From: a virus
Reading direction: 5' to 3' (one strand)
Virus record (IMG/VR): IMGVR_UViG_3300017991_000090
Location: 20,745-84,744 of that record
Length of the DNA stretch: 64,000 nucleotides
The notes below the pieces were generated by a model, which saw only the letters and a program-made list of their open reading frames with translations, searched no databases and was not told where the DNA came from. Within the stretch, counting starts at the first letter, position 1; every line of letters starts with the position of its first letter. Positions 1 through 64,000 of this stretch are shown piece by piece. A program made the translations under genes and the position numbers.

Positions 1-282
1 TCCATCGGTTACCCTCCGTGATTTAATAATTCGATTAATTGATTGTTGAGACAGGCCAATGCGTTTAGATATATCATGCACTGTCATGCCCTGGTCATAC
101 AGTTTAATCGCAGAATTATTACGTTCAGGTATCCTCTCAAGCCTTGATGGTACTCCTAACTTTTTTCTTTGTTGCTGTACACTTTGTCGGGTTACACCGA
201 GGTGCCTTGCTATTGCGGCGTCTGACCCATAATTATCCATCATATATTCCATTTGCTGTCTTGTAAATCTTTTGTTTGCCAA
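1..282 (-). CDS. Helix-turn-helix DNA-binding protein (C-terminus outside window)
   Basis: The reading frame starts at a TTG codon preceded by AAAGGAGG with a short spacer and runs off the left edge after 94 codons, so the C-terminus is missing. Two helix-turn-helix-like segments are visible: one around residues 12-38 (contains SDAAIARHLGVTRQSVQQQR) and one around residues 63-88 (contains MTVHDISKRIGLSQQSIN). Both follow the pattern of homeodomain-like/resolvase-type HTH units. It is the most downstream gene of the leftward block. A role in DNA binding is inferred; it could be a regulator or the DNA-binding part of a recombinase or terminase small subunit. Confidence 0.7.
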   Translation of the reverse strand, partial: MANKRFTRQQMEYMMDNYGSDAAIARHLGVTRQSVQQQRKKLGVPSRLERIPERNNSAIKLYDQGMTVHDISKRIGLSQQSINRIIKSRRVTDG

Positions 283-295
283 GGAACCTCCTTTA

Positions 296-335
296 AAAAG
301 GTGGAAGGAGGGGCTTGCGCCCCATCCCCCCTTAA
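296..335 (-). terminator. Rho-independent-like terminator between leftward genes
   Basis: On the minus strand a GC-rich stem built around GGGGC-GCAA-GCCCC is followed by five T residues. It sits between the 210-residue gene and the HTH gene. The T-run directly abuts the Shine-Dalgarno of the HTH gene, so the hairpin may attenuate rather than fully end transcription. Confidence 0.55.
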
Positions 336-340
336 TATTA

Positions 341-973
341 CTACGTCCTCTTATGCAAATAATGATGCTTCAAGCCATCATGAATTACCTTCAGACGTTT
401 ATACTGCATTCCACCGCTTGCCTGTGCTCGTAAATATTTCGCAACATTACGCCGCTCGGGGGAGTCAGCATGTTGCTCAATAATATTTACACAGGTATTT
501 GCAGCGATATTTTCATGCCGCTGCTGGGCAATCCGCGGATACAACCATCGAACTGCTCGATTGGGTGTCATGTGCTTTTCAAGGACATATCCCAGCCCGG
601 ATGCTCCATATACCGCTTCACCAGGCTTACCCTCCTTGGATGCAAAGTTCTTATTTAGCCAGGTCTTTGTATTTGTAATCACAGACGGGCTAAACTCATA
701 CTCGCCTGACCTGTCTCTGATAAGCTTCTTTAAAAGGCGATCTGCCTCTTTAGCGTTTGGAGCCATATACACCGTCAACATGTCATCAAGAGTCATGGTT
801 AGGCGTACAGGTTTTTTCCATAAGAATATAATATTCCTTGCGTCTTTGCGCACAATACCATCGTGTAGCAATCGAGAACTGATTTCCGGGTTTGCCTCAA
901 TTCTACGGTGGATTTCAAACCTCAATTCCTTTGGGAATTTAGGCCTTACAGGTGAAACTTTAGGTTTTGCCAT
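341..973 (-). CDS. Hypothetical basic protein, 210 aa
   Basis: I do not recognise a family. The protein is basic throughout, with an N-terminus rich in Pro and Lys (MAKPKVSPVRPKFPKELRF) and a C-terminus rich in His, Lys and Arg. A DNA- or RNA-binding role would fit the charge but is only inference. The ATG has an AGGAG 14 bases upstream. It lies 16 bases downstream of the 188-residue gene, and a minus-strand hairpin terminator follows it. Confidence 0.65.
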   Translation of the reverse strand: MAKPKVSPVRPKFPKELRFEIHRRIEANPEISSRLLHDGIVRKDARNIIFLWKKPVRLTMTLDDMLTVYMAPNAKEADRLLKKLIRDRSGEYEFSPSVITNTKTWLNKNFASKEGKPGEAVYGASGLGYVLEKHMTPNRAVRWLYPRIAQQRHENIAANTCVNIIEQHADSPERRNVAKYLRAQASGGMQYKRLKVIHDGLKHHYLHKRT

Positions 974-988
974 TAGATTTTAAATCTC

Positions 989-1555
989 CTATCCGACAGC
1001 TTCGGCACTCATTACCATGTCGAGCTGACTGGCTATTGAATCAAGCGTGTTCAATTGATTAATACAGGCTTTGAATAGCTCCATTGTTTCACCGTACTGC
1101 TTATTCAGCCTGTTGTTTATTTCCTGCAACATCATATCTGATGCGCTGTTACTGTGACTTTCGGCACCGGATTTTTCGGCAACCATGTCAGCAATTTTCT
1201 GAAGGTGCTTGTCAGTTAATATTTCAGTGAAATTTTCTTTCGTTGTTGGGCTCTTTTTCGGGCTTTGCTTGGCCGCTTTTCTTTGCTTCCTGATTTTCGC
1301 ATGCGTTTCATTAAGAATAGTCTCGGCAAGCTTTAAATTTAATGCAAGGCCGTTCCAATGATACGGCTTCCCGTGACCCTTTCTTGAAACCGCGCCGTGC
1401 TTACGCAGAATCGGTCCCATAGTTACGTTGCGCAGAGTCTTCTCGCACATTTTAGAGAAATCCCTTATATTGCCCTTGTCAACTTTTGCCTTTACTCTTT
1501 TCAGGCGTTGCAGGACGATTTTAGGGGTTAATGTTTTTGTTGAGTGGTTGGCCAT
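989..1555 (-). CDS. Hypothetical protein with basic linker and coiled-coil-like C-terminus, 188 aa
   Basis: No family recognised. The N-terminal half is basic (several Lys/Arg clusters up to residue ~100), followed by a Lys/Ser/Pro linker and an acidic, heptad-like C-terminal third. This could be a nucleic-acid-binding head with an oligomerising tail, but that is inference. The start ATG follows AAAGGAGG with ideal spacing. It is the first gene after a strong terminator, so it may have its own promoter or depend on read-through. Confidence 0.65.
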   Translation of the reverse strand: MANHSTKTLTPKIVLQRLKRVKAKVDKGNIRDFSKMCEKTLRNVTMGPILRKHGAVSRKGHGKPYHWNGLALNLKLAETILNETHAKIRKQRKAAKQSPKKSPTTKENFTEILTDKHLQKIADMVAEKSGAESHSNSASDMMLQEINNRLNKQYGETMELFKACINQLNTLDSIASQLDMVMSAEAVG

Positions 1556-1578
1556 AATCGGCCTCCTTTCTTAAAAGA

Positions 1579-1606
1579 AAAAAGGGCCGCATTGCTGCAG
1601 CCCTCC
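1579..1606 (-). terminator. Terminator after the SNF2-type helicase gene
   Basis: The minus strand reads an inverted repeat GGGCTGCA...TGCGGCCC followed by TTTTTTC. It lies 25 bases past the helicase stop codon. Confidence 0.75.
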
Positions 1607-1630
1607 GTGAATAGTAATTTGATAGAAAAT

Positions 1631-3409
1631 TTATATTTTAAAACTATCTGGTTTCTTCAATATCCTTGACCATTGAGATAGCGTCAGTGATAAATCGACC
1701 TTCTTATCAATTGCTTTGAGTATAATCTCGTCAATAGTTTTTCTGACAGCCAACTCAATAGTGGTAACACTACTGGTTTGGCCCTTTCTGTGTTGTCTTC
1801 CCTCGGCCTGGTCTTTATCTACATAGGAGTACGAGTTGTTAAAGAATACAGCGTAATTGCTAAATTGTATATTGTGACCATGCCCCATTTTCCCAGGGTT
1901 ACCAATCATCCAGTTATACTGGTCTTCTTTAAATCTTTGAATTTGTTCGAAGGCGTTATCTTTCTCATAACACGTTAAAACCCGTTCATGGCCGAACGCC
2001 TCGCCAACTTTCTTTTTTATGAGTGATATTGCCGGAACATAAGTGCTCCAAACAATAACTTTTCTGTCGATGGGTATATTGTTTAATGTTTGTATTAACA
2101 ATCTCAGCTTTGGATTTTCATTCAGATAGATGACATTTCTGTGTGTCTTGGTCTTTCCGTCATCGTCAACAAACTTACGAGTGTTGATATAAAACCCTGA
2201 AGCTATTTGTCTTAATTTCTCAGTGAGAACCAGTGCGTTATTTGCTGTAATAGTGCCTGAACAGCTCATATTACATTTACCCTTCATGTCACAATGGTCG
2301 CACATATTATCAATCATTGTGACAAGGTCTGATTTCATTTCGGTGTACATCTTTTTCTGACCTGGTTCCATATCACATGTATGCGTTTCACGTATTAATG
2401 GAGGAAGGTCAAGGCACTCTTCTTTTCTGAATCGCACTGATATGCTGCCTATTATTTTGCTTACCTTCTCTACAGAGCCGTGGTTCGGCTTCCATATATG
2501 ACCATCTGGGTCAACGGTATGCATAAATTCTTTCCGGAATGACCAGTACTTCGCAAACGGCACAGTGTCAGGGCCAAGGAATCGATACGGCATATAAAAT
2601 GACATCAGATTATTAGCCGTCAGAGTTCCTGTAAGTACGTGCTTGTATTTACAGAACTCAAACTTTTTAACAATCTCTTTCGTCTGCCTTGAGCTGGGGC
2701 TTCCTATCCTATGCGCCTCATCAAGAACAACCATATCAAAATAGTCGTCAGGAGTCACAGACAGGACGCTGAACATCTGCTCGTAGTTTCCTATGTATAT
2801 ATCGTAATCAATGTTTTTCTTTTGAATGGTGTACTTTTTATTGATTACCTTATCAGCCTGTGCTTTTCCTTTTAGAATCACCCCGGTTAAATGAGGAACC
2901 TGCAACTTCATCTCTGCAAGCACGTTTGGTTTTAAATCTGACATTGTAATAATCAACGCTTTTTTTACTTGTCCGCGCTTTATTCTATTGTCAATAGCCC
3001 ACAGGTATGGGCCTGTCTTACATGTGCCACAGTCAGCTATAACAGCGCTGACATCTGGGTATGCTATACAGTTGTACATTATCTTTTGATGCTCAAGTGG
3101 GTCATAGACGCCTTTGCAATCATATTCAAATTTAATCACTTGACCGTATTGGCTTTTAATCTTTCTTATAATTTCGCGCCGTTTAATCGTGTTGGCTACT
3201 ACTTGGTCAATGAGCTGTTTAACGCCTTTGCCCCATTCGATACCATAGTTTTGAAATCTGTATATCTTGGTACCGGATCTGAGCGGAATAGATATTTTGT
3301 TGACACGAAATATCTTTTTTCCGCTCATATGTTCTTTCATTGTTTCGAGAAGCGCCCTGTCATCACATCCGATGACAAGGTTATTCTTGTCAAGAACTTC
3401 GACAACCAC
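1631..3409 (-). CDS. SNF2/UvsW-type DEAH helicase
   Basis: A superfamily 2 ATPase of the SNF2 group, expected to use ATP to remodel or branch-migrate phage DNA during replication or recombination. Visible motifs: a variant P-loop DCGTCKTG at ~126-133, DEAH at 230-233, LTGT (motif III) at ~259-262, and the SNF2-type motif VI QAEGRQHRKGQ at ~534-544. An insertion between the two RecA lobes carries C370, C373, C379 and C383 (CDHCDMKGKCNMSC), a likely zinc knuckle. The P-loop has Cys and Thr where GxGKT is usual, but the lysine is kept. The start is GTG with AGGAGGG upstream. Its 592 residues suit a minimal SNF2 enzyme without extra domains. Confidence 0.88.
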   Translation of the reverse strand: MVVEVLDKNNLVIGCDDRALLETMKEHMSGKKIFRVNKISIPLRSGTKIYRFQNYGIEWGKGVKQLIDQVVANTIKRREIIRKIKSQYGQVIKFEYDCKGVYDPLEHQKIMYNCIAYPDVSAVIADCGTCKTGPYLWAIDNRIKRGQVKKALIITMSDLKPNVLAEMKLQVPHLTGVILKGKAQADKVINKKYTIQKKNIDYDIYIGNYEQMFSVLSVTPDDYFDMVVLDEAHRIGSPSSRQTKEIVKKFEFCKYKHVLTGTLTANNLMSFYMPYRFLGPDTVPFAKYWSFRKEFMHTVDPDGHIWKPNHGSVEKVSKIIGSISVRFRKEECLDLPPLIRETHTCDMEPGQKKMYTEMKSDLVTMIDNMCDHCDMKGKCNMSCSGTITANNALVLTEKLRQIASGFYINTRKFVDDDGKTKTHRNVIYLNENPKLRLLIQTLNNIPIDRKVIVWSTYVPAISLIKKKVGEAFGHERVLTCYEKDNAFEQIQRFKEDQYNWMIGNPGKMGHGHNIQFSNYAVFFNNSYSYVDKDQAEGRQHRKGQTSSVTTIELAVRKTIDEIILKAIDKKVDLSLTLSQWSRILKKPDSFKI

Positions 3410-3417
3410 AGTCCCTC

Positions 3418-3897
3418 CTATACCCAGTTAAAGAATCCGGTCTTTATGACATTGTTCTGTACAATGCCGACAAATTGAAGGGTTTTGTCACCACTCCAAC
3501 TTTTAATATCCACAGTGAACCTGAACTCTGTGCCGCCATTTGCAGCAGGCTCTTCTTTATATTCGTTCTTTTTACGAGCATTCGCAAGCAGAGTAATGAT
3601 AAATGATTTTAGATTTGAAGAAAAAAGTAATGAGTCATATCGAGACTCAGGTTTACATATATCATTATATATAACAGAGTTTTTCAAAGCAAGCTTTTCA
3701 AAACGTTCTGATATCTGCTTGAAGGCGTGTGCCGAGACTTCAACACCATACCCGCCGTCGCCATCAGGGCTGCCAAGCTCAGTCTTAAGCTCTTCCAACA
3801 ATCTTATCTTATTGTGAAGCTCCCTTTCCAATGACCCGAGACCACTAAGGGTTTCGGCGTATCGTATATATATTTCAGTTAGGTCATTCTCAGCCAT
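3418..3897 (-). CDS. Hypothetical protein, 159 aa
   Basis: No family recognised. Residues ~1-55 look helical and heptad-like (ETLSGLGSLERELHNKIRLL), a possible short coiled coil. The rest is mixed alpha/beta with no obvious catalytic motif. The ATG follows AAGGAGGTAACAG. The first eight bases overlap the end of the preceding 237-residue gene, and the helicase begins 8 bases after its stop, so these three genes are translationally linked. A helper role for the helicase is possible but unproven. Confidence 0.65.
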   Translation of the reverse strand: MAENDLTEIYIRYAETLSGLGSLERELHNKIRLLEELKTELGSPDGDGGYGVEVSAHAFKQISERFEKLALKNSVIYNDICKPESRYDSLLFSSNLKSFIITLLANARKKNEYKEEPAANGGTEFRFTVDIKSWSGDKTLQFVGIVQNNVIKTGFFNWV

Positions 3898-4603
3898 CTG
3901 TTACCTCCTTAAAGACTATCATTCCGTATTTACAACTATCTAATGGCAGAGTACATGCGTAGGTGTAATTATTGATATTCTTCTTATAAATTGCAAGATG
4001 TTTAATAAACTGTTCTACAGACTTCGTTCTCATATAATGGCGGCGTTTTTCAAGAAAGTAAAGCCTTTTTCTGCGACCAACAAAACTCTGGTCAACGATT
4101 GAAGCAAATAAATATCCGCTCGATAATATCGTCGGCGTGCTTCTTAAAAAAGATATTTTTAGATTTATAATTTTATGATTAACGTATTTATTCAGATAGT
4201 GGTGTGGCAGCACCAGATTGTTACCCTCTGTAAAATATGGGGTAAATTCATTTTCTAATTTTGTACTGCGTTTGCCAAGGCTGAACTTTACGGGTTTTAT
4301 TCTGAACAGCTCATCCGGTTCAGGGTTTAATCGCTCAGTATAGTACCACGCCTTCTTTCCGGCGTGCGGTGTCAATTGTTTTGGTGTCCTTATCAATACC
4401 TTACCGGCGTCGAACTGGACTTTCTTATAATATTTTCCTAACGTTAATTCGTCTCCTCCGGGTGGTTTGGCTATTAGGTTTGTACCACCCGTATCATCAA
4501 CAAGAAAGAAATGTACATACTCAATATTTCCTTCTACGATACGTTGATAAATCTCATCATCATCGATGACAATATTTTTCTTTTGGATAGTAAAAACATT
4601 CAT
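3890..4603 (-). CDS. Hypothetical protein, 237 aa
   Basis: No family recognised. The sequence has a beta-rich feel with many aromatic and basic residues and no membrane segment or clear nuclease or ATPase motif. It overlaps the next gene by 8 bases, which suggests coupled translation with the 159-residue protein and the SNF2-type helicase. Start ATG with AAAGGGG upstream. Confidence 0.65.
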   Translation of the reverse strand: MNVFTIQKKNIVIDDDEIYQRIVEGNIEYVHFFLVDDTGGTNLIAKPPGGDELTLGKYYKKVQFDAGKVLIRTPKQLTPHAGKKAWYYTERLNPEPDELFRIKPVKFSLGKRSTKLENEFTPYFTEGNNLVLPHHYLNKYVNHKIINLKISFLRSTPTILSSGYLFASIVDQSFVGRRKRLYFLEKRRHYMRTKSVEQFIKHLAIYKKNINNYTYACTLPLDSCKYGMIVFKEVTDG

Positions 4604-4636
4604 AGCACCCCTTTAAAAAAGAGAATGGTGAAAACA

Positions 4637-4774
4637 TTATTTACGACGCTTCCACCATTCGGCTATTTGGTGTATCCTTTTGTTAGTTTCATCAATTATT
4701 ATAGTTTTAATGCTTCGTATAATTGATGCTGTTGCTGATCCAGTAATGATAACGATAACAATGGCCTTACGCAT
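4637..4774 (-). CDS. Small single-pass membrane protein, 45 aa
   Basis: A short gene with a strong ribosome site (GGGAGG, 5-base spacer to ATG). The product opens MRKAIVIVIITGSATASII, a hydrophobic N-terminal segment suitable for one membrane span or a signal anchor. It is followed by a basic amphipathic tail ending WWKRRK. Function unknown. Small inner-membrane proteins of this type in phages can inhibit host functions, but nothing in the sequence specifies that. Confidence 0.6.
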   Translation of the reverse strand: MRKAIVIVIITGSATASIIRSIKTIIIDETNKRIHQIAEWWKRRK

Positions 4775-4788
4775 ATACCTCCCTTTTT

Positions 4789-4817
4789 AAGTGAAACACC
4801 TCGGGGAGTGTTCACTT
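4789..4817 (-). other. Intergenic inverted repeat
   Basis: AAGTGAACAC and GTGTTTCACTT pair across an 8-base loop between the exonuclease stop and the 45-residue gene's ribosome site. There is no T-run after it on the minus strand. It could be an RNA-processing or mRNA-stabilising hairpin, or an operator. Confidence 0.4.
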
Positions 4818-4823
4818 AAAAGG

Positions 4824-6902
4824 TTATGCGTTCAGGTAATTACCATTCTTCGCTTCTTTCTCAGTAAAAGCATCAAACTGTGATTTTGTCTTTTTCTTCG
4901 ATATAGAGTCAAGCTCATCTTCATTAAACTCAAGCTTCTTTTTCTCAATCAGAGCTTTCATGGATGCGTCTGTTAAGCTGAAGAAGTTAATAAAATCCTC
5001 AACTTTGAGACCCTTCTTTAAAAGGAATTGCATTGATTTAAGAGGGAAATACTCTCTGTGCTCCTTGATATAATAATCAAGCTTTGCATGCACATCAATG
5101 TGAACCGGGTCGGCACACCCGTTAATGAAAACCTTGCATTGGTTTGTGAGCCTTTTATTTTCAGCCTTATTAGCCTCAACACGTTTCCATGCCATCTGAC
5201 AATCCTCTATATCAGTAACCACGAACCGTTCAGGGTCATCGATATTGTTAATAAATCTCTTGTCAAACAACGGGCATCTACCCTCATCACCGAGAAAACA
5301 GGTGTGGCAGAATTCGTTACGTTCAGGCTCAAAAGCATTACCACCGGTTTTAAGCATTTCTGATTCAATCAACCTAATTGAGTCGTGGATCCACTGAAGC
5401 GCCTCATCGACAATCGATTTTATATCAGTGACCTCATACTCAACTGTTTTACCGAACCTCAGAAACTCTATCCTGACAATAATACGATTATAGCTTTCTC
5501 TCGGCATGAAGTAAAATATCAACAGGATATATATCTTCATCTGTATATCTTCTCTCAACTGCTGAACTGTCATCAGCTTTCTGGATGTTTTGTAATCAGT
5601 GATAACAATACAATCCTTCATGTACCCAATAACATCAAGCACGCCTCTAAAGAAGGCTTTATTGGAAAAGAAATCTGCCAGCAACTTCCAGTCTTTATCA
5701 AAGGCAAGGCGCTTTTCGGTAAGTATTATATCACCAGGAACCAGCGAAAAATCTTTGGTCTGATAAAATTTATCCATAATAAAGCGAACGTCTTTAATAA
5801 TCGCAGGGTCGCTACATCTTACGCTGGTTATTGCAGCATTGATAATTTCGTTGTACGATTCCATATCAGGAATTGACGGGTTTTCATAACTGTCGGCAGG
5901 CACAACCTTGTCAAGCTCATATATCAATGCAGCAAGACCTTCCAGCCCATTGAAATACTCTTTTATCCTGTTGGGGTGCCGGTAAAAGAACCTGCCAACA
6001 TGTTTAAAAGTTATTGACTCAAGCTCCACTTTTAAATCTTTAGAAGCCTCTCCCCTGAGTTCGGGAAACACCTCCAACTTTTTGATGCGACCATAGGCCG
6101 CCATTTTATTAGCAATCAGTTCCCGATAACACCACTGCCCTGACCACTCAGCCACCTTATGACATATCTTTCCAGTAGTCAGATAGTCAACATCGGGCTG
6201 CTTGGCTTTTTTGATATACTGCATATACCATTTGAACCTGCACTGGTGAAATAGGTTTATTCTTGAAAAGGAATATGCCTGGGTGGCAAATACCTGCTTG
6301 TCTCCATCTGTTGGTATAACTCCAATTTGATGGGCGGCTGTTTTAACTTTATCATCAGGCCTCTGTGCAAACAATGGTGCAGTAGCCTTACGCTCAGCCT
6401 CTTCTTCATCCATTTCTTTTAATTTGACAAAAAGCTCAATACACTTCATGACGTCGTATTCCGACCTGTGGGCCTGTTTATCGTCCCACTCTATCCCGAG
6501 CCTTTGGCAAGCTGTCTTGAGCTTATTCCCACCACGCCAGCGCTTCCTGCACATCAATAAAGTGTCTGCGGTGGCTTTGGTGTTAATGCGAAGAAATTTA
6601 ATATCAAAGCCATCAATATTGTGGCCGACAACAGTTCTTCTTCCGAAGAACGCTGCTATTTTTTCACGAATTCCATCTTTAAGAAAGTATGGGCAATTCT
6701 TGACCATGTCCCAGGTGATATTATTAATCTTTGTCACCTCCGGCGGTACCATGCCGAGCATTGGCTTGCAGAGCTGGGTGATTACTTCCCCAATCTCTCC
6801 TTTGAGATTAAACTCAATAGCCGTCACCTCAATGACTTCATCGTTCTGATGATTCAGTCCTGTGGTCTCTACATCAACGCAAACGTAATCGTATTTTGCC
6901 AT
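4824..6902 (-). CDS. DnaQ-like 3'-5' exonuclease fused to Cas4/RecB-type Fe-S nuclease
   Basis: A two-nuclease fusion. Residues ~1-165 form a DEDDh exonuclease: D10 and E12 (VCVDVETTG), D97/D100 (HNIDGFDIKF), and H145/D150 (HRSEYD). Residues ~205-560 form a PD-(D/E)XK nuclease of the RecB/AddB/Cas4 type: H248 (GKICHKV), E396, D423 (GVLDVIG), then D436 and K438 (ITDYKTSRK). C221 (FHQCRFKWY) plus C532, C535 and C543 match the one-plus-three cysteine arrangement of the 4Fe-4S cluster in Cas4 and AddB. The remaining ~130 residues are helical and charged. The expected role is DNA end processing or degradation in replication or recombination. The gene sits between a membrane protein gene and a 155-residue coiled-coil protein. 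Confidence 0.85.
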   Translation of the reverse strand: MAKYDYVCVDVETTGLNHQNDEVIEVTAIEFNLKGEIGEVITQLCKPMLGMVPPEVTKINNITWDMVKNCPYFLKDGIREKIAAFFGRRTVVGHNIDGFDIKFLRINTKATADTLLMCRKRWRGGNKLKTACQRLGIEWDDKQAHRSEYDVMKCIELFVKLKEMDEEEAERKATAPLFAQRPDDKVKTAAHQIGVIPTDGDKQVFATQAYSFSRINLFHQCRFKWYMQYIKKAKQPDVDYLTTGKICHKVAEWSGQWCYRELIANKMAAYGRIKKLEVFPELRGEASKDLKVELESITFKHVGRFFYRHPNRIKEYFNGLEGLAALIYELDKVVPADSYENPSIPDMESYNEIINAAITSVRCSDPAIIKDVRFIMDKFYQTKDFSLVPGDIILTEKRLAFDKDWKLLADFFSNKAFFRGVLDVIGYMKDCIVITDYKTSRKLMTVQQLREDIQMKIYILLIFYFMPRESYNRIIVRIEFLRFGKTVEYEVTDIKSIVDEALQWIHDSIRLIESEMLKTGGNAFEPERNEFCHTCFLGDEGRCPLFDKRFINNIDDPERFVVTDIEDCQMAWKRVEANKAENKRLTNQCKVFINGCADPVHIDVHAKLDYYIKEHREYFPLKSMQFLLKKGLKVEDFINFFSLTDASMKALIEKKKLEFNEDELDSISKKKTKSQFDAFTEKEAKNGNYLNA

Positions 6903-7370
6903 TTACTTTTTTGGTTCTCCTTCTACTTTGTCTTCAGGCATTTTGTCAATAGTGCTCTGTACTCTTTCAATTAGGTTTGTATAAAACTTGGCATCATCAA
7001 CACTTTTGACACCTTTTAATAATTTATAAATTCCGGAGAGTAAAACCACCATCTCCACTTTGTTAAATTCTACTTTTACTTCAGTGACTTCCTTTCGTAT
7101 TGCGATGCCGAAACTTTTTTCGACAGCGTCTTCCACATCGATTGCACGCTTACGATACATCGCCCTTTCTTCGCTCACCCTCTCGAGCATGATAAATAAT
7201 TGTGCTATAGCGCATGTTTTCTGGCCAATCTTTTCATTCAATTTATAATTTGCCTGGTTCAGCGTTTCTATATCACGATTTGCCTCTTTAAGCTTTTCGC
7301 GGGGCACATATAATGCTATTGCTGTTGCCACCCATCCTGTTATTGCTGCAATTATTAAAAAAGTGACCAT
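6903..7370 (-). CDS. Membrane-anchored coiled-coil protein, 155 aa
   Basis: I chose the ATG that follows GGAGGTAGA rather than an ATG nine codons upstream. The product begins with a strong membrane segment (MVTFLIIAAITGWVATAIAL), then a long charged helix with heptads up to ~residue 100, and ends in a hydrophilic tail rich in Lys and Glu. The layout resembles phage spanin or Rz-like proteins only in general shape; no lysis genes are adjacent, so I make no such call. The stop codon abuts the exonuclease start, so the genes are probably co-translated. Confidence 0.6.
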   Translation of the reverse strand: MVTFLIIAAITGWVATAIALYVPREKLKEANRDIETLNQANYKLNEKIGQKTCAIAQLFIMLERVSEERAMYRKRAIDVEDAVEKSFGIAIRKEVTEVKVEFNKVEMVVLLSGIYKLLKGVKSVDDAKFYTNLIERVQSTIDKMPEDKVEGEPKK

Positions 7371-7371
7371 T

Positions 7372-7587
7372 CTACCTCCATCCGTGTACCTGGTCAAAGA
7401 GTTTAAATATGTCGGTAATTCGGTCAGGACTCAACCCATTGATATAATATTTAATATGCTGCCTTATCTTCACCCATTCAGGGTCCACAAATATTTTATC
7501 GGGCATTCCAATACCTTTAAGCGTCTCTATTAATTTATCGTAACGTGCCACCCATGGGTCTTCTATTTTCGGAATCTCTTTTACCAA
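7372..7587 (-). CDS. Hypothetical protein, 71 aa
   Basis: Starts at TTG behind AGGAGGG. The sequence is compact and globular-looking (contains WVARYDKLIETLKGIGMPD), with no motif I recognise. It ends one base before the chosen start of the membrane-anchored protein. Its 5' leader contains the multi-stem RNA element at 7626-7746. Confidence 0.6.
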   Translation of the reverse strand: MVKEIPKIEDPWVARYDKLIETLKGIGMPDKIFVDPEWVKIRQHIKYYINGLSPDRITDIFKLFDQVHGWR

Positions 7588-7625
7588 AATCCCTCCTTTG
7601 ATGGTATATAACTAATTTGACAATG

Positions 7626-7746
7626 ACAATTTAAACCGTTGTTGCATAGGCCCGCTGGCACCTATCCGCTCGGATAGCGGATGGCACATCCCGCTAATAG
7701 AGCGGAATGGTGCGAGGAGGGCCGAGCAACTGAGGTTTGAAATTGA
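7626..7746 (-). other. Multi-stem structured RNA element in the leader of the 71-aa gene
   Basis: Nested inverted repeats enclose one another: CAATTT/AAACC with GGTTT/AATTG outside, then GTTGC/GCAAC, then GGCCC/GGGCC, enclosing at least two hairpins (ATCCGCT/AGCGGAT and GCAC..CCGCT/AGCGG..GTGC). The result is a closed multibranch fold of ~120 nt in a 273-base gap. The leftward operon makes the minus strand the likely transcript. There is no T-run, so it is a leader structure, processing site or small RNA rather than a simple terminator. No known riboswitch core was recognised. Confidence 0.5.
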
Positions 7747-7860
7747 GAATCAAGTTAATTAATAAATTACAATGGCGAAACACCATCCTAATAAAAGTCT
7801 TATATACCAAAATAAATCTCCCATATCAGTGATTACAGTTTTTTATCTTAAATAACTTGA

Positions 7861-8070
7861 TTATATCGGCTCTTTGGAGCCGTTTTTAACTATTTGCGCA
7901 TCTTTAAAATGCATAGCCATAACGCAACCGTCTGCGTTGGTTGGCTCGCCAAGCCACTCAGTATCGTTTTCAAGCATTTGCTTGAGGTCAACGTTTTTAT
8001 TGACTTTTACAATCATACTGAAGGTGGCTTCTAATGTGACTCTCCGCGTTCCGTCTTTGCTCGTTCCCAT
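7861..8070 (-). CDS. Hypothetical protein, 69 aa
   Basis: Starts at an ATG preceded by AAGGAGTTGCG and overlaps the end of the upstream gene by 40 bases in another frame. The product looks like a small alpha/beta protein (VTLEATFSMIVKVNKNVDLK) with no recognised family. Its expression is probably coupled to the 177-residue cysteine-rich protein. Confidence 0.55.
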   Translation of the reverse strand: MGTSKDGTRRVTLEATFSMIVKVNKNVDLKQMLENDTEWLGEPTNADGCVMAMHFKDAQIVKNGSKEPI

Positions 8071-8564
8071 CGCAACTCCTTATCATGGTGTGGGCCGGGA
8101 GACCCGATTAATGCAATCTTACGAACCATATGGACCGGTTTTATAGCAATGTCCAGTTTAAGGTTTTTGCGCATCGTGAGCATAACGTTGACACCCATCG
8201 CCTCCGGTATCTTATGGTAGATTAAATCCTTATTTCCAATAAAACTTTTACACTTAACGTCAAGTTGGCTCCTGACACCATTCTGCCAGTATAACACGCA
8301 CCTGCATTGACGCTCTGACCACTCTGGGTGCTTCTTTTTCATTTTGTCGGCGAATTCGCCAATATTAAATTCAACAATAGCAAACCAGTGTGGCTTGGTT
8401 AAATCATAATATTCACCCACTTTTGGAAAGCAGCATTTATTAGGATAATTAGGGCACCCCTTCGGGTGTCCTGGGTATGGAAGCTCACACCAGGCTTTCA
8501 GTCCACCGACTCGTGTTGCTGCGCGATAATTGATTATAAGTTTATTTGTTACTTCTACTATCAT
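8031..8564 (-). CDS. Cysteine-rich hypothetical protein, 177 aa
   Basis: The N-terminal half has a cysteine cluster (C26, CPNYPNKCCFPKVGEYYDLT around residues 37-56, then CRC near 87-89 and C104). It is suggestive of metal or Fe-S binding and reminiscent of small phage metal-binding proteins, although I cannot name a family. The basic C-terminus overlaps the next gene. It is the first gene downstream of the terminator of the large structured RNA, so its transcription depends on read-through or a promoter I cannot see. Confidence 0.65.
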   Translation of the reverse strand: MIVEVTNKLIINYRAATRVGGLKAWCELPYPGHPKGCPNYPNKCCFPKVGEYYDLTKPHWFAIVEFNIGEFADKMKKKHPEWSERQCRCVLYWQNGVRSQLDVKCKSFIGNKDLIYHKIPEAMGVNVMLTMRKNLKLDIAIKPVHMVRKIALIGSPGPHHDKELRWERAKTERGESH

Positions 8565-8579
8565 TTAATCTCCGTATTT

Positions 8580-8611
8580 AAAAAAAAGAGGCGTTTTACC
8601 GCCCCCTTTTT
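8580..8611 (-). terminator. 3' terminator of the large structured RNA
   Basis: The minus strand reads GGGGGCGG-TAAAA-CGCC followed by TCTTTTTTT. This fixes the orientation and 3' end of the upstream non-coding transcript, and it lies immediately before the ribosome site of the 177-residue gene. Confidence 0.75.
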
Positions 8612-9086
8612 GTGCGACTAAATCGATAAGTTCGCAAGCACGTTGACGGCGTGTAGGGGTGGAATGGTCCTGCAGCATTCTTTCCTCGTCTTTTCCGAAA
8701 CTCTTCTGAAAAAGCCCTTTTTCTGAAGAGTAGAGGAAGAGTAAAGAATGCGTAACGGACCTGGAACCCCGGGCGCCGTAACACGTCTTGCGCTTAACAC
8801 CAAATTAATGGCTGTGACGAAACATCACAATTAAGCGACTCGCACAACATAACTTAAGATAGATTAACCGGTGGTGGCCACGAGCCATGGGCCCTGGATA
8901 ACACCTCCGATTGTTCCGGAAAAACGCAGTGACTCCGGAACCCTCGGAGGAGTTCTCCCGGGCCCATGGCGTGGGCCACCACCCGACGGGCAGCAAGATT
9001 CTTGCTGCCCGGAAGGGGCCGGGCATAGCGTTTTTTCCGTCTAACACCCTACCGAAACAGTAGGTTTAGAACTTATGTTAATACAA

Positions 9087-9101
9087 CTAAAGATTGAAAT
9101 A
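9087..9101 (-). repeat. 15-base repeat inside the structured RNA (3' copy)
   Basis: CTAAAGATTGAAATA (plus-strand reading), identical to the copy at 9464-9478. The flanks are also similar (TTAA-TACA before it). On the minus strand each copy is followed by AT-rich sequence and then a small hairpin with a TGTTTC loop, suggesting two related modules. Confidence 0.7.
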
Positions 9102-9463
9102 TCCTTCTATTACTGAAACATCGACGTGATCTCAGGTTACCGGTCTGGCTATGGCCAACGCCATTGCCAGTCCGGTCACCTGTGTGATCTCGTCGCTGTT
9201 TCATAATCGAAGGAACAAGCGAAGGCCCGGAAACTCTCCTGATGAGCTCTGGGTTCGAGATGAGCCAAGTCATCAGGACCCAGCTTCCAGGTGCAGCGGG
9301 TCAACCGGCGAACCTGGACGCTTGGGTCCTGATGATATGGAATCATCTCGAACCCAGAGCTCATCACTCCCAGTTTCCGGTGCCGCAGCGCCTTACCTTT
9401 GCTTAGTATTGCCGGTGAAACACCAGCCTTTCTCTTGTATAAAATGTATAAATTAAGTACATG

Positions 9464-9478
9464 CTAAAGATTGAAATA
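9464..9478 (-). repeat. 15-base repeat inside the structured RNA (5' copy)
   Basis: Second exact copy of CTAAAGATTGAAATA, 377 bases from the first. It separates the 5' half of the RNA (9485-9800) from the 3' half. It could be a shared protein- or RNA-binding element, or part of a promoter. Confidence 0.7.
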
Positions 9479-9850
9479 ACGCATCCATTTACTCCTGGCT
9501 GAGTGACTGATTGTCTGGTCGTAACATCTGCAGCTTAGCGGGCGCAGCCGGCGGTGCTGCCGATGTTAGCGACAAAGACATAAAGTCAACGAAGCGTGGT
9601 GTAAATGGCATCCGTTTATTAGCCAATATCAGCAAACCGTACATCTGGCGCATCGCCTCCAAGGGGGTGGTGGGCGCCAAGAGAAGCGCAAACATCAATC
9701 CGGCTCCAGCCGGAATTGATGGAAGGGCTTCTATATTGGCGCCGTCCAACCCTCCTGGAGGCGTAGCTCCGGATGTGTGGTTTGCGCCAATATTTGCGAT
9801 CTGCTTTTATTTGGTAACACTGAAGAAGCTTCAGCTTATCCCCGTGTACT

Positions 9851-10888
9851 TTAATTTCCTTCTTTATCTAATAATGTTTCTGAGCCCTTCTTCTGGGCTG
9901 ATTCAGTTACTTCTTGCTGTGGCTTGTCAGCATCGGTAGCAAAATTTTCTGCAATTGATTTCTCATCCTGCTGGTCAAGCGGTACAGCTTCCTCGTCTGG
10001 ATTTACTTCCAGCAACTTTTGCTCAAGGTCGCCTATATCAAGCATTGACCCAGTACCGCCACCGCCTTCTATTCTGGCTTGGTCGACCTGGAATTTTAAT
10101 CCACGCTTAATAGGCTCCATTACGAGCTGTATGAAATCCGGTGTAGGTATCAGGTCTGTTATGAAAACATCCCTTCCTCCGGATTTAATCTTTTTATGAA
10201 TTAAGTATAACTTGGCTCCAAAAAAGCCATCAAATTTTAACGATTTGTTCGCCTCTCGTTCTTTTATGGAATGTGCAACGCGCAACAGGTTCCATAATTG
10301 AGAGATAGAAGATTCAATACCCAAAATGGTATTAATCGATCGTGTCTCAAACCTGTATGGATTTGGTGTCATGTCAATAACCGGAAAGCACTTCATAAAT
10401 CCAATCTCTTTACACTTCTTAGATTGAAAATCAGGACAATCCTTATAAAGACATTTTCTTTCTGTCCATTCACGGTCTCCATCAGGAGTGAATTTCAAAA
10501 ACTTAGCCGTATCATTCAAGCCTTGGCTCTGACACAAAAGGCCTTCAGAAGATGAATACATAGCCAGCTTACTTTCCCACATCTCTTGAGGTGTTTGGTA
10601 CAAGCTGACAATTTCAACCCGCCGCGGCGTTTTGCTGTCAAGAGTTGTTTCAAGCGCTTTTTGAACTGTTTCATTTAGAACCCAGTCTTTTATAACGACC
10701 TGCTCTTGTGAACTTCCAACCCTTTTTGTCTGGGTAACTTCCTTCAACATACGGAAGAAACCAGCAGCTTTGGGCGCATTCTTTTTATTAGGGCCTTCGT
10801 TTGGTGCATACCCTGTTGAAATCTTTCCTCTATATTTTATTATCATATGAGGAACGCCAGCATCGTCGTGAGTTAATCCTTTTATCAT
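9851..10888 (-). CDS. Zinc-binding phage protein resembling recombination-directionality-factor-like family, 345 aa
   Basis: The central part contains a cysteine group (KCLYKDCPDFQSKKC, then C..GFMKC) followed by PYRFETRSINTI. That pattern is reminiscent of phage proteins often annotated as hydrolase/metal-binding or Gp3-like recombination directionality factors; the match is from memory and not verified. The last ~75 residues are acidic and low in complexity. ATG follows GAAGGAGG. Twenty-one bases separate it from the SSB-like gene upstream, so both are probably one transcription unit. The large structured RNA begins shortly after its stop codon. Confidence 0.6.
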   Translation of the reverse strand: MIKGLTHDDAGVPHMIIKYRGKISTGYAPNEGPNKKNAPKAAGFFRMLKEVTQTKRVGSSQEQVVIKDWVLNETVQKALETTLDSKTPRRVEIVSLYQTPQEMWESKLAMYSSSEGLLCQSQGLNDTAKFLKFTPDGDREWTERKCLYKDCPDFQSKKCKEIGFMKCFPVIDMTPNPYRFETRSINTILGIESSISQLWNLLRVAHSIKEREANKSLKFDGFFGAKLYLIHKKIKSGGRDVFITDLIPTPDFIQLVMEPIKRGLKFQVDQARIEGGGGTGSMLDIGDLEQKLLEVNPDEEAVPLDQQDEKSIAENFATDADKPQQEVTESAQKKGSETLLDKEGN

Positions 10889-10909
10889 TATTCCTCCTTC
10901 ACAAAAGAG

Positions 10910-11668
10910 TTAAAAATCTTCTGTTTTAGAGTCGAGTCCAGGAGTCTCCTGCGATGCCTTTTCTCCTTCAGCGACAGCTTTATTAGCCATCTCTTCAGCA
11001 TCAATGTTGCCAGTTTCATTAACGGCTGTGCTGTAATCGAGGTCAGACGGGTCTGACTCTTTTGCTTCAGGTTCTTTCTTTGGTTCATTTGACACTGACT
11101 TGTCATTTGCCGCTGCTGGCACAATTGTATCAACCCGCAATTTCGGCTGATTGTTGTACCAGTCATCTACAACCTTAACCATGACCTCCTTCTTCATGTT
11201 GTGGTCTCTTACAAGCGTCATGCTTTCGCCCTCACGCTTGAATTCGGGAGTCAGGTTTTCTACGAGCCATTGCGGCTCCATACGGATTTCTTCATGGCCA
11301 AGCATAGCAACCAGTTTCGGCTTCGCCATCCTGGCCATGGTCTGTATAGTTTCTTTCTTCGCACCGGGAGCTGGTGCCATATTAATGTTGAAGAACATCA
11401 ACGAGCCTTTCGGCACAAGCGGCGTTCCGTCAACGACCCGTAAGGGTACAACAAGTTGCAGTACACCCTTCTGAGAGCTTTTGTCAAAACAAGGAAACTG
11501 TTTTGCCTCATTGTCCTTGACATAGCCAAAGGTGTCTACTTTCATCCGGTATGTTCCGGAAACTCCTACATATAGCCTCTCATGGGAACTTGCGTTATCC
11601 ATAGAGCTTTGAGCCTCTTGGCTCGTCTGTTCGTTTAGAAAATCCTTTACCAGATTCTCACCACTCAT
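10910..11668 (-). CDS. Putative single-stranded DNA-binding protein, 252 aa
   Basis: Residues ~30-170 look beta-rich and OB-like (GVSGTYRMKVDTFGYV, then VLQLVVPLRVVDGTPLVPKG). The last ~70 residues are an acidic, disordered tail ending in SKTEDF. An acidic tail with a terminal aromatic is typical of phage and bacterial SSBs (for example T7 gp2.5), where it recruits replication proteins. The neighbourhood (primase-helicase, exonucleases) supports replication. The assignment rests on tail, charge and context; no sequence match was possible. ATG follows CAGGAGGTAACTG. Confidence 0.55.
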   Translation of the reverse strand: MSGENLVKDFLNEQTSQEAQSSMDNASSHERLYVGVSGTYRMKVDTFGYVKDNEAKQFPCFDKSSQKGVLQLVVPLRVVDGTPLVPKGSLMFFNINMAPAPGAKKETIQTMARMAKPKLVAMLGHEEIRMEPQWLVENLTPEFKREGESMTLVRDHNMKKEVMVKVVDDWYNNQPKLRVDTIVPAAANDKSVSNEPKKEPEAKESDPSDLDYSTAVNETGNIDAEEMANKAVAEGEKASQETPGLDSKTEDF

Positions 11669-11732
11669 CAGTTACCTCCTGAAAGTTAATATGTACATAA
11701 TAGTTATTACATAAAACATATTCAAAATCACA

Positions 11733-12326
11733 TTAGAAAGGGAGGTCATCTGCCCAATTAGGGTCGTCGTCATGCTCCACAACACTGTCGATGTTGTCAT
11801 ATTCGGCAAGAGCTGCTCTGACATCACCGGGCGTTACAACGTCGAACTCCCAGTCTAAATAAGTAATGTGTACAGGTTCAACTATTCGATTATTGTAGTC
11901 ACGATTCCACATCCCGTATTCAATTGTAATCGGGTGCATTTCAAATGATACCTGCACAGGATTAAAGCACTTGAATTTATCAAGTATATCCTGCGGTATC
12001 GGTTCAGGGTGAATTAATTTATCGACAGCCTTCTCAGACAACTGCAGCTTATTCATCATATAACGCTCCAACCAATCCTTTTTAGGATTGACGCGGAATA
12101 TTGAATGCAGGTACATAAACTGCAATAATTCAGGGTCGTTGTCTAAAAACATGTCCAATATTTTTTCTCTATCGTCGTTGACACGGTTAAACACCTTAAG
12201 GAGGTGCTTATACTGTACTGACGAATTTTTTATACGTTTGCACCATTTCATTTCGATAAAGTATTCCAAACATTCCTGGGTGTACTTTGCATCAAGACTG
12301 TCCCAATCAACCCGCTTCTTGTGCAT
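11733..12326 (-). CDS. Hypothetical replication protein with SSB-like C-terminal tip, ~197 aa
   Basis: The body is helical and mixed charge with no recognised domain. The C-terminus is strongly acidic and ends DDDPNWADDLPF, close to the SSB tip DDDIPF. This suggests binding to partners that normally recognise SSB tails, or mimicry of SSB. The start is uncertain: I use the ATG inside the end of the primase-helicase gene, giving a 20-base overlap; an in-frame ATG 34 codons upstream also exists. Neither has a clear ribosome site, so coupling to the primase-helicase is likely. Confidence 0.6.
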   Translation of the reverse strand: MHKKRVDWDSLDAKYTQECLEYFIEMKWCKRIKNSSVQYKHLLKVFNRVNDDREKILDMFLDNDPELLQFMYLHSIFRVNPKKDWLERYMMNKLQLSEKAVDKLIHPEPIPQDILDKFKCFNPVQVSFEMHPITIEYGMWNRDYNNRIVEPVHITYLDWEFDVVTPGDVRAALAEYDNIDSVVEHDDDPNWADDLPF

Positions 12327-15300
12327 CAGAATGTTCGTCACTCGACAAATGGTCTTCGAGTTTCTTAATGACATCAGCATCCGATTCATGCTGTGTAATT
12401 TCGAGTATATCCGAGAGTTCTCTTTCATCTTTGTTTGCTACCATGTCAGACAACCACTCATTAAATGCTGGTGTTTTACGATAAGTCGACTTGGCCCTGA
12501 CAAGGCACCTCCTTATGATTAAAGTGTTAATAAGTTTTTGAGTTCCGATGTTTACAGGCATCCCTGTCGACTTAAAATCATCGTTTGACGCATCGACCAT
12601 TAATAGTTCGCGGTCATACACCCTTTGTAAATAATCACAGAACAGTTGCTGTAAAGATTTGTCCGTAAACTCTTCTTCCAGCAATAAAGACCTGGGGTTG
12701 ATATACTTGATGATATTTTCCATAAACCTCATATCGCCAAGAGATTCCAAATCCTTCTGCTGCTCCGAATATATGTCAAGCTGCATATTTGGATGGCAGT
12801 ACAGCTTAATTAATAAATTCATTACAAATTCAATGTGTTCCTTTTTTACTAATACCTTATTCCAGTCATCATCTGGTGTAGAGTACATCATTGCTGCTAC
12901 AGAAGTCCCCATCCTCGTCAGCTTGAGCCGTGTTTCATGGTTAATAAGCTGGGTGTTGGTGTGGAACTTATTCAGCAATTTTTTCTGGCAAGAGTTGATA
13001 TATTTTTCTATACCCTCTTCATAGACCACTTCTTTTGGAGAGCGTGAGTGCGTCCACATCAGAAGGTACCTTGATTGAAACTCCGTAAACTCGGTGAGCA
13101 GCGGAGTATATATCGGCGTGAACGAGTCGTCTTTTATATCGCTCTGCTTCACAATCCATGCTACATCGAACCGCGAAAGGATCTCATCCTTAAAGCAAAG
13201 GTGTTTTAGAAACCTGACCCCGTTACCGAACGACGCAGCTTTATCAGACGTCCATGCCCGGGGGTTTGATAGGAAAATCTTCCTTACCCGTGCAGGAGCC
13301 TTCTTGCAACCAGCCACAGTGGTTACATCAGCTATTCCAGAAGAACGAAGAGATGTTATCCCATTCAGCGCGTCCTGATTTATATTACTTAATTCATCGA
13401 TAACGACTACGCCGCCATCATTCATAACCATCTTCCCCCATGAAACAACCGGTTTATTCTTGGTATATTTTATACCACCCAATAGCCCTGCCCTGGTAAC
13501 AGCGCTCGAACCGGCAATCAGGTCTCCAACCTTATAGTGATTCATTAGGAATTGACTTATCATAGTTTTACAACATCGTGATTCCCCGCCTATTAATACT
13601 TCAACCCATCCTCTTTTAAGAGAAGGGAACAGGGTCTTGTTATCCAATTCGAGCTGTGAGAAGAATGCCAGGTCGTTAAGAAGAAACATCTCCCTCCTTC
13701 CATTGACACCGGCTGCCTGGGCAAATATATCATATCTGCGTTCAAGAGCCTGCTCAACAGTCTCACCTTCTTTTGGTCTGAACACTTTCAATATGTCATG
13801 TGTTTCCTGGTCCATTACAAAATTTTCGGTCGAGGTTGCTATTGGTTCAGCTTTATGGGCAAAAAGCACAGCCCTGGAATCGTTTGGCGCCCGTGTTTGA
13901 ACGCCTTTGAATTTATACGACCTGTTCGGGTAAACGTCCATATCTCCAACAATGTAAGCGTCCATTTCTATAGCAGAGCTTTCCATAGCCTTACTCAAGA
14001 TACCCTCTCCATACTCAGACACATCCCTTGTCAAGCGTACACGTAACAGCTTTTCAAATGTTTTGTTGGTAATGCTGACAAAGTTACAACTCGGATTTAT
14101 TCCGGCCAGCTTTTTAATGTACATATCACGCTTATCGTCAGACACTTCTATCATACTCAGAATGTCGTGGGTGTTTATTTTAATACACCCGAGATTGTTA
14201 TAATGCTCTTTTGGTATATTGCCATTTACCAACACAAACTCTATCTCAGGAGACTCTCTAAATTCTGGAAAGCTTGGCAGCACACACTTCTTACACGATG
14301 CGTACAATGTACTTGAAGGGCACCCAGTATGTTTACAGCTCATAGACAGCTCTTCCGGATAAAGATATGCTGCGTCAATAAAGTCACCAACAGACGCAAC
14401 CATTTCAAGAATTTTGCTGTCATCATGTGACGAATACCTCGGCAGCCTCGACTCCTGAAGAGTAACCTTGTATAGCTCTGTTTTGACACGTTCTACATTT
14501 TCAGTATAAACCGGAGTGTTCTTAACAAGAGAAAGAAACCTCTGAGTAGCGAGTTCGTCGAATCCATTCTTCTCCATAAAATCAGTGAAGTCCTTCTCCG
14601 CACGTTTCATCTTCTTGTTACCCTTGGCGTTGGTAACCTCCACCATCTTCTCCGGGTCAAGCCCGAACGGGTTGTCCTTAGATTTATCGAGGTTGACAAT
14701 CTTAATCTGTTTTGCGTAAGGATACAGTGACTTGGCAAGCTTCTTCGCCCCGGCAATACCGGTTTCATCGGAGTCCAGGCATATGATAATCTCTTTGTCG
14801 GTAAACAGCTGTCGCGCTTTTTTCTCACCGAACACCTTAACGACGTCGGTATTACGCTCGGCACCCATAGTCACAGCACCTTCGATGCCGTGGGCGATGC
14901 CGCAGTACATGTCCGGCTCACCGCCGAAGAACATAATCTGGCTCTTGGTGAAGTTGTTCATGGGCGATGGGAGTATCTCCCGGCCCTTGTGCAGGAACAG
15001 CCATTTAAAGGCTCTATTCGTATTGAAGGGATCATACACCTTCAGATTTATCAGGTCGCCGTCAGCGTGTATCATTGGGAAAATATACCTGCGCCGGCCA
15101 TCCAGGCCGATGCGGAAGTTCCTGACCATATCCTCATCGATACGCCTTTTATCATACAGGTAGGAGAGCCTGTCAGGGTCGTTCAAGAGATTGTTGACGT
15201 ATCCATCCAGTTCTTCCATCGGAAGTGATGAGACAGCCTTCGCTTCCTGTGCAAGCTGTTCTGAAAGAACAAACGGCTTACCCTTGGCTGTTTTATGCTT

Positions 15301-15732
15301 TTTCTGGCATTTTGAATACAGCTCATATAACTGCTGATTCCATTCATCCTCACCGTCATTAAATGTGGTTGAGAACCGTATACCGGTTTGTGACTCGTTA
15401 ATACTGAGAAAGTCAATAAGAAAATCGGAGTAGTGATCACCCCACTGGCTTGTTCCTTTAAGATATTCAGTCCAGTATTTCTGGAAGTTCCCCTTCTCTC
15501 CGCATGTATGGCAATAGTACTGCCCAGTGTCGTTGTTTACTGACATGGAGGCGTGTGAATCGACCCCCTGAGAATGCGCTCCAGCGTTGATACAGCGGAA
15601 GTTTTTGTTCGCGTCCTGATACCATCCGAGGCGTTTATATATCTCGTGATAATCGCCCGACATCAGCATTTCGGCAGTTGCAAATAAAATTTTCAAATCT
15701 GCCTTTTTTAACTTATATTTATTGTTGGACAA
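12307..15732 (-). CDS. Primase (zinc finger + TOPRIM) fused to MCM-like AAA+ helicase
   Basis: A 1141-residue replication protein. The N-terminus has a CHC2-like zinc region (C47, then CHTCGEKGN at 74-82). A TOPRIM fold spans ~264-345 with FFGGEPDMYC and CLDSDETG. A second cysteine set lies at 466, 471, 480 and 483. The ATPase at ~705-870 reads like an MCM module: GGESRCCKT (Walker A, ~715-723), RAGLLGGI, DGGVVVIDE (Walker B, ~772-780), LSNP (sensor 1) and LSRFD (arginine finger, ~852-856). A helical, winged-helix-like C-terminus follows. It should both prime and unwind DNA at the phage fork. The start is TTG behind AAGGAGG. DnaB-type helicases are more usual with TOPRIM primases, so the MCM-like partner is notable. 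Confidence 0.82.
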   Translation of the reverse strand: MSNNKYKLKKADLKILFATAEMLMSGDYHEIYKRLGWYQDANKNFRCINAGAHSQGVDSHASMSVNNDTGQYYCHTCGEKGNFQKYWTEYLKGTSQWGDHYSDFLIDFLSINESQTGIRFSTTFNDGEDEWNQQLYELYSKCQKKHKTAKGKPFVLSEQLAQEAKAVSSLPMEELDGYVNNLLNDPDRLSYLYDKRRIDEDMVRNFRIGLDGRRRYIFPMIHADGDLINLKVYDPFNTNRAFKWLFLHKGREILPSPMNNFTKSQIMFFGGEPDMYCGIAHGIEGAVTMGAERNTDVVKVFGEKKARQLFTDKEIIICLDSDETGIAGAKKLAKSLYPYAKQIKIVNLDKSKDNPFGLDPEKMVEVTNAKGNKKMKRAEKDFTDFMEKNGFDELATQRFLSLVKNTPVYTENVERVKTELYKVTLQESRLPRYSSHDDSKILEMVASVGDFIDAAYLYPEELSMSCKHTGCPSSTLYASCKKCVLPSFPEFRESPEIEFVLVNGNIPKEHYNNLGCIKINTHDILSMIEVSDDKRDMYIKKLAGINPSCNFVSITNKTFEKLLRVRLTRDVSEYGEGILSKAMESSAIEMDAYIVGDMDVYPNRSYKFKGVQTRAPNDSRAVLFAHKAEPIATSTENFVMDQETHDILKVFRPKEGETVEQALERRYDIFAQAAGVNGRREMFLLNDLAFFSQLELDNKTLFPSLKRGWVEVLIGGESRCCKTMISQFLMNHYKVGDLIAGSSAVTRAGLLGGIKYTKNKPVVSWGKMVMNDGGVVVIDELSNINQDALNGITSLRSSGIADVTTVAGCKKAPARVRKIFLSNPRAWTSDKAASFGNGVRFLKHLCFKDEILSRFDVAWIVKQSDIKDDSFTPIYTPLLTEFTEFQSRYLLMWTHSRSPKEVVYEEGIEKYINSCQKKLLNKFHTNTQLINHETRLKLTRMGTSVAAMMYSTPDDDWNKVLVKKEHIEFVMNLLIKLYCHPNMQLDIYSEQQKDLESLGDMRFMENIIKYINPRSLLLEEEFTDKSLQQLFCDYLQRVYDRELLMVDASNDDFKSTGMPVNIGTQKLINTLIIRRCLVRAKSTYRKTPAFNEWLSDMVANKDERELSDILEITQHESDADVIKKLEDHLSSDEHSDAQEAG

Positions 15733-15770
15733 TGTTCCTCCTTTTTTGAGACAAAAATGGACAGAAATGT

Positions 15771-15803
15771 AAAGGGCTCTTGCTGTTTCGGCAGGAGCCC
15801 TTT
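15771..15803 (-). terminator. Hairpin terminator between the 96-aa gene and the primase-helicase
   Basis: AAAGGGCTCCTGC and GCAAGAGCCCTTT form a long stem with a CGAAA-type loop. The flanking A and T tracts make it plausible on either strand. On the minus strand it lies downstream of the 96-residue gene and upstream of the primase-helicase ribosome site. Confidence 0.6.
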
Positions 15804-15812
15804 AATAGTTAT

Positions 15813-16103
15813 TTACGGCGTTTTGTTTTCTTCGCTGGCTATATCTGTTAAAGACGGTGAATCTTTTTTCTCTTCTTCTTCAACAATCTCTTCAGCCTTT
15901 CCATCTGACAACTTAATAGTTCGCATCATGGTAGGCTTGACCATTATGTTGTTGCTTCTCATCTTATCTACGATGAAACTTCCAATACATTTTTCGCCAA
16001 TAAATAGGCCTACTTCGGACCTGTCTCCGAAGCCTGGAATCTCGCGCATCATCAGGTCGATGCCATTTGCTAATTTGTGAGTATGAACGTGATTGCCCTG
16101 CAT
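15813..16103 (-). CDS. Hypothetical protein, ~96 aa
   Basis: The ATG used here follows AAAGGGTGG; an in-frame ATG five codons upstream lacks a ribosome site. The N-terminal two thirds look like a small beta-rich domain (contains GFGDRSEVGLFIGEKCIG). The C-terminus is a Glu/Lys run (EEIVEEEEKK). No family recognised. A sigma70-like promoter lies just upstream. Confidence 0.55.
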   Translation of the reverse strand: MQGNHVHTHKLANGIDLMMREIPGFGDRSEVGLFIGEKCIGSFIVDKMRSNNIMVKPTMMRTIKLSDGKAEEIVEEEEKKDSPSLTDIASEENKTP

Positions 16104-16147
16104 GAGCCACCCTTTCATGGAAAAAATTAATAAACTTGGTAATTAAC

Positions 16148-16176
16148 AATCTACAGCTTTGGAGCGAGAAAGTCAA
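16148..16176 (-). promoter_or_regulatory. Sigma70-like promoter, leftward
   Basis: On the minus strand TTGACT, 17 bases, TAGATT. It lies about 45 bases upstream of the 96-residue gene, in a gene-free gap. It could drive that gene and, through read-through, the primase-helicase operon using host RNA polymerase. Confidence 0.5.
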
Positions 16177-16213
16177 ATACAATATGTAAAAAGTAGACCA
16201 CAACATGTAGAGA

Positions 16214-16750
16214 TTATTCTACCTTTAGACCCTTTAGTCCCATATGTTGTATCATGTGTATGAGCACTTCCGCATTCCCTTGTGCATCGTGAACCGGGTT
16301 ATGATCGTGAGGTGTCTTCCGGAGCTTCTTAAATTCTCTATTTCGAAAATCGTTCTTTTGGCCCCGGAAAATGTCCTGAAGGTTGCGAGATGTATGCCCA
16401 AACGGGTCTTCACCGTAAAAGTGCATGCAATACCAATGCACGAACATATAGTCAAACCCGTTATTGTCTGAAAAGAACATGGGCCTTGTATTAGGTGTGT
16501 TGGTATTGTTCACCCAATCAATGAACATTCCAATGCCATCACAAGCAGAGTGCTCAAAGGCAAAAGTGTTCCGTCTTGAATAGCCTGTGACATTCAACGC
16601 CTCTTGCACAAAATGATGAGATATTGGTCTCATCTGAATTCGAAATGTCACATCCAGCTTAGCTGTTAATTTTACAGCACCTATCTCTATCATGCTGTAG
16701 TCTCCCGGTATTGGGCCATCTGCTTCGATATCAACTATGTAAGCGCTCAT
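16214..16750 (-). CDS. DEDDh 3'-5' exonuclease (DnaQ/RNase T-like), 178 aa
   Basis: A stand-alone exonuclease fold. Exo I motif IVDIEADGP gives D7 and E9; an Exo II-type segment NNGFDYMFVHW supplies the next Asp; Exo III is HDAQGNAEV, with the His and Asp of the DEDDh class. The length matches single-domain DnaQ-type enzymes. It would remove 3' ends of DNA or RNA and might act as proofreading partner for a polymerase elsewhere in the genome. The ATG follows AAAGAGAATCA and the gene overlaps the next upstream gene by 20 bases. Confidence 0.82.
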   Translation of the reverse strand: MSAYIVDIEADGPIPGDYSMIEIGAVKLTAKLDVTFRIQMRPISHHFVQEALNVTGYSRRNTFAFEHSACDGIGMFIDWVNNTNTPNTRPMFFSDNNGFDYMFVHWYCMHFYGEDPFGHTSRNLQDIFRGQKNDFRNREFKKLRKTPHDHNPVHDAQGNAEVLIHMIQHMGLKGLKVE

Positions 16751-16994
16751 TGATTCTCTTTTTCACCTCCATTTGATTAATAATATCATTAACGCAATCT
16801 ATTAAATTCCTACCATACACCATAGGATATTCCTCTGCCCTTTCAGAGTCAGTTGCGCTTAATCGGCATGTTACCCCTGCCTCAAGATATTGAACTCCTC
16901 CAGGAACCTTGTCCCTCCAGTTATCAAAACTGATTGTCATTTTATGAGCCTTGCACCACCGTATAGCCTGACTATTCCGTTTTATTTTAGCCAT
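16731..16994 (-). CDS. Hypothetical protein, 87 aa
   Basis: The start is the ATG behind GGAGGAGTTATA. The product starts MAKIKRNSQAIRWCKAHKM, is basic at the N-terminus and contains two further cysteines. No family recognised. It shares one base with the next upstream gene and 20 bases with the exonuclease gene, indicating a tightly packed operon. Confidence 0.55.
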   Translation of the reverse strand: MAKIKRNSQAIRWCKAHKMTISFDNWRDKVPGGVQYLEAGVTCRLSATDSERAEEYPMVYGRNLIDCVNDIINQMEVKKRINERLHS

Positions 16995-17275
16995 TATAAC
17001 TCCTCCAACGGAAACTGTGCGCCACACGTACCAACGATGCACTGAACAAAATCTCCAGTATCATCAATTGTAAATATATGTTCACATTTTTCACGCTTAA
17101 GCAAGCCATGCAGGTTGAAGTCATTAACACAGTCAGTAAGAAGCCCTATCCCTGTTTTCTCGGATACCAATGGTACGATATGGTTCGCCATTAAATCTCC
17201 GACTTGATCCATCGTTTCGTCACTAATATCATTCTCAGGAATGATGATAATAACTAAACTACTTTTTTTCATCAT
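16994..17275 (-). CDS. Small Cys-containing protein, 93 aa (paralogue of its neighbour)
   Basis: Opens MMKKSSLVIIIIPENDISDE and ends with CEHIFTIDDTGDFVQCIVGTCG. This has the same order of features as the adjacent 115-residue protein: a beta strand of Ile/Val, a helix, LLTD, then Cys, EH, an acidic turn and a CxxxxC pair. The two look like a tandem duplication. The Cys/His positions could hold a metal. Function unknown. Confidence 0.6.
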   Translation of the reverse strand: MMKKSSLVIIIIPENDISDETMDQVGDLMANHIVPLVSEKTGIGLLTDCVNDFNLHGLLKREKCEHIFTIDDTGDFVQCIVGTCGAQFPLEEL

Positions 17276-17606
17276 CCTCCTTCAATTTTGAAAAGAAATG
17301 GTTTTTAGTTTCATCGTTTAAGTCAGCTTTCGCAAATTTTTGCAGACAATGTACGCAAATCATACACGGTTTTTCAGCGCCATCAAACTCAACGAGTTCA
17401 TGCTCTTTCCTGGTGCATTTATGCGGGTTGTCCAGTAAGTCCTGTAAAGTCACAATAATTGGAAGCTTGACCTTTTCAGTCAGCTTTTTGGCAACTATGT
17501 TCACGGTATTATAAACAAGTTTCCACTCATCGATAGTCATTTGGAACGCAGTCGTTACAATTATCGACGGGTTGCTCATTTTTGGAATGTGTTTAAAATG
17601 TTCCAT
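17259..17606 (-). CDS. Small zinc-ribbon-like protein, 115 aa (paralogue of its neighbour)
   Basis: Contains KCTRKEHELVEFDGAEKPC followed by MICVHCLQKF: a C-x4-H...C-x2-C-x2-C arrangement like a zinc ribbon. The N-terminal half (SIIVTTAFQMTIDEWKLV) aligns in pattern with the adjacent 93-residue protein, which it overlaps by 17 bases. ATG follows AAGGAGAATT. Function unknown; duplication suggests a heteromeric or dosage-related role, which is inference. Confidence 0.6.
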   Translation of the reverse strand: MEHFKHIPKMSNPSIIVTTAFQMTIDEWKLVYNTVNIVAKKLTEKVKLPIIVTLQDLLDNPHKCTRKEHELVEFDGAEKPCMICVHCLQKFAKADLNDETKNHFFSKLKEDDEKK

Positions 17607-17620
17607 AATTCTCCTTAGTT

Positions 17621-17648
17621 AAAAAAAAAGAGGGTCCGAAGACCCTCC
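17621..17648 (-). terminator. Strong terminator near the start of the leftward block
   Basis: GGAGGGTC-TTCG-GACCCTC with a UUCG tetraloop followed by nine T residues on the minus strand: a textbook intrinsic terminator. It separates the first leftward gene(s) from the rest, so later genes need read-through, antitermination or their own promoters. Confidence 0.85.
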
Positions 17649-17658
17649 AATTCGTTGC

Positions 17659-17703
17659 TTACTTACCAGTAATACGTTTTATTAATATCCAGTAAGCGAA
17701 CAT
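17659..17703 (-). CDS. 14-codon micro-ORF ahead of a terminator
   Basis: ATG behind GGAGGTGGTGAAT encodes MFAYWILIKRITGK and stops 10 bases before the strong terminator hairpin. The ribosome site is as good as those of the real genes. The position, a short peptide just upstream of an intrinsic terminator, resembles an attenuator leader, although the peptide has no run of a single amino acid. It could also be a genuine hydrophobic micropeptide. Confidence 0.4.
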   Translation of the reverse strand: MFAYWILIKRITGK

Positions 17704-17719
17704 ATTCACCACCTCCAAT

Positions 17720-18313
17720 TTATTGAACAACTACAGGAGCATTTTCTGATGGCGCCTCTTCTAAAGCTTTTTCTTTCTGGACATACTCTTTACGCCTCTG
17801 TCTCTTACTTGGGTAGTGCCTGTGTTCAAAGAAATGCTGTTGCTGAATTACAGCATTTACAATTCGTCCTTCAAAATTAAGGACCACAAGCTTACCGCCA
17901 CCTTCCATGGTTACGATAGCGGAGTTACCTGACCTGAGTGTGATTAGGCTATCAACCCAGCTTTTTTTGTATCCATAACCGGTACAAATTGCCTCTTGTT
18001 TGTGGCCGGTCTGGAACCATTTGCCTTTTACTTTGCTGACCTGTCGCTTAGTGTCAGCGATTGTTAAGATTCGCAATAATACCGTCGGACTTTTCCGATC
18101 GGCCTTGATTAATTTTGGCTTTTCTGACATTTGATCAATTGTGCAGAATGCGTCGTAAACTACTCCATCCTTGATGAGTGGTGGGTTGTCTTCGTCATAA
18201 AACAATTTAAACCCTTTGCATGATTCCCCGCTGGCCCCGAAAAATACGTGGCTTCCGTCGGTTAATTGCAGTCCTTTCTTCAGCTCTTGGTGAATGAGGC
18301 TATAACACTCCAT
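17720..18313 (-). CDS. Hypothetical protein, 197 aa, first leftward gene
   Basis: The first gene leftward from the divergent control region, so probably among the earliest expressed. The product is alpha/beta, with a basic patch (PSKRQRRKEYVQKEK) near the C-terminus and a Glu/Ala/Pro-rich end. No family recognised. ATG preceded by AAAAGGAGTTACTTAAG. Early genes at such a position often encode host-takeover factors, but nothing here shows which. Confidence 0.65.
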   Translation of the reverse strand: MECYSLIHQELKKGLQLTDGSHVFFGASGESCKGFKLFYDEDNPPLIKDGVVYDAFCTIDQMSEKPKLIKADRKSPTVLLRILTIADTKRQVSKVKGKWFQTGHKQEAICTGYGYKKSWVDSLITLRSGNSAIVTMEGGGKLVVLNFEGRIVNAVIQQQHFFEHRHYPSKRQRRKEYVQKEKALEEAPSENAPVVVQ

Positions 18314-18382
18314 CTTAAGTAACTCCTTTTTTTTAATGTTGAGGTGGGGAAATAAAAATTTTGGTTAAAAACTCTTCTATTA

Positions 18383-18432
18383 TTGGTATACCAACTTTTT
18401 TAAAATAATCACATTTAGTGATTTGCTATAAT
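18383..18432 (+). promoter_or_regulatory. Divergent control region: two palindromes and extended -10 promoter
   Basis: TTGGTATACCAA (18383-18394) is a perfect 12-base palindrome. AATCAC-ATTTA-GTGATT (18407-18423) is a perfect 6+6 inverted repeat. It abuts TG-C-TATAAT (18424-18432), an extended -10 box for rightward transcription into the RNA polymerase gene. No good -35 is visible, as expected for extended -10 promoters or an activator-dependent site. The palindromes are candidate operators for a dimeric regulator controlling both directions. Confidence 0.6.
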
Positions 18433-18490
18433 AGTACATTAATGCTATATTTATTATGACACCCTTTTTTCAATTTATCAGAGAAGCGCC

Positions 18491-21400
18491 ATGCCAGATT
18501 CTAAACAGAAGGTTTTGCAGAAGCTGTCAAAGATGGATGCTGACGCTCGCAGCAACGTGTTGATGAATACGACAGTTTCTGGCACTGTACAAAGAATACT
18601 TGAGTCCGTTGAAGATGATGAAGTTAAGCTGAAGGTCAACAAAATCTGGGTAGATAGAAAGCACAACAATAAAGACATCTCTGCTCAACAGTCGGTCAGG
18701 AATAAAGGCCAGATATGGGGAAACGATTTACGGGCAGACCTTGAGTTTGTTGACAAAACTACCGGAAAGGTTGTTGACCGGGTTCCAAATATTAAAGTTA
18801 CTAACATTCCAAAAATTACAGACCGCGGCACATTTCTCGTTAAGGGTAATGAGTACCAGTTTACAAAACAATCCAGGTTGAAGCCCGGCGTATACACAAA
18901 GCGACAGACCAATGGTGAGATAAGCTCTTTCTTCAATGTTGATAAGACCGTCGATTTTGAGCGAGGATTTAACAATAATTTCAAAATCAATTTCAACCCT
19001 GAGAAGAAAACATTCACCATGGGGTATGGCTCCAAGAACATACCTCTTATCAATGCTTTAAGAATGGTGGGTGTGAGTGAAAAGGAACTGACAGACCGAT
19101 GGGGAAAGTCGGTCTACGAAGCCAATTCAAAAGCTTATGATAAACATGCTACCAGGGACCAGAACAAATTATACGAAGCAATATTTGGCCGCCCTCCGGC
19201 AACTGGAACACCAACGGCAAAAATAAATGAAGAGATAAAAGAACGACTTTTTGTCACAGGCTTAGACCCTGAAACTACTCAAGTTACGTTGGGTAAGCCA
19301 TATAAAAATGTCAACAAAAATGTTCTGCTTGATGCATCCAATAAAATTATTGGAATACATAAAGGTGATGTTGAAGGTGACGACCGGGAAGCTCTGATAT
19401 TCAAATCCTTTTATGACATCGAAGACCATGTCAGGGAGAAGCTGGTCAAGAACAGTGGAAAAATTATCAACAATATTAAGTACAAGCTTAAAAAGAATAA
19501 ACAGATTAATAAATCAATCAGCTCCCAGGTATTTGACCCGTTCGTTATAGGTGTCGTAACCAGCAGCCAGCTGTCAAACCCACCAAACCAGACCAACACC
19601 ATGTCAATAATCGGAGAGGGTAGTAAGTTCACCGTAATGGGTGAGGGTGGTATAGGAACCACCAATGCTATCACCAATGAGACCAGGCAGATATCAAATA
19701 GTGAAGCAGGATTTATCGACCCGCTTCATACACCTGAAGGCCCGGGTATTGGAGTTGCGGTGCACAGCACTGTTGATACGATAAAAGTTGGCAATGATTT
19801 ATACAGTCGCTTTCTGTCCCCAAAGGGTGAAACGGTTATGATGCGCCCAATGGACACATGGGGTAAGAATATTGCTTTCCCGGATGAGTATGACACCTCC
19901 AGAAAAGTTCCAAAACCGAAGAAGAGGAAAGTCAGGGTTATCAATAAAGGTGATATCAAAGAGGTTGCTGCATCAAAGGTTGACAGTATCATTGCCAGCC
20001 CGTCAGGTATGTTCGACACATCTGCAAACTCAATACCATTCCTGAATTCAATCCAGGGTAACCGTGGGCTGACAGCTTCGAAAATGCAAGAGCAAGCCCT
20101 GCCGTTAAAATACCGTGAGCAGCCTGTGGTTAATATTGTTGATGAAAACGGTATGTCTATTGGCGGAATGATGGCAGAGACAATGGCACTCCCAAAGTCC
20201 CCAGCAGCTGGAACCGTAACCAAGGTAACGCCGGGTAAAATAACTATCACTGATAAAAAAGGTGCCGCACATGATGTGCAGCTTTACAATAATTTCTCAT
20301 TAAACTCAGAGAGTTTCATTCACAACGAGCCTCTTGTCAAAGAGGGCGATAAGGTTAAATCGGGACAAACTCTTGCCGACAACAATTTTACCAAAGATGG
20401 TAAAGTTGCTATCGGCACAAATCTCCGGGTGGCGTACCTTCCATACAAGGGCTACAACTATGAGGATTCCGCGGTAATGTCAGAAAGTGGCGCGAAGAAA
20501 TTAACCTCATTGCATATGCGTGATTTTAAAGTAAAGAGGTCAGCTAAAGGCACGTTCTCGAGAGATAAGTTCAAAGCGTACTACCCTGAAGAAGCAAATG
20601 CCGAACAGCTGTCGAAGCTGGACAAAGACGGTGTTATTAAAAAGGGCCAGAAAGTAGCTCGTGATGATATTCTTATTGCGCATATGGAGCGGCGCGTCCC
20701 GACAGCTGATGATAAGGCGCTTGGGCGTCTTGACAAACAGCTTATGAAAGACATGACCAATAATGCCATCAAGTGGGACAATGACCATGTTGGAAAAGTT
20801 ACCAATGTTGAGAAGCATGGTAACAGCGTCCTTGTCAGCATCAAGACCGAAGAACCCCTTCGTGAGGCTGATAAAATATCCGGGCTGCATGGCAATAAGC
20901 ACATTATATCAAAGATACTTCCCGACCATGAAATGCCTTATGACCCGAAAACCGGAAAACACATTGAGTTGACTATGAACCCGATTGGTGTATCCAATCG
21001 TATTAATACATCTCAGATTCTGGAAAATGCAGCGGGCAAAATCGCTGACAAATCAGGGAAGCAGTATAAAGTTTTAAATTTCTCTGGTGAAGATAATTCA
21101 CAAAAAGTAATGGATGATTTGAAAAAATGGGGCCTGGACGATAAAGATATTTTAATCGACCCTGAGACGGGAAAGCCTTTTTTAAACCCGGTGGCTAATG
21201 GGAAGTCAAACATCCTGAAGCTGGAACACATTGTAGAGCATAAATTCTCTTCACGATATAAAGACGGGTACGATGCAAATGAGCAGCCAGTAGCCGGTGG
21301 AAAGACCGGTGGTAAGAATCTTGCCAGAATGGAAATGGCTGCAATGCTTGCTCGCGGCGCCAATGAAAACCTGAAGGAGATGTTTCAAATTAAAGGCCAG

Positions 21401-24400
21401 AAAAATGATGAATTCTGGGAAGCCATGGAAACTGGCCAAAGCCTGCCACCGCCCAAGAAGGCATTTGTGTGGGACAAGATGCTTTCCATGATGGCTGGTT
21501 CCGGCATTAATGTGGAGCAGAAAGGGAAAACCTTTACTTTAAAGCCCATGACAGATGATGAGATATTAGCAAGGTCAAGGGGCGAGTTAAAACGCCCACA
21601 GGAAACATACCGTAAAAAAGACATGTCCCCAATGCGGGAAGGGCTGTATGACCCGGTTAAAGCTGGTGGAATGTTCGGAGATCACTACACTCATTTTGCT
21701 CTTCCGGAAAAAACCCTTAATCCAATTACCGCCGCTGCCACAGCGTCTCTTCTTAACATGCCTTTAAAGACTCTCAACAGCGTGATGGATGGTAAGCAGT
21801 TTATTGATAAAACAACCGGTGAGATAGTCAAGCCAGGTTCACGGAATGCTATATCTGGGGGGCCTGCTATTGAAATGATGCTGGAGCGTGTTAATGTTAA
21901 TAAAGAGCTGAAAAATACTCAGGAGCTGGCCCAGACTATTACCAATCCGTCAGAACTAAATAAGGCGCACCGCAAGATTAAGTATCTAAAATCGTTAAAA
22001 GACAATAAAATGAAACCAACTGATTACATGGTTTCAAACGTTCTGGTAACACCATCCAAATACCGTCCGATGGTAGCTATGGGGCCAGACAATGTAATCA
22101 TAATGTCTGATATCAACAATCTGTATCAGACGGCTGGCCACACTGCAAAAGCGCTCAAAGGCCTGAAGTCTCAATTGAAGAAAAGTGTCGGAAATGATGA
22201 TATTGAGAATCTTCAATTGGCAGAGACTCGTGGCGCAATGTACCAGGATTTGAAAGCGATATCCGGGCTGACCGAACCGACAGCATACCTTCATCGCGTT
22301 CAGGATAAGAAGGGTTTTATTACACAGATTGATGGCGGTAAAAAGAAGCAGACCAAAGAGGGTTTCTTCCAAGACCGGGTGCTTGAGCGCAGGCAGGACT
22401 TGGTCGGACGCTCTACCATTATCCTCAATCCCGACCTCGGTGGTGACGAGATTGGTCTCCCGAAAGACATGGCAACAAAAATGTTCCAGCCATTTATTAT
22501 GCGTAAATTGATTGGTTGGGGGTATAAGCCTGGTGAGGCCCAAAAGCACATTAAAGAAAAGTCTCCAATATTCGAGCGGGCACGACAGGTCGTTTCAGAT
22601 GAGAGGCTCATTATAGCAAACCGGGCACCGACGCTTCATCGGTGGAATATGACAGCCTTCAAACCAAAGCTGACAGATGGCAAATCCATTGAGGTTCCGT
22701 CTGTTGTGATTAAAGAGAATTTCGGCGGAGACTTTGACGGAGATACGTTCCAACTACACACTCCGATAAGTGCAAAAGCTCTCCGGGAGGCGGAGGCAAT
22801 GAAACCGTCAGCCAGTATGCTTAAGACCGGGTATGATTCAGTGCTGAATGCTCCTGAAGCAGATATGGTTGCTGGCAGCTGGTTAATGTCGAAGGGCAAG
22901 GGTGGGCAGAATACAAAACTAAAATTCAAAGATATTGAGGAAGCAAGGTTCGCTTTTAATAATAATAGGTTTACATACGGTGACACTATAGAGATCAATG
23001 GTCGTAAGGCTCCGTTCGGTATGCATGAAATTAATTCTGTTGTTCCAGAAGATACTCAGAAATGGGATGTTGAGCTTGATTCTAAAAATGTGCAGGATTG
23101 GGTTAAAAACGTAACCAAGAAGCACAATGGAAAGGTTGCGCTTGGTCTCGCTGATAAAATTAAAGATATTGGTAACAATTATGTTACCCAGTATGGATTT
23201 ACACTCGGGGTCTCTGATACTCTGGCTGACAAAGACCTCAGAAAAACATTGCTGGATGAAGCTTATCAGAAATCGCTTGGGCGTTCAGATAGAACTGTGG
23301 TCAAGGCGTATTCCGATGCGACAATCAAGGGCAAGAAAAAACTCGAAAAGAAATACGGTGATTCGACCATGCTCGGTGTCGGGATACAATCAGGGGCTGG
23401 TAAAGGTATTGATAATACCTCTGCTATAACGCTTATGCCCGGTATTGTCATGGATGCGAATGACCAGCCAATACCGGTTCCGATTACCAAATCATACTCA
23501 GAAGGCCTAAATACTTCAGGGTATTGGGCCGCTGCTCATGGAGCCCGCGGCGGAAGTATTAAGAAATCAGTTCAGTCTTATATGCCGGGCTGGCTGACAA
23601 AAGACCTGATGAACTCAATCTACGAAACGCGCATCCATAATGATGAGCCAGTAGATGTTGAGGGTGTCGAATACAAGATTGATGATAAGAAGGCTATAAT
23701 GAACCGATACCTTGCCCGTGATGTTAAAGACACCGGTGGTAAGATTATCGCCAAGCGCAATGAGCTTATTGACAGCGACACGATGAACAAGATGGTTCAG
23801 AATAAAGTCAAAAGTATATTTATCCAATCGCCCCTTACCGACCCAACACCAGGAGACGGGTTCTCAAGCTGGTCATATGGCACGGATTATGAGGGTAAGC
23901 GTCACAATATCGGTGACAATATCGGTGTAATCTCTGCCCATACAATTACCGAGCCGTCACTTAACCTTGCCATGAAATCGTTTCATACCGGCGGCGCTTT
24001 TAAAGGTGATGATACACACCAGAAAGGTACCCGCTTCGACCAGCTGGACAGAACATTGCGGTTTACCAGAAACCTTCCGGACAAGGCTACCCTTTCAGAT
24101 ATGAGCGGAGAGGTAAAGAGTATTTCCAAGTCTCCTATTGGAGGTTGGGACGTTGTCTTATCTGATGGAAAGAAAGAAACCAACCGGTATATTGACCCGA
24201 ACAATCGCGTCTCGGTAAAGAGGGGTGACAGGATTAAGATGGGAGACAAGCTGTCAACTGGAACTCCCAGTGCTCACGATATGTTGAAATACAAAGGTAT
24301 GAAAGATACTCAAAAGTTCCTGGTCGAACAGATTGATGACATTAATGAGGGTAAGCTCGACCGTAGAGATATTGAAACAATTGTCCGTGGGATTACCAAT

Positions 24401-24835
24401 ACAACAAGAGTGCTTGACCCTGGCTCCAGCGCATATACCCCTCACGACATCGCCCCTCTTACTGCCGTAGAGCATTATAACAATAATAACGAGAAGGAAG
24501 AAGATATTGAGCAGTCTGAGGGAGACCATCTCGCTCAGAATTATGGCACGCACAAAAAGCATCAGAAAATTGATAAGAGAACAATCGACGACCTCGGCAA
24601 AAAGGGTGTTAAGCGGGTCAAGGTCTTTAAGGATAGAATTAAACACGAGCCGTTCTTAACGCCGGCGGGTATCAGTGCGAAGGCTGCGTCTTCAGAAGAC
24701 TGGATTGCACGCCTTGCTCATAACAGAATTAGAAAAGTTCTGGAAGAAGGTACCACTCAGGGTTGGAAAACTACAATCGACCCGAAGAAAGGGCACCCGA
24801 TCCCTCAGTACGTGACAGGAGAATACACATGGTAA
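18491..24835 (+). CDS. Single-chain multisubunit-type RNA polymerase (beta and beta-prime fused)
   Basis: A 2114-residue polypeptide carrying both catalytic subunits in the order beta then beta-prime. Beta landmarks: DPLHTPEGPGIG, GYNYEDSAVMSE (from residue 654), and ADKISGLHGNKHIISK followed by NPIGVSNRIN. Beta-prime landmarks: LVGRSTIILNPDLGG, ANRAPTLHRWNMTAFKP, the catalytic GGDFDGD (DFDGD 1414-1418), EGLNTSGYWAAAHGARGG, and a trigger-loop region ISAHTITEPSLNLAMKSFH followed by TGG. The beta-prime N-terminal zinc-finger cysteines are not seen; the corresponding stretch reads GLYDPVKAGGMFGDHYTH. No alpha, omega or sigma gene is recognisable nearby. It likely transcribes phage middle or late genes. 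The ATG has only a weak GAGAAG site. Its last codons overlap the start of the next gene. Confidence 0.93.
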   Translation: MPDSKQKVLQKLSKMDADARSNVLMNTTVSGTVQRILESVEDDEVKLKVNKIWVDRKHNNKDISAQQSVRNKGQIWGNDLRADLEFVDKTTGKVVDRVPNIKVTNIPKITDRGTFLVKGNEYQFTKQSRLKPGVYTKRQTNGEISSFFNVDKTVDFERGFNNNFKINFNPEKKTFTMGYGSKNIPLINALRMVGVSEKELTDRWGKSVYEANSKAYDKHATRDQNKLYEAIFGRPPATGTPTAKINEEIKERLFVTGLDPETTQVTLGKPYKNVNKNVLLDASNKIIGIHKGDVEGDDREALIFKSFYDIEDHVREKLVKNSGKIINNIKYKLKKNKQINKSISSQVFDPFVIGVVTSSQLSNPPNQTNTMSIIGEGSKFTVMGEGGIGTTNAITNETRQISNSEAGFIDPLHTPEGPGIGVAVHSTVDTIKVGNDLYSRFLSPKGETVMMRPMDTWGKNIAFPDEYDTSRKVPKPKKRKVRVINKGDIKEVAASKVDSIIASPSGMFDTSANSIPFLNSIQGNRGLTASKMQEQALPLKYREQPVVNIVDENGMSIGGMMAETMALPKSPAAGTVTKVTPGKITITDKKGAAHDVQLYNNFSLNSESFIHNEPLVKEGDKVKSGQTLADNNFTKDGKVAIGTNLRVAYLPYKGYNYEDSAVMSESGAKKLTSLHMRDFKVKRSAKGTFSRDKFKAYYPEEANAEQLSKLDKDGVIKKGQKVARDDILIAHMERRVPTADDKALGRLDKQLMKDMTNNAIKWDNDHVGKVTNVEKHGNSVLVSIKTEEPLREADKISGLHGNKHIISKILPDHEMPYDPKTGKHIELTMNPIGVSNRINTSQILENAAGKIADKSGKQYKVLNFSGEDNSQKVMDDLKKWGLDDKDILIDPETGKPFLNPVANGKSNILKLEHIVEHKFSSRYKDGYDANEQPVAGGKTGGKNLARMEMAAMLARGANENLKEMFQIKGQKNDEFWEAMETGQSLPPPKKAFVWDKMLSMMAGSGINVEQKGKTFTLKPMTDDEILARSRGELKRPQETYRKKDMSPMREGLYDPVKAGGMFGDHYTHFALPEKTLNPITAAATASLLNMPLKTLNSVMDGKQFIDKTTGEIVKPGSRNAISGGPAIEMMLERVNVNKELKNTQELAQTITNPSELNKAHRKIKYLKSLKDNKMKPTDYMVSNVLVTPSKYRPMVAMGPDNVIIMSDINNLYQTAGHTAKALKGLKSQLKKSVGNDDIENLQLAETRGAMYQDLKAISGLTEPTAYLHRVQDKKGFITQIDGGKKKQTKEGFFQDRVLERRQDLVGRSTIILNPDLGGDEIGLPKDMATKMFQPFIMRKLIGWGYKPGEAQKHIKEKSPIFERARQVVSDERLIIANRAPTLHRWNMTAFKPKLTDGKSIEVPSVVIKENFGGDFDGDTFQLHTPISAKALREAEAMKPSASMLKTGYDSVLNAPEADMVAGSWLMSKGKGGQNTKLKFKDIEEARFAFNNNRFTYGDTIEINGRKAPFGMHEINSVVPEDTQKWDVELDSKNVQDWVKNVTKKHNGKVALGLADKIKDIGNNYVTQYGFTLGVSDTLADKDLRKTLLDEAYQKSLGRSDRTVVKAYSDATIKGKKKLEKKYGDSTMLGVGIQSGAGKGIDNTSAITLMPGIVMDANDQPIPVPITKSYSEGLNTSGYWAAAHGARGGSIKKSVQSYMPGWLTKDLMNSIYETRIHNDEPVDVEGVEYKIDDKKAIMNRYLARDVKDTGGKIIAKRNELIDSDTMNKMVQNKVKSIFIQSPLTDPTPGDGFSSWSYGTDYEGKRHNIGDNIGVISAHTITEPSLNLAMKSFHTGGAFKGDDTHQKGTRFDQLDRTLRFTRNLPDKATLSDMSGEVKSISKSPIGGWDVVLSDGKKETNRYIDPNNRVSVKRGDRIKMGDKLSTGTPSAHDMLKYKGMKDTQKFLVEQIDDINEGKLDRRDIETIVRGITNTTRVLDPGSSAYTPHDIAPLTAVEHYNNNNEKEEDIEQSEGDHLAQNYGTHKKHQKIDKRTIDDLGKKGVKRVKVFKDRIKHEPFLTPAGISAKAASSEDWIARLAHNRIRKVLEEGTTQGWKTTIDPKKGHPIPQYVTGEYTW

Positions 24836-25632
24836 TTTATGATGATATTTACAACGCCGCCTTTATTGACGAGCTTGAGAAATTGTCTGGCTGCAAAAGC
24901 CATAAAGGTGTTAAGCCTAAAAAAACAAAGCCTATTGAAAAAGTTGCCGGTAGATATGAAACAATATTAGAGCGTGCCGGCACACCATTGGTGGCGGGTT
25001 TAATGGGACTTGGTCTTGGTGGTTCTGTATTTGGCACAATAGCTCAAAAGAAAATTGAAGATATCACCCCTGAATTTGCTAAAAAGATGGAGCAGTCTTC
25101 TGCCAGTGTGAGAGACTTAAGAAAAAAAGTAAAAGAATTGCATCCTGAAGTTTCAGTAATTACCAAGAAAAAAGAGCTTAAGAAAATGAAGGACGTCAAT
25201 GTGCTGAGAAAAATACTGCTCGGTATGTTTACTCCTATTGAAGAGAACGCATTGTATTCATCCAGTAAGAAAAGCCCTATTGTAATACTTCCAGACACTG
25301 GTAAAATTAATAAGTACGTTCTCGGGCATGAGCTGGGCCACCATCGATCATATAAAGAGTTGCAGGACAAAGGGCTCTTGACTAAAATAAAAAGACATTT
25401 CGAGCCCGATTTAAAAGAAGAGCATAGGGCGTGGGAACTCTCTCCATTTGCCGGGCAGAAGCGTGAAGAGAAAATAAAAGAACTTGCCCTGCAAACTTAT
25501 ACTGAAGCTGATAAGGCCGGTAAACGGGCAAGAGCCACTGCTCTTGCGGTTGCTGCTCCAACTGCTGTTGTGGTTAATAAAGATTTGATTGTTGACGCAG
25601 TAAAGAAACTCAAAAAAATAGTAAAAAAGTAG
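24829..25632 (+). CDS. Predicted zincin metallopeptidase with membrane segment and virion signature, 267 aa
   Basis: The start ATG overlaps the RNA polymerase stop (ATGGTAA) and follows GGAGAATACAC. The N-terminus carries the recurrent signature (FIDELEKLSG, residues 12-21). A Gly-rich hydrophobic segment follows at ~51-72, then a long charged helix. HELGH at 167-171 with a downstream EEHRAWE (~197-203) fits a gluzincin-like active site. The C-terminus has another hydrophobic stretch (ALAVAAPTAVVV). A virion-borne peptidase acting on the host envelope or on virion proteins is plausible but inferred. Confidence 0.65.
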   Translation: MVIYDDIYNAAFIDELEKLSGCKSHKGVKPKKTKPIEKVAGRYETILERAGTPLVAGLMGLGLGGSVFGTIAQKKIEDITPEFAKKMEQSSASVRDLRKKVKELHPEVSVITKKKELKKMKDVNVLRKILLGMFTPIEENALYSSSKKSPIVILPDTGKINKYVLGHELGHHRSYKELQDKGLLTKIKRHFEPDLKEEHRAWELSPFAGQKREEKIKELALQTYTEADKAGKRARATALAVAAPTAVVVNKDLIVDAVKKLKKIVKK

Positions 25633-25637
25633 GTATT

Positions 25638-25943
25638 ATGAATCAAAATGTAATGACAGCCTTTTCTGGCGCAATGATAAAACTTGCCAAGAAAAGCTCA
25701 TTCGAAATTCTGAAGAAGTATAAAGTTCCTCTCACCCCAGAGGAGCGATCAACTGTAATGAAAAGGGGGGCTGTATGGCACCATGGCCCAAATGGTGAAG
25801 AGACCCCAGCTGTATGGAAATCTCATAACCCTAAAACTAAAAAGACAACTTATATTACAAACACTCACCGGGCGTACAATGCTCGACCGACGCTCCGTGG
25901 AGCAATCAGTCGTTATCATAAATTTATCAAAGGTACTGCATAA
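25638..25943 (+). CDS. Small conserved-type phage protein, 101 aa
   Basis: The N-terminus shows the recurrent signature in the form AFSGAMIKLAKK. The rest (VPLTPEERSTVMKRGAVWHH, then ETPAVWKS and THRAYNARPTLRGAI) looks like a small phage protein family I remember as widespread and uncharacterised (possibly DUF6321; not verified). Five bases after the peptidase gene. Its function is unknown; the signature suggests a virion location. Confidence 0.65.
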   Translation: MNQNVMTAFSGAMIKLAKKSSFEILKKYKVPLTPEERSTVMKRGAVWHHGPNGEETPAVWKSHNPKTKKTTYITNTHRAYNARPTLRGAISRYHKFIKGTA

Positions 25944-25946
25944 TTT

Positions 25947-27317
25947 ATGAATCATCCAACCGACACCATTAGCCAGACCCCTGTTCAGTGTATGTGCAGT
26001 GGTATTATAACCAATAAGCTCGAAGATGAGGAGTCATACGAGGTCAGCTTGTATGATTCTCCCATGCTTGGTTTTGCAGGGCCAGTCAATGCTACTCTTA
26101 TGTACAGCCCAGGAACAGATGGTAATTTTAAAAAGGGTGACTATGTAAAATTAATGGTCAGTTTTGCATTTGGTGGTGCGAAGAATGATTATGAAGGTGT
26201 TATGGCCGGAGGTAATCATTACATTTTAGGAATGTTCAATGAGCGCACCATGGCCACCAAAAGGGTGGAGAACCCATTGTCAGAAAACAGTCCTGACCAT
26301 ATGAGGTATCTGAACGCAAAAAGCGATGCTGGACTCGTTGCTACTGATAGTGGTGATGTGGTCATGGCGTCAGGTGGCGCAATACAGTTTGTTTTAAAAC
26401 CGTTCGGCTACGGCTTATCACGCAATATGAGTTACCTTGTTGCTCAGAACCATTTCCGTATCGTTTCTCATAACCCACCTAATTATTTCGCCAGAGAGCA
26501 TTTCGGCATGTATGACGGTGATAATGTTGAGGATGAAAGCGGTAGGATTTCTGAGGAAGACTTCCCGGTAATTTACCGGAGGTTTGTTACTCAGACCAGG
26601 TCGCCATATAATTGGGTTTCTACCTGCGAAGGGGCTTATGCGCCGTGGGTGGGGGCAAATATGGATGAGCCATCCGTGACCAAAAACAAAGACGTTTTGT
26701 TTACCAAAATTGTAAACTTTAGAGACACCCGGGCCACAATAGAAATCGGAAAGCCAGGCGATGAGTTTGTAAATATCCGCGTCGATGATGTCAAAGACAA
26801 TGAGAAGACGGTGCCGGTGTCTCCAGGCGCAACACCAGCCCTTGTCGGAAACCGGTTTAAGCTGACAATCAGCGATAAAGGTGAGCTTGATCTGAGGGCT
26901 GCGAGCCAGGCCAAGCCCGCTGAGAACCTGAATGCATTTCATTTAAAGATTGATGAAGACGGCCTGACTATACATTCCAAGGGTCGCATCTCTCTGTCTC
27001 ATGGTGATAATGATGAGAGTAACAACTCAATTGTTCTTGACCCGTCAAATGGTATTGATATTACCGCCTTGAACGGGGTGAGGATAAATAAGCAGGAAAT
27101 TCTTTTAAATTCATTTCTTGAATTTTTAAGCACGTATAGAAAACTGTGGTGTCAGGTAACATCCCCTGGCGGCCCGGCATTTATACACCCTGCTATTGAA
27201 CCCATCTTCGATGCTGGGATTAAAAAGTTTGCTAAAAATGGAGGATTTACATCAATCGGTAAAGATAAAGCGGCGTCAGGTTTGATTAGAGACCGTGATA
27301 GATTTCCTACGGTTTAA
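25947..27317 (+). CDS. Putative baseplate/tail spike protein, 456 aa
   Basis: The N-terminal ~110 residues look like an OB-fold of the kind found in phage spike and baseplate hub proteins (FKKGDYVKLMVSFAFGG). The middle and C-terminal parts are beta-rich, with repeated strand patterns such as LTIHSKGRISLSHG and GIDITALNGVRINKQEILL, reminiscent of the beta-helix of spike proteins. No lysozyme domain. A tail position is inferred from this architecture and from neighbouring virion genes. Confidence 0.5.
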   Translation: MNHPTDTISQTPVQCMCSGIITNKLEDEESYEVSLYDSPMLGFAGPVNATLMYSPGTDGNFKKGDYVKLMVSFAFGGAKNDYEGVMAGGNHYILGMFNERTMATKRVENPLSENSPDHMRYLNAKSDAGLVATDSGDVVMASGGAIQFVLKPFGYGLSRNMSYLVAQNHFRIVSHNPPNYFAREHFGMYDGDNVEDESGRISEEDFPVIYRRFVTQTRSPYNWVSTCEGAYAPWVGANMDEPSVTKNKDVLFTKIVNFRDTRATIEIGKPGDEFVNIRVDDVKDNEKTVPVSPGATPALVGNRFKLTISDKGELDLRAASQAKPAENLNAFHLKIDEDGLTIHSKGRISLSHGDNDESNNSIVLDPSNGIDITALNGVRINKQEILLNSFLEFLSTYRKLWCQVTSPGGPAFIHPAIEPIFDAGIKKFAKNGGFTSIGKDKAASGLIRDRDRFPTV

Positions 27318-27345
27318 ATTTAATCGGCTGTGAATTTGAATTAAG

Positions 27346-27364
27346 TTAAATTATATTATATAAT
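27346..27364 (+). promoter_or_regulatory. 19-base AT-rich promoter-like motif (rightward copy)
   Basis: TTAAATTATATTATATAAT, found exactly once more in the opposite orientation at 38133-38151, upstream of the leftward 136-residue gene. It lies immediately before the GAGAGG ribosome site of the 105-residue gene. Because a -10 at TATAAT would place the start within the ribosome site, it may be a promoter for the phage polymerase with a different geometry. Confidence 0.45.
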
Positions 27365-27377
27365 ATGAGAGGTTAAG

Positions 27378-27695
27378 GTGCCTTTAATAAGAAAAACCGA
27401 ATCAATTGTCGGCAAGCAGGTTGTTGGCGATGTAACGAAATTCGTGCGTGATAACGCAGAGGCGCTTGAACGAGAGGCGTTCAGCAAAAAAGAAAAGTTC
27501 GAAATGACACTTGAGGAAAGTGCTAAACACCTGTCTCATGCAATAGCTTACGGTATATCAAAAGTATTATCGCATCAATTGGTTTCAACAGCTTTTGCCC
27601 AGGGAATATGCCCTGTTGGTGGTGATGTGCCGCCATATCAGGTTGGAAATAAAATATTTGATGCACTGAACGGCGTTACCAAGGAAAAGTCATGA
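27378..27695 (+). CDS. Small virion-type protein A of a paralogous pair, 105 aa
   Basis: GTG start behind GAGAGG. The helical protein contains SHAIAYGISKVLSHQLVSTA followed by FAQGI and a Pro/Gly-rich C-terminus. The adjacent gene has the matching pattern ANAIVYGTSLALSSNIMKAA followed by LAVGI, so the two are duplicates. No family recognised. The position between spike-like and large structural genes suggests a tail or head-tail component. Confidence 0.6.
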   Translation: MPLIRKTESIVGKQVVGDVTKFVRDNAEALEREAFSKKEKFEMTLEESAKHLSHAIAYGISKVLSHQLVSTAFAQGICPVGGDVPPYQVGNKIFDALNGVTKEKS

Positions 27696-28000
27696 CCCAG
27701 GAGCGGTTTACAAAATCAATAATGGGTCAATACCTTGAGCCTAAGATTTATAAATTTATCATGGATAATATAAATCACTTAAGGAACCGCCGTGATGTGG
27801 ATATAGAGATAGGATCTGAATTGATAGCAAACGCAATAGTGTATGGAACATCTTTAGCACTTTCAAGCAACATAATGAAAGCTGCACTTGCTGTCGGAAT
27901 AACACCATTACCAGTTGCCCCAGCCACAGTTACTCCAGGTGGGCCAATTGGACTATGGATGTATCAAACCCTGAAACCAAGTGTTATAAAAGAAACATAA
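27692..28000 (+). CDS. Small virion-type protein B of a paralogous pair, 102 aa
   Basis: Overlaps protein A by 4 bases (ATGA). It has the same order: a charged N-terminal helix, the conserved A-[IV]-x-YG-x-S helix, then a Gly-Ile turn and a Pro-rich C-terminus (TPLPVAPATVTPGGPIG). Probably forms a hetero-oligomer with its neighbour. Function not identified. Confidence 0.6.
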   Translation: MTQERFTKSIMGQYLEPKIYKFIMDNINHLRNRRDVDIEIGSELIANAIVYGTSLALSSNIMKAALAVGITPLPVAPATVTPGGPIGLWMYQTLKPSVIKET

Positions 28001-28015
28001 ACAAGGACATAAAAT

Positions 28016-30202
28016 ATGGTTACTGTACATGATGCCGTCAATCCGCCAACATTAACGAAGGTAGCTAATTACGAGCTGCCTAACAATGTGGCAGAATGGA
28101 ACGAGGAAATCCTCGACCAATTTATTGAGCAGGTCAATTACCTGCCAAAAGAATTTGGCGTTGATATTTCAGTAAAGTCAGTTGACGAAAATGAAGGATA
28201 CGCCAAAGGGAGTATAATCGTATCGTACCAGGGAAGGCAAATCAACTTTCCAATTATTGTCAAGGATTACCAGCTGAGCCCGTTCGACGTCTTCGTATAC
28301 AAAGAAAAGGGTGAGAACAAATTCGTCTCAGCAAACCTTGATAATATCAAAAAGGTTCTCTCTTCAACGAAGATTGGCAAGGTTGAAAATAAAATTAAGG
28401 GTGGTCAGTATCCGGGAATAAAGCGCCCCGGTGGAATCCTCCCTAAAGAGACCATTGACATCAATGACCTTATGAATTCATATGACTATCCTGAATTCTC
28501 CAAGATGTCAGGATGGCCTTTATACGCTGACACAGAGGCGATGGAAAAGCTCGCTATCCAGATGGAGTCAGATGCAGATGTTGGCGAATCTTTCGTTGAT
28601 AACACCGGCGACCTGATAGGGAACATCATAGAGCTTAATAAAAATAAAAAGCGTATCATTAGCGACGACCATAAAGAAGGTATCCTTGACCTTAAAAACG
28701 TCGTCAAAGCAAAACGCGCCGTGGTTGTTCTGGATTCTCAGCTGTTTGATGTGAACAGCCTCAAACCTGTTGAAGCTCCATCAGTGTGTGAGGTCAGGCT
28801 GTATCAATATCCAACCATGGAAGACTATATCGAAAGCGGTAGCACAATGGCTGGAAGGTTCCTTGCCACCATGAACGGTAAAGCCGTCCCTGGTATCGTT
28901 ATTGATTATAAAGACAGTTATGACCTGAGAAATGAACCAATAGGATGCGTACCATCCACATGCGATGACGATGCGACCAAGGATAAAAAGAAGGTTCGCA
29001 ACCGCCGCGATCAGGTCTTCATTTCGCTTGATGGCAGGTACTACTGTCGATACAATGACTATGAGAAAACCGGTATTGGTTTTTATGGCTCAAGCGTCCT
29101 CGGCCAGGATGGTGCGATGGAAAAAGCCATCGGCATCCTCCGTGATAAAACCAGCGATTGTTTTACCAACATAAATCGTGAAAATAAAAATGACGGCTCA
29201 GACAAGCTGTTTAAGCCGAATGAGGAGCGTGAAGACGGTAAGAAAGAATACCATGGCGGCGTATGCTGTGGTGGTCTGTATGGAAATCTTTTCGTGATTT
29301 ACGGCTCCAAAGATGCGTATGAATGCACATCGTTCGGCGGCAGGTTCCGCAAATACCGCGTCAACGATATCAATGTTTTTGTATCAGCAGAAGACGCAGT
29401 TGTTCCTGCTAATGTTGCCGGAATACAGCGTGTCAGCGATGTAAAAGATCCTGTCTACAAAATGGTTCTCGGAAAGGTGAGAAATATATACCTTGTCCCT
29501 GAAGGGTCTCTTATTATCAATTCAGGATTTATGCAGTCGCTGAACAATGGTGACATTATGAAGCCCGACAAACCGATATGTCAGATGTATGAAGATGCTG
29601 CGATTAATAAAGTGGCCCTGCTTATCCAGGACAACGCTTATACTATCACCGGCGAACCGTTCGAACCGTTAAAGAAAGTGGCTAAAATTAACGGCACCGG
29701 CCTTGACACAAAGCAGACAATCACAGCGCTTAATACAATGGGTGTCGAAACTGAAATAGCCAAGACAGCAATGAAGGTGGCCTTGAACCGGGCAACTGAT
29801 GACGATGTCGCTGATAAGGCTGTCACCATATGGGGAGTGTGTGACGATTACATCAATACCGGTGTGGTGAAGGAGCTTGAAAAGCAGGCCAGAGTCAAGA
29901 AAATCCTTAAACAGATGTGTGACGAAATGAGGGTAGACCTGGTTAAAGAGGCAAGCGCCCTTGATGACCCTGAAGCTGTCGACGTTGTGCTGTCGTTGAA
30001 TTTTATCAATGAGGACAGTCTGAGGGGTTATATTGACAACCTGCGTACAATGAAGGATGTCTCCAACAACCTTGCCGAGCTGCTGATAGCATCACGGATG
30101 GGCCTGAAAGATATTGATGAAAGCGCTGTGAAAAAGGCTATGGACGGCCTCAACAAGGTGATTCTTAATCTCGAAAGTGTAAAGCTGGCCGTTGAAGGTT
30201 AG
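28016..30202 (+). CDS. Large virion structural protein, 728 aa
   Basis: No family recognised with certainty. The N-terminus includes LTKVANYELPNN, and ~180-190 reads TEAMEKLAIQMES; both resemble the recurrent K-[LVT]-A signature. The middle is beta-rich with some cysteines (CCGGLYGNLFVIYG), and the C-terminal ~150 residues are helical (KQARVKKILKQMCDEMRVDL). The size and place among structural genes would allow a portal, sheath or baseplate wedge role, but no diagnostic motif supports one. An intrinsic terminator follows, so this ends the first rightward unit. Confidence 0.55.
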   Translation: MVTVHDAVNPPTLTKVANYELPNNVAEWNEEILDQFIEQVNYLPKEFGVDISVKSVDENEGYAKGSIIVSYQGRQINFPIIVKDYQLSPFDVFVYKEKGENKFVSANLDNIKKVLSSTKIGKVENKIKGGQYPGIKRPGGILPKETIDINDLMNSYDYPEFSKMSGWPLYADTEAMEKLAIQMESDADVGESFVDNTGDLIGNIIELNKNKKRIISDDHKEGILDLKNVVKAKRAVVVLDSQLFDVNSLKPVEAPSVCEVRLYQYPTMEDYIESGSTMAGRFLATMNGKAVPGIVIDYKDSYDLRNEPIGCVPSTCDDDATKDKKKVRNRRDQVFISLDGRYYCRYNDYEKTGIGFYGSSVLGQDGAMEKAIGILRDKTSDCFTNINRENKNDGSDKLFKPNEEREDGKKEYHGGVCCGGLYGNLFVIYGSKDAYECTSFGGRFRKYRVNDINVFVSAEDAVVPANVAGIQRVSDVKDPVYKMVLGKVRNIYLVPEGSLIINSGFMQSLNNGDIMKPDKPICQMYEDAAINKVALLIQDNAYTITGEPFEPLKKVAKINGTGLDTKQTITALNTMGVETEIAKTAMKVALNRATDDDVADKAVTIWGVCDDYINTGVVKELEKQARVKKILKQMCDEMRVDLVKEASALDDPEAVDVVLSLNFINEDSLRGYIDNLRTMKDVSNNLAELLIASRMGLKDIDESAVKKAMDGLNKVILNLESVKLAVEG

Positions 30203-30238
30203 CACGTTGCTTTATCCTTTTTAAATAATTGAGCAATT

Positions 30239-30263
30239 GGCCCGGTCTAACCGGGCCTTTTGT
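30239..30263 (+). terminator. Terminator of the first rightward unit
   Basis: GGCCCGG-TCTAA-CCGGGCC followed by TTTTGT on the plus strand. It faces the leftward terminator a few bases away, so convergent transcription is stopped from both sides. Confidence 0.85.
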
Positions 30264-30273
30264 ATTAATAGCT

Positions 30274-30302
30274 AAAAAAAAAGCCTTCGGTCGGGAAGGC
30301 TT
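30274..30302 (-). terminator. Terminator of the leftward RT operon and its RNA
   Basis: On the minus strand AAGCCTTCCC-GACC-GAAGGCTT followed by a run of nine T residues. This sets the 3' end of the structured RNA and shows it is read on the minus strand. Confidence 0.85.
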
Positions 30303-30567
30303 AAAAACTATGTTGATGAAGCTGAATCTGGCTGGGGTCGGGGGCCAGACAGGGGCAACCCTGACTGGCCGCACGGTTCCCGCATGTTAGTGCGGGAGCC
30401 GTGACCAGGCATTGATCGACACAAATCCACATTTGTAAAACAGCTTCTGTTTTAGAAATTGGATTTGTTATACGCCCCGTGCGTTTTTGTGAGCCACAGG
30501 TGCCTTATATGCCCTCCGAAGCGAAACGCTTCAGTCGAGAGCTCAGCTCTCCCTCCATCAACTGAGT
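30303..30567 (-). ncRNA. Structured RNA at the end of the RT operon (retron-like msr-msd candidate)
   Basis: No ORF. On the minus strand GTTGATGGAG (30553-30562) pairs with CTTCATCAAC (30312-30321): ten pairs with one G-U, closing the whole element like retron a1/a2 repeats. Inside, in order: GAGAGC-TGA-GCTCTC; GAAGCG-TTT-CGCTTC; small stems; ACAAATCC/GGATTTGT with inner AAAACAG/CTGTTTT; CACGG.TCCCGCA/TGCGGGA.CCGTG; GGCCAG.CAGGG/CCCTG.CTGGCC. It begins directly after the stop of the 61-residue gene and ends in a terminator. Retron RNAs usually precede the RT gene, so the 3' location is unusual. Identification as the RT's template RNA is inference. Confidence 0.65.
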
Positions 30568-30753
30568 TTAATCTGCCTCATTCTTGGTCTCTGTAAGATC
30601 AGGTTCCTTTTTCTTTCGTTTCGGCAGAATTTTTTTCATACTACCAACTAAATTGGCAACCGGTTCAGCTATTGCTTTTACAAAATTCGCTGTCGCATCG
30701 ACACCTTTGTTAAATTTCTCGAGCTTCTGCTCGCCTGTTGCTGTTTGGTCCAT
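30568..30753 (-). CDS. Small basic-tailed protein of the RT operon, 61 aa
   Basis: ATG follows CAGGAGAGTTT; an upstream in-frame ATG overlapping the RNase H gene lacks a ribosome site. The sequence begins MDQTATGEQKLEKF, has a short hydrophobic helix (AIAEPVANLVGSM) and then a very basic stretch (KKILPKRKKKEPD). It could bind nucleic acid or a membrane surface. No family recognised. Its position between RNase H and the structured RNA makes it a candidate accessory or effector, unproven. Confidence 0.55.
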   Translation of the reverse strand: MDQTATGEQKLEKFNKGVDATANFVKAIAEPVANLVGSMKKILPKRKKKEPDLTETKNEAD

Positions 30754-30784
30754 AAACTCTCCTGTATGGAAAATGGTTATAGAA

Positions 30785-31273
30785 TTATTTACCCTTCGCC
30801 TTAAGCATCTGCTCCTTGACAATAGCATCAACAGCATTGTTATACTGATTTGATGCATGCCCTTTCACCCACTTAAAGGTAAAGGATTTAAATTCGGGGG
30901 TAATACTATCCAACCTTTTCCACAAATTCAAGTTTAATACTTTCTTACCGTTTGATTTTCTCCAGCCGTTCCTCTTCCATTCAGGAAGGTATGCAGTATA
31001 GTTCTCACTTACATACTGCGAATCTGGCCTTACTATACAATGGTGGTTTGAGGCGCCGTCATAAGAATCGTCCAGCTCTTTCTTTAATGCCTTTAACCCT
31101 TGAATAACAGCGAGCAATTCCATCTGATTATTGGTGACGTTTATTCTGTAGCCACCTCCTTTTCTTATTATTGTGTTGGCAGGGTCTAATATAATCCACC
31201 CGTACCCTCCAGGACATCCAGCATCTCTCTTGTTTCCAGAGCAACCACCGTCAGTGTAAACTGTAAATGTCAC
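30785..31273 (-). CDS. rnhA: Ribonuclease HI
   Basis: Degrades the RNA strand of RNA-DNA hybrids. The fold's landmarks are all present in 162 residues: YTDGGCSGN (first Asp), NQMELLAVIQGL (Glu), RPDSQYVSEN (second catalytic Asp), WVKGHASNQ and NNAVDAIVKE (last Asp). GTG start behind GGAGAAATTA, 14 bases after the RT stop. Cellular retrons rely on host RNase H to trim the template RNA; here the enzyme is encoded in the RT operon. It may equally serve primer removal in phage replication. Confidence 0.92.
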   Translation of the reverse strand: MTFTVYTDGGCSGNKRDAGCPGGYGWIILDPANTIIRKGGGYRINVTNNQMELLAVIQGLKALKKELDDSYDGASNHHCIVRPDSQYVSENYTAYLPEWKRNGWRKSNGKKVLNLNLWKRLDSITPEFKSFTFKWVKGHASNQYNNAVDAIVKEQMLKAKGK

Positions 31274-31287
31274 TAATTTCTCCGTTT

Positions 31288-32340
31288 CTAATTAAATTTT
31301 TCTCCTTCAAATTTTAGCAACTGATCCATGTATTTCTTTCCTTTACCATGGTCAATTGACATAACAAATGAGGCGTACCCTTTTAATTGTTTCAGAAGTG
31401 ATTTGGTAGTTTTATCAGCGTGTTTAACAGTGGCGTGGTGTACCTGTGCCCGGAATAGATGCATCCTTTTCCGCTGTATTGATGTTTTTACGTTAACAAC
31501 AACACCGCACACCTTAAGCCTTCCTGCTTTTGATTTCCACAATGTTTTCTTTTTATTCGGAGTAAATCCATAAGCCCACAGCTGTCTGTATGCCTGCTGT
31601 TTTATGGCTTTCTTTAACTCTTTTTTAGTCAAGGTTTTACTGCTGAACGCAAGGTCGTCAGCATACCTGGTATATTCAATGTCTCGCTCTTTGCAATATC
31701 TGAGCATGGTCTGGTCGAAACCCCTCATAACGATATTCGCTATCATTGGAGAGGTGGGAAACCCCTGTGCAGTATATCCATCAACAGTGCAAAGGTCAAT
31801 TATCCGGTTAAACATGGACTGGTAGCCAGTAGCCTCGCAATATTCTTTAATGACTACGGCTTTTATCTCTTCGCACTTAAACTCATAATTCTGGTTTTTA
31901 TTATGATAAAGCGATGGGCTGCACCTTCCATCCAGCATCCGTTCATAAAATTTGCAATATCTGCAAATATGCTTATTGCCGAACAGGCAGTTTTTCAAAT
32001 GTTCCGTTGATATGGAATCAAAGAAACTCTTAATGTCAATCTTACCAAGAGAGTTTGCTCCGACATGGAGCTTTGCATTTGTTGCAATACCTTTCTTTGC
32101 CACAAAGCCATGAGCAGCCTCACTCGGCCTGAACCGGCGAAGAAAGCGCCAGTAAATTGACTTCTGTATATATTTTAATCGTTTGTCGGGTGCAACGATT
32201 TGTCTTTTGGATCCGTCCTTTTTAGGGACTGTTATCCTATCAAGATGATTGTGTTTATTTAGAATTATGTCATCAATTTCTTCAATTTCGGCCCCAAGAA
32301 TCTTGGGCATGTCAAAATTACTGAGTGGAGCCTTTATCAT
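31288..32340 (-). CDS. Retron-type reverse transcriptase, 350 aa
   Basis: RNA-directed DNA polymerase of the retron/group II lineage. Motifs in order: AAHGFVAKKGIATNAKLH (residues 75-92, with the retron-type NAxxH), IDIKSFFDSI (motif A, 101-110), AQGFPTSPMIAN (191-202), YTRYADDLAFSS (catalytic YADD 226-229), GFTPNKKKT (258-266), and RLKVCGVVVN (274-283), comparable to the VTG motif used for RNA recognition in retron RTs but with Cys for Thr. An unusual insert between motifs A and B has C126, C129, C140 and C156. No maturase or endonuclease domain. It overlaps the DHH gene by 23 bases and is followed by RNase HI, a 61-residue protein and a structured RNA. Confidence 0.88.
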   Translation of the reverse strand: MIKAPLSNFDMPKILGAEIEEIDDIILNKHNHLDRITVPKKDGSKRQIVAPDKRLKYIQKSIYWRFLRRFRPSEAAHGFVAKKGIATNAKLHVGANSLGKIDIKSFFDSISTEHLKNCLFGNKHICRYCKFYERMLDGRCSPSLYHNKNQNYEFKCEEIKAVVIKEYCEATGYQSMFNRIIDLCTVDGYTAQGFPTSPMIANIVMRGFDQTMLRYCKERDIEYTRYADDLAFSSKTLTKKELKKAIKQQAYRQLWAYGFTPNKKKTLWKSKAGRLKVCGVVVNVKTSIQRKRMHLFRAQVHHATVKHADKTTKSLLKQLKGYASFVMSIDHGKGKKYMDQLLKFEGEKFN

Positions 32341-33466
32341 TAGTTTTGTCTTCCTCCTGTTCTTCTACGGCCTTTTTGCGGGCCTCGTTCATATCCTTGG
32401 CTTCTCCTGTTTTGACCATATCAGTAGCTTCGGTCTCAACCGGATCCACCTCAATATCCACTCCTACCTTTTCCATCTCAGCGTCTGCCATTTCGCCCTC
32501 CGGATTAAGTATTGTTAAAATGTCATCAATATGTTGTTCCAATTTATCTTTGGTAATAACTGAGCCACCAACATCATGGTGGCCACCGCCACTTATGGTG
32601 TAATTAAACCCTCCCAGCATTTGACCAATATGAACACCATTGGTAAAATTGCCCCATTGATTAAAACCAACATCGGTCTGTACCCTGTCGCCACCGAGGT
32701 GTACAACTCTGAATGCATATTTTACATCAGGCCTGACATAATATTCAGAATACCTGGGGTAAGCATACAGTCTGTTCATCTCAGTGATCGCAACCGGTCC
32801 ATTTATAACCATCGCCTTTTCAATGGACAAGGCTGCCTTCCGTAACTTTGCAACAGCCGACTGGTCAATACCGAGAGTTAGCAACGCCTCATTAATGTCA
32901 AAGTCTGCTGCACAAATCACTTCGACTATTCTGCAATACAGCGAATCAATCGTAATAGTCATCTGCTCAAGGTGCGCTTTTAATATCATCAAAGGCGTAA
33001 GACAGCTGAATATATATTCAACAGATTCATAGCCGGCGCTGTCAATCATATCAACCATATTAATCATATGCGGGTCAATCGGCAAATACCTTCCAAGCGG
33101 GTTGTATGTAAGGTGTTCATAAATAATTTTCGCCGCAGATTTTGCCTTTGGGTCATAACACTTGTTCGGATCAATGACCGGCTTGTCACCAAGGGTTTTA
33201 TTGTAATGGTGGTCAATCCATAAGTTGGCCATTTCATGGTGCTGGTAGTCAACAATTATACAAATGTCGTTACCATCCAAATCCGCATCTTCTATGATTT
33301 TATTAAACTTATCACCCCTCTGTGAAGACCTCACAGGTCTTAGGGTGTACATTCTACCATCGACCACGTACTTTAAAACCAAAGCCGCGCTTATAATACC
33401 ATCCACATCATCGTGGAAAAAGATGTGAAACATACCGTTGTTCATTCTTGGTATATGCCCTTTCAT
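32318..33466 (-). CDS. DHH-family phosphoesterase, 382 aa
   Basis: A DHH/DHHA1 hydrolase of the NrnA/RecJ-like group, which cleaves oligonucleotides, cyclic dinucleotides or single-stranded DNA with two metal ions. Motifs: FHDDVDGIISAAL (residues 17-29), IVDYQHHEM (~71-79), the signature DHH at 85-87, and a DHHA1 glycine motif GGGHHDVGG near 294-302. The last ~60 residues are acidic and disordered. Its end overlaps the RT start, so it is co-expressed with the RT. A role in processing RT products or short oligonucleotides is inference. Start uncertain: in-frame ATGs at codons 1, 8 and 12. Confidence 0.85.
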   Translation of the reverse strand: MKGHIPRMNNGMFHIFFHDDVDGIISAALVLKYVVDGRMYTLRPVRSSQRGDKFNKIIEDADLDGNDICIIVDYQHHEMANLWIDHHYNKTLGDKPVIDPNKCYDPKAKSAAKIIYEHLTYNPLGRYLPIDPHMINMVDMIDSAGYESVEYIFSCLTPLMILKAHLEQMTITIDSLYCRIVEVICAADFDINEALLTLGIDQSAVAKLRKAALSIEKAMVINGPVAITEMNRLYAYPRYSEYYVRPDVKYAFRVVHLGGDRVQTDVGFNQWGNFTNGVHIGQMLGGFNYTISGGGHHDVGGSVITKDKLEQHIDDILTILNPEGEMADAEMEKVGVDIEVDPVETEATDMVKTGEAKDMNEARKKAVEEQEEDKTNDKGSTQ

Positions 33467-33565
33467 TAGTTAAAGAAGGGAGCCGAGAATCCCGACCCCC
33501 TAAACTCAATATTAAAAAGAAGAAGGAATAATAAGTCCTTCAACATTGTTATTACATGATAATTT

Positions 33566-33853
33566 TTAAAATAACGAGTACTTGGTATACTTGGTGTCAC
33601 TCCGCTCTCTGACATGGGCATGCAATTTCTTTTTATCTACCAGATGGCTCATGCTGACATTGGCTCTTGTCTGTCTTTTGGCGAATGGCCGGTCTTGCGG
33701 TTTAGATAGTGTGGGCCTGTTCTTGCTTAACGGCTGGAGATCATGCTTTGCACGAGCGTTATACAGTGTCTCATCATACACTGCAAGTTTGACAAAGGCA
33801 GCTGCCGTGTTCTGCAGCTGCCCGTCAAAATACTCTGAGGATATAGATAACAT
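33566..33853 (-). CDS. Hypothetical virion-type protein, 95 aa
   Basis: Its ATG overlaps the stop of the preceding gene (TAATG), indicating coupled translation. Contains NTAAAFVKLAVYDETLYN, a form of the recurrent signature, followed by a basic, Pro-rich C-terminus. No family recognised. A 99-base gap follows before the DHH gene. Confidence 0.55.
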   Translation of the reverse strand: MLSISSEYFDGQLQNTAAAFVKLAVYDETLYNARAKHDLQPLSKNRPTLSKPQDRPFAKRQTRANVSMSHLVDKKKLHAHVRERSDTKYTKYSLF

Positions 33854-34470
33854 TATAATAGTTTGCCGGTACCGTAACCAGCGGCAAGACCTCCTGCAGC
33901 AAGAGTTCCAGGGGCCTTTTTACCGAGCAGCCTGGCTGATGCCATTGCTTTTTCGCCGAAGGTTTTATATTTTTTCTTAGTAAGACCAACACCCTGGCCT
34001 TTGAAAATTTTCCCAATGTCTTTAAAAACTTTCTTGCCGCCGAACAAAGCTTTTAAGACACCAGCCTTGGCCTCTTTATCCATGCCAATAAAACTTTCTG
34101 CAACCGAAGAGTCTGAGGCGAGTTTCTGCATCTCATCTTCAAACGATGCAGTGTAAACTTCGTCGAGTTGACCAGCTGTTTTTGCTTGACCCATCTGGAA
34201 CCCCTTTCTTAAATAATGCTGTGCTATTTGTTTGTTCTCAACTTTATTTCGTGCTTGCCATGCGGTATGTAACCGCTTATTTTCCCGGATATTAGCTTCA
34301 ACAAAAGCTTTTCCAAGCTCATCAGCCATTGTTTCTGCACCGACCCGGAGTCCCTTCTTCTTACCGAGCAAGAACCCGCCAGTACCACCAGCAGTAAGGC
34401 TGGCCGCAGCAGCAGTTATAGGGCTCTTTATCACTTTGGATAAAGCGCCTTTGAAGGCAGTTTTCTCCAT
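33853..34470 (-). CDS. Virion-type protein with Gly-rich hydrophobic segments, 205 aa
   Basis: Opens MEKTAFKGALSKVIKSP, then a Gly/Ala hydrophobic segment (TAAAASLTAGGTGGFLLG). The middle has FEDEMQKLASDSSVAESF, the clearest internal copy of the recurrent signature, and the C-terminus is Gly/Ala-rich again (GTLAAGGLAAGYGTG). It resembles the small proteins encoded rightward at 38.2-41.2 kb, so it is probably a virion protein that happens to be in the leftward island. ATG follows AAAGGATATAGAT. Confidence 0.6.
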   Translation of the reverse strand: MEKTAFKGALSKVIKSPITAAAASLTAGGTGGFLLGKKKGLRVGAETMADELGKAFVEANIRENKRLHTAWQARNKVENKQIAQHYLRKGFQMGQAKTAGQLDEVYTASFEDEMQKLASDSSVAESFIGMDKEAKAGVLKALFGGKKVFKDIGKIFKGQGVGLTKKKYKTFGEKAMASARLLGKKAPGTLAAGGLAAGYGTGKLL

Positions 34471-34513
34471 ATCTATATCCTTTGAAAAAAAGTCAAAACT
34501 AATATATAATGTT

Positions 34514-34543
34514 ATTATAGAATATAATTAACGATTCTTGCAA
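34514..34543 (-). promoter_or_regulatory. Sigma70-like promoter for the leftward island
   Basis: Minus strand TTGCAA, 18 bases, TATAAT, lying ~40 bases upstream of the 205-residue gene. TTGCAAGT also occurs in the other divergent gap (38168-38175). The sequence around the -10 (TTAATTATATTCTATAAT) matches the 19-base motif at 27346 and 38133 with small changes. Confidence 0.5.
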
Positions 34544-34624
34544 GTACAAAAAAATTAAACGATAAATTAGCGATATTATAAAAAATATTATATATTCCAT
34601 AATATAGACTAATTGAGAGGTTTA

Positions 34625-35677
34625 ATGGGTACAATTCCTTTTAAGAAATTTATCATAACTCTTTTATTTTGTAATAAAGAGATACCTGATATCATAAGCA
34701 AACTCAACTCTTTCAGCTATGAAGTGACGGAAGAAGAAGTAAGCGAAATCTTCTCCGAGATGAGAGACATCCTACCTGAAAATATAAGTAAGCATGTTGA
34801 AAATAGAATGCTGCTTAGCACCAGTGATGCAACCCATGTTGAGTGGTTGAGGTATTTTGATGTATTCGAAATATACGATTACATTGTAAGGTGTAATGAT
34901 AACATTGATAATAAGCCAAATTATTTTAAATGGTGTGAAGACTGTGTGTGGGCGCATACTCATAAAGATGTAATGTCCCTGATTAATATTTTCCTTTTCA
35001 ATGAAGAAGATATCGATTCCATTTCAGAAATCATAATGGTAAAGTACAGAAGGAAGATTGGTGTTGATGCGCTTCAGTTGTATCAAAAAATATTCTGGGA
35101 CACCAACAACCTGTCAGCCAAAGATGCGCATAGATATTGCAGGCCATTCAGGAACAATTCGTTAATCATCCGACAGTTCAGGTCAGGAAACTCTGAAATA
35201 GAAATGCGTGATATCCCAGCCGATTCACATGACGGCTGCGATGTTCCATTCAATTTCCATGACAGTGATTACATTAAGTGGAAGATAGGATACACTGTAA
35301 CAGCCCCTACCCCCAAAGACTTTCTGCAAAAGGTTCAGACAGACAGCGTGTTCAAATATTATGAAGCTATGAACATGGCGCAGAGTGTTGAGGTTGAGGA
35401 AAGTTCAGGTTCTAATGATATAGTCGGTGCATTTGAAAACACTAAATCAAAACGACGCAACGTAGAGGAAATGCGGGTCAGACTGGCGAAGGAGTGGATG
35501 AAGTTATACATCCGTGCCAGGGACAATATGCCTGACGGCGATAATAAGTCAGATGATTTCTTTAAGAAGATGCGTGAGCTTGAGCTTGGTTTTGACCAGT
35601 GTAATGAGCAGATTGCCAAAATCGATGATATGCCAGATGTGCAGGATGATATCAAGGGTGATATTCCAAATCTATGA
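34625..35677 (+). CDS. Possible terminase small subunit, 350 aa
   Basis: ATG behind GAGAGG; an upstream in-frame TTG is less likely. The protein is mostly helical and acidic, with no catalytic motif. It overlaps the large terminase gene by 4 bases (ATGA). That coupling and the order suggest a small terminase subunit or another packaging partner; there is no sequence evidence beyond position. The C-terminal ~100 residues contain a long charged helix (NVEEMRVRLAKEWMKLYIRA). Confidence 0.5.
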   Translation: MGTIPFKKFIITLLFCNKEIPDIISKLNSFSYEVTEEEVSEIFSEMRDILPENISKHVENRMLLSTSDATHVEWLRYFDVFEIYDYIVRCNDNIDNKPNYFKWCEDCVWAHTHKDVMSLINIFLFNEEDIDSISEIIMVKYRRKIGVDALQLYQKIFWDTNNLSAKDAHRYCRPFRNNSLIIRQFRSGNSEIEMRDIPADSHDGCDVPFNFHDSDYIKWKIGYTVTAPTPKDFLQKVQTDSVFKYYEAMNMAQSVEVEESSGSNDIVGAFENTKSKRRNVEEMRVRLAKEWMKLYIRARDNMPDGDNKSDDFFKKMRELELGFDQCNEQIAKIDDMPDVQDDIKGDIPNL

Positions 35678-37338
35678 TTACTCCACAACAGTTTGCAGTC
35701 AACGTATTCTATCTGAATATGGCTCCGCTGCAGATGCCCGAAGCGTCAATGCGGCATCTGTATCCGCTTTATAATTTAAAATCCAACGCAATGATGTTTA
35801 AGTTTGGGCGGCAAACGCACAAATCTACTACGCTTGGATTTAAAGTGGCCCTCCCGGCAGTAAAGTATAGTCCATACCATGCACTGTATGTGGCACCTAC
35901 CGGACATCAGGTGTCAGTGTTCTCAACAGATAAGCTCAATAGCGCCCTGCGTGAATCTCATTTTATCCGTGACCATTACTTCGATACCAAGACTAAAGAC
36001 CAGGTTTCGTATAAAGAGCTTCGGAATGGAAGTAAGATTTATCTCCGGTCAGCGTTCCACACTGCTGACTCAATTCGTGGTATCTCGGCAGACCTGACAG
36101 CGATTGATGAGGTTCAGGACATAATCAGCGACCACATCCCGGTTATTGAACAGTCCATGAGTCATAGTCTTGCTAAATGGGATCATTTGGTAAAAGAACA
36201 GCCCAACCTCCCAATGCACCTTTTCAACAGTAAGATATACGCCGGAACACCTAAAACTGTTGAAAACACAATGGAGATATACTGGGAGCAGTCCACTCAG
36301 AATGAATGGATTATCAAGTGTGAAAACCAGGGTTGCAGAAAATACAATTTCATCAACGAATACAATATCGGTGACACTTGCCTGATATGTAATAAGTGTG
36401 GAAAGCCAATACATTACCGTGACGGGCAGTGGGTAGCTATGAATCCGGAAGGGTTTATTGACGGCTTCCGGTTGCCACAGATTGTTTTGAACTGGGTAAA
36501 TAACCCTAACAATTCAGAGGCCTGGCAGATTAATGTAATCCGGACAAGGAAGATTTACTCCACTGAGAAATATTTCAACGAAGTGCTGGCCCTTCCATAC
36601 GCTGCCGCCAAGCACCCTTTGAGTGTTGCTGAAATTAAAGCCTGTTGTCAACCATACGATATGGTCGAAGATACATGGGCCCCAAATGATAAAGTGGTCA
36701 AGGCCGGTTCAAATTTTGCAGGAATAGACTGGGGCAAGGGCGACACTGCGTCGGGAACTTCATATTCTATGCTTACTATCAGCACTTGGCATCAGGGTGT
36801 GTTTAAAGTATTATTTAAAAAGCGATACACCGGCAGGTTATCAGAACCAATTTCTCAGGTAAAGGATATGCTGAGAATAATCAACCTGTTTAAGTGCCTA
36901 CTGACTATAGCAGACACTGGTGACGGACGCACTTCAAACGCTATGATGGTTCAGTCACTCGGAGTAAACAGGTTCGCTGAAATTTATGAGCACGGATCTT
37001 TAAAGAAGAAAATTCGTTGGGATAAGGATAAAGGATATTATATTATAAATCGTACCCAGGTGATGACAGATTTTATCATGGAAATCAAAAGAGCCCAGGT
37101 ACAATTTTTTAAATATGAAGAATTCAAAGAGTTTCAGTCTGACTTTACCGGCATCTACGCTGAGTATAGTGAGAGGCTCAGAATGACCAAATATGACCAC
37201 AACGTTCCCGACGATGCCTTTCATTCATACATGTTCAGCAGGATAGCCTGTAAAATAGCCAGGGGTGAATACTCCAAGTATCTTACTGGCGGCGCTGATA
37301 CTGACTATTCAGAGCAGACGGTTATTACATTACCATAG
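35674..37338 (+). CDS. terL: Terminase large subunit (DNA packaging ATPase-nuclease)
   Basis: Drives packaging of phage DNA into the prohead. The ATPase part has a P-loop variant FGRQTHKSTT (residues 44-53) and Walker B with the catalytic carboxylate in LTAIDEVQD (141-149). A zinc-ribbon insertion uses cysteines near 216, 221, 236, 239 and 242 (CENQGCRKYN ... CLICNKCGKP), as in GpA-like terminases. The RNase H-like nuclease begins at AGIDWGKGD (349-357), supplying an active-site Asp, with further acidic residues near TIADTGDG and PDDAFHSY. The length, 554 residues, is normal. Co-translated with the gene before it. Confidence 0.88.
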   Translation: MITPQQFAVNVFYLNMAPLQMPEASMRHLYPLYNLKSNAMMFKFGRQTHKSTTLGFKVALPAVKYSPYHALYVAPTGHQVSVFSTDKLNSALRESHFIRDHYFDTKTKDQVSYKELRNGSKIYLRSAFHTADSIRGISADLTAIDEVQDIISDHIPVIEQSMSHSLAKWDHLVKEQPNLPMHLFNSKIYAGTPKTVENTMEIYWEQSTQNEWIIKCENQGCRKYNFINEYNIGDTCLICNKCGKPIHYRDGQWVAMNPEGFIDGFRLPQIVLNWVNNPNNSEAWQINVIRTRKIYSTEKYFNEVLALPYAAAKHPLSVAEIKACCQPYDMVEDTWAPNDKVVKAGSNFAGIDWGKGDTASGTSYSMLTISTWHQGVFKVLFKKRYTGRLSEPISQVKDMLRIINLFKCLLTIADTGDGRTSNAMMVQSLGVNRFAEIYEHGSLKKKIRWDKDKGYYIINRTQVMTDFIMEIKRAQVQFFKYEEFKEFQSDFTGIYAEYSERLRMTKYDHNVPDDAFHSYMFSRIACKIARGEYSKYLTGGADTDYSEQTVITLP

Positions 37339-37346
37339 AGGTGAAT

Positions 37347-37697
37347 ATGCCATTTAAATCAAAAGCGCAAATGAGGGCATTTTTTGCAATGGAAGACCGG
37401 GGCGAGCTTCCAAAGGGAACTGCAAAAAAGTGGGCTAAGGAGACAAAGAATATCTCGTCGCTTCCCGAACACGTTAAAAAGGCATGTCTTATCAACTTTA
37501 TCAAGATTGCCAAAGAGCTGTTCGACCCTAATAAAACAAAGCCAATTCCGACTCGCATTATTCAGCAGGAAATGATAGCAACTGCCAAACAGGAGAAAAT
37601 GAAAGGCATGACCCCTGTTGAATACAGAAACGATTTAACCGCAAGACGGACTGGCGTTGTGCGCAGAAACAGACAGTCAGCGAAAGCAGCTGCTTAA
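37347..37697 (+). CDS. Small basic phage protein, 116 aa
   Basis: The start is the ATG two codons after a GTG, with AGAGGTGAAT in front. The N-terminus MPFKSKAQMRAFFAMEDRGE, followed by a WAKET and SLPEHV stretch, matches a pattern I recall from many small phage proteins of unknown function. It is followed by INFIKIAKELF, similar to the recurrent signature, and a basic tail. Its stop overlaps the stop of the convergent leftward gene by 4 bases. Confidence 0.65.
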   Translation: MPFKSKAQMRAFFAMEDRGELPKGTAKKWAKETKNISSLPEHVKKACLINFIKIAKELFDPNKTKPIPTRIIQQEMIATAKQEKMKGMTPVEYRNDLTARRTGVVRRNRQSAKAAA

Positions 37698-38104
37698 TTA
37701 TTTTTCTTTAAGTGCTCCGGAACAAATAATCCGCCTTCCTGGATATATTTTTCCTTGTTGATGCTTAAAGTGCTTTCGATACTTGCTAAATCCTCACCTT
37801 GATGATGAAGCGCCGCTTCCTGCAATATCTCCTGAACAGTCTGTTCAAACAAATCATCATACTGCTCTTCTGACATTTGATACTCGCCGAGGTCAGTGTT
37901 TCTGAATTCTGTTATCAAATTCTTCTTAACCTCAACAACATAATCAGACTCAAGCCGGTCAGCGCCATGCTTAACCTGAATATGCTCAAAAAGCTTTGCC
38001 ACCCAATATTTGAATGTCATCTTAAGCAATTCTTTCCTATCCATTTCTGAATTAAGAATTGCTTCTTTCAAATCGCGCTGGAAATTAAAATCACTTTTTG
38101 ACAT
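37694..38104 (-). CDS. Hypothetical acidic protein, 136 aa, leftward
   Basis: ATG follows GGGTGGCTT; an upstream in-frame ATG lies in the AT-rich promoter region. The product is helical and acidic (DLFEQTVQEILQEAALHH) with no recognised family. It is a single leftward gene amid rightward morphogenesis genes, under its own AT-rich control region, which suggests separate timing. Confidence 0.6.
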   Translation of the reverse strand: MSKSDFNFQRDLKEAILNSEMDRKELLKMTFKYWVAKLFEHIQVKHGADRLESDYVVEVKKNLITEFRNTDLGEYQMSEEQYDDLFEQTVQEILQEAALHHQGEDLASIESTLSINKEKYIQEGGLFVPEHLKKNN

Positions 38105-38132
38105 AAGCCACCCATTATTTTGAAGTATATTA

Positions 38133-38173
38133 ATTATATAATATAATTTAATAGAATTCGATAATAGTTGCAA
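38133..38173 (-). promoter_or_regulatory. AT-rich divergent control region with 19-base motif (leftward copy)
   Basis: The minus strand contains TTAAATTATATTATATAAT (38133-38151), identical to the rightward copy at 27346-27364. TTGCAA lies at 38168-38173. It precedes the leftward 136-residue gene; the rightward gene starts at 38214. Confidence 0.5.
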
Positions 38174-38213
38174 GTGGTTAGCATATATGTTATATTTTTC
38201 TTAGAGGTGTTGC

Positions 38214-38465
38214 ATGTCAAAAATGTTACAAAATACAGAAGTATTACGAGCATTTACCAGTGAAATGGAAAAAAACGCCACTGTTTTCACTAAGATATTA
38301 TCAAAAATTAATCCCTTTTTGAAAGCAGGAAAAGAAGTGGTAAAAAAGAAACCTAACAGGTTTTTAAGCACAGGTAAAGAGCTTATGACCATCCCGCTTG
38401 TTGGAGGTGCGGTTCTGGGCGCTGGCAGTTTATACGGAGCTGTAACATTGCCACCAGAAATATAA
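38214..38465 (+). CDS. Small virion-type protein with signature and hydrophobic C-terminus, 83 aa
   Basis: Near the N-terminus, LRAFTSEMEKNATVFTKIL is a form of the recurrent signature. A basic middle (KEVVKKKPNRF) is followed by a Gly-rich hydrophobic segment (IPLVGGAVLGAGSLYGAV), one possible membrane span. AGAGG ribosome site. No family recognised; one of a series with the same plan. Confidence 0.6.
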   Translation: MSKMLQNTEVLRAFTSEMEKNATVFTKILSKINPFLKAGKEVVKKKPNRFLSTGKELMTIPLVGGAVLGAGSLYGAVTLPPEI

Positions 38466-38467
38466 TT

Positions 38468-39298
38468 ATGATCGAGTCAATTAAAGAAATTGCACATAAA
38501 ATAGCAGAAGAGTATCTTCTGACCGGTGACGACATGAATGAAGCACTGCTTGATTCATATCAATCCGGTGAAATTGAAAATCTGGAAGTATTAAAGCGGA
38601 TATGCGAAACAGCCAACCAGAATGTTTACCTCGCTTTATACCAGAACGACGATACAGATAAAACTAATATTACATTTGTCCTTGCTGATTATGATAAACT
38701 AAAAGGCGAAATCCAAAAAGGTGAAAAAGATATGGATAAATACCTAACTCCCCCAAATGATTTTCGTGGATTGTTAACTATGGTTGCTGGCGAGGCGCCG
38801 AAAGAAATTCCAGAATCTTCTGACGGCGGTGAAAAGGTTGCCGAGATTCATAAATTAGGCCAATACAAGAATGTCTTTGAGGCCTTTTTTAGTGACATTC
38901 AGTCTTTACGAACACATGAAGAGATGAATGCTGACCGGGCTTTTGAAAAGATGTCGCTTGACGCAAAGACCATGATAGCAAATGGAGAGTCGCTTGGTGA
39001 CATCTCTAAGGTGGCGTGTCGCTTTGTGCGTGATGAGGGCTACGACTTTAAAAAGGTCGCTCTCGCATACGATATGATTCACAGAGAGTTGTTAGAGAAG
39101 AATTTTAAAGTCAATACAAGCTTTACCAAAACGTCTTCCATCAGAAGGATTAATCGTAACGCAGATATGTTGCAGCCGGTAAACGAGTACATATCATCTG
39201 TTGAGAAAATTGCCGCACTGAATGATATGTTAAAAAATCTCGGCCACACTGTATCAAAAATGCGTGAACTGTTTACTGAAAAAATAAAGCAGTCTTAA
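38468..39298 (+). CDS. Hypothetical virion-type protein, 276 aa
   Basis: Helical and acidic. It contains NVFEAFFSDIQSLRTHEEMN and, near the C-terminus, SSVEKIAALNDML, both similar to the recurrent signature. No family recognised. It starts 2 bases after the previous stop and the next gene starts immediately after, in a tightly packed head-gene operon. Confidence 0.6.
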   Translation: MIESIKEIAHKIAEEYLLTGDDMNEALLDSYQSGEIENLEVLKRICETANQNVYLALYQNDDTDKTNITFVLADYDKLKGEIQKGEKDMDKYLTPPNDFRGLLTMVAGEAPKEIPESSDGGEKVAEIHKLGQYKNVFEAFFSDIQSLRTHEEMNADRAFEKMSLDAKTMIANGESLGDISKVACRFVRDEGYDFKKVALAYDMIHRELLEKNFKVNTSFTKTSSIRRINRNADMLQPVNEYISSVEKIAALNDMLKNLGHTVSKMRELFTEKIKQS

Positions 39299-39299
39299 T

Positions 39300-39992
39300 A
39301 TGCAAATGCCAGATTGGGAAGAAAAAACTGACCGGTTTGAACGTCGGATTGCCGAAAAGGTTATAAAGCCAGACGATGAACCGTTTGGCGAAACACGCAA
39401 AGATAAATTGTTGGCTGCTGGCCTCGGGGCTATATCAGGCCTGGCTTTCAGCATGGCTCCACTTCTCGTCAAAAGGAAGCCACGACTGCGTGATATGATT
39501 GAAGATACATTGAAGGGTTCTATCGTCGGAATCACAGCACCAACCTTAGCAAATGTCATATTGAAAGAAAAGCGCGGTGAGCTTCCGTCAAGCGCAGTTG
39601 ATGAAGAATATGCGAAGCGCCGCGAAATGAAGCAGGATGTTGATACCATTGTTGCCGCATATCCTATGAAAAAAGAGTCAGGGCTTTTAACCACACCTCT
39701 ACGGTTCGCCGCCGGTGCCGGTAAAAATGTCGGCGGAGCGCTTTGGAGAGGCGCACTGGCAAATCCTTTCAGTAAAAAGATTGGGGTTGGTGAAAGAATA
39801 TGGGGAGCAGCCGTAAAAGGCGGAGCGCTTTATGGTGGGATTAAAGGGGTGAAAGCAGTTCGGGCATCCAGGCAAAGGTCAGGAACTAATTATGCAACGC
39901 TCCTCCGAAATAACATCCTTGCTGGAAACATTAAACCTCACCAATTGTCTCAGGCTGACTTGATAGCAGTCAGACAGTTAGGGATGAAATAA
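39300..39992 (+). CDS. Virion-type protein with two hydrophobic Gly/Ala regions, 230 aa
   Basis: A charged N-terminus is followed by LLAAGLGAISGLAFSMAPLL and later by a Gly-rich segment (GAGKNVGGALWRGALAN ... VKGGALYGGIKGV). A short middle stretch is strongly charged. Similar in style to phage internal or ejection proteins that associate with membranes, but no family is recognised. Confidence 0.55.
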   Translation: MQMPDWEEKTDRFERRIAEKVIKPDDEPFGETRKDKLLAAGLGAISGLAFSMAPLLVKRKPRLRDMIEDTLKGSIVGITAPTLANVILKEKRGELPSSAVDEEYAKRREMKQDVDTIVAAYPMKKESGLLTTPLRFAAGAGKNVGGALWRGALANPFSKKIGVGERIWGAAVKGGALYGGIKGVKAVRASRQRSGTNYATLLRNNILAGNIKPHQLSQADLIAVRQLGMK

Positions 39993-39993
39993 T

Positions 39994-40245
39994 ATGGATG
40001 CAAAGTGGAAAGCTTTTTTCAATACCGCAATGGAAAAAACAGCTCTTGTAGGTTCTGCTATTTATGGTGGCCTTTCTTTATGGTCTCTTAAAGACAGAAA
40101 TCAACAGCTTCAAAATATTGCAAAAATAGACCCAGTGCAAAGGGACCGCGACGCAAGATTACAATTAAAACCGTCCAGTGCATATCAATTTGAGGGTGGG
40201 AAAAGGTCGGGCACGCCGGGATTAGTGAACCCTCATCGTATGTAA
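39994..40245 (+). CDS. Small virion-type protein, 83 aa
   Basis: The N-terminus reads FFNTAMEKTALVGSAIYGG: the recurrent signature followed at once by a hydrophobic Gly-containing segment. The remainder is polar. One base after the previous stop. Function unknown. Confidence 0.55.
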   Translation: MDAKWKAFFNTAMEKTALVGSAIYGGLSLWSLKDRNQQLQNIAKIDPVQRDRDARLQLKPSSAYQFEGGKRSGTPGLVNPHRM

Positions 40246-40255
40246 AGGAGCCAAT

Positions 40256-40849
40256 ATGACAGAAAACATAAAAACTGCTGCTGAAAACCTTAAAGCAAAA
40301 GGTGTAATCAGCGATGAAGAGTACGACATACTGTGTAAATTTGCTGCATTTACTATTGGTAAAAAAGCGCCTACCGGCCTGAAAGGTTTATGGGCAAAAT
40401 TTACCGGTTCGGGCAGCAAGTCCGGAATCAAAATTATGGGCAAGGGCAAAGGTAAGAAAAAGGCTTTTGATATAGCCAAAGGCGACCTTATGCCTTATGC
40501 TGTTATTGGTGCTGGCGCTCTTGCAGGTAAAGAAGTTGTCGTTGACCCGATTATACAGGCAACAAAAATAAAACGCTCATATGACGCAATGACTAAAAAG
40601 GTGCCACAGCTGGCAGAAAAAGACCAGGAGCAGCTCAAAGACTATTTCAATGTCGTAAAGACCTTCTCCCCAAGAACTGCCAGCAACCCACTGGTCGCAG
40701 GTCACCTTGTCAATAAAATGATAGAGTTCGGCGGTGTTGACCATAAGCTCGTTCAGGATATTGCATCTATTGAGGCTGGGCTCACGCCGACGAAAATTGT
40801 TCCCGGCGCTCTTGAAGCTGGGGCGAAAGCTGTAGCCGGCGCCCCATAA
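40256..40849 (+). CDS. Virion-type protein, 197 aa
   Basis: ATG behind AAGGAGCCAAT. The start region contains MTENIKTAAENLKAKGVI, then a basic Gly/Lys stretch (KIMGKGKGKKKAF) and a hydrophobic segment (LMPYAVIGAGALAGKEVVV). The C-terminal half is helical. Again the plan is signature-like K-T-A, then basic, then Gly/Ala hydrophobic. No family recognised. Confidence 0.55.
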   Translation: MTENIKTAAENLKAKGVISDEEYDILCKFAAFTIGKKAPTGLKGLWAKFTGSGSKSGIKIMGKGKGKKKAFDIAKGDLMPYAVIGAGALAGKEVVVDPIIQATKIKRSYDAMTKKVPQLAEKDQEQLKDYFNVVKTFSPRTASNPLVAGHLVNKMIEFGGVDHKLVQDIASIEAGLTPTKIVPGALEAGAKAVAGAP

Positions 40850-40861
40850 GAAAGGACTGAT

Positions 40862-41203
40862 ATGATACCGCTGGACGGGATGGATACTTATATTGAGAAA
40901 AGGGCCGCGCCAATCGGAGACAGTATAGCAAAACTTGTCGGGAAAGGTGCGAAGGGTCTTTTTAATGTTGTGCGTCGCTATCCAAAAACAACCATTGGCG
41001 TTGTCGGAGCTGGTGCTTTAGCTACCGGCGTTTCAGACCGGGTACATGACCTATATAATATTCTCAGTGAAATGCGGAAGCGCAGAACAATGAAGAAAGA
41101 GGTTATACCGACCCTCAAACAGATAGCACAAAATACGGCACCTCCTCCAACAGAGGCGACTCCACCTGAACAACAGAAATTAATGGTACTACCATTAACA
41201 TAA
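40862..41203 (+). CDS. Small virion-type protein, 113 aa
   Basis: ATG behind AAGGACTGAT. The N-terminus MIPLDGMDTYIEKRAAPIG is signature-like, followed by a basic region and TTIGVVGAGALATGVSDRV, a short hydrophobic Gly/Ala segment. Pro/Thr-rich C-terminus. Seven bases before the protease-like gene. Confidence 0.55.
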   Translation: MIPLDGMDTYIEKRAAPIGDSIAKLVGKGAKGLFNVVRRYPKTTIGVVGAGALATGVSDRVHDLYNILSEMRKRRTMKKEVIPTLKQIAQNTAPPPTEATPPEQQKLMVLPLT

Positions 41204-41210
41204 AAATATT

Positions 41211-43019
41211 ATGATAAAATACATTACATGCGACTCCATTGATGAGAATGGCCAACACATTGTTCCGGTAAATTCACTTTACCAGATGAATAAGACCGCG
41301 GCAAGTAATTATGCTCCGGAAATTATGAAGGTTATTCTTCATATGAAGCGTAAACCTGACCGATATTATGTTGTGGTTAACGCTCTTGGCTCATACGAGA
41401 TATGGGGTTCGAATCGTAATGGTGATGCCTTTCCAGAGGTTGGCCTTGCCCACAAGTCATTAAGAACAGATATGGGCACGCCAAACGATTACGGGTACAA
41501 AACCTTCGAATACTATGCCAAATTTTATAAGCACCATGTCAATAAAGACCCGAAGCGCTCCTTCGGTGAAATTATCTTCTCACACTGGAACCCGGTACTG
41601 CATCGTGTAGAGCTTATTGTAGCCATAAATACAAAATCTGGTGCCGATGTTATTGAGGCTCTTGAAAAAGGAGATCATGTTGCCGTCTCGATGGGGTGTA
41701 AGGTAAAGTTTGACAGATGTAACATATGCGGAAATAAAGCCAAGACCAGAAAGTCCTACTGCAAGCACGCTAAAAACCATCTCGGTAAAATCATTACAGA
41801 AGACCTTGCAAAATTGTGGTCAAGAGAATTAGGCAAGGTGATTCTTCCTGGAACACAGGTGTTCGTTTATAATGACTTTCCAAGATTTTTTGATTTATCC
41901 AGAGTTTTTGTCGGCGCAGACAGAATTTCGTATGTTCTTGGAAAAGCCGCATCGGCCGGCCCGATTATACTGTCAACAGATTTAGCTGACGCATACGGTG
42001 TTACTGATGATATGGTTGATAAGTTTGCGCAGGTGAGTAAAAAGAGTGAAATCAGCAAAAACATCGGTGGAACGCTCGGCCCTGATGATATTGACGGTAG
42101 AATGCAGCCAGCAAGCAAAGTCACTTTATTAAGAAAAGCCCTTGATGAAAAAGTGAATAACTCTATTGCCGCCGAACCAAAACTCCCTCGACAGCTTATT
42201 GATTCAATGGCGTCCACGCTGTCATTGAGCACTATCTTCTCAACACTTCTTGGCCTTGGTATACACCCAAAGCCTGAAGAATTCCAGCGTATTGTTTTAA
42301 TACGGATACGACAAAAACCCCTTGCAGACGAGTTGGATAATAAAGGTATTATATTCAACTATAGGGACGAAGCTGAACCACAACATCTTGATATATCCAA
42401 CAGCAACTTCAGCAACACCTTGGGTCGTCTGCTTGTTCCACATTTACAATCGAGAAGTTGTTTCCCCAGCTTTCTTGAGCCTCGCATCAAATCAATAATG
42501 ATGATAAAGACCGGGCAGTTTGAAGAGTCGCCTGCTGAATATAAACCAAGCCCACTACACGCATTGGCCGGGCTTGTTGCTTTATACACAGGGTTGAAGT
42601 TAAAAGCGAAAGGGTATGGCCCGAAGCAGCTTGCCGATGTGTTTTCAAAACCATGGCTCCAAGCAGTTATAGGTGGTGGCGCTGTTGCGACAATATATAA
42701 TAAAATTAATAAGAAAAAAGATGATGAAATGTTCAGGCCTGCAATTGACTATGAAAACATACTACAGGATACTAACTTTTCAGGCCACATTAAACAGTCT
42801 GGCGCTCGTGAGGCGGCATACGGCTATGGTTTACTTGCCAGTGCTCTGGCATTACCAAGTGCATATGTAGCCAACGTATACAATCAAAAGTCATTACGAA
42901 CCAAAGGTCGCAAGCTATTTCCTGGTGCTGGAACAGACCCTCGAGTTGCTGCTGGAGGTGCTGGTATATCAGCTGCTGGAATTACATCGCTGATTAAAAA
43001 ATTACCTAAAAAAGGTTAG
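41211..43019 (+). CDS. Putative prohead maturation protease with zinc-binding insert, 602 aa
   Basis: The N-terminal half resembles prohead proteases of large phages: YEIWGSNRNGDAFPEVGL, then a conserved SHWNPVLHRVELIVAINT, then VAVSMGCKVKFDRCNICGNK. The last runs into YCKH, suggesting a zinc site of C-x2-C and C-x2-H. Further on is NDFPRFFDLSRVFVGADR. The catalytic residues are probably the His and Ser of the HWNP and VSMG stretches, by analogy. The C-terminal third has Gly-rich hydrophobic segments (AVIGGGAVATIYNK) and may be a separate virion domain. It lies directly before the scaffold-like and capsid genes, the usual position. Confidence 0.65.
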   Translation: MIKYITCDSIDENGQHIVPVNSLYQMNKTAASNYAPEIMKVILHMKRKPDRYYVVVNALGSYEIWGSNRNGDAFPEVGLAHKSLRTDMGTPNDYGYKTFEYYAKFYKHHVNKDPKRSFGEIIFSHWNPVLHRVELIVAINTKSGADVIEALEKGDHVAVSMGCKVKFDRCNICGNKAKTRKSYCKHAKNHLGKIITEDLAKLWSRELGKVILPGTQVFVYNDFPRFFDLSRVFVGADRISYVLGKAASAGPIILSTDLADAYGVTDDMVDKFAQVSKKSEISKNIGGTLGPDDIDGRMQPASKVTLLRKALDEKVNNSIAAEPKLPRQLIDSMASTLSLSTIFSTLLGLGIHPKPEEFQRIVLIRIRQKPLADELDNKGIIFNYRDEAEPQHLDISNSNFSNTLGRLLVPHLQSRSCFPSFLEPRIKSIMMIKTGQFEESPAEYKPSPLHALAGLVALYTGLKLKAKGYGPKQLADVFSKPWLQAVIGGGAVATIYNKINKKKDDEMFRPAIDYENILQDTNFSGHIKQSGAREAAYGYGLLASALALPSAYVANVYNQKSLRTKGRKLFPGAGTDPRVAAGGAGISAAGITSLIKKLPKKG

Positions 43020-43144
43020 GATATATATAATTTAATTATATTTAATTATTGAAAATTTATTGCATTCAATATATCATGAACTTATATTGTTAATAAATGC
43101 AAAGTTGAAATAACTTTTTTTTAATCCATCGATGGAGGTTATAA
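43020..43144 (+). promoter_or_regulatory. AT-rich control region before the capsid genes
   Basis: A gap of 125 bases containing alternating A/T stretches (TATATATAATTTAATTATAT) and a TTGTTAATAAATGC segment, ending with GGAGG before the scaffold-like gene. A promoter is likely because highly expressed capsid genes follow, but no clear -35/-10 pair can be fixed. Confidence 0.4.
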
Positions 43145-44143
43145 ATGAGTAAGACCAAGAAAACAACTTTTGAGGATCATCTCAATATTGTTGAGGCTGG
43201 TCAGAAAACAGCATCTGCCAACGCTGTTGATGGTGACAACCAGGGCAGTTTGCTTGACAAATTAGCTTCAGAACTTGATGATGGTTCTGAAAAGACTGCT
43301 GCTGAGAGTGTTACCGATGAGGCAGCTCCCTCAAATGAAGGTGAAGTTCAACCTGCAGATTCCAGTGTCGCTGGTGCCGCCGAGCCGGTAGTAGCCGCCA
43401 CTGAAGGTGTTGCAACCCCTCAGACCGAAATTGCCGGTGGAAATAACGCCGAAGCTATGGCCGGTGAGCAGCCTGCTGCTACAAAGCAAAACGAAGGTAC
43501 CGCAATTTCAGCCGGTGATGGCAAAGTCACTGATGCAAACATGCTTCATAAGACTCCCGCCGCTGTTGCCGAAGCGGTTGAGCCGACAAACAAGACAGCC
43601 AGTGATGACCAGATAAAAGAGGCCGAAGCTATTGGTACCAAAATAGCAGAAGCTTTCTATGGACACATTGAAAAGCTGGCAAAAGATGAAGAGTACACTG
43701 AAGCTCTGAATCTTCTTGATGAGACCGGTCTGCTTGAAGGTTACAATATCAAAGACTCCGGCATGAACAAAACTGCTGAAGAAGACAACACTGACTATCT
43801 CGCAAAAATTGCTGCCAAGAATGAAACTCTGACCAGAGATGACATTATTGGTGGTGCGCGTCAGTATCTCGGCCTGGTTAAAGAAGCCCAGGACGCAGAA
43901 GAGCAGGGCAGACAGGACGCCCGTGACTTGGTTGCATTCCTTGAGGAATATGAGCAGACCAAGACCGCTTCAGCCGAAACCGAGAAAACAGCAGAGGCAA
44001 AGCCGGCCGAAGAAACACCCGCGGCGGAAGCGAAGGAAACAAAAACTGAGAAGCCCGCTGAAGAGACAAAGGTTGCAACTCTGCTGAAAGACAAAGATGT
44101 TGTCTCAGCTGTTAAACTGTTGAAAGAAAAAGGCGTCATTTAA
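43145..44143 (+). CDS. Putative scaffolding protein, 332 aa
   Basis: Low-complexity, acidic, Ala/Glu/Lys/Thr-rich protein lying between protease and major capsid protein, as scaffolds do. It contains at least six K-[TLI]-A signatures, for example AGQKTASAN, LDKLASELDDGSEKTAAES, HIEKLAKDEEY, DYLAKIAAKN and ETEKTAEAK. If these are maturation cleavage sites, this protein would be cut into many pieces during capsid maturation. The C-terminus (DVVSAVKLLKEKGVI) is a short helix that could bind capsid. ATG behind GGAGGTTATAA. Confidence 0.6.
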   Translation: MSKTKKTTFEDHLNIVEAGQKTASANAVDGDNQGSLLDKLASELDDGSEKTAAESVTDEAAPSNEGEVQPADSSVAGAAEPVVAATEGVATPQTEIAGGNNAEAMAGEQPAATKQNEGTAISAGDGKVTDANMLHKTPAAVAEAVEPTNKTASDDQIKEAEAIGTKIAEAFYGHIEKLAKDEEYTEALNLLDETGLLEGYNIKDSGMNKTAEEDNTDYLAKIAAKNETLTRDDIIGGARQYLGLVKEAQDAEEQGRQDARDLVAFLEEYEQTKTASAETEKTAEAKPAEETPAAEAKETKTEKPAEETKVATLLKDKDVVSAVKLLKEKGVI

Positions 44144-44175
44144 TAAGTCTTCTTTATTCCTGAAGGAGGCTGTTA

Positions 44176-44682
44176 ATGGTCTTTAACCAAAACATTGGTC
44201 AGCTCATCTTAAGCTATTTGGCAAAAGATGGTCAGACCGAAAAGACAGCTTCAGAAGATTTTTCTTCTGAAGAGGCTAAGAAGATTTCTGCAGGCCTGAT
44301 AAAGGTCGCATCGTTCCCATGTAATGAGGACGTATACGACTCGGTCCAAGAAATCATGAAAATAGCCGCTGAATGTATAAACAGTGTATCGGAATCTCTT
44401 AAATCCGTACAAGAGCGTAACGATGGCCTTGAAAAAGCCGCTGAAGTAAGATGCCTGCTGGATGATATGATTCGTTTCGGGATTGTTGATGAATCAGGTG
44501 TCGAGGAAAAAGTTGCTGAATTAATGAATAAAGAGAAGCGCGAATTGGACGTTATTAAAGAAGCGACAAAGATTGCTCAGAACGGAAAAGGAGAAAGTTT
44601 AATTTTTGACAAGGTAGCAAACGAACAGCCAGGCGGGAAGTCAGAAAAACGCGGTATGTTTGATTCAGTCCTTGATAGTTAA
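44176..44682 (+). CDS. Hypothetical capsid-region protein, 168 aa
   Basis: ATG behind GAAGGAGGCTGTTA. Helical and acidic; the N-terminal third has DGQTEKTASEDFSSEE, the recurrent signature. No family recognised. It is a candidate second scaffold or internal core protein given its place two genes before the capsid protein. Confidence 0.6.
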   Translation: MVFNQNIGQLILSYLAKDGQTEKTASEDFSSEEAKKISAGLIKVASFPCNEDVYDSVQEIMKIAAECINSVSESLKSVQERNDGLEKAAEVRCLLDDMIRFGIVDESGVEEKVAELMNKEKRELDVIKEATKIAQNGKGESLIFDKVANEQPGGKSEKRGMFDSVLDS

Positions 44683-44712
44683 CTTTTTTTTAACCATTAA
44701 CTGGGAGCAATC

Positions 44713-45174
44713 GTGCTTGAGATTTTAACTCATTTCAACAAAATTGACAGAGTTTCTCGCGTAATTGATCCTGATAACTTTCTTGCTGTTCCCGGAATCT
44801 GGGCAGAAGTAGCTGATGACGGCTCGCTCGTCAACATTACTACTGCCACCCCAGCAGCTATCAATAAGCTCGTTGTTGGTAACAGGTCGGACAACATTTA
44901 TGAGTCTCACGACTCATCGGTTGGCCGTATTACCACCATGGAGACTATTGGTATCCGGGTCAAAGTGGACAGTGAAGGTTATGACGGAACAATCAACAAG
45001 GGAGACCTGCTTGTTCCTTCTGCCGCAGACGGCACCGAAGGTAAGCTTGTTTCGACAGTAGAAACTACCGAGACTGGTGATTTCGAAGTTGTCGCCCGCT
45101 GCGAAGAGGTAGGCACGGACTACATTGTGTACAAAACAATTTCTCCGGAAATTGTCACTCTGGCAGGTCCGTAA
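44713..45174 (+). CDS. Putative capsid decoration or head-stabilising protein, 153 aa
   Basis: GTG start behind GGGAG. A compact beta-rich protein (IGIRVKVDSEGYDGTINKGD) immediately before the major capsid gene. Small beta-sandwich proteins at this location are commonly capsid decoration proteins; that is the only support. An intrinsic terminator follows, so its level can differ from that of the capsid protein. Confidence 0.5.
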   Translation: MLEILTHFNKIDRVSRVIDPDNFLAVPGIWAEVADDGSLVNITTATPAAINKLVVGNRSDNIYESHDSSVGRITTMETIGIRVKVDSEGYDGTINKGDLLVPSAADGTEGKLVSTVETTETGDFEVVARCEEVGTDYIVYKTISPEIVTLAGP

Positions 45175-45196
45175 ACCGGTAAGTAAATAAATGCCC

Positions 45197-45222
45197 GGGC
45201 CGAGCTATAATCGGCCCATTTT
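45197..45222 (+). terminator. Terminator before the capsid gene
   Basis: GGGCCGA-GCTATAA-TCGGCCC followed by ATTTTA. The T-run is short, so partial read-through into the capsid gene is likely. Confidence 0.65.
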
Positions 45223-45269
45223 AAAAAACTAAAACTATTTAAACTATTTAAAGTAATCAAGGAGCAGCT

Positions 45270-46295
45270 ATGAACGAAACAATCACTGCAATACAAAGCA
45301 ATGATGCGTTTCTTGAGAAGCTTGGCACAGTCGAGGGTCAGGCACAGCTGTCCGAGGCCGGTCGTCAGTATGTTAAGACCGAACTGCAGGAAGCTGCGTT
45401 TACTCGCGCCATAATTCCCCAGGAACCGATCACAGTCGCTGACTGTCAGAGAAATGTCAATGACAACTCTCTGTATTTAATCCGTGATATCGAACCAGAC
45501 GCTTCCGCGGTTGCCGTTGACAACCTTGGTGAGCCCAATGGTAAGTACGTAAAGGGCGAACGGTATATCATACCTGTCGTCAATTTCGTAACCAAACGTT
45601 TCCAGATAACCGTCGAAGACCTTCGTGCCTATCAGTACAAAATCACGAAGAGAATCGAAGACAAATCAGTTCCGGTTCTGGAAAAGCTTGAAGACAAATA
45701 CTTCATGCGTCTTTGCGGCGCAGCTCTTGCAGTTGCTCCCGACACCACGAGAAAGGTTCTGAAGTACACCGGCACCAACGATCTTGAGCTTGCACAGGGC
45801 GACCTGGTCAAGATTAAGAACACTCTGTCTGCCGGTATCAATGGCTCAGACCCGAAACGGAAAGAAGTTGCCTGCATTCTGATGTGCCAGGAAGCTTTCG
45901 AAACCGCAGTATTCCTTCCCGGCGCCGGCGACGACTTCGGTAAGGATCGTATCCAGCATGGTATCACCTCAGACACTCTGCACGGGACCAAGATTATCAA
46001 GACTATCAAGAGTGATCTGCTTCCTGTTGGACACCTTTTTGCTTTCACCACTCCCGACTTCCTGGGTCACAACTTTGCTCTCGGTGATCCCAGTTTCGAA
46101 ATCAAGTCGAATTTCGGCCTGATTGAGTGGCAGACCAAAGAATCAATTGCTACCGGTATTGGTAATGCACTGTCCGTAGCGCTTCTTACCCTTAAGGGTT
46201 CGGTTAATCCTGGTGGGTCAACAGACCTCGAAGTTGCAACCGACGGAACGCTGCCTTCAAACATTTCCGATTACTACGCCGGATTAGTAATATAA
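45270..46295 (+). CDS. Major capsid protein (HK97 fold likely)
   Basis: 341 residues, acidic and well balanced in composition. It has an N-terminal arm (GQAQLSEAGRQYVKTELQEA), a central domain with FVTKRFQITVEDLRAYQYKI, and a C-terminal beta part ending in SDYYAGLVI. The layout resembles HK97-fold capsid proteins such as those with the phrase F-x(2)-P-D-F-L-G-x-N-F near the end (here FTTPDFLGHNF). Position after protease and scaffold-like genes and between two terminators supports the call. ATG behind AAGGAGCAGCT. Strong terminator directly after. Confidence 0.8.
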   Translation: MNETITAIQSNDAFLEKLGTVEGQAQLSEAGRQYVKTELQEAAFTRAIIPQEPITVADCQRNVNDNSLYLIRDIEPDASAVAVDNLGEPNGKYVKGERYIIPVVNFVTKRFQITVEDLRAYQYKITKRIEDKSVPVLEKLEDKYFMRLCGAALAVAPDTTRKVLKYTGTNDLELAQGDLVKIKNTLSAGINGSDPKRKEVACILMCQEAFETAVFLPGAGDDFGKDRIQHGITSDTLHGTKIIKTIKSDLLPVGHLFAFTTPDFLGHNFALGDPSFEIKSNFGLIEWQTKESIATGIGNALSVALLTLKGSVNPGGSTDLEVATDGTLPSNISDYYAGLVI

Positions 46296-46325
46296 CGAAA
46301 CCGAGGTGTGAAAAGTAATAGATAG

Positions 46326-46361
46326 AGGCCCTGCCCAGGTGTTGGGCTGGGCCTTTTTTAA
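46326..46361 (+). terminator. Strong terminator after the capsid gene
   Basis: GGCCCTGCCCA-GGTGT-TGGGCTGGGCC followed by six T residues: long GC-rich stem and T-run. Confidence 0.9.
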
Positions 46362-46391
46362 TTATTAATCTTTTAAAGAGGGATGGGTGGA

Positions 46392-46862
46392 ATGGATTAT
46401 CAAAACATAGCAAAAACACCAAAATTTGCAGTAGTGAGGGGGACAAGGCGTATTGTTGCGCCAGGTGAAAAAATCAGCTTAAGCCATCGTGACGTCGATA
46501 AAACAAGAGGTGGGATGCGATTCTTTGAATTAATCCCGCCAAAACCATCAACTGCTGATGCTGAAACCAGAAAGGCTCGTGAGCCGGTAATAAAACTTAA
46601 ATCAGAGAAGGTGGAACCAAAAAAGGCCAAGGTAGAAAAAAAGCCGGAGAAAAAGATACCGGTTACTGAGCCGTCTATTGGAGAGCCTCCTACAAAGGAG
46701 CCCGAGAAGCAGGAGCCCGAGAAGCAGGAGCCCGAGAAGCAGGAACCTGAGAAAAAGGAACCTGAGAAGGGGCCCGAGGAAAAGAAGGAGCCTGAAAAGG
46801 AGCCTGAAAAGAAAGAAGAAAACAAATCTTCAGAAAAAGATAGCCAAAAATCTGAGGAATAA
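46392..46862 (+). CDS. Beta-domain protein with EPEK repeat tail, paralogue 1, ~156 aa
   Basis: I use the ATG three codons into the frame, which gives normal spacing to AGAGGG. Residues ~1-50 form a small domain (FAVVRGTRRIVAPGEKISLS) shared in pattern with two downstream proteins. The rest is a highly charged, disordered tail with tandem KEPEKQEPEK units, rich in Lys, Glu and Pro. Three near-identical 15-base units are visible in the DNA. A surface-exposed capsid or tail decoration is possible; function unknown. Confidence 0.65.
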   Translation: MDYQNIAKTPKFAVVRGTRRIVAPGEKISLSHRDVDKTRGGMRFFELIPPKPSTADAETRKAREPVIKLKSEKVEPKKAKVEKKPEKKIPVTEPSIGEPPTKEPEKQEPEKQEPEKQEPEKKEPEKGPEEKKEPEKEPEKKEENKSSEKDSQKSEE

Positions 46863-46887
46863 AATATAATTAATCAAGGAGACAGTT

Positions 46888-47409
46888 ATGTTATACATCA
46901 ATAAAGCAAAGGTCCGTAAGCTGATCGGCGTAAGGCGCGTGAAGAAATGGATTCAGCCCGGTGAGACTGTTGATTTGGATAGCTTTGACGTCAGAAACCT
47001 CGGTATGAATTCTGTTTATTTTGAAGCATACGTCCCTGAACCGGAAGAAAAACCAGCACCTCCCGCCGAAGAGCCAAAAACAGAAGAGCCCAAAGTAGAT
47101 GAACCGGCTGATAGCGGCGATGATGAAAAGAAAGAGCCGGAGAAAAAGGAGCCGGAGAAAAAGGACCCTCCCAAAAAGTCCAAAAAGGAGTTAGAGGCTG
47201 AGAAAAAGGCCGCTAAGAAAAAGGAAGCCGACGCCCGCAAGGCTCTCAAAGAGTCTCTTACCGGAATGACTAAAGTTCGTCTTATTGAGGTCGGCGAAGA
47301 AGTGATTGGTGTTGATGTCAAATCGAGAGACACCAAAGACGCCATAATCAAGCAGCTTATGAAAGCAGCCAAGGATAAAGGTTACGAATACGTTCTGAAA
47401 AACTCTTAA
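46888..47409 (+). CDS. Beta-domain protein with charged middle, paralogue 2, 173 aa
   Basis: The N-terminal ~50 residues (MLYINKAKVRKLIGVRRVKK, then WIQPGETVDLDSFDV) match the small domain of paralogue 1. A Pro/Glu/Lys-rich linker follows (EPEKKEPEKKDPPKKSKK). The C-terminal ~60 residues are a folded-looking domain (KVRLIEVGEEVIGVDVKSRD) resembling a HeH/LEM or SAP-like end, not verified. ATG behind AAGGAGACAGTT. Confidence 0.6.
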   Translation: MLYINKAKVRKLIGVRRVKKWIQPGETVDLDSFDVRNLGMNSVYFEAYVPEPEEKPAPPAEEPKTEEPKVDEPADSGDDEKKEPEKKEPEKKDPPKKSKKELEAEKKAAKKKEADARKALKESLTGMTKVRLIEVGEEVIGVDVKSRDTKDAIIKQLMKAAKDKGYEYVLKNS

Positions 47410-47419
47410 TGAGGTGAGT

Positions 47420-47908
47420 ATGAAAACAAATAAGGAAATCTACAACGAAGCTTTTAATGACGAGCTTGAGAAAATCGCCAAGATCAGAGTTGGTGATATC
47501 GAGGACGTGGTTGGTGGATACCTTTCTGACAGCTTGGAAGATGAGGCAAGAGATCTGATTGCTAAAGAAACAGCGAAGAGGTTTGCTGTCAGACACCCCG
47601 TTTTAGCATCTCTTCCAACATTAGGGCTTCCTATATGGCCATCAATATCAAAGGGAAAGGCTATTGATAAAATTACAAAATCATTAGCCAGAAAGCACCC
47701 TGAAATCAGGAAGATGAAGGCGAAGTCTGAAAAGGATGCATATCGTGCTATGATTGAACAGCAAAAGCTTGACATTGAATCCGATAAGGCCAACCAGCTT
47801 TCAAACGCTGCAACCGCAGCCGGAATTGCTGCGCTCCCATTGATTACAACCATAATGGATAATAAGCGCAAGGAAAAAGAAAAAGAAGAAACGCCAAGCG
47901 TGTATTAA
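47420..47908 (+). CDS. Virion-type protein with N-terminal signature, 162 aa
   Basis: The ATG is chosen over a GTG two codons upstream because GAGGTGAGT then has good spacing. The N-terminus MKTNKEIYNEAFNDELEKIA closely matches that of the metallopeptidase at 24.8 kb (IYNAAFIDELEKLSG). The two proteins are otherwise unrelated, which is strong evidence for a shared targeting or processing signal. The middle is helical and there is a possible short hydrophobic segment (AATAAGIAALPLITTIM) near the C-terminus. Confidence 0.65.
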   Translation: MKTNKEIYNEAFNDELEKIAKIRVGDIEDVVGGYLSDSLEDEARDLIAKETAKRFAVRHPVLASLPTLGLPIWPSISKGKAIDKITKSLARKHPEIRKMKAKSEKDAYRAMIEQQKLDIESDKANQLSNAATAAGIAALPLITTIMDNKRKEKEKEETPSVY

Positions 47909-47928
47909 ATTTAACCTAAGAGGTTGAA

Positions 47929-48264
47929 ATGTTATTCATATCAAATACCGGTAAAGCAAAAACGGTGAAGTCAAGCATAGGAAGATTGGTGACAATCCCT
48001 CCTGGCAATTCTTCACAGATTGATGACCCGGCGTTGCAGTCGGTAGCAAAAACCAACCGTGACCTGAAACTTCTCACTAAGGATGAATTTTATAAATCAA
48101 CCAAACAGGTTCCAATGAAGAAAAAGGTTGATGATGTTGTGAAGCAGAAGAAAGAGGAGTCTGAGAAAAAGGCCGCGGCTGTTGAAAAGAAAAAGAAGAC
48201 TGCCGCCAAAAAATCAGAGATTGAGAAGAAAAAGAAAACTGAGAAAGCCGAATCTGAAAAATAG
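47929..48264 (+). CDS. Beta-domain protein with lysine-rich tail, paralogue 3, 111 aa
   Basis: Begins MLFISNTGKAKTVKSSIGRL followed by VTIPPGNSSQID: the same short domain as the two genes before, with the [IV]xPGxxxxID/DL pattern. The C-terminal ~45 residues are almost only Lys, Glu, Ala and Ser (EKKKKTAAKKSEIEKKKKTE), likely disordered or a charged helix. Function unknown. Confidence 0.6.
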   Translation: MLFISNTGKAKTVKSSIGRLVTIPPGNSSQIDDPALQSVAKTNRDLKLLTKDEFYKSTKQVPMKKKVDDVVKQKKEESEKKAAAVEKKKKTAAKKSEIEKKKKTEKAESEK

Positions 48265-48272
48265 GGGGATAT

Positions 48273-48755
48273 GTGCCAACTCCTGAAGAATACAGAGATC
48301 ACCTGCGTAATTATATAAAAGACCATGAAAATCTGAACAGGTTGTTACGGTTCGTAGAGGAAAATACCGATGACGAGCTTGATATGTATTTATATATGGC
48401 GCTGGGCTTTCTCAACTCTATACCGCCGCCCATTGGTAATTATACAATGGATACGTTTCCACACCCGGCGCTGCTGATTCATCAGGCTACGATAGAATGT
48501 CTGATATCAAACAGTATCGTTATGGCCAGAAATGATTTGACATATAATAATGGTGGTGTGACTGTCAAAATCTCTGATGGAGACCGGTATTTGAAGATGC
48601 TTCAAACTCTTTATCGTATGACCGATTTGGAAATTCAAATCTTTAAAAATAACAAAATAGCAATTAATATAAACGGTGCGTGGGGTAGCGTGTCTTCTCC
48701 TTATGGTTATTTGCATGCCGGAGCACGCACGTTAAGGCCAAATACAATCTTGTAG
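48273..48755 (+). CDS. Hypothetical head-completion-type protein, 160 aa
   Basis: GTG start behind AGGGGGG. Mostly helical with a conserved-looking core (ALGFLNSIPPPIGNYTMDTF) and a C-terminal SSPYGYLHAGARTL. No family recognised. Its place after the capsid genes and before fibre genes would suit a head-tail connector or neck protein; this is positional inference. Confidence 0.5.
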   Translation: MPTPEEYRDHLRNYIKDHENLNRLLRFVEENTDDELDMYLYMALGFLNSIPPPIGNYTMDTFPHPALLIHQATIECLISNSIVMARNDLTYNNGGVTVKISDGDRYLKMLQTLYRMTDLEIQIFKNNKIAININGAWGSVSSPYGYLHAGARTLRPNTIL

Positions 48756-48768
48756 CAAAGGAGTATAC

Positions 48769-49494
48769 ATGGAAACTCTGGCAATTGAAGATGTCATAAA
48801 ACTTGCTGCAGTAAGTTCAAAATTCAGACAATTGATTGATGAGGCTGTCAAGACGGCGGCCGACGAACCTACTGACTTTGATGAAAAGGTTCCTGCTGAA
48901 GAAGAGGAAACCAAGAAGGAAAAGAAACCACCGGAGAAGAAAGAAGAAGAGGTTGCAGCTGAACCCGTTGCTCCTCCACCACCAGCACCGCCAGAAGGAG
49001 GCGGCGGCCTTGTTACTCCCGAAGTTGCAGGAGCTAATGCGGCAAGGGCTTTTGTTGGTGAAGAAACCATGGCAGCAGCCGCAACTGGCGACCCGAACGC
49101 CCAGGATATGGTTGCACGGGTAGCCGGCCAGGTAGCAGCTGGAGTATCTGAAGCTGCGGCAAGAAGCACCGGAGCGGCAGCGCCACCTCCACCAGTCGAA
49201 GCAATGCCGCCAGAAGCTGTTCCGCCAGTACCACCGGCAGAAGGTGCGGCAGCAGGGGCAACAGCAGTTCCGGCAGCACCAGCGCAGACACCCGAAGAGA
49301 CAGTGGCAAATGATATAGTGCCTCCTCCGTCAGCAGCTCCAGCCCCAGGTGTTCAGATACCTGATAAGGGGCAGCAGACAGCAGTGGCCCCACAGGCAAA
49401 TGCCTTGCCAGTTCCAGCTGGGGGTAACGGCCAAACGGTTGACCCCGCCACGGTAGCAAAACTTATACAGTTAGCAAAAGCTGGTCAAATATAA
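48769..49494 (+). CDS. Pro/Ala-rich low-complexity virion-type protein, 241 aa
   Basis: The N-terminus contains IEDVIKLAAVSSKFRQLIDE, a signature-like helix. Then comes an acidic Lys/Glu stretch and ~150 residues rich in Pro, Ala and Val with many PPP runs. The C-terminus is DPATVAKLIQLAKAGQI. The composition suggests an extended or disordered filler or linker protein. An intrinsic terminator follows. Confidence 0.55.
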   Translation: METLAIEDVIKLAAVSSKFRQLIDEAVKTAADEPTDFDEKVPAEEEETKKEKKPPEKKEEEVAAEPVAPPPPAPPEGGGGLVTPEVAGANAARAFVGEETMAAAATGDPNAQDMVARVAGQVAAGVSEAAARSTGAAAPPPPVEAMPPEAVPPVPPAEGAAAGATAVPAAPAQTPEETVANDIVPPPSAAPAPGVQIPDKGQQTAVAPQANALPVPAGGNGQTVDPATVAKLIQLAKAGQI

Positions 49495-49524
49495 TTGATT
49501 AACCGGTTTTGACTGAATAATACG

Positions 49525-49555
49525 AAAGGGGTGGAAAATCTTTTCTACCCCTTTT
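49525..49555 (+). terminator. Terminator before the M15 peptidase gene
   Basis: AAAGGGGTGGAAAA-TCT-TTTCTACCCCTTTT: long stem ending in TTTTCTATAAT on the plus strand, 30 bases after the preceding stop. Confidence 0.75.
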
Positions 49556-49582
49556 CTATAATTGGTAAGTGACAACTCGTAA

Positions 49583-49612
49583 ACTATATTATAATATATT
49601 AGTATAGGGAGA
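49583..49612 (+). promoter_or_regulatory. AT-rich promoter-like sequence before the M15 peptidase gene
   Basis: ACTATATTATAATATATTAG lies directly upstream of GGGAG and the ATG. It has a TATAAT and is similar in composition to the motifs at 27346 and 38133. It probably starts the fibre/lysis transcription unit. Confidence 0.4.
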
Positions 49613-49617
49613 TAACG

Positions 49618-50187
49618 ATGTCTCAGAAAATTACTAAAAACTTTTCATTTTATGAGTTCAAGCCGAAGGGTAAGCCGCGAGTATGGCTGCCATCCAGCTC
49701 TTACCAGCGTAAATTAATAGTCAATCTTGCCGAAAATCTCCAGATTGTCAGGTCTGCAATGCCGAAGGGTTACATACAAATCACTTCAGGAGTCAGGTCT
49801 GCTGAAGATTACACAAGGTTGGTCAAGGCTGGATATCGGCCGTCAAAGACCAGTGACCATAATTGCGGTAACGCTGTGCCACTTACCATTAATTCGAGAA
49901 AGTATAAAAAGTATGGACCAACTTATAATTTCTCTGTTGGAGCTGCTGATTGTGTATCTCGTGGCTTTCCTGTTTATGAATTATTTCGATTAGCGCAGGA
50001 GCTGGTAAACAAGGGTAAATGTAAATTTGGACAGGTTATATACGAAGAGAATCCGAGAAGTGGAGCACAATGGGTGCACTTTGGAGGAGATCCGGGTTTC
50101 GTCTTTTCAGAACGAATTGTTGCTTTTATCAACAGGACTCAGTTTCTCCAAAGCCTCGATGGTGGAAGAAGTTATCAGGTAGCCTAA
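49618..50187 (+). CDS. M15-type zinc peptidase (D-Ala-D-Ala peptidase-like), 189 aa
   Basis: Expected to cut peptidoglycan cross-links. Visible features: NFSFYEFKPKG at the N-terminus, ITSGVRSAEDY (55-65), a first metal His in TSDHNCGNAV (H81), a probable Asp ligand in GAADCV (~D111), and the last His in AQWVHFGG (H154), as in M15A enzymes. The spacing between the first His and the Asp is longer than the usual SxHxxGxAxD, so ~25 residues have been inserted there. No signal peptide. It could be the endolysin or a virion-associated lysin, since it lies among structural genes. Confidence 0.7.
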   Translation: MSQKITKNFSFYEFKPKGKPRVWLPSSSYQRKLIVNLAENLQIVRSAMPKGYIQITSGVRSAEDYTRLVKAGYRPSKTSDHNCGNAVPLTINSRKYKKYGPTYNFSVGAADCVSRGFPVYELFRLAQELVNKGKCKFGQVIYEENPRSGAQWVHFGGDPGFVFSERIVAFINRTQFLQSLDGGRSYQVA

Positions 50188-50199
50188 TAGGCGGTTATA

Positions 50200-51582
50200 A
50201 TGCAATTTTCACTTGTTGAAGTTGTAAAAACTAAAAATAATACATTCTACATAGAATGGGACATGGCTCCCGGGACTGGTGAGTCTGTCGATGACTGGAA
50301 GTTCCAGATTCACTGGAGCTTTGACCCGGCCGAAGGGTTTCTGCCAGTCACTGATGAGAATGAAGATCCGATTGAGATAGATGGCGCTGTCGGTCCGCTG
50401 GTATATGACCATCAGCACTGGCAGTACAATTTCAATAAAGACCGGTATTATAAAGTCCTTGCTATCTTCAAAGCCGATGAAAATATCAATTTCTTTTCAG
50501 AAAAAGTATATATCGGCATGTACAGCGACGGTCATCACGAAACGATGCGTCACGCTGAAGAGACTCTGTATACCATGTACCATGGTGAGCCTTGTCTCAT
50601 TATTAAGCGTAAAAGTTTCGGTGCGCGGTGCCCGACCTGCTGGTCGCCAGAGCGCCAACAGCGTGTAAGGTCTCATTGTGACACCTGCCAGGGAACCGGT
50701 TATGTGGTCGGGTATTATCAGCCCATTTCAATTCAGGTGTCATTCGATTCAGACCCGAAAAAGTCAGACTCTCAGAAAGAATGGGAGAATGTTTACGATA
50801 CAAAGCGGGCAAGGCTCAGTAACTATCCATTGGTAAGGCCGAAAGACCTTATCGTCAACCAGGATGATAATAAACGGTACGTTATATCCCATGTGGAGAC
50901 GACAAAGCTTCCTCGGGTAAGTCAACTCGAACCGGAACTTACTCTTTCGAAGCAGAATTATATCCTCAGTCAGCTACTAACCCTCGAAGAGCTTAATCCT
51001 GATGACAACGAGTATTTCATAGATGTGGATAATATCCCCGACATCCCCATCTCAGACGAAGGGCAAACGGGGAGCACTCTTCCATTCTTTAATGACCACA
51101 TGCCGGTGACAGTCGACCCTCCGCTGGAAATAACTGATGGTCAGCAGCATATCGTCTTAAATTACAGCTCTGATGATTTTGAGGTAGTTGCAGGCGCTTT
51201 GGCTCTTAAAAACAGCACAGGCTCACTTGGAACAGAAGTGTATGAAGCCGCGGAGGTGATACCCACAGCTTTAAAAGTTGTGGCTGTAAATAATGATGGG
51301 AAGATAATACTTGCGGATCATACTGATATAACTCATCTTAATAGAGTAGTCGGAATTGCTTTGAGCGCTGCTGGTATTGGAAATGAGATACTCGTTCAGA
51401 AATTAGGCAAGCTCGAATATTCCGGTTGGAATTGGACGATAGGAAGAAGTATTTTCTTTAATAGCGACAGTGATTTGGTACAGGCTCCGCAGGAAACAGC
51501 TTTTTGGATGATTGTGGCCAAACCTGTCAAGACAAATAGAATAGAAATTCATTTACGTGTTCCAGTAATAAGGGCTGTGTAA
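50200..51582 (+). CDS. Virion structural protein with zinc-ribbon, 460 aa
   Basis: Central RCPTCWSPERQQRVRSHCDTC (C-x2-C...C-x2-C, around residues 145-167), followed by QGTGYVVGYYQPI, is a zinc ribbon of a type seen in phage head or tail proteins. The N-terminal part is fibronectin-like beta (TFYIEWDMAPGTGESVDDW). The C-terminal ~120 residues look like a short beta-rich fibre module (TLPFFNDHMPVTVDPPLEI). It is likely a baseplate or fibre-attachment protein. It overlaps nothing but is only 1 base from the next gene. Confidence 0.6.
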   Translation: MQFSLVEVVKTKNNTFYIEWDMAPGTGESVDDWKFQIHWSFDPAEGFLPVTDENEDPIEIDGAVGPLVYDHQHWQYNFNKDRYYKVLAIFKADENINFFSEKVYIGMYSDGHHETMRHAEETLYTMYHGEPCLIIKRKSFGARCPTCWSPERQQRVRSHCDTCQGTGYVVGYYQPISIQVSFDSDPKKSDSQKEWENVYDTKRARLSNYPLVRPKDLIVNQDDNKRYVISHVETTKLPRVSQLEPELTLSKQNYILSQLLTLEELNPDDNEYFIDVDNIPDIPISDEGQTGSTLPFFNDHMPVTVDPPLEITDGQQHIVLNYSSDDFEVVAGALALKNSTGSLGTEVYEAAEVIPTALKVVAVNNDGKIILADHTDITHLNRVVGIALSAAGIGNEILVQKLGKLEYSGWNWTIGRSIFFNSDSDLVQAPQETAFWMIVAKPVKTNRIEIHLRVPVIRAV

Positions 51583-51583
51583 A

Positions 51584-54379
51584 GTGGCAAAGACAGACTT
51601 ACCAGATACAAAAGGTGAAATAACCGATATCGGTGATAATACCTATGAAATAAGGTATGATGAGGACGCAAAGGTTGAAATAGGTGATAAAACCCAAACA
51701 ACCAAATTTGTTCCGTCAGTCAAGCTTTATAAATGGGATGATGCCTTTTTTGAACTTACTGTTCCAACCACTGAGGTAAAGGTTCCAGACCTTACTGATA
51801 ACATTCTTACATGGGTAACGCCTGATTATACATTAAGGTTTTATCCTGAAGAAAAAACAGCTTATATGGAAGAGGGCGGCCTTGAGTTTGAAATAATCCT
51901 TAATAAGGCGATGGTTGGAAATCAAATAGAACTTGATTTTAAAAGCCAAAACCTTGAGTTTCTTAAACAGCTTGCTTATGACCAGCAGATTCCAGCTCCT
52001 GAAGATGCTGATATAGGGGTTGTTACCAAAACTGAAACACAAGGATTGCGAGCTGACAAAAGCGTTGCTGTCAGTATGCCGGAAAACGCTATAAACTCAT
52101 ACGCTGTTTATCACCAATCGAAAATGCATGGAAGATACAAAACCGGAAAGGCATTTCATATTTGGAGATTAAAAGCGATAGACAGTAAATTAAATGAAGC
52201 GTGGTGTGATGTAGATATTGAGGAGAATCCTACAAAATCTATTGAAAAAACCGGTAAGTTTACAATTACGATACCAAAATCTTTTCTTGATACTGCATCG
52301 TACCCGGTTACCATCGACCCTACATTTGGATATACTACTCTTGGTACTACGACTGTAACTCAGGAGGACTTGGTTATTGGGAGGTCTGTGGCTCCAAGCT
52401 CTGGTGGAAGAATTATAGAATTATATGTCGGGCTTGAAGGCGGCACTGCTGTTCCAGCTAATGACTGGGATTCTGGTGATGAAGTTCAAATGGCACTATA
52501 TTCTGTATCAGGCACTACTGGAACATTAATGCGCCCCACTTCTGAGGTGTTAGAAGATGGCCATGCTGCTGCTGGGTTTGTTAAATTTAAACCCAGAGGC
52601 GGGATAGTAATAGAAAATGCGCAAGAATATCTGATAGCATCGGCACGTTATACCACAGGTATAAGAAGAGATACCGGTTTTACTTCAGGTGATTCAAAAT
52701 ATTTTGCTCATATCAACTTTGTAAAGCCAGGTTATCATTGGTTAGAATCAGCAACATTGACAAATTCTTCAAGCCGCTATTCAACCTATGCGCGATACGC
52801 AGATACTGGTTCAAATGGTGAAGATTTCGGCATTTCTGCGACTGTTGGAACATCTCAAGCAGTTGTGAATGCGCGATATATGGGCGGTACTACTCCTGAT
52901 TGCGACCATATGTATGTTGATACATTAAATTATTATGCTTTGGCAGCAGGGACTATAACTATCGCACTTTACACTGGGGGAGCGTTGGATGACCCTACCG
53001 GAGCAACAAGGAGGACATACGCCGCCAATGTTTCTGTTGTCGCTGGGTGGAACGCAATAAGTGTTACGAAATATAAATTACCAAAAAATACTATTTTCTG
53101 GATAGGGTGGGCCGCAGATGCGTCGGCTGACCCATATGCGTCTTCAAGCTCTGCTGATGCTGGAGATTTCCAGACGGCAAGAGGAAGATGGAGTCAAACT
53201 ACTCCTGCCGATTATGATGAAACAACGGCGATGCCAACCAGCCCTGGTGCAGGATCGTTTAGTGATTTCTGGTACCTTGTTAATGCTACAATTGAGGTCG
53301 AAGAAGAAGACTATGATGATTGGGCATATAATAGGAAGTTATGGATTGATACTACATCTGATGGTGCTGATGTAAGCGGAAATGTTGACGACTTCCCTAT
53401 ATTGGTCAGGCTTGATACTTATAAAGTTCCATTTGCTCAATGTAATTCAGACGGTTCTGATATACGATTTGAAGACTCTTCCGGAAACAAGTTATGGTTC
53501 GAAAAAGAGCGATGGGACAATACTAATAAGCTTGGTGAATTCTGGGTCTTTATGCCGACAGTTTCCGGTAATACCAAGCAGTATATTACTGTTTACTGGG
53601 GCAAATCTGATGCAGAAGACATATCATATTCTTTCAATGTTTTCAGGAGAAATGCTGGATTTGCGGCAGTGTATCATCTGAATGAAAGTTTTGTCGATGC
53701 GACTGATAATGAATACAATGGAACCAACAATGGTTCTGACGATGTAGAGGGTGTCTCTGCTCGTGGTCGAGAATTCGTTGAAGCAAATAGTGATTATATA
53801 TCAGCCACGTTGACACATGTATTTAATAGCATTTCGACCCAAAACCATCGAGTGTCATTCTGGATGGATGCTGATGATATAGCTACACAGTCACCATGGA
53901 CTCGAATATTTGAAGCACGATATGACGATGACAATTTTGTACAATTTGTAATTCAGGATGTTGCTGGAGACCTGGCTTTCAATGTCGAAGACGCGACTAC
54001 TCAAAGAAGCCAGATGGTTGATTCGGCTATTAGCGCTGGTACAGAATATCATGTTGTTGGTATTTGGGAAGCTGCTGTTGATACGCTTACACTGTCCGTA
54101 AATGGAGTAACACAATCAACCGCTGGTGCAACAAACGCAGGCCCTGGTACGGCACAGGCTGTTAATATCGGCCGAAGAACAGACGGGTCAGCATTAACTC
54201 ATTACGACGGGATGATCGACGAAGTTCGTATTGACAGAATATTACGTTCTCAGGATTGGAGAACTTTAAGATATGAAACTGAAAGAAAAGACCAAACCAG
54301 TGTCTTCTTTGATGCTGACATGGATATGCGCACTGTAGGCAGAGGCACCCGTAGAGGTGTTGGAAACGGTGTCGGATAA
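51584..54379 (+). CDS. Tail fibre/adhesin with DUF2341 and LamG-like domains, 931 aa
   Basis: GTG start. The N-terminal ~230 residues are a beta-rich anchoring region. The middle has repeated jelly-roll-like beta domains. From ~residue 590 the pattern NRKLWIDTTSDGADVSGNVD ... DFPILVRLD ... SDIRFEDSSG ... ITVYWGKSDA matches the DUF2341 module. It is followed by a LamG/concanavalin-like domain (AVYHLNESFVDATDNEYNGT ... NIGRRTDGSAL ... GMIDEVRIDRI). Such combinations bind carbohydrates, so receptor or surface-glycan binding is likely. Ends RGTRRGVGNGVG. Confidence 0.75.
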   Translation: MAKTDLPDTKGEITDIGDNTYEIRYDEDAKVEIGDKTQTTKFVPSVKLYKWDDAFFELTVPTTEVKVPDLTDNILTWVTPDYTLRFYPEEKTAYMEEGGLEFEIILNKAMVGNQIELDFKSQNLEFLKQLAYDQQIPAPEDADIGVVTKTETQGLRADKSVAVSMPENAINSYAVYHQSKMHGRYKTGKAFHIWRLKAIDSKLNEAWCDVDIEENPTKSIEKTGKFTITIPKSFLDTASYPVTIDPTFGYTTLGTTTVTQEDLVIGRSVAPSSGGRIIELYVGLEGGTAVPANDWDSGDEVQMALYSVSGTTGTLMRPTSEVLEDGHAAAGFVKFKPRGGIVIENAQEYLIASARYTTGIRRDTGFTSGDSKYFAHINFVKPGYHWLESATLTNSSSRYSTYARYADTGSNGEDFGISATVGTSQAVVNARYMGGTTPDCDHMYVDTLNYYALAAGTITIALYTGGALDDPTGATRRTYAANVSVVAGWNAISVTKYKLPKNTIFWIGWAADASADPYASSSSADAGDFQTARGRWSQTTPADYDETTAMPTSPGAGSFSDFWYLVNATIEVEEEDYDDWAYNRKLWIDTTSDGADVSGNVDDFPILVRLDTYKVPFAQCNSDGSDIRFEDSSGNKLWFEKERWDNTNKLGEFWVFMPTVSGNTKQYITVYWGKSDAEDISYSFNVFRRNAGFAAVYHLNESFVDATDNEYNGTNNGSDDVEGVSARGREFVEANSDYISATLTHVFNSISTQNHRVSFWMDADDIATQSPWTRIFEARYDDDNFVQFVIQDVAGDLAFNVEDATTQRSQMVDSAISAGTEYHVVGIWEAAVDTLTLSVNGVTQSTAGATNAGPGTAQAVNIGRRTDGSALTHYDGMIDEVRIDRILRSQDWRTLRYETERKDQTSVFFDADMDMRTVGRGTRRGVGNGVG

Positions 54380-54395
54380 TAGAAGGAGTTAATAT

Positions 54396-57300
54396 ATGGA
54401 ACTTACGAGAGAACAAAATGTAGCGTCATACTTTGTAATACCGCTGATCGATGCGTCGAATCGGCCTGATTACAAAGCCGGACCAACGCTGACGGCCGGT
54501 GACGTTAAGGTTATTCGTCATACTGGCGGGAGCTGGAATGTATCCAATATTGGAACTCTTCCGTCTGCGATAACCGGCGCTACTACACAGCTTTTAGTCA
54601 CTTTGACAGCGACAGAGCTTAATCCTGATGATAATAAATATCCTGTGATTATTCAGTTTGTAGACCAGACTGATCCGAAAGAGTGGGACGATCAGACGGT
54701 TATTATCTGGACACGGCCTGTTGTATCGAACGTGACAGAGCTTGACGGTGGCGCACAATCGCTCACTGACCTTAAGGATTTTGCTGATGCCGGATATGAC
54801 CCTGCAACGAATAAGGTTGAGGGTGTTAAGCTGGTTGATACCACTACGACGAATACCGATCTGTCAGCTCATGACAGTAAACTTGACACTGTTGACACTG
54901 TTGTTGATGCAATAAAAGCTGTTACAGACAATCTGCCTAATAGCGGCGCATTAACAGATATAGATACTGGGGTTAATAATATTGAAGCGAAGCTGCCTAC
55001 TAATTATATCATGGGCTCTGGAGTACAGACTGACAAAGATGATGAGATTGATGCTATTAAAGCTGTTACAGATAATCTTCCAAACAGTGGTGCTCTTACC
55101 GATATTGACACCGGTATAAATAACATCGAAGGAAAACTTCCTACCAACTATATCATGGGCTCGTCAGTTCAGACTGATAAGGACGATGAAATCGATGCAA
55201 TTAAAGCTAAGACTGATAATTTGCCAGCTGACCCTGCATCAGAAACCAATGTAGACGCTAATGAGGCCAAGATTGACATTATAGATACAAATGTTGATGC
55301 TATTAAAGCCAAAACAGACAACCTGCCAGCAGACCCTGCATCAGAAACAAACGTCGATGCAAATGAGACTAAGATTGATGCTATTGATACTGTTGTCGAT
55401 GCAATTAAGGCAGTTACCGATAATCTTCCAAATAGTGGAGCTCTTACAGATATCGATACTGGTGTTAATAATATTGAGGCCAAACTGCCGACCAATTATA
55501 TCATGGGCTCTTCTGTCCAGACTGATAAGGATGATGAGATTGATGCTATTAAAGCAAAAACTGATGACCTTGCTTTTACTGCCGGAAATGTCCATGCTGA
55601 TATTCAGGAATACAATACCCATCCTGATGTCGATCTTGCAGACGATGCGATTACTGCTGCGAAATTCGATGAAACTACAGCATACCCACTTAAGTCTGAT
55701 GACAGTGGTAGTACTCAGGTTGCCCGTACCGGAGCAGATGCCGATACCCTTGAAACGCTATCTGACCAGATTGATGGTGTCCAGACAAGTGTTGACGGTA
55801 TTCAGAATAATACCAATTTTGTAGCGACTGTTCCTCAACATATGTTAATACCTGATTCAGGTGATACCATGTATAAAATCACTGTTCACTTTTACGATAG
55901 TGACGGAAACATGGAAGACCCAGACAGTAATGAAATTGACATTCTGTATGAGGGTGTCGATGGTACTGATAAGGATGCGTTCTTCGATGATGCTGGCGGA
56001 ATAACAGGAGCAACAGCTGGAGTTATTGATGCAAATATGTGGAAGATGGTTCGGATAGGTGTTGGCCATTATGAGACATATTACAAGCTTCCAAGCACTG
56101 AAAGCCCAGAACAATGGACCGCTTCATTCAAGCTTAATGAGGCGTCAACACTATTACAGTACGCTCGCTCAACAAATGTTGTAGATGAGACTCCTGGATC
56201 GACCACTTTGGCTGATAATACAACCAATGCTGACATTATTGCAGAAGCTCTGAAAGAAAGAGATGTGTCAGGAGTATCTGCTGTTTCAGGATCTGTCTAT
56301 AAAGACATTATGGATAATATCGATACGAATGAAACCAAAATCGATACTGTCGATACGGTTGTTGACGCAATTAAGGCGAAAACGGACAACCTTCCTGCCG
56401 ATCCAGCATCTGAAACTAACGTTGATGCTAATGAGACTAAAATTGATGCTATCGATACAGTTGTTGATGCTATTAAGGCTGTAACTGACAACCTTCCAAA
56501 CTCTGGTGCACTTACTGATATCGATACCGGAATAAATAATATTGAGGCGAAACTGCCTACTAATTATATCATGGGCAGCTCGGTACAGACAGATAAGGAT
56601 GATGAGATCGATGCTATTAAGGCAAAGACTGACAACCTTCCTGCCGACCCGGCATCCGAAACCAATGTCGATGCCAATGAAGCGAAAATAGACATTATCG
56701 ACACTGTCGTTGATGCTATTAAGGTCAAGACAGATAATCTTCCAGTTGACCCTGCAAGTGAAACCAATGTCGATGCTAATGAAGCGAAAATAGACATTAT
56801 AGACACAGTGGTCGATGCAATTAAATTAGTGACTGATAACCTTCCTAACTCAGGTTCGCTTACCGATATTGATACCGGAATAAATAATATTGAGGCCAAG
56901 TTACCTACTAATTACATCATGGGTAGCTCTGTGCAGTCTGATAAGGATGACGAAATAGATTCTATCAAATCTACTGTTGAAGGTCTTAATGACATATCGG
57001 CGGCTGAAGTAAATGCTGAAGTCGATCAAGCACTGATAGATATAAATCTTGACCACTTGCTGGCAGTTGCTGATGCTGACGATGTAGTTGATAACTCTGT
57101 GATCGCAAAGCTTGCTGCAAAGGGCGCAACTGCTGATTGGAGTACATTTGATAATACTACAAATTCACTTGAAGCAATTACTGATGACCTTGCAGTGGTA
57201 GATGCAACCGCAGATGCTATTAAAGCCAAAACAGATAATCTACCTGCAGACCCAGCATCTGAGACCAATGTTGATGCTACTGAAGTTAAGGTTGATGCCA

Positions 57301-60300
57301 TTAAATCAAAAACAGATCAGCTTGCTTTTACTACTGGAAATGTGCACGCCGATATTCAGGAATATAATACACATCCTGATATTGATCTTAATGCCGATCA
57401 GAGCGGAGTAACTATAGGTACAGTTAACGCTCTTGGTGCACAGGCCAAACTTGATGTGAATGCCGAGGTCGACACGGCTCTTTCTGATTATGATGGCCCA
57501 ACCAAAGCAGAGATGGATGCCGCTTTTGCAGCATTAAACGATCTATCAGCAGCTGAAGTAAATACTGAAGTTGATACTGCTCTTGCAGATATAGGGCTTG
57601 ACCATCTGATATCAGCCTCAGTTGCTGGAGCAGATGTGGCAGACGATTCTATTATAGCCCAAATGGTATCAAAATCCGGAACTGCTGATTGGGACACTTT
57701 TGATAACACAACAGATTCGCTTGAAGCTATTAGAGATAATCAGATAGCTGGAGGGTTAACTCAGCAGCAGGTAAGAGATGCTATGAAACTTGATGCTACT
57801 GGTGGGGCTCCTGCGGCAGGATCAGTTGACCAGCATCTTGACGACATTCTTTCAAATATCGGAACTCCCGTTGCTCTTGACGGTGGTTCTGCTGATCTTG
57901 CTGGAATGTTGACAAAGATTGCAGATGATAATGGTGGTGCCGATTTCGATGCCACTACCGACTCTCTCCATTCATTACAAGGGGCAATTATTGAAGGTGT
58001 CCCATACAATGAGGTTGCAACAGCTCAGAATGTTACTAATGGTACGGTTGATTCAGGAGATTACACAGATACTCATGCTGAAGATGGAACATACTTCCAG
58101 TTATCGCCAAACGGATCAGCGCTTGATGTTGATCTTACATTTGATATCGACACAGCATCACCTGTTGATGTCTCAATACATGGTAGATATGATGCTGCGC
58201 CGAACAGATATGTTGAAGTGTATGCATGGGATTATGACGCCTCAGCGTGGGAACAGATAAGTAGCGCTGCAACCAGAATGAATCATTCGGCTTCTGATCA
58301 GAATTATACTTATACTCTGTTAAATAAACATAAAGACCCTTCAACAGGTGAAATGAAGATTCGATTTCTGTCTGACGAAGGTTCTTCTGGATATGACCTG
58401 TATCTTGATTCAGTATTCATTTCTGCTGTAGTTGCAGGAGCTACTCCTTCTGAAATAGCAGATGCTGTATATCTGAAGATGAAATACACAGTTTACGCAG
58501 GTGCGATCCATGTTGATACAAATAATGGAACAGCCGGTACTGAAGTCGGAGTCAACGGTATACCAAGCAATCCTGTTGATACTCTTGCTGATGCATTAAC
58601 TCTCGCAGGTCTTGTTGGTGTCAGAAAACTTGTTTTTGTCCCTGGTTCGTCTGTGACACTTTCACAGGCGTTCACTGAATGGGAGCTGATTGGTTATGAT
58701 TCTTCAGTTGCGCTTAATAGCCAGAATATAAGCAGGTCAATATTCCGTGGAATGATTATTTCAGGAACAGCGACCGCTGCTACTGGTTCACCAGCATTTA
58801 TAGACTGTGAAATAAGCACAGCAACACTTCCTGCATGTGTAATGAAAGACTGCCAGCTTAGTAACGATGTTACACTCGGAACTGCTGCTGGCGACTACTT
58901 CTGGGACAAGTGTTTCAGTGGGGTTGCCGGAACTTCTACTCCAGCAGTTACGTTTGCTGCAAATGCTAATCTGAGCATGAGACATTATAGTGGTGGAATT
59001 GAAATTAAATCAATGGCAGCCGGTTCAAGTATGTCTCTTGAGGGAGATGGTCAGTATGTGATCAATGCGAGTTGTACCGGCGGAACCCTTGCTACGAGAG
59101 GTAACTTCCAGAGAACTGATAATGCAAGCGGCGCTGTTACAGAGTCTGACGTCGGTAGAATGGCGACAGACCAGCTTGACCAGGCCCTTGTTGACATAAA
59201 TCTTGATCATCTTCTTGCAGTTGCAGATGCCGACGATGTTGTTGATGATTCAGTAATAGCGAAATTGGCGGCAAATGGTGGAGACTGGAGCACATTTGAC
59301 GACACAACCGATTCGCTTGAAGCTGTATCGGATAAGGTTGATACAGTTGACACTGTTGTTGATGCTATTAAGGCAAAAACAGATAACCTTCCTGCTGACC
59401 CTGCGTCAGAAACAAATGTTGATGCTACTGAAGTTAAAGTCGATGCTATTAAGGCTAAGACAGATAATCTGAACTTCAATTCAGATGGTACACCTCTTGT
59501 TCTTGCCGATATCAGAGATGTTAATGATGTTGCAGTAACAAGCGTTGATGACTTTAAAGCTGATGCAAGTGATGTCTCAGGAGCAGATGTGAATGTGACC
59601 ACAATTGAGGGTGCAGATGCCACAAACCAGATTGTCGCTTCTGTAGATGCTTCAATTGAGTCTTACGGACTTGACCACCTGGTTGCTGTAGCAGTAACAG
59701 GAACTGATGTCGCAGATGACTCGATTATAGCTCAGATGGTATCAAAATCAGCAACACCTGATTATGACAGTTTCGATAACACCACAGATTCGCTTGAAGC
59801 TTTAAGAGATAATCAAATTACTCCAGCTCAGGTTAATGCTGAATGCGACACTGCATTGGCAGATTATGACGGTCCAACCAAGACAGAAATGGATAATTCA
59901 TTTGCTGCTCTTAATGATATATCTGCGGCAGAGGTAAATGCGGAGGTTGACACTGCCCTTGCTGATTATGACGGACCCACTAAAACTGAAATGGATGCTG
60001 CTTTCGCAGCACTCAATGATATATCTCCGGCAGAAGTAAACGCTGAAGTTGATGCAGCTCTTGCCGATTACGACGGGCCTACTAAAGCTGAAATGGATGC
60101 CGCCTTCGCAGCCCTAAATGATATATCTGCAGCAGAAGTAAATGCAGAATGTGACCAGGCTCTTGCGGATTACGACGGGCCTACCAATGCTGAAATGCTT
60201 GCAGCTTTTGCAGCATTAAATGATATATCTCCAGCCGAAGTAAATGCTGAGGTAGACACTGCACTCGCTGATTACGATGGGCCAACAAAGGCAGAAATGG

Positions 60301-63300
60301 ATGCTGGATTTGCCGCATTGAACGATTTATCAGCTGCTGAAGTAAATGCTGAGGTTGACCAGGCGCTTATTGATTACGATTCAAGTAACGGTGTTGCTAA
60401 AGAAGCTTCAGTTCTTGCAATTCAGAATAATACCAGATTTGTCGGTGTTGTTCCGAACAACATGCTCGTTCCTGATTCAGGTGATACCATGTACAGAATT
60501 ACCGCTCACTTCTACGATCTTGACGGTAATATGGAAGATCCTGATAATAACGAAATAGCAGCAATTTATAAGAATGTTGCAGGAACTTCGAAGACCGCAT
60601 TCTACGATGACGCTTCCGGAACAACTCCGGCGACATCTTCAACTACTTTTGGTGGTAAATATAAGATGATTCGTCTAAGCCAGGGTGTTTATCAAACTTA
60701 CTATAAACTCCCAAGCACCGAACCTGTTGACCAGTGGATTGCCGAGTTCAGTCTTGAGGAATCTACAACACAGCTCGACTTCAGCAGAAGTACGAACGTT
60801 GTTGAAGAGAATCCTGGAAGTACGACCCTTGCGGATAATACTACCAATAAGACTATCATGGCAGAAGCGCTGAAAGAAATAGACGTCAACGCAGTCAGTG
60901 CAGTCAGTGGATCGATTTATGATGATATAATGGATAACATCGATGATAATGAAGCAAAGATTGATATAATCGATGCCAACCTTGATTCGGTTAAATCTAC
61001 TGTTGACACGAATCTTGATACTACAGTATCCAGCAGGTCTGATTTCGATGAAACTACTGATCAGGTTATCGTAGCAACCAATAACGATAAGACCGGTTAC
61101 GAGCTGGCTGATAACGCAATTACCAATGCGAAGATAGCAACTGACGCAATAGGTAGTGACGAGCTTGCTCTCAGTGCTGTTCAGGAAATATCGAATGGAA
61201 TATATGCCGGCGGGTTTATCTATCTTGATACTTCGAATGGATCTTCAGGAACAACTGCTTACGTGAATGGGACCCCTACAAACCCTGTTGATTCACTCGC
61301 AGACGCAATGACGCTTGCTGCTGCCCTCGATATTTATCACATTAGAGTTGCAAATGGAAGCTCAATAGTGTTAAATGCATCATTAAACAATTATGTACTG
61401 TGCGGTGAAAGCTGGACATTGGACCTTAATGGCCAGAATATCGGTGGATCGATTATAATAGGGGCTGATTTCTCTGGCGCATATATAGGTACTGACCCTG
61501 AATTCAGGCTTGGTAAAATGGGAACAACTTCAGGGCCACCTGCACATTTCCATGGTACTATGTTCTCTTCTGATTTCACAATCACAGCTCCCGGAGACTA
61601 CTTCTTTGATAAGTGTTACTCAGGAATAGCAGGTACCGGCGCTCCAAGTATTGACTTTGGCGCTCTGGTTGGAGGTTCGAATGTGAACTTCAGAAGCTAC
61701 TCAGGTGGTGTTGAAGTTAAGAATATGGGACAGTCCGGAACAGACAATATGAGTCTGGAAGGATGGGGCCAGTTTATACTCAATGCCAACTGTGTCGGTG
61801 GAACGATAGCTGTACGTGGTCATTTTAAGAAGACCGACAATTCTGGTGGCGCTGTTACAGTGTCTGATGAAGCCAACTTCAAGTCCTCTGTTATTCATTC
61901 AGGAATAGCACAGGGCTCTGGAACCGGAAACAACCAGATACAGCTTTCAACTGCTGCCAGCTCAACTGATGGAGCATATGACCCGGCTGTAGTGATGATT
62001 GTATCAGGAACCGGCGCGGGGCAGTGCAGGATGATTTATCAGTATGCTGGAAGCACAAAGACAGCTACGGTTGATAGAAACTGGAAGGTTAATCCTGACA
62101 CAACCTCTGAATACCGTATACTTGCCGACCCGGGCAGGGAGCATGTGAATGAAGGCCTTGCGCAGGGTGGAGCCGCCTCATCAATTACTCTTAACACACT
62201 TGCTTCAGGTGATGATGATGCATATAACGGTCAGATTGTATTCGTTAAGAGCGGAACCGGTGAAGACCAGGCAAGAATCGTGATTGATTATAACGGAACT
62301 ACCAAAGTTGCCACGGTTGACGCTCCATGGGATACAGTTCCAGACTCAACCAGTGCGTATGTAATGCTTCCTGCTGGGTTGTCTGATATCAGGTCTGTTA
62401 ATGGTTCGGTTGTAACATCAGAAGATGATTTTAAAGCTGATGTTTCCGGATTATCGACATTCGACCACACAGTAGATAATGTGATTGTCGGAACAAATAA
62501 TGATAAGGCTGGTTACTCAATATCTGGTACAAAGCAGACTCTGGACGCTCTGAATGATGTATCTACAGCTGAAGTAAATGCAGAGGTTGACCAGGCTCTG
62601 GTGGATATTAACCTTGACCATCTGCTCGCTGTAGCAGATGCTGATGACGTTGTTAACGATTCGGTAATTGCGAAACTTGCCGCAAACGGTGGTGATTGGA
62701 GCACATTCGACGATACTACCGACTCTCTTGAGGCGATCTCTGATAGTCTGAGTGGAAGCGGTCTGACTCAGCAGCAGGTAAGAGATGCTATGACACTTGC
62801 GCCTACCCCAGGTGTACCGGCGGCTGGCTCTGTAGATGAACATCTGGATGATATTTTAACGGATGTTGCATCTGTTCAGGCTGATGTTACCACGATAGAC
62901 GGTAAGGTTGACACCTTGCAGACCGACGTAACCACAATCGATGGTAAAGTTGATAGCATCCAGACCGATGTTACGACAATCGACGGTAAGGTTGACGGCA
63001 TCCAGACTGATGTGACAGCTATTGACGGTAAAATAGATGTGATTGACGGAAACGTCGATGATATTGAAGCTGCTATCGGAAGCCCGATATCACTCGATAG
63101 CGGAACGGCAACCGTCGCCGGTATGCTTATTAAGATGGCTGATGATGCTGGCGGAGCAAATTTCGATTCAACCAACCATAGCCTTGAAGCAATCGGTGGA
63201 GCATCAGTAACGGGTGACTGGTCAGCAAATGAGAAGACTGAGATTAAGACCGTTCTCGGTATTACAAATACTGGAACACCTGATTCGACACCTTCTGACG

Positions 63301-64000
63301 GTGTTCTGAAATCAATTCAGGATACTGTGGTTGCGGTTGCTGGAGATGTCAATACCATCGAAACGAACGTCGGCAATGCAATATCGCTCGACGGTGGAAC
63401 AGCGTCGCTTGCCGGAATGCTTACGAAGATGGCGGATAATAATAATGGAGCAGATTACGACGCTTCAATCGACAGTATGCATGAGCAGACTACCGGAAAT
63501 GTCGACTGGACCAGCACTGAAAGAGAGCAGATTCGGGATGCGCTCGGTGTTGATGGCGTTAAGACCATAGCAACCGGCGGACAGTTGCAGGATGTTGCCG
63601 ATAAGGTTGGAGACATCGACACCCACGTTGATGACGTCTTGCTTGCAATCGGGACCCCGATATCTCTGGATGGCGGAGGTGCCGATATCGCTGGCATGCT
63701 TACGAAGATGGCTGATGACAATAACGGCCTCTCTTTCGACGCAAGCAACGACAGTCTTAATCAGCTATCTCTCACGGCGGGTGGTAATGACTGGAACGCT
63801 TCCGAAAAAGAGCAGATTCGTGACGCTCTTGGCGTTGACGGTACGAAGCTTTCTGCTACCGGTGGACAGGTGCAGGGTATCGCATCTGATGTATCATCAA
63901 TCAAGGGCGACGTCGAAGATGGAACATACGGTCTTGAGCAGATAAAGATTGCTGTAGACCTTATTAAAGCTGTTACAGACCTTATTCCTGACGGTGGTGC
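54396..64000 (+). CDS. Giant repeat-built tail fibre protein (C-terminus outside window), over 3200 aa
   Basis: ATG behind GAAGGAG; the frame stays open to the window edge. I read it at intervals and found no stop. After a ~130-residue N-terminal domain (YFVIPLIDASNRPDYKAG) it alternates three kinds of module. The first is coiled-coil-like repeats of the type DAIKAKTDNLPADPASETNV. The second is a beta domain present twice (55.83-56.24 and 60.43-60.85 kb; MYKITVHFYDSDGNMEDP and MYRITAHFYDLDGNMEDP). The third is a larger beta domain present twice (58.49-59.11 and 61.20-61.83 kb; both with GIPSNPVDTLADAL/GTPTNPVDSLADAM and a DYFWDKCFSG/DYFFDKCYSG core). Tandem 34- and 14-residue repeats are also present. 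It is likely a long trimeric side fibre that binds the host surface. Confidence 0.85.
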   Translation, partial: MELTREQNVASYFVIPLIDASNRPDYKAGPTLTAGDVKVIRHTGGSWNVSNIGTLPSAITGATTQLLVTLTATELNPDDNKYPVIIQFVDQTDPKEWDDQTVIIWTRPVVSNVTELDGGAQSLTDLKDFADAGYDPATNKVEGVKLVDTTTTNTDLSAHDSKLDTVDTVVDAIKAVTDNLPNSGALTDIDTGVNNIEAKLPTNYIMGSGVQTDKDDEIDAIKAVTDNLPNSGALTDIDTGINNIEGKLPTNYIMGSSVQTDKDDEIDAIKAKTDNLPADPASETNVDANEAKIDIIDTNVDAIKAKTDNLPADPASETNVDANETKIDAIDTVVDAIKAVTDNLPNSGALTDIDTGVNNIEAKLPTNYIMGSSVQTDKDDEIDAIKAKTDDLAFTAGNVHADIQEYNTHPDVDLADDAITAAKFDETTAYPLKSDDSGSTQVARTGADADTLETLSDQIDGVQTSVDGIQNNTNFVATVPQHMLIPDSGDTMYKITVHFYDSDGNMEDPDSNEIDILYEGVDGTDKDAFFDDAGGITGATAGVIDANMWKMVRIGVGHYETYYKLPSTESPEQWTASFKLNEASTLLQYARSTNVVDETPGSTTLADNTTNADIIAEALKERDVSGVSAVSGSVYKDIMDNIDTNETKIDTVDTVVDAIKAKTDNLPADPASETNVDANETKIDAIDTVVDAIKAVTDNLPNSGALTDIDTGINNIEAKLPTNYIMGSSVQTDKDDEIDAIKAKTDNLPADPASETNVDANEAKIDIIDTVVDAIKVKTDNLPVDPASETNVDANEAKIDIIDTVVDAIKLVTDNLPNSGSLTDIDTGINNIEAKLPTNYIMGSSVQSDKDDEIDSIKSTVEGLNDISAAEVNAEVDQALIDINLDHLLAVADADDVVDNSVIAKLAAKGATADWSTFDNTTNSLEAITDDLAVVDATADAIKAKTDNLPADPASETNVDATEVKVDAIKSKTDQLAFTTGNVHADIQEYNTHPDIDLNADQSGVTIGTVNALGAQAKLDVNAEVDTALSDYDGPTKAEMDAAFAALNDLSAAEVNTEVDTALADIGLDHLISASVAGADVADDSIIAQMVSKSGTADWDTFDNTTDSLEAIRDNQIAGGLTQQQVRDAMKLDATGGAPAAGSVDQHLDDILSNIGTPVALDGGSADLAGMLTKIADDNGGADFDATTDSLHSLQGAIIEGVPYNEVATAQNVTNGTVDSGDYTDTHAEDGTYFQLSPNGSALDVDLTFDIDTASPVDVSIHGRYDAAPNRYVEVYAWDYDASAWEQISSAATRMNHSASDQNYTYTLLNKHKDPSTGEMKIRFLSDEGSSGYDLYLDSVFISAVVAGATPSEIADAVYLKMKYTVYAGAIHVDTNNGTAGTEVGVNGIPSNPVDTLADALTLAGLVGVRKLVFVPGSSVTLSQAFTEWELIGYDSSVALNSQNISRSIFRGMIISGTATAATGSPAFIDCEISTATLPACVMKDCQLSNDVTLGTAAGDYFWDKCFSGVAGTSTPAVTFAANANLSMRHYSGGIEIKSMAAGSSMSLEGDGQYVINASCTGGTLATRGNFQRTDNASGAVTESDVGRMATDQLDQALVDINLDHLLAVADADDVVDDSVIAKLAANGGDWSTFDDTTDSLEAVSDKVDTVDTVVDAIKAKTDNLPADPASETNVDATEVKVDAIKAKTDNLNFNSDGTPLVLADIRDVNDVAVTSVDDFKADASDVSGADVNVTTIEGADATNQIVASVDASIESYGLDHLVAVAVTGTDVADDSIIAQMVSKSATPDYDSFDNTTDSLEALRDNQITPAQVNAECDTALADYDGPTKTEMDNSFAALNDISAAEVNAEVDTALADYDGPTKTEMDAAFAALNDISPAEVNAEVDAALADYDGPTKAEMDAAFAALNDISAAEVNAECDQALADYDGPTNAEMLAAFAALNDISPAEVNAEVDTALADYDGPTKAEMDAGFAALNDLSAAEVNAEVDQALIDYDSSNGVAKEASVLAIQNNTRFVGVVPNNMLVPDSGDTMYRITAHFYDLDGNMEDPDNNEIAAIYKNVAGTSKTAFYDDASGTTPATSSTTFGGKYKMIRLSQGVYQTYYKLPSTEPVDQWIAEFSLEESTTQLDFSRSTNVVEENPGSTTLADNTTNKTIMAEALKEIDVNAVSAVSGSIYDDIMDNIDDNEAKIDIIDANLDSVKSTVDTNLDTTVSSRSDFDETTDQVIVATNNDKTGYELADNAITNAKIATDAIGSDELALSAVQEISNGIYAGGFIYLDTSNGSSGTTAYVNGTPTNPVDSLADAMTLAAALDIYHIRVANGSSIVLNASLNNYVLCGESWTLDLNGQNIGGSIIIGADFSGAYIGTDPEFRLGKMGTTSGPPAHFHGTMFSSDFTITAPGDYFFDKCYSGIAGTGAPSIDFGALVGGSNVNFRSYSGGVEVKNMGQSGTDNMSLEGWGQFILNANCVGGTIAVRGHFKKTDNSGGAVTVSDEANFKSSVIHSGIAQGSGTGNNQIQLSTAASSTDGAYDPAVVMIVSGTGAGQCRMIYQYAGSTKTATVDRNWKVNPDTTSEYRILADPGREHVNEGLAQGGAASSITLNTLASGDDDAYNGQIVFVKSGTGEDQARIVIDYNGTTKVATVDAPWDTVPDSTSAYVMLPAGLSDIRSVNGSVVTSEDDFKADVSGLSTFDHTVDNVIVGTNNDKAGYSISGTKQTLDALNDVSTAEVNAEVDQALVDINLDHLLAVADADDVVNDSVIAKLAANGGDWSTFDDTTDSLEAISDSLSGSGLTQQQVRDAMTLAPTPGVPAAGSVDEHLDDILTDVASVQADVTTIDGKVDTLQTDVTTIDGKVDSIQTDVTTIDGKVDGIQTDVTAIDGKIDVIDGNVDDIEAAIGSPISLDSGTATVAGMLIKMADDAGGANFDSTNHSLEAIGGASVTGDWSANEKTEIKTVLGITNTGTPDSTPSDGVLKSIQDTVVAVAGDVNTIETNVGNAISLDGGTASLAGMLTKMADNNNGADYDASIDSMHEQTTGNVDWTSTEREQIRDALGVDGVKTIATGGQLQDVADKVGDIDTHVDDVLLAIGTPISLDGGGADIAGMLTKMADDNNGLSFDASNDSLNQLSLTAGGNDWNASEKEQIRDALGVDGTKLSATGGQVQGIASDVSSIKGDVEDGTYGLEQIKIAVDLIKAVTDLIPDGG
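54870..56960 (+). repeat. Dispersed coiled-coil repeats in the giant fibre gene
   Basis: Units encoding DAIKAKTDNLPADPASETNV and DAIKAVTDNLPNSGALTDID, followed by INNIEAKLPTNYIMGSS, recur many times with synonymous base changes between copies. Similar units reappear near 57.2 and 59.4 kb. Protein identity is higher than DNA identity, so the repeats are old and under protein-level selection. Confidence 0.85.
59838..60370 (+). repeat. Tandem 102-bp (34-residue) repeats in the giant fibre gene
   Basis: Five full units beginning at 59838, 59940, 60042, 60144 and 60246 plus a partial sixth. Each encodes a form of ALADYDGPTKAEMDAAFAAL followed by NDISPAEVNAEVD. Unit length is exactly 102 bases, with many silent differences. 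Probably repeated helical hairpins that set fibre length. Confidence 0.85.
62880..63047 (+). repeat. Tandem 42-bp (14-residue) coiled-coil repeats in the giant fibre gene
   Basis: Four units of 42 bases encode TDVTTIDGKVDSIQ-type sequence with hydrophobic residues spaced as in trimeric coiled coils. They link two beta modules. Confidence 0.8.

Follow-up and report, generated by a model that had tools for sequence, protein, structure and literature searches.

A heavily folded, non-coding stretch of a phage genome very probably consists of retron templates. Read from its sequence, it would be five retron msr-msd modules (A1 to A5) arrayed in tandem on the minus strand, from which a reverse transcriptase (RT) acting in trans would make msDNAs. 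Its carriers are large phages of a little-known group. A retron RNA is the template that a reverse transcriptase copies into a small hairpin DNA, and retrons are described as one RT, one noncoding RNA (ncRNA) and usually one effector, acting against phages. We arrive at the retron identity because the layout of the modules is that of a retron ncRNA and because the genomes carrying them encode a retron-type RT. The case is carried by module anatomy, covariation, synteny in seven lineages and the co-encoded RT and RNase H. Judged from these genomes, the novelty lies in the many templates, mostly in trans, set in ordered arrays, in a phage.

Location and layout of the modules

The array was found in a 64,000-nt stretch (positions 20,745 to 84,744) of the IMG/VR virus record IMGVR_UViG_3300017991_000090, hereafter the window. 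Between the open reading frames (ORFs) at 9851-10888 and 8031-8564, both on the minus strand, the ORF list contains no credible gene (8585-9856, minus strand), in agreement with a first-pass annotation of this DNA. The long inverted repeats and local GC enrichment reported there were likewise recovered: a repeat search returned six long pairs, including the 24/24-bp pair at 9240-9263/9343-9366, the predicted fold contains about ten, and GC content is 0.50-0.53 as compared to 0.38-0.45 in the flanks. Scoring 638 segments of 200 nt against shuffled sequence placed most of the strongest folding z-scores within 8601-9900 (down to -12.1; whole-window median, -0.66). Folding energy is about equal on the two strands and thus does not by itself give the strand, which is given by the G-U asymmetry described below.

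The first-pass annotation had taken 8581-9800 for one ornate structured RNA, either a divergent GOLLD or ROOL member or a new class, whose halves might be separate RNAs. Its description as phage-borne, minus-strand, heavily structured and non-coding stands, as does its terminator at the end of the stretch; the single RNA gives way to a row of separate modules, so that the suggested division was well founded, the parts being putative retron msr-msd modules. The extent was real but incomplete, since the array begins at 9856 and two more modules lie beyond those coordinates, the fifth at 7809-7602 and a sixth near 30.4 kb. Membership in GOLLD or ROOL fell away: cmscan with E-values up to 10 returned no GOLLD, ROOL or OLE match, only chance microRNA-like long hairpins, and an Rfam scan yielded no family at gathering thresholds. 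A tRNA search found none near the array, and a tRNA-like or tRNA-island reading was dropped. The array DNA matches only itself within its own contig, and a search for similar phage DNA in INPHARED gave chance matches only. The proposed features, with their basis, are as follows.

9851-10888, minus strand: conserved gene for a Gp3-like protein (PF18897); in seven lineages the array follows directly downstream
9450-9856, minus strand: array unit A1 (msr-msd module); fold, position-matched units in the relatives L006, L007 and L016
9079-9442, minus strand: array unit A2; descriptor, fold (z -19.6)
8845-9080, minus strand: array unit A3; repeats, descriptor, fold (z -12.4)
8610-8847, minus strand: array unit A4; descriptor, fold (z -7.2)
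8585-8615, minus strand: terminator-like hairpin followed by T8, just past A4; sequence reading and fold
7602-7809, minus strand: array unit A5; z-scan of the window, descriptor
30312-30562, minus strand: putative local retron ncRNA (U6), the last element of the RT operon; z-scan (30.2-30.6 kb), descriptor, relatives

These amount to six modules (A1-A4, A5 and U6) in the 84.7-kb contig of the window. All follow one order: a closing stem (a1/a2), a G, an msr stem-loop, one or more long variable msd hairpins, and (U)UAG-a2. In A2, a1 TTATACAA is followed by the putative priming G, the msr hairpin at 9411-9427 (GCTGGTG-TTT-CACCGGC), an msd of two hairpins with a 54-bp stem, CTTTAG and a2 TTGTATTA. 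A3 comprises a1 TAACATAA, G, an msr hairpin (9048-9064), a 44-bp msd stem, CTTAAG and a2 TTATGTT, and contains a perfect 12-bp hairpin at 8987-9011; A4 reads a1 TTGTGCGA, G, msr hairpin (8812-8830), msd hairpin, ATTTAG and a2 TCGCACAA. A5, set apart from A4 by two inserted ORFs (8031-8564 and 7861-8070), has a1 TGGTATATAA, G, an msr hairpin at 7771-7787 (GATGGTG-TTT-CGCCATT), a 44-bp msd stem, AATTAG and a2 TTATATACCA. A1 pairs a1 AAAGTACA with a2 TGTACTT and carries the msr stem-loop GCTGAAG-CTT-CTTCAGT and two long msd-side hairpins; its junction is slightly deviant (a1-CG ... UUUAGCA-a2). In U6, the closing stem GTTGATGGAG/CTTCATCAAC encloses an msr hairpin at 30516-30534 (loop UUU) and a conserved CCCCGACCCCAG segment. 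Two further features caught our attention: the second msd hairpin of A2 (9117-9200) shows regularly spaced single mismatches, with 5-bp runs between 1x1 mismatches, and U6 homologues of seven lineages share a near-invariant CCCCGAC..CAG segment near the 3' end, in which array units differ.

In described retron ncRNAs, a1/a2 measures 8-30 nt with the priming G at the end of a1, the msr has one to three hairpins of 7-10 bp with loops of 3-10 nt, and the msd stem spans 10-50 bp with mismatches; for Eco1, the msr stem bound by the RT has 8 bp and a UUU loop (PMC6868368). Going by their sequences, the modules have this defining anatomy of a retron, with deviations. The G directly after a1 is invariant in all cores, in an AAG or GAG context rather than the usual TAGC. 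Every unit has an msr stem-loop of 6-9 bp with a three-base loop, mostly NUU (GNUUC), and U6 has two msr hairpins in most lineages. The msd stems range from 8 to 57 bp, most exceeding 18 bp and two units falling below 10 bp.

Covariation and strand-specific selection

The first-pass annotation had proposed looking for covariation among homologous phage loci, and the stems do covary. Among 34 distinct module cores, double changes occur in 12 of the 14 stem pairs, that is, in every pair that varies. The covariation score was 0.92, as compared to 0.23 after shuffling and 0.09-0.18 for slid versions. Stem cells pair in 98.5% of cases against 65.0 ± 1.5% with shuffled partners, a pairing percentage inflated by the partial choice of cores with a descriptor that demands pairing; synteny and double changes between matched units are unaffected by that selection. 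In the closing stem, 97.4% of a1/a2 cells are paired and seven of eight pairs show double changes, and for the local unit, U6, the msr hairpin shows them in six of nine pairs over the seven lineages.

If the msr acts as RNA and the msd as DNA, a G-U bias is expected in the former and none in the latter. G-U pairs divide 28:2 between the gene strand and the other strand in a1/a2 plus msr, as opposed to 106:95 in the msd (Fisher p = 1.3e-5). The 28:2 bias is a mark of selection on the RNA strand, and the balance in the msd is as one would expect of a part whose DNA form matters or that is strand-neutral; at the level of sequence, then, selection on the msr is of the RNA type and that on the msd is strand-neutral.

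The two parts also diverge at different rates. Between matched units of L006, L007 and L016, core identity is 67-98% and msd identity 33-59%, with shuffled msd at 26-36%; for the window units and their matched relatives, the values are 49-81% and 19-49%, respectively. Change is thus almost free in the DNA-encoding part, with a1/a2, msr and the priming G held constant.

Such conservation bears on whether the modules might be relics, either inverted-repeat DNA elements or decayed duplicated retron templates that no RT reads, as has been suggested for Retron-Nex1. A reduced A5 in L016, the loss of A3 in L007 and the deviant A1 of the window would suit decay. We nevertheless consider this very unlikely: an array of four to five units is held at one position in seven lineages, every varying stem pair shows double changes, and an RNA-strand-specific G-U bias needs continuing selection as RNA. 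Slightly less probable still is a divergent or new GOLLD/ROOL/OLE-like ornate RNA working in its folded form, perhaps as a homo-oligomeric cage: although about 1.2 kb long, phage-borne, very strongly folded and conserved in location, and although phages carry GOLLD and ROOL as well (PMC12286853), the array has no match to those Rfam models at E-values up to 10 and no tRNAs nearby, its repeated modules bear retron junctions and recur singly and in a second array elsewhere, and its msd stems lack an RNA-strand bias.

Related phages and the reverse transcriptase operon

Scanning IMG/VR with the Gp3-like protein identified two contigs at 63% identity (L006 and L007), and a scan with the MCM-primase a third close relative (L016). 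At the position matching the window array, each of the three has some 1-1.2 kb of non-coding DNA with four to five modules. Every module has its own closing stem and runs from stem-A-G through a short GNUUC stem-loop and one or two long hairpins to (U)UAG-stem. Nucleotide similarity to the window array is nearly absent (one 18-nt match). As these scans gave only three close relatives, it was an RT scan of IMG/VR that opened the wider family, adding five contigs (RT identity, 55-64%), of which two are close relatives of one another. The Gp3-like gene is present in three of the five, with the array directly downstream in each (G006, five units; G008, five; G010, four). The array thus holds a conserved place beside the Gp3-like gene in seven lineages—the window and six others—with msd sequences diverged almost beyond recognition. 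A sixth further contig (L092) encodes an RT at 61% identity and has no Gp3-like gene in its 68 kb. INPHARED contained no Gp3-like protein, and GTDB genomes gave no match to the primase or RT patterns, so that no host was identified.

Modules also occur away from this position. The L006 and L016 contigs hold a second array of three units beside a structural-type gene pair, and two relatives have a unit adjoining a homologue of a 728-aa gene, the counterpart of 30562-30312 in the window. The 186-kb L006 contig carries ten modules, one of them a single unit. Over whole contigs (~984 kb), a strict motif descriptor returned 25 matches versus three in a reversed-sequence control; G004, an unrelated phage contig that lacks the RT, gave no match. 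Chance probably accounts for a few of these 25, among them single isolated ones in G005 and G006.

A5 of L016 (16988-17080) is cut down to its closing stem and a small hairpin, its msd apparently lost, and L007 is without A3. Directly after A5, L007 carries an IscB-type ORF start (8317-8769; RRXRR, PF14239, 3e-40) with an omega-RNA-like leader, and between B1 and B2 of the second array in the L016 contig lie an IS605-type TnpB (L043:7085-8197; Cas12f1-like TNB domain) and a 183-aa ORF. Small ORFs also break up the arrays of the window, G006 and G008.

The genes of the RT operon, which lies ~20 kb from the array in the window, are listed below.

32318-33466, minus strand: 382-aa phosphoesterase of the DHH family, whose gene opens the operon
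31288-32340, minus strand: retron-type RT, 350 aa; Pfam, PADLOC, PDB and NCBIfam
30785-31273, minus strand: RNase H, 162 aa
30568-30858, minus strand: small Lys-rich ORF, lying between RNase H and U6; the three close relatives have counterparts of 58-59 aa

The order DHH, RT, RNase H, small Lys-rich ORF and ncRNA (U6) is kept in the three close relatives, whose RTs are 72-74% identical to that of the window and likewise have a U6 unit beside them. The window RT matched Pfam RVT_1 (1.3e-18) and 68 PADLOC models, the best being retron RTs (RT_XIII, 1e-63); its best PDB matches were retron RTs, with Ec86 first (6e-26), and it matched the NCBIfam retron St85 RT at 1.5e-61, below the cut-off. Its motifs include YADD, NAKLH for the NAxxH of region X (NAKLH, NAEPH, NAELH and NADCH in four lineages), and VCG at the place of the expected VTG in region Y (VCG or ICG). 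NAxxH is absent from the RTs of diversity-generating retroelements, and VTG substitutions occur in validated retrons too (PMC6868368). A conserved Cys-rich insertion (CRYCK..YERMLDGRC), possibly zinc-binding, separates motifs A and B of the RT. Only the RT among the operon genes was matched by PADLOC, with no retron effector model hitting the DHH protein, the RNase H or the small ORF, and neither the RT nor the array has a recognised toxin-like gene next to it. A retron, defined as an element that makes msDNA, need not include an effector. Elsewhere in the window, a single 2114-aa ORF (18491-24835) combines RNA polymerase beta and beta-prime domains (fused multi-subunit RNAP), and 12307-15732 encodes a replication protein with a primase-like part (Toprim) and an MCM-type AAA+ helicase, whose relatives in Microbacterium and Bacillus phages are distant (~24%).

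From this arrangement we infer that the RT reads the array templates and that these yield msDNA. The minus-strand array would be transcribed with the neighbouring genes and fold module by module, closure of a1/a2 placing the invariant G at the start of the short msr stem-loop. The phage's retron-type RT (31288-32340) would recognise that stem-loop, prime from the 2'-OH of the G after a1 and copy the msd into a branched RNA-DNA molecule (msDNA), the template then being removed or trimmed by the phage-encoded RNase H; retron RTs are reported to need RNase H1 for processing and termination (PMC8989520). One RT could thereby serve U6 locally and the array in trans, yielding a panel of hairpin msDNAs from six templates in the 84.7-kb window contig or ten in the 186-kb L006 contig. 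The msr loops bear on this proposal: in G008 and G010, array loops are UAA, AAA, UAU, UAC or CAU instead of NUU and the local unit has UAA, as expected if one RT reads both. In G006, array loops are mostly UUU and the local unit has AAU.

That mismatch is one of several points against the retron reading, the others being the AAG/GAG context, VCG/ICG in the RT, templates far from the RT, the position of U6 downstream of it, the deviant A1 junction, the short msd stems of G8_A4 and L16_B2, and the L016 A5 without an msd.

Possible roles and comparison with known retrons

What the hairpin DNAs would do is a matter for tentative proposals. One, to which we give a minority share of belief, is that the modules are retron templates whose msDNAs act as sponges or decoys for host DNA-binding proteins (MutS, restriction enzymes or other nucleases), serving counter-defence or raised recombination. 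Overproduced msDNA with a mismatched stem titrates MutS and raises mutation and recombination (PMC6868368). The modules contain 77 single mismatches, and the many different templates have msd sequences free to change with the hairpin form kept, both consistent with a sponge, although the mismatches may be drift and the host is not identified. Across the array units of all lineages, 6-bp palindromes are slightly enriched in the msd parts (112 versus 88 ± 9), but the enrichment is weak, and hairpin tips would account for part of it; a restriction-site decoy signal was set aside for that reason. Speculatively, a panel of rapidly changing hairpin DNAs would occupy host DNA-binding or DNA-cutting proteins during infection. 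The fuller version, in which six to ten changing msDNAs from swappable templates are deployed per infection as RT-based counter-defence against host DNA-acting proteins, is rather doubtful.

Comparably doubtful is that the phage turns its retron templates on rival phages, by superinfection exclusion or abortive infection, with msDNAs as sensors restraining a toxic effector. Most retrons examined to date are reported to act as sensors against phages (PMC13158370, PMC12548924), and several msDNAs could sense several triggers. Against this, no retron effector model in PADLOC matches the DHH protein, RNase H or small ORF, nor is a toxin-like gene recognised beside the RT or array. Because no effector model matched the operon genes, we lean slightly toward sponges or decoys.

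Should the retron reading hold, it would recast retrons, described as single sensors, as what may be a phage's factory for DNA hairpins. Comparing templates read by a common RT would make the purpose of msDNA directly testable, and the arrays suggest natural multiplexed templates for RT-based DNA production.

GOLLD and ROOL resemble the array in being large, ornate, phage-borne and strongly folded; the array differs in being modular and RT-linked and in lacking a covariance-model match to them. Retron-type RTs are known from phages and prophages, including Retron-Eco3 in phiR73 and RT genes in Pf and Klebsiella phages (PMC6868368). These share with the present system a retron-type RT within a phage genome, at no more than ~28% identity to the window RT, and the literature on them, as distinct from their sequence records, yielded no report of multi-template arrays. 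In the open-access literature, where an earlier description is possible, the one precedent we found for an RT with several ncRNAs, or for retron arrays in phages, is a remark on Retron-Nex1 (Ne160) of Nannocystis exedens, whose duplicated msr/msd sequences were suggested not to be read by the RT (PMC6868368). Those duplicates are scattered in a bacterial chromosome, whereas here phage lineages share ordered arrays in which a1/a2 is position-specific; a single RT for as many as about ten dispersed templates would be, as far as we found in that literature, undescribed. The closest known systems are Eco1 (Ec86), St85 and retrons with type III and XIII RTs, which are alike in RT homology, a1/a2 stem, priming G, UUU-type msr loop and long msd hairpin. 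Compared with Eco1/St85-type retrons, the phage system has its own RNase H, no recognised effector and a Cys-rich RT insertion. Those retrons have one ncRNA, usually upstream of the RT, plus an effector; here U6 alone shares a cassette with the RT, downstream of it, and with the array units ~20 kb away the phage system comprises five to ten templates, most of them far from the RT.
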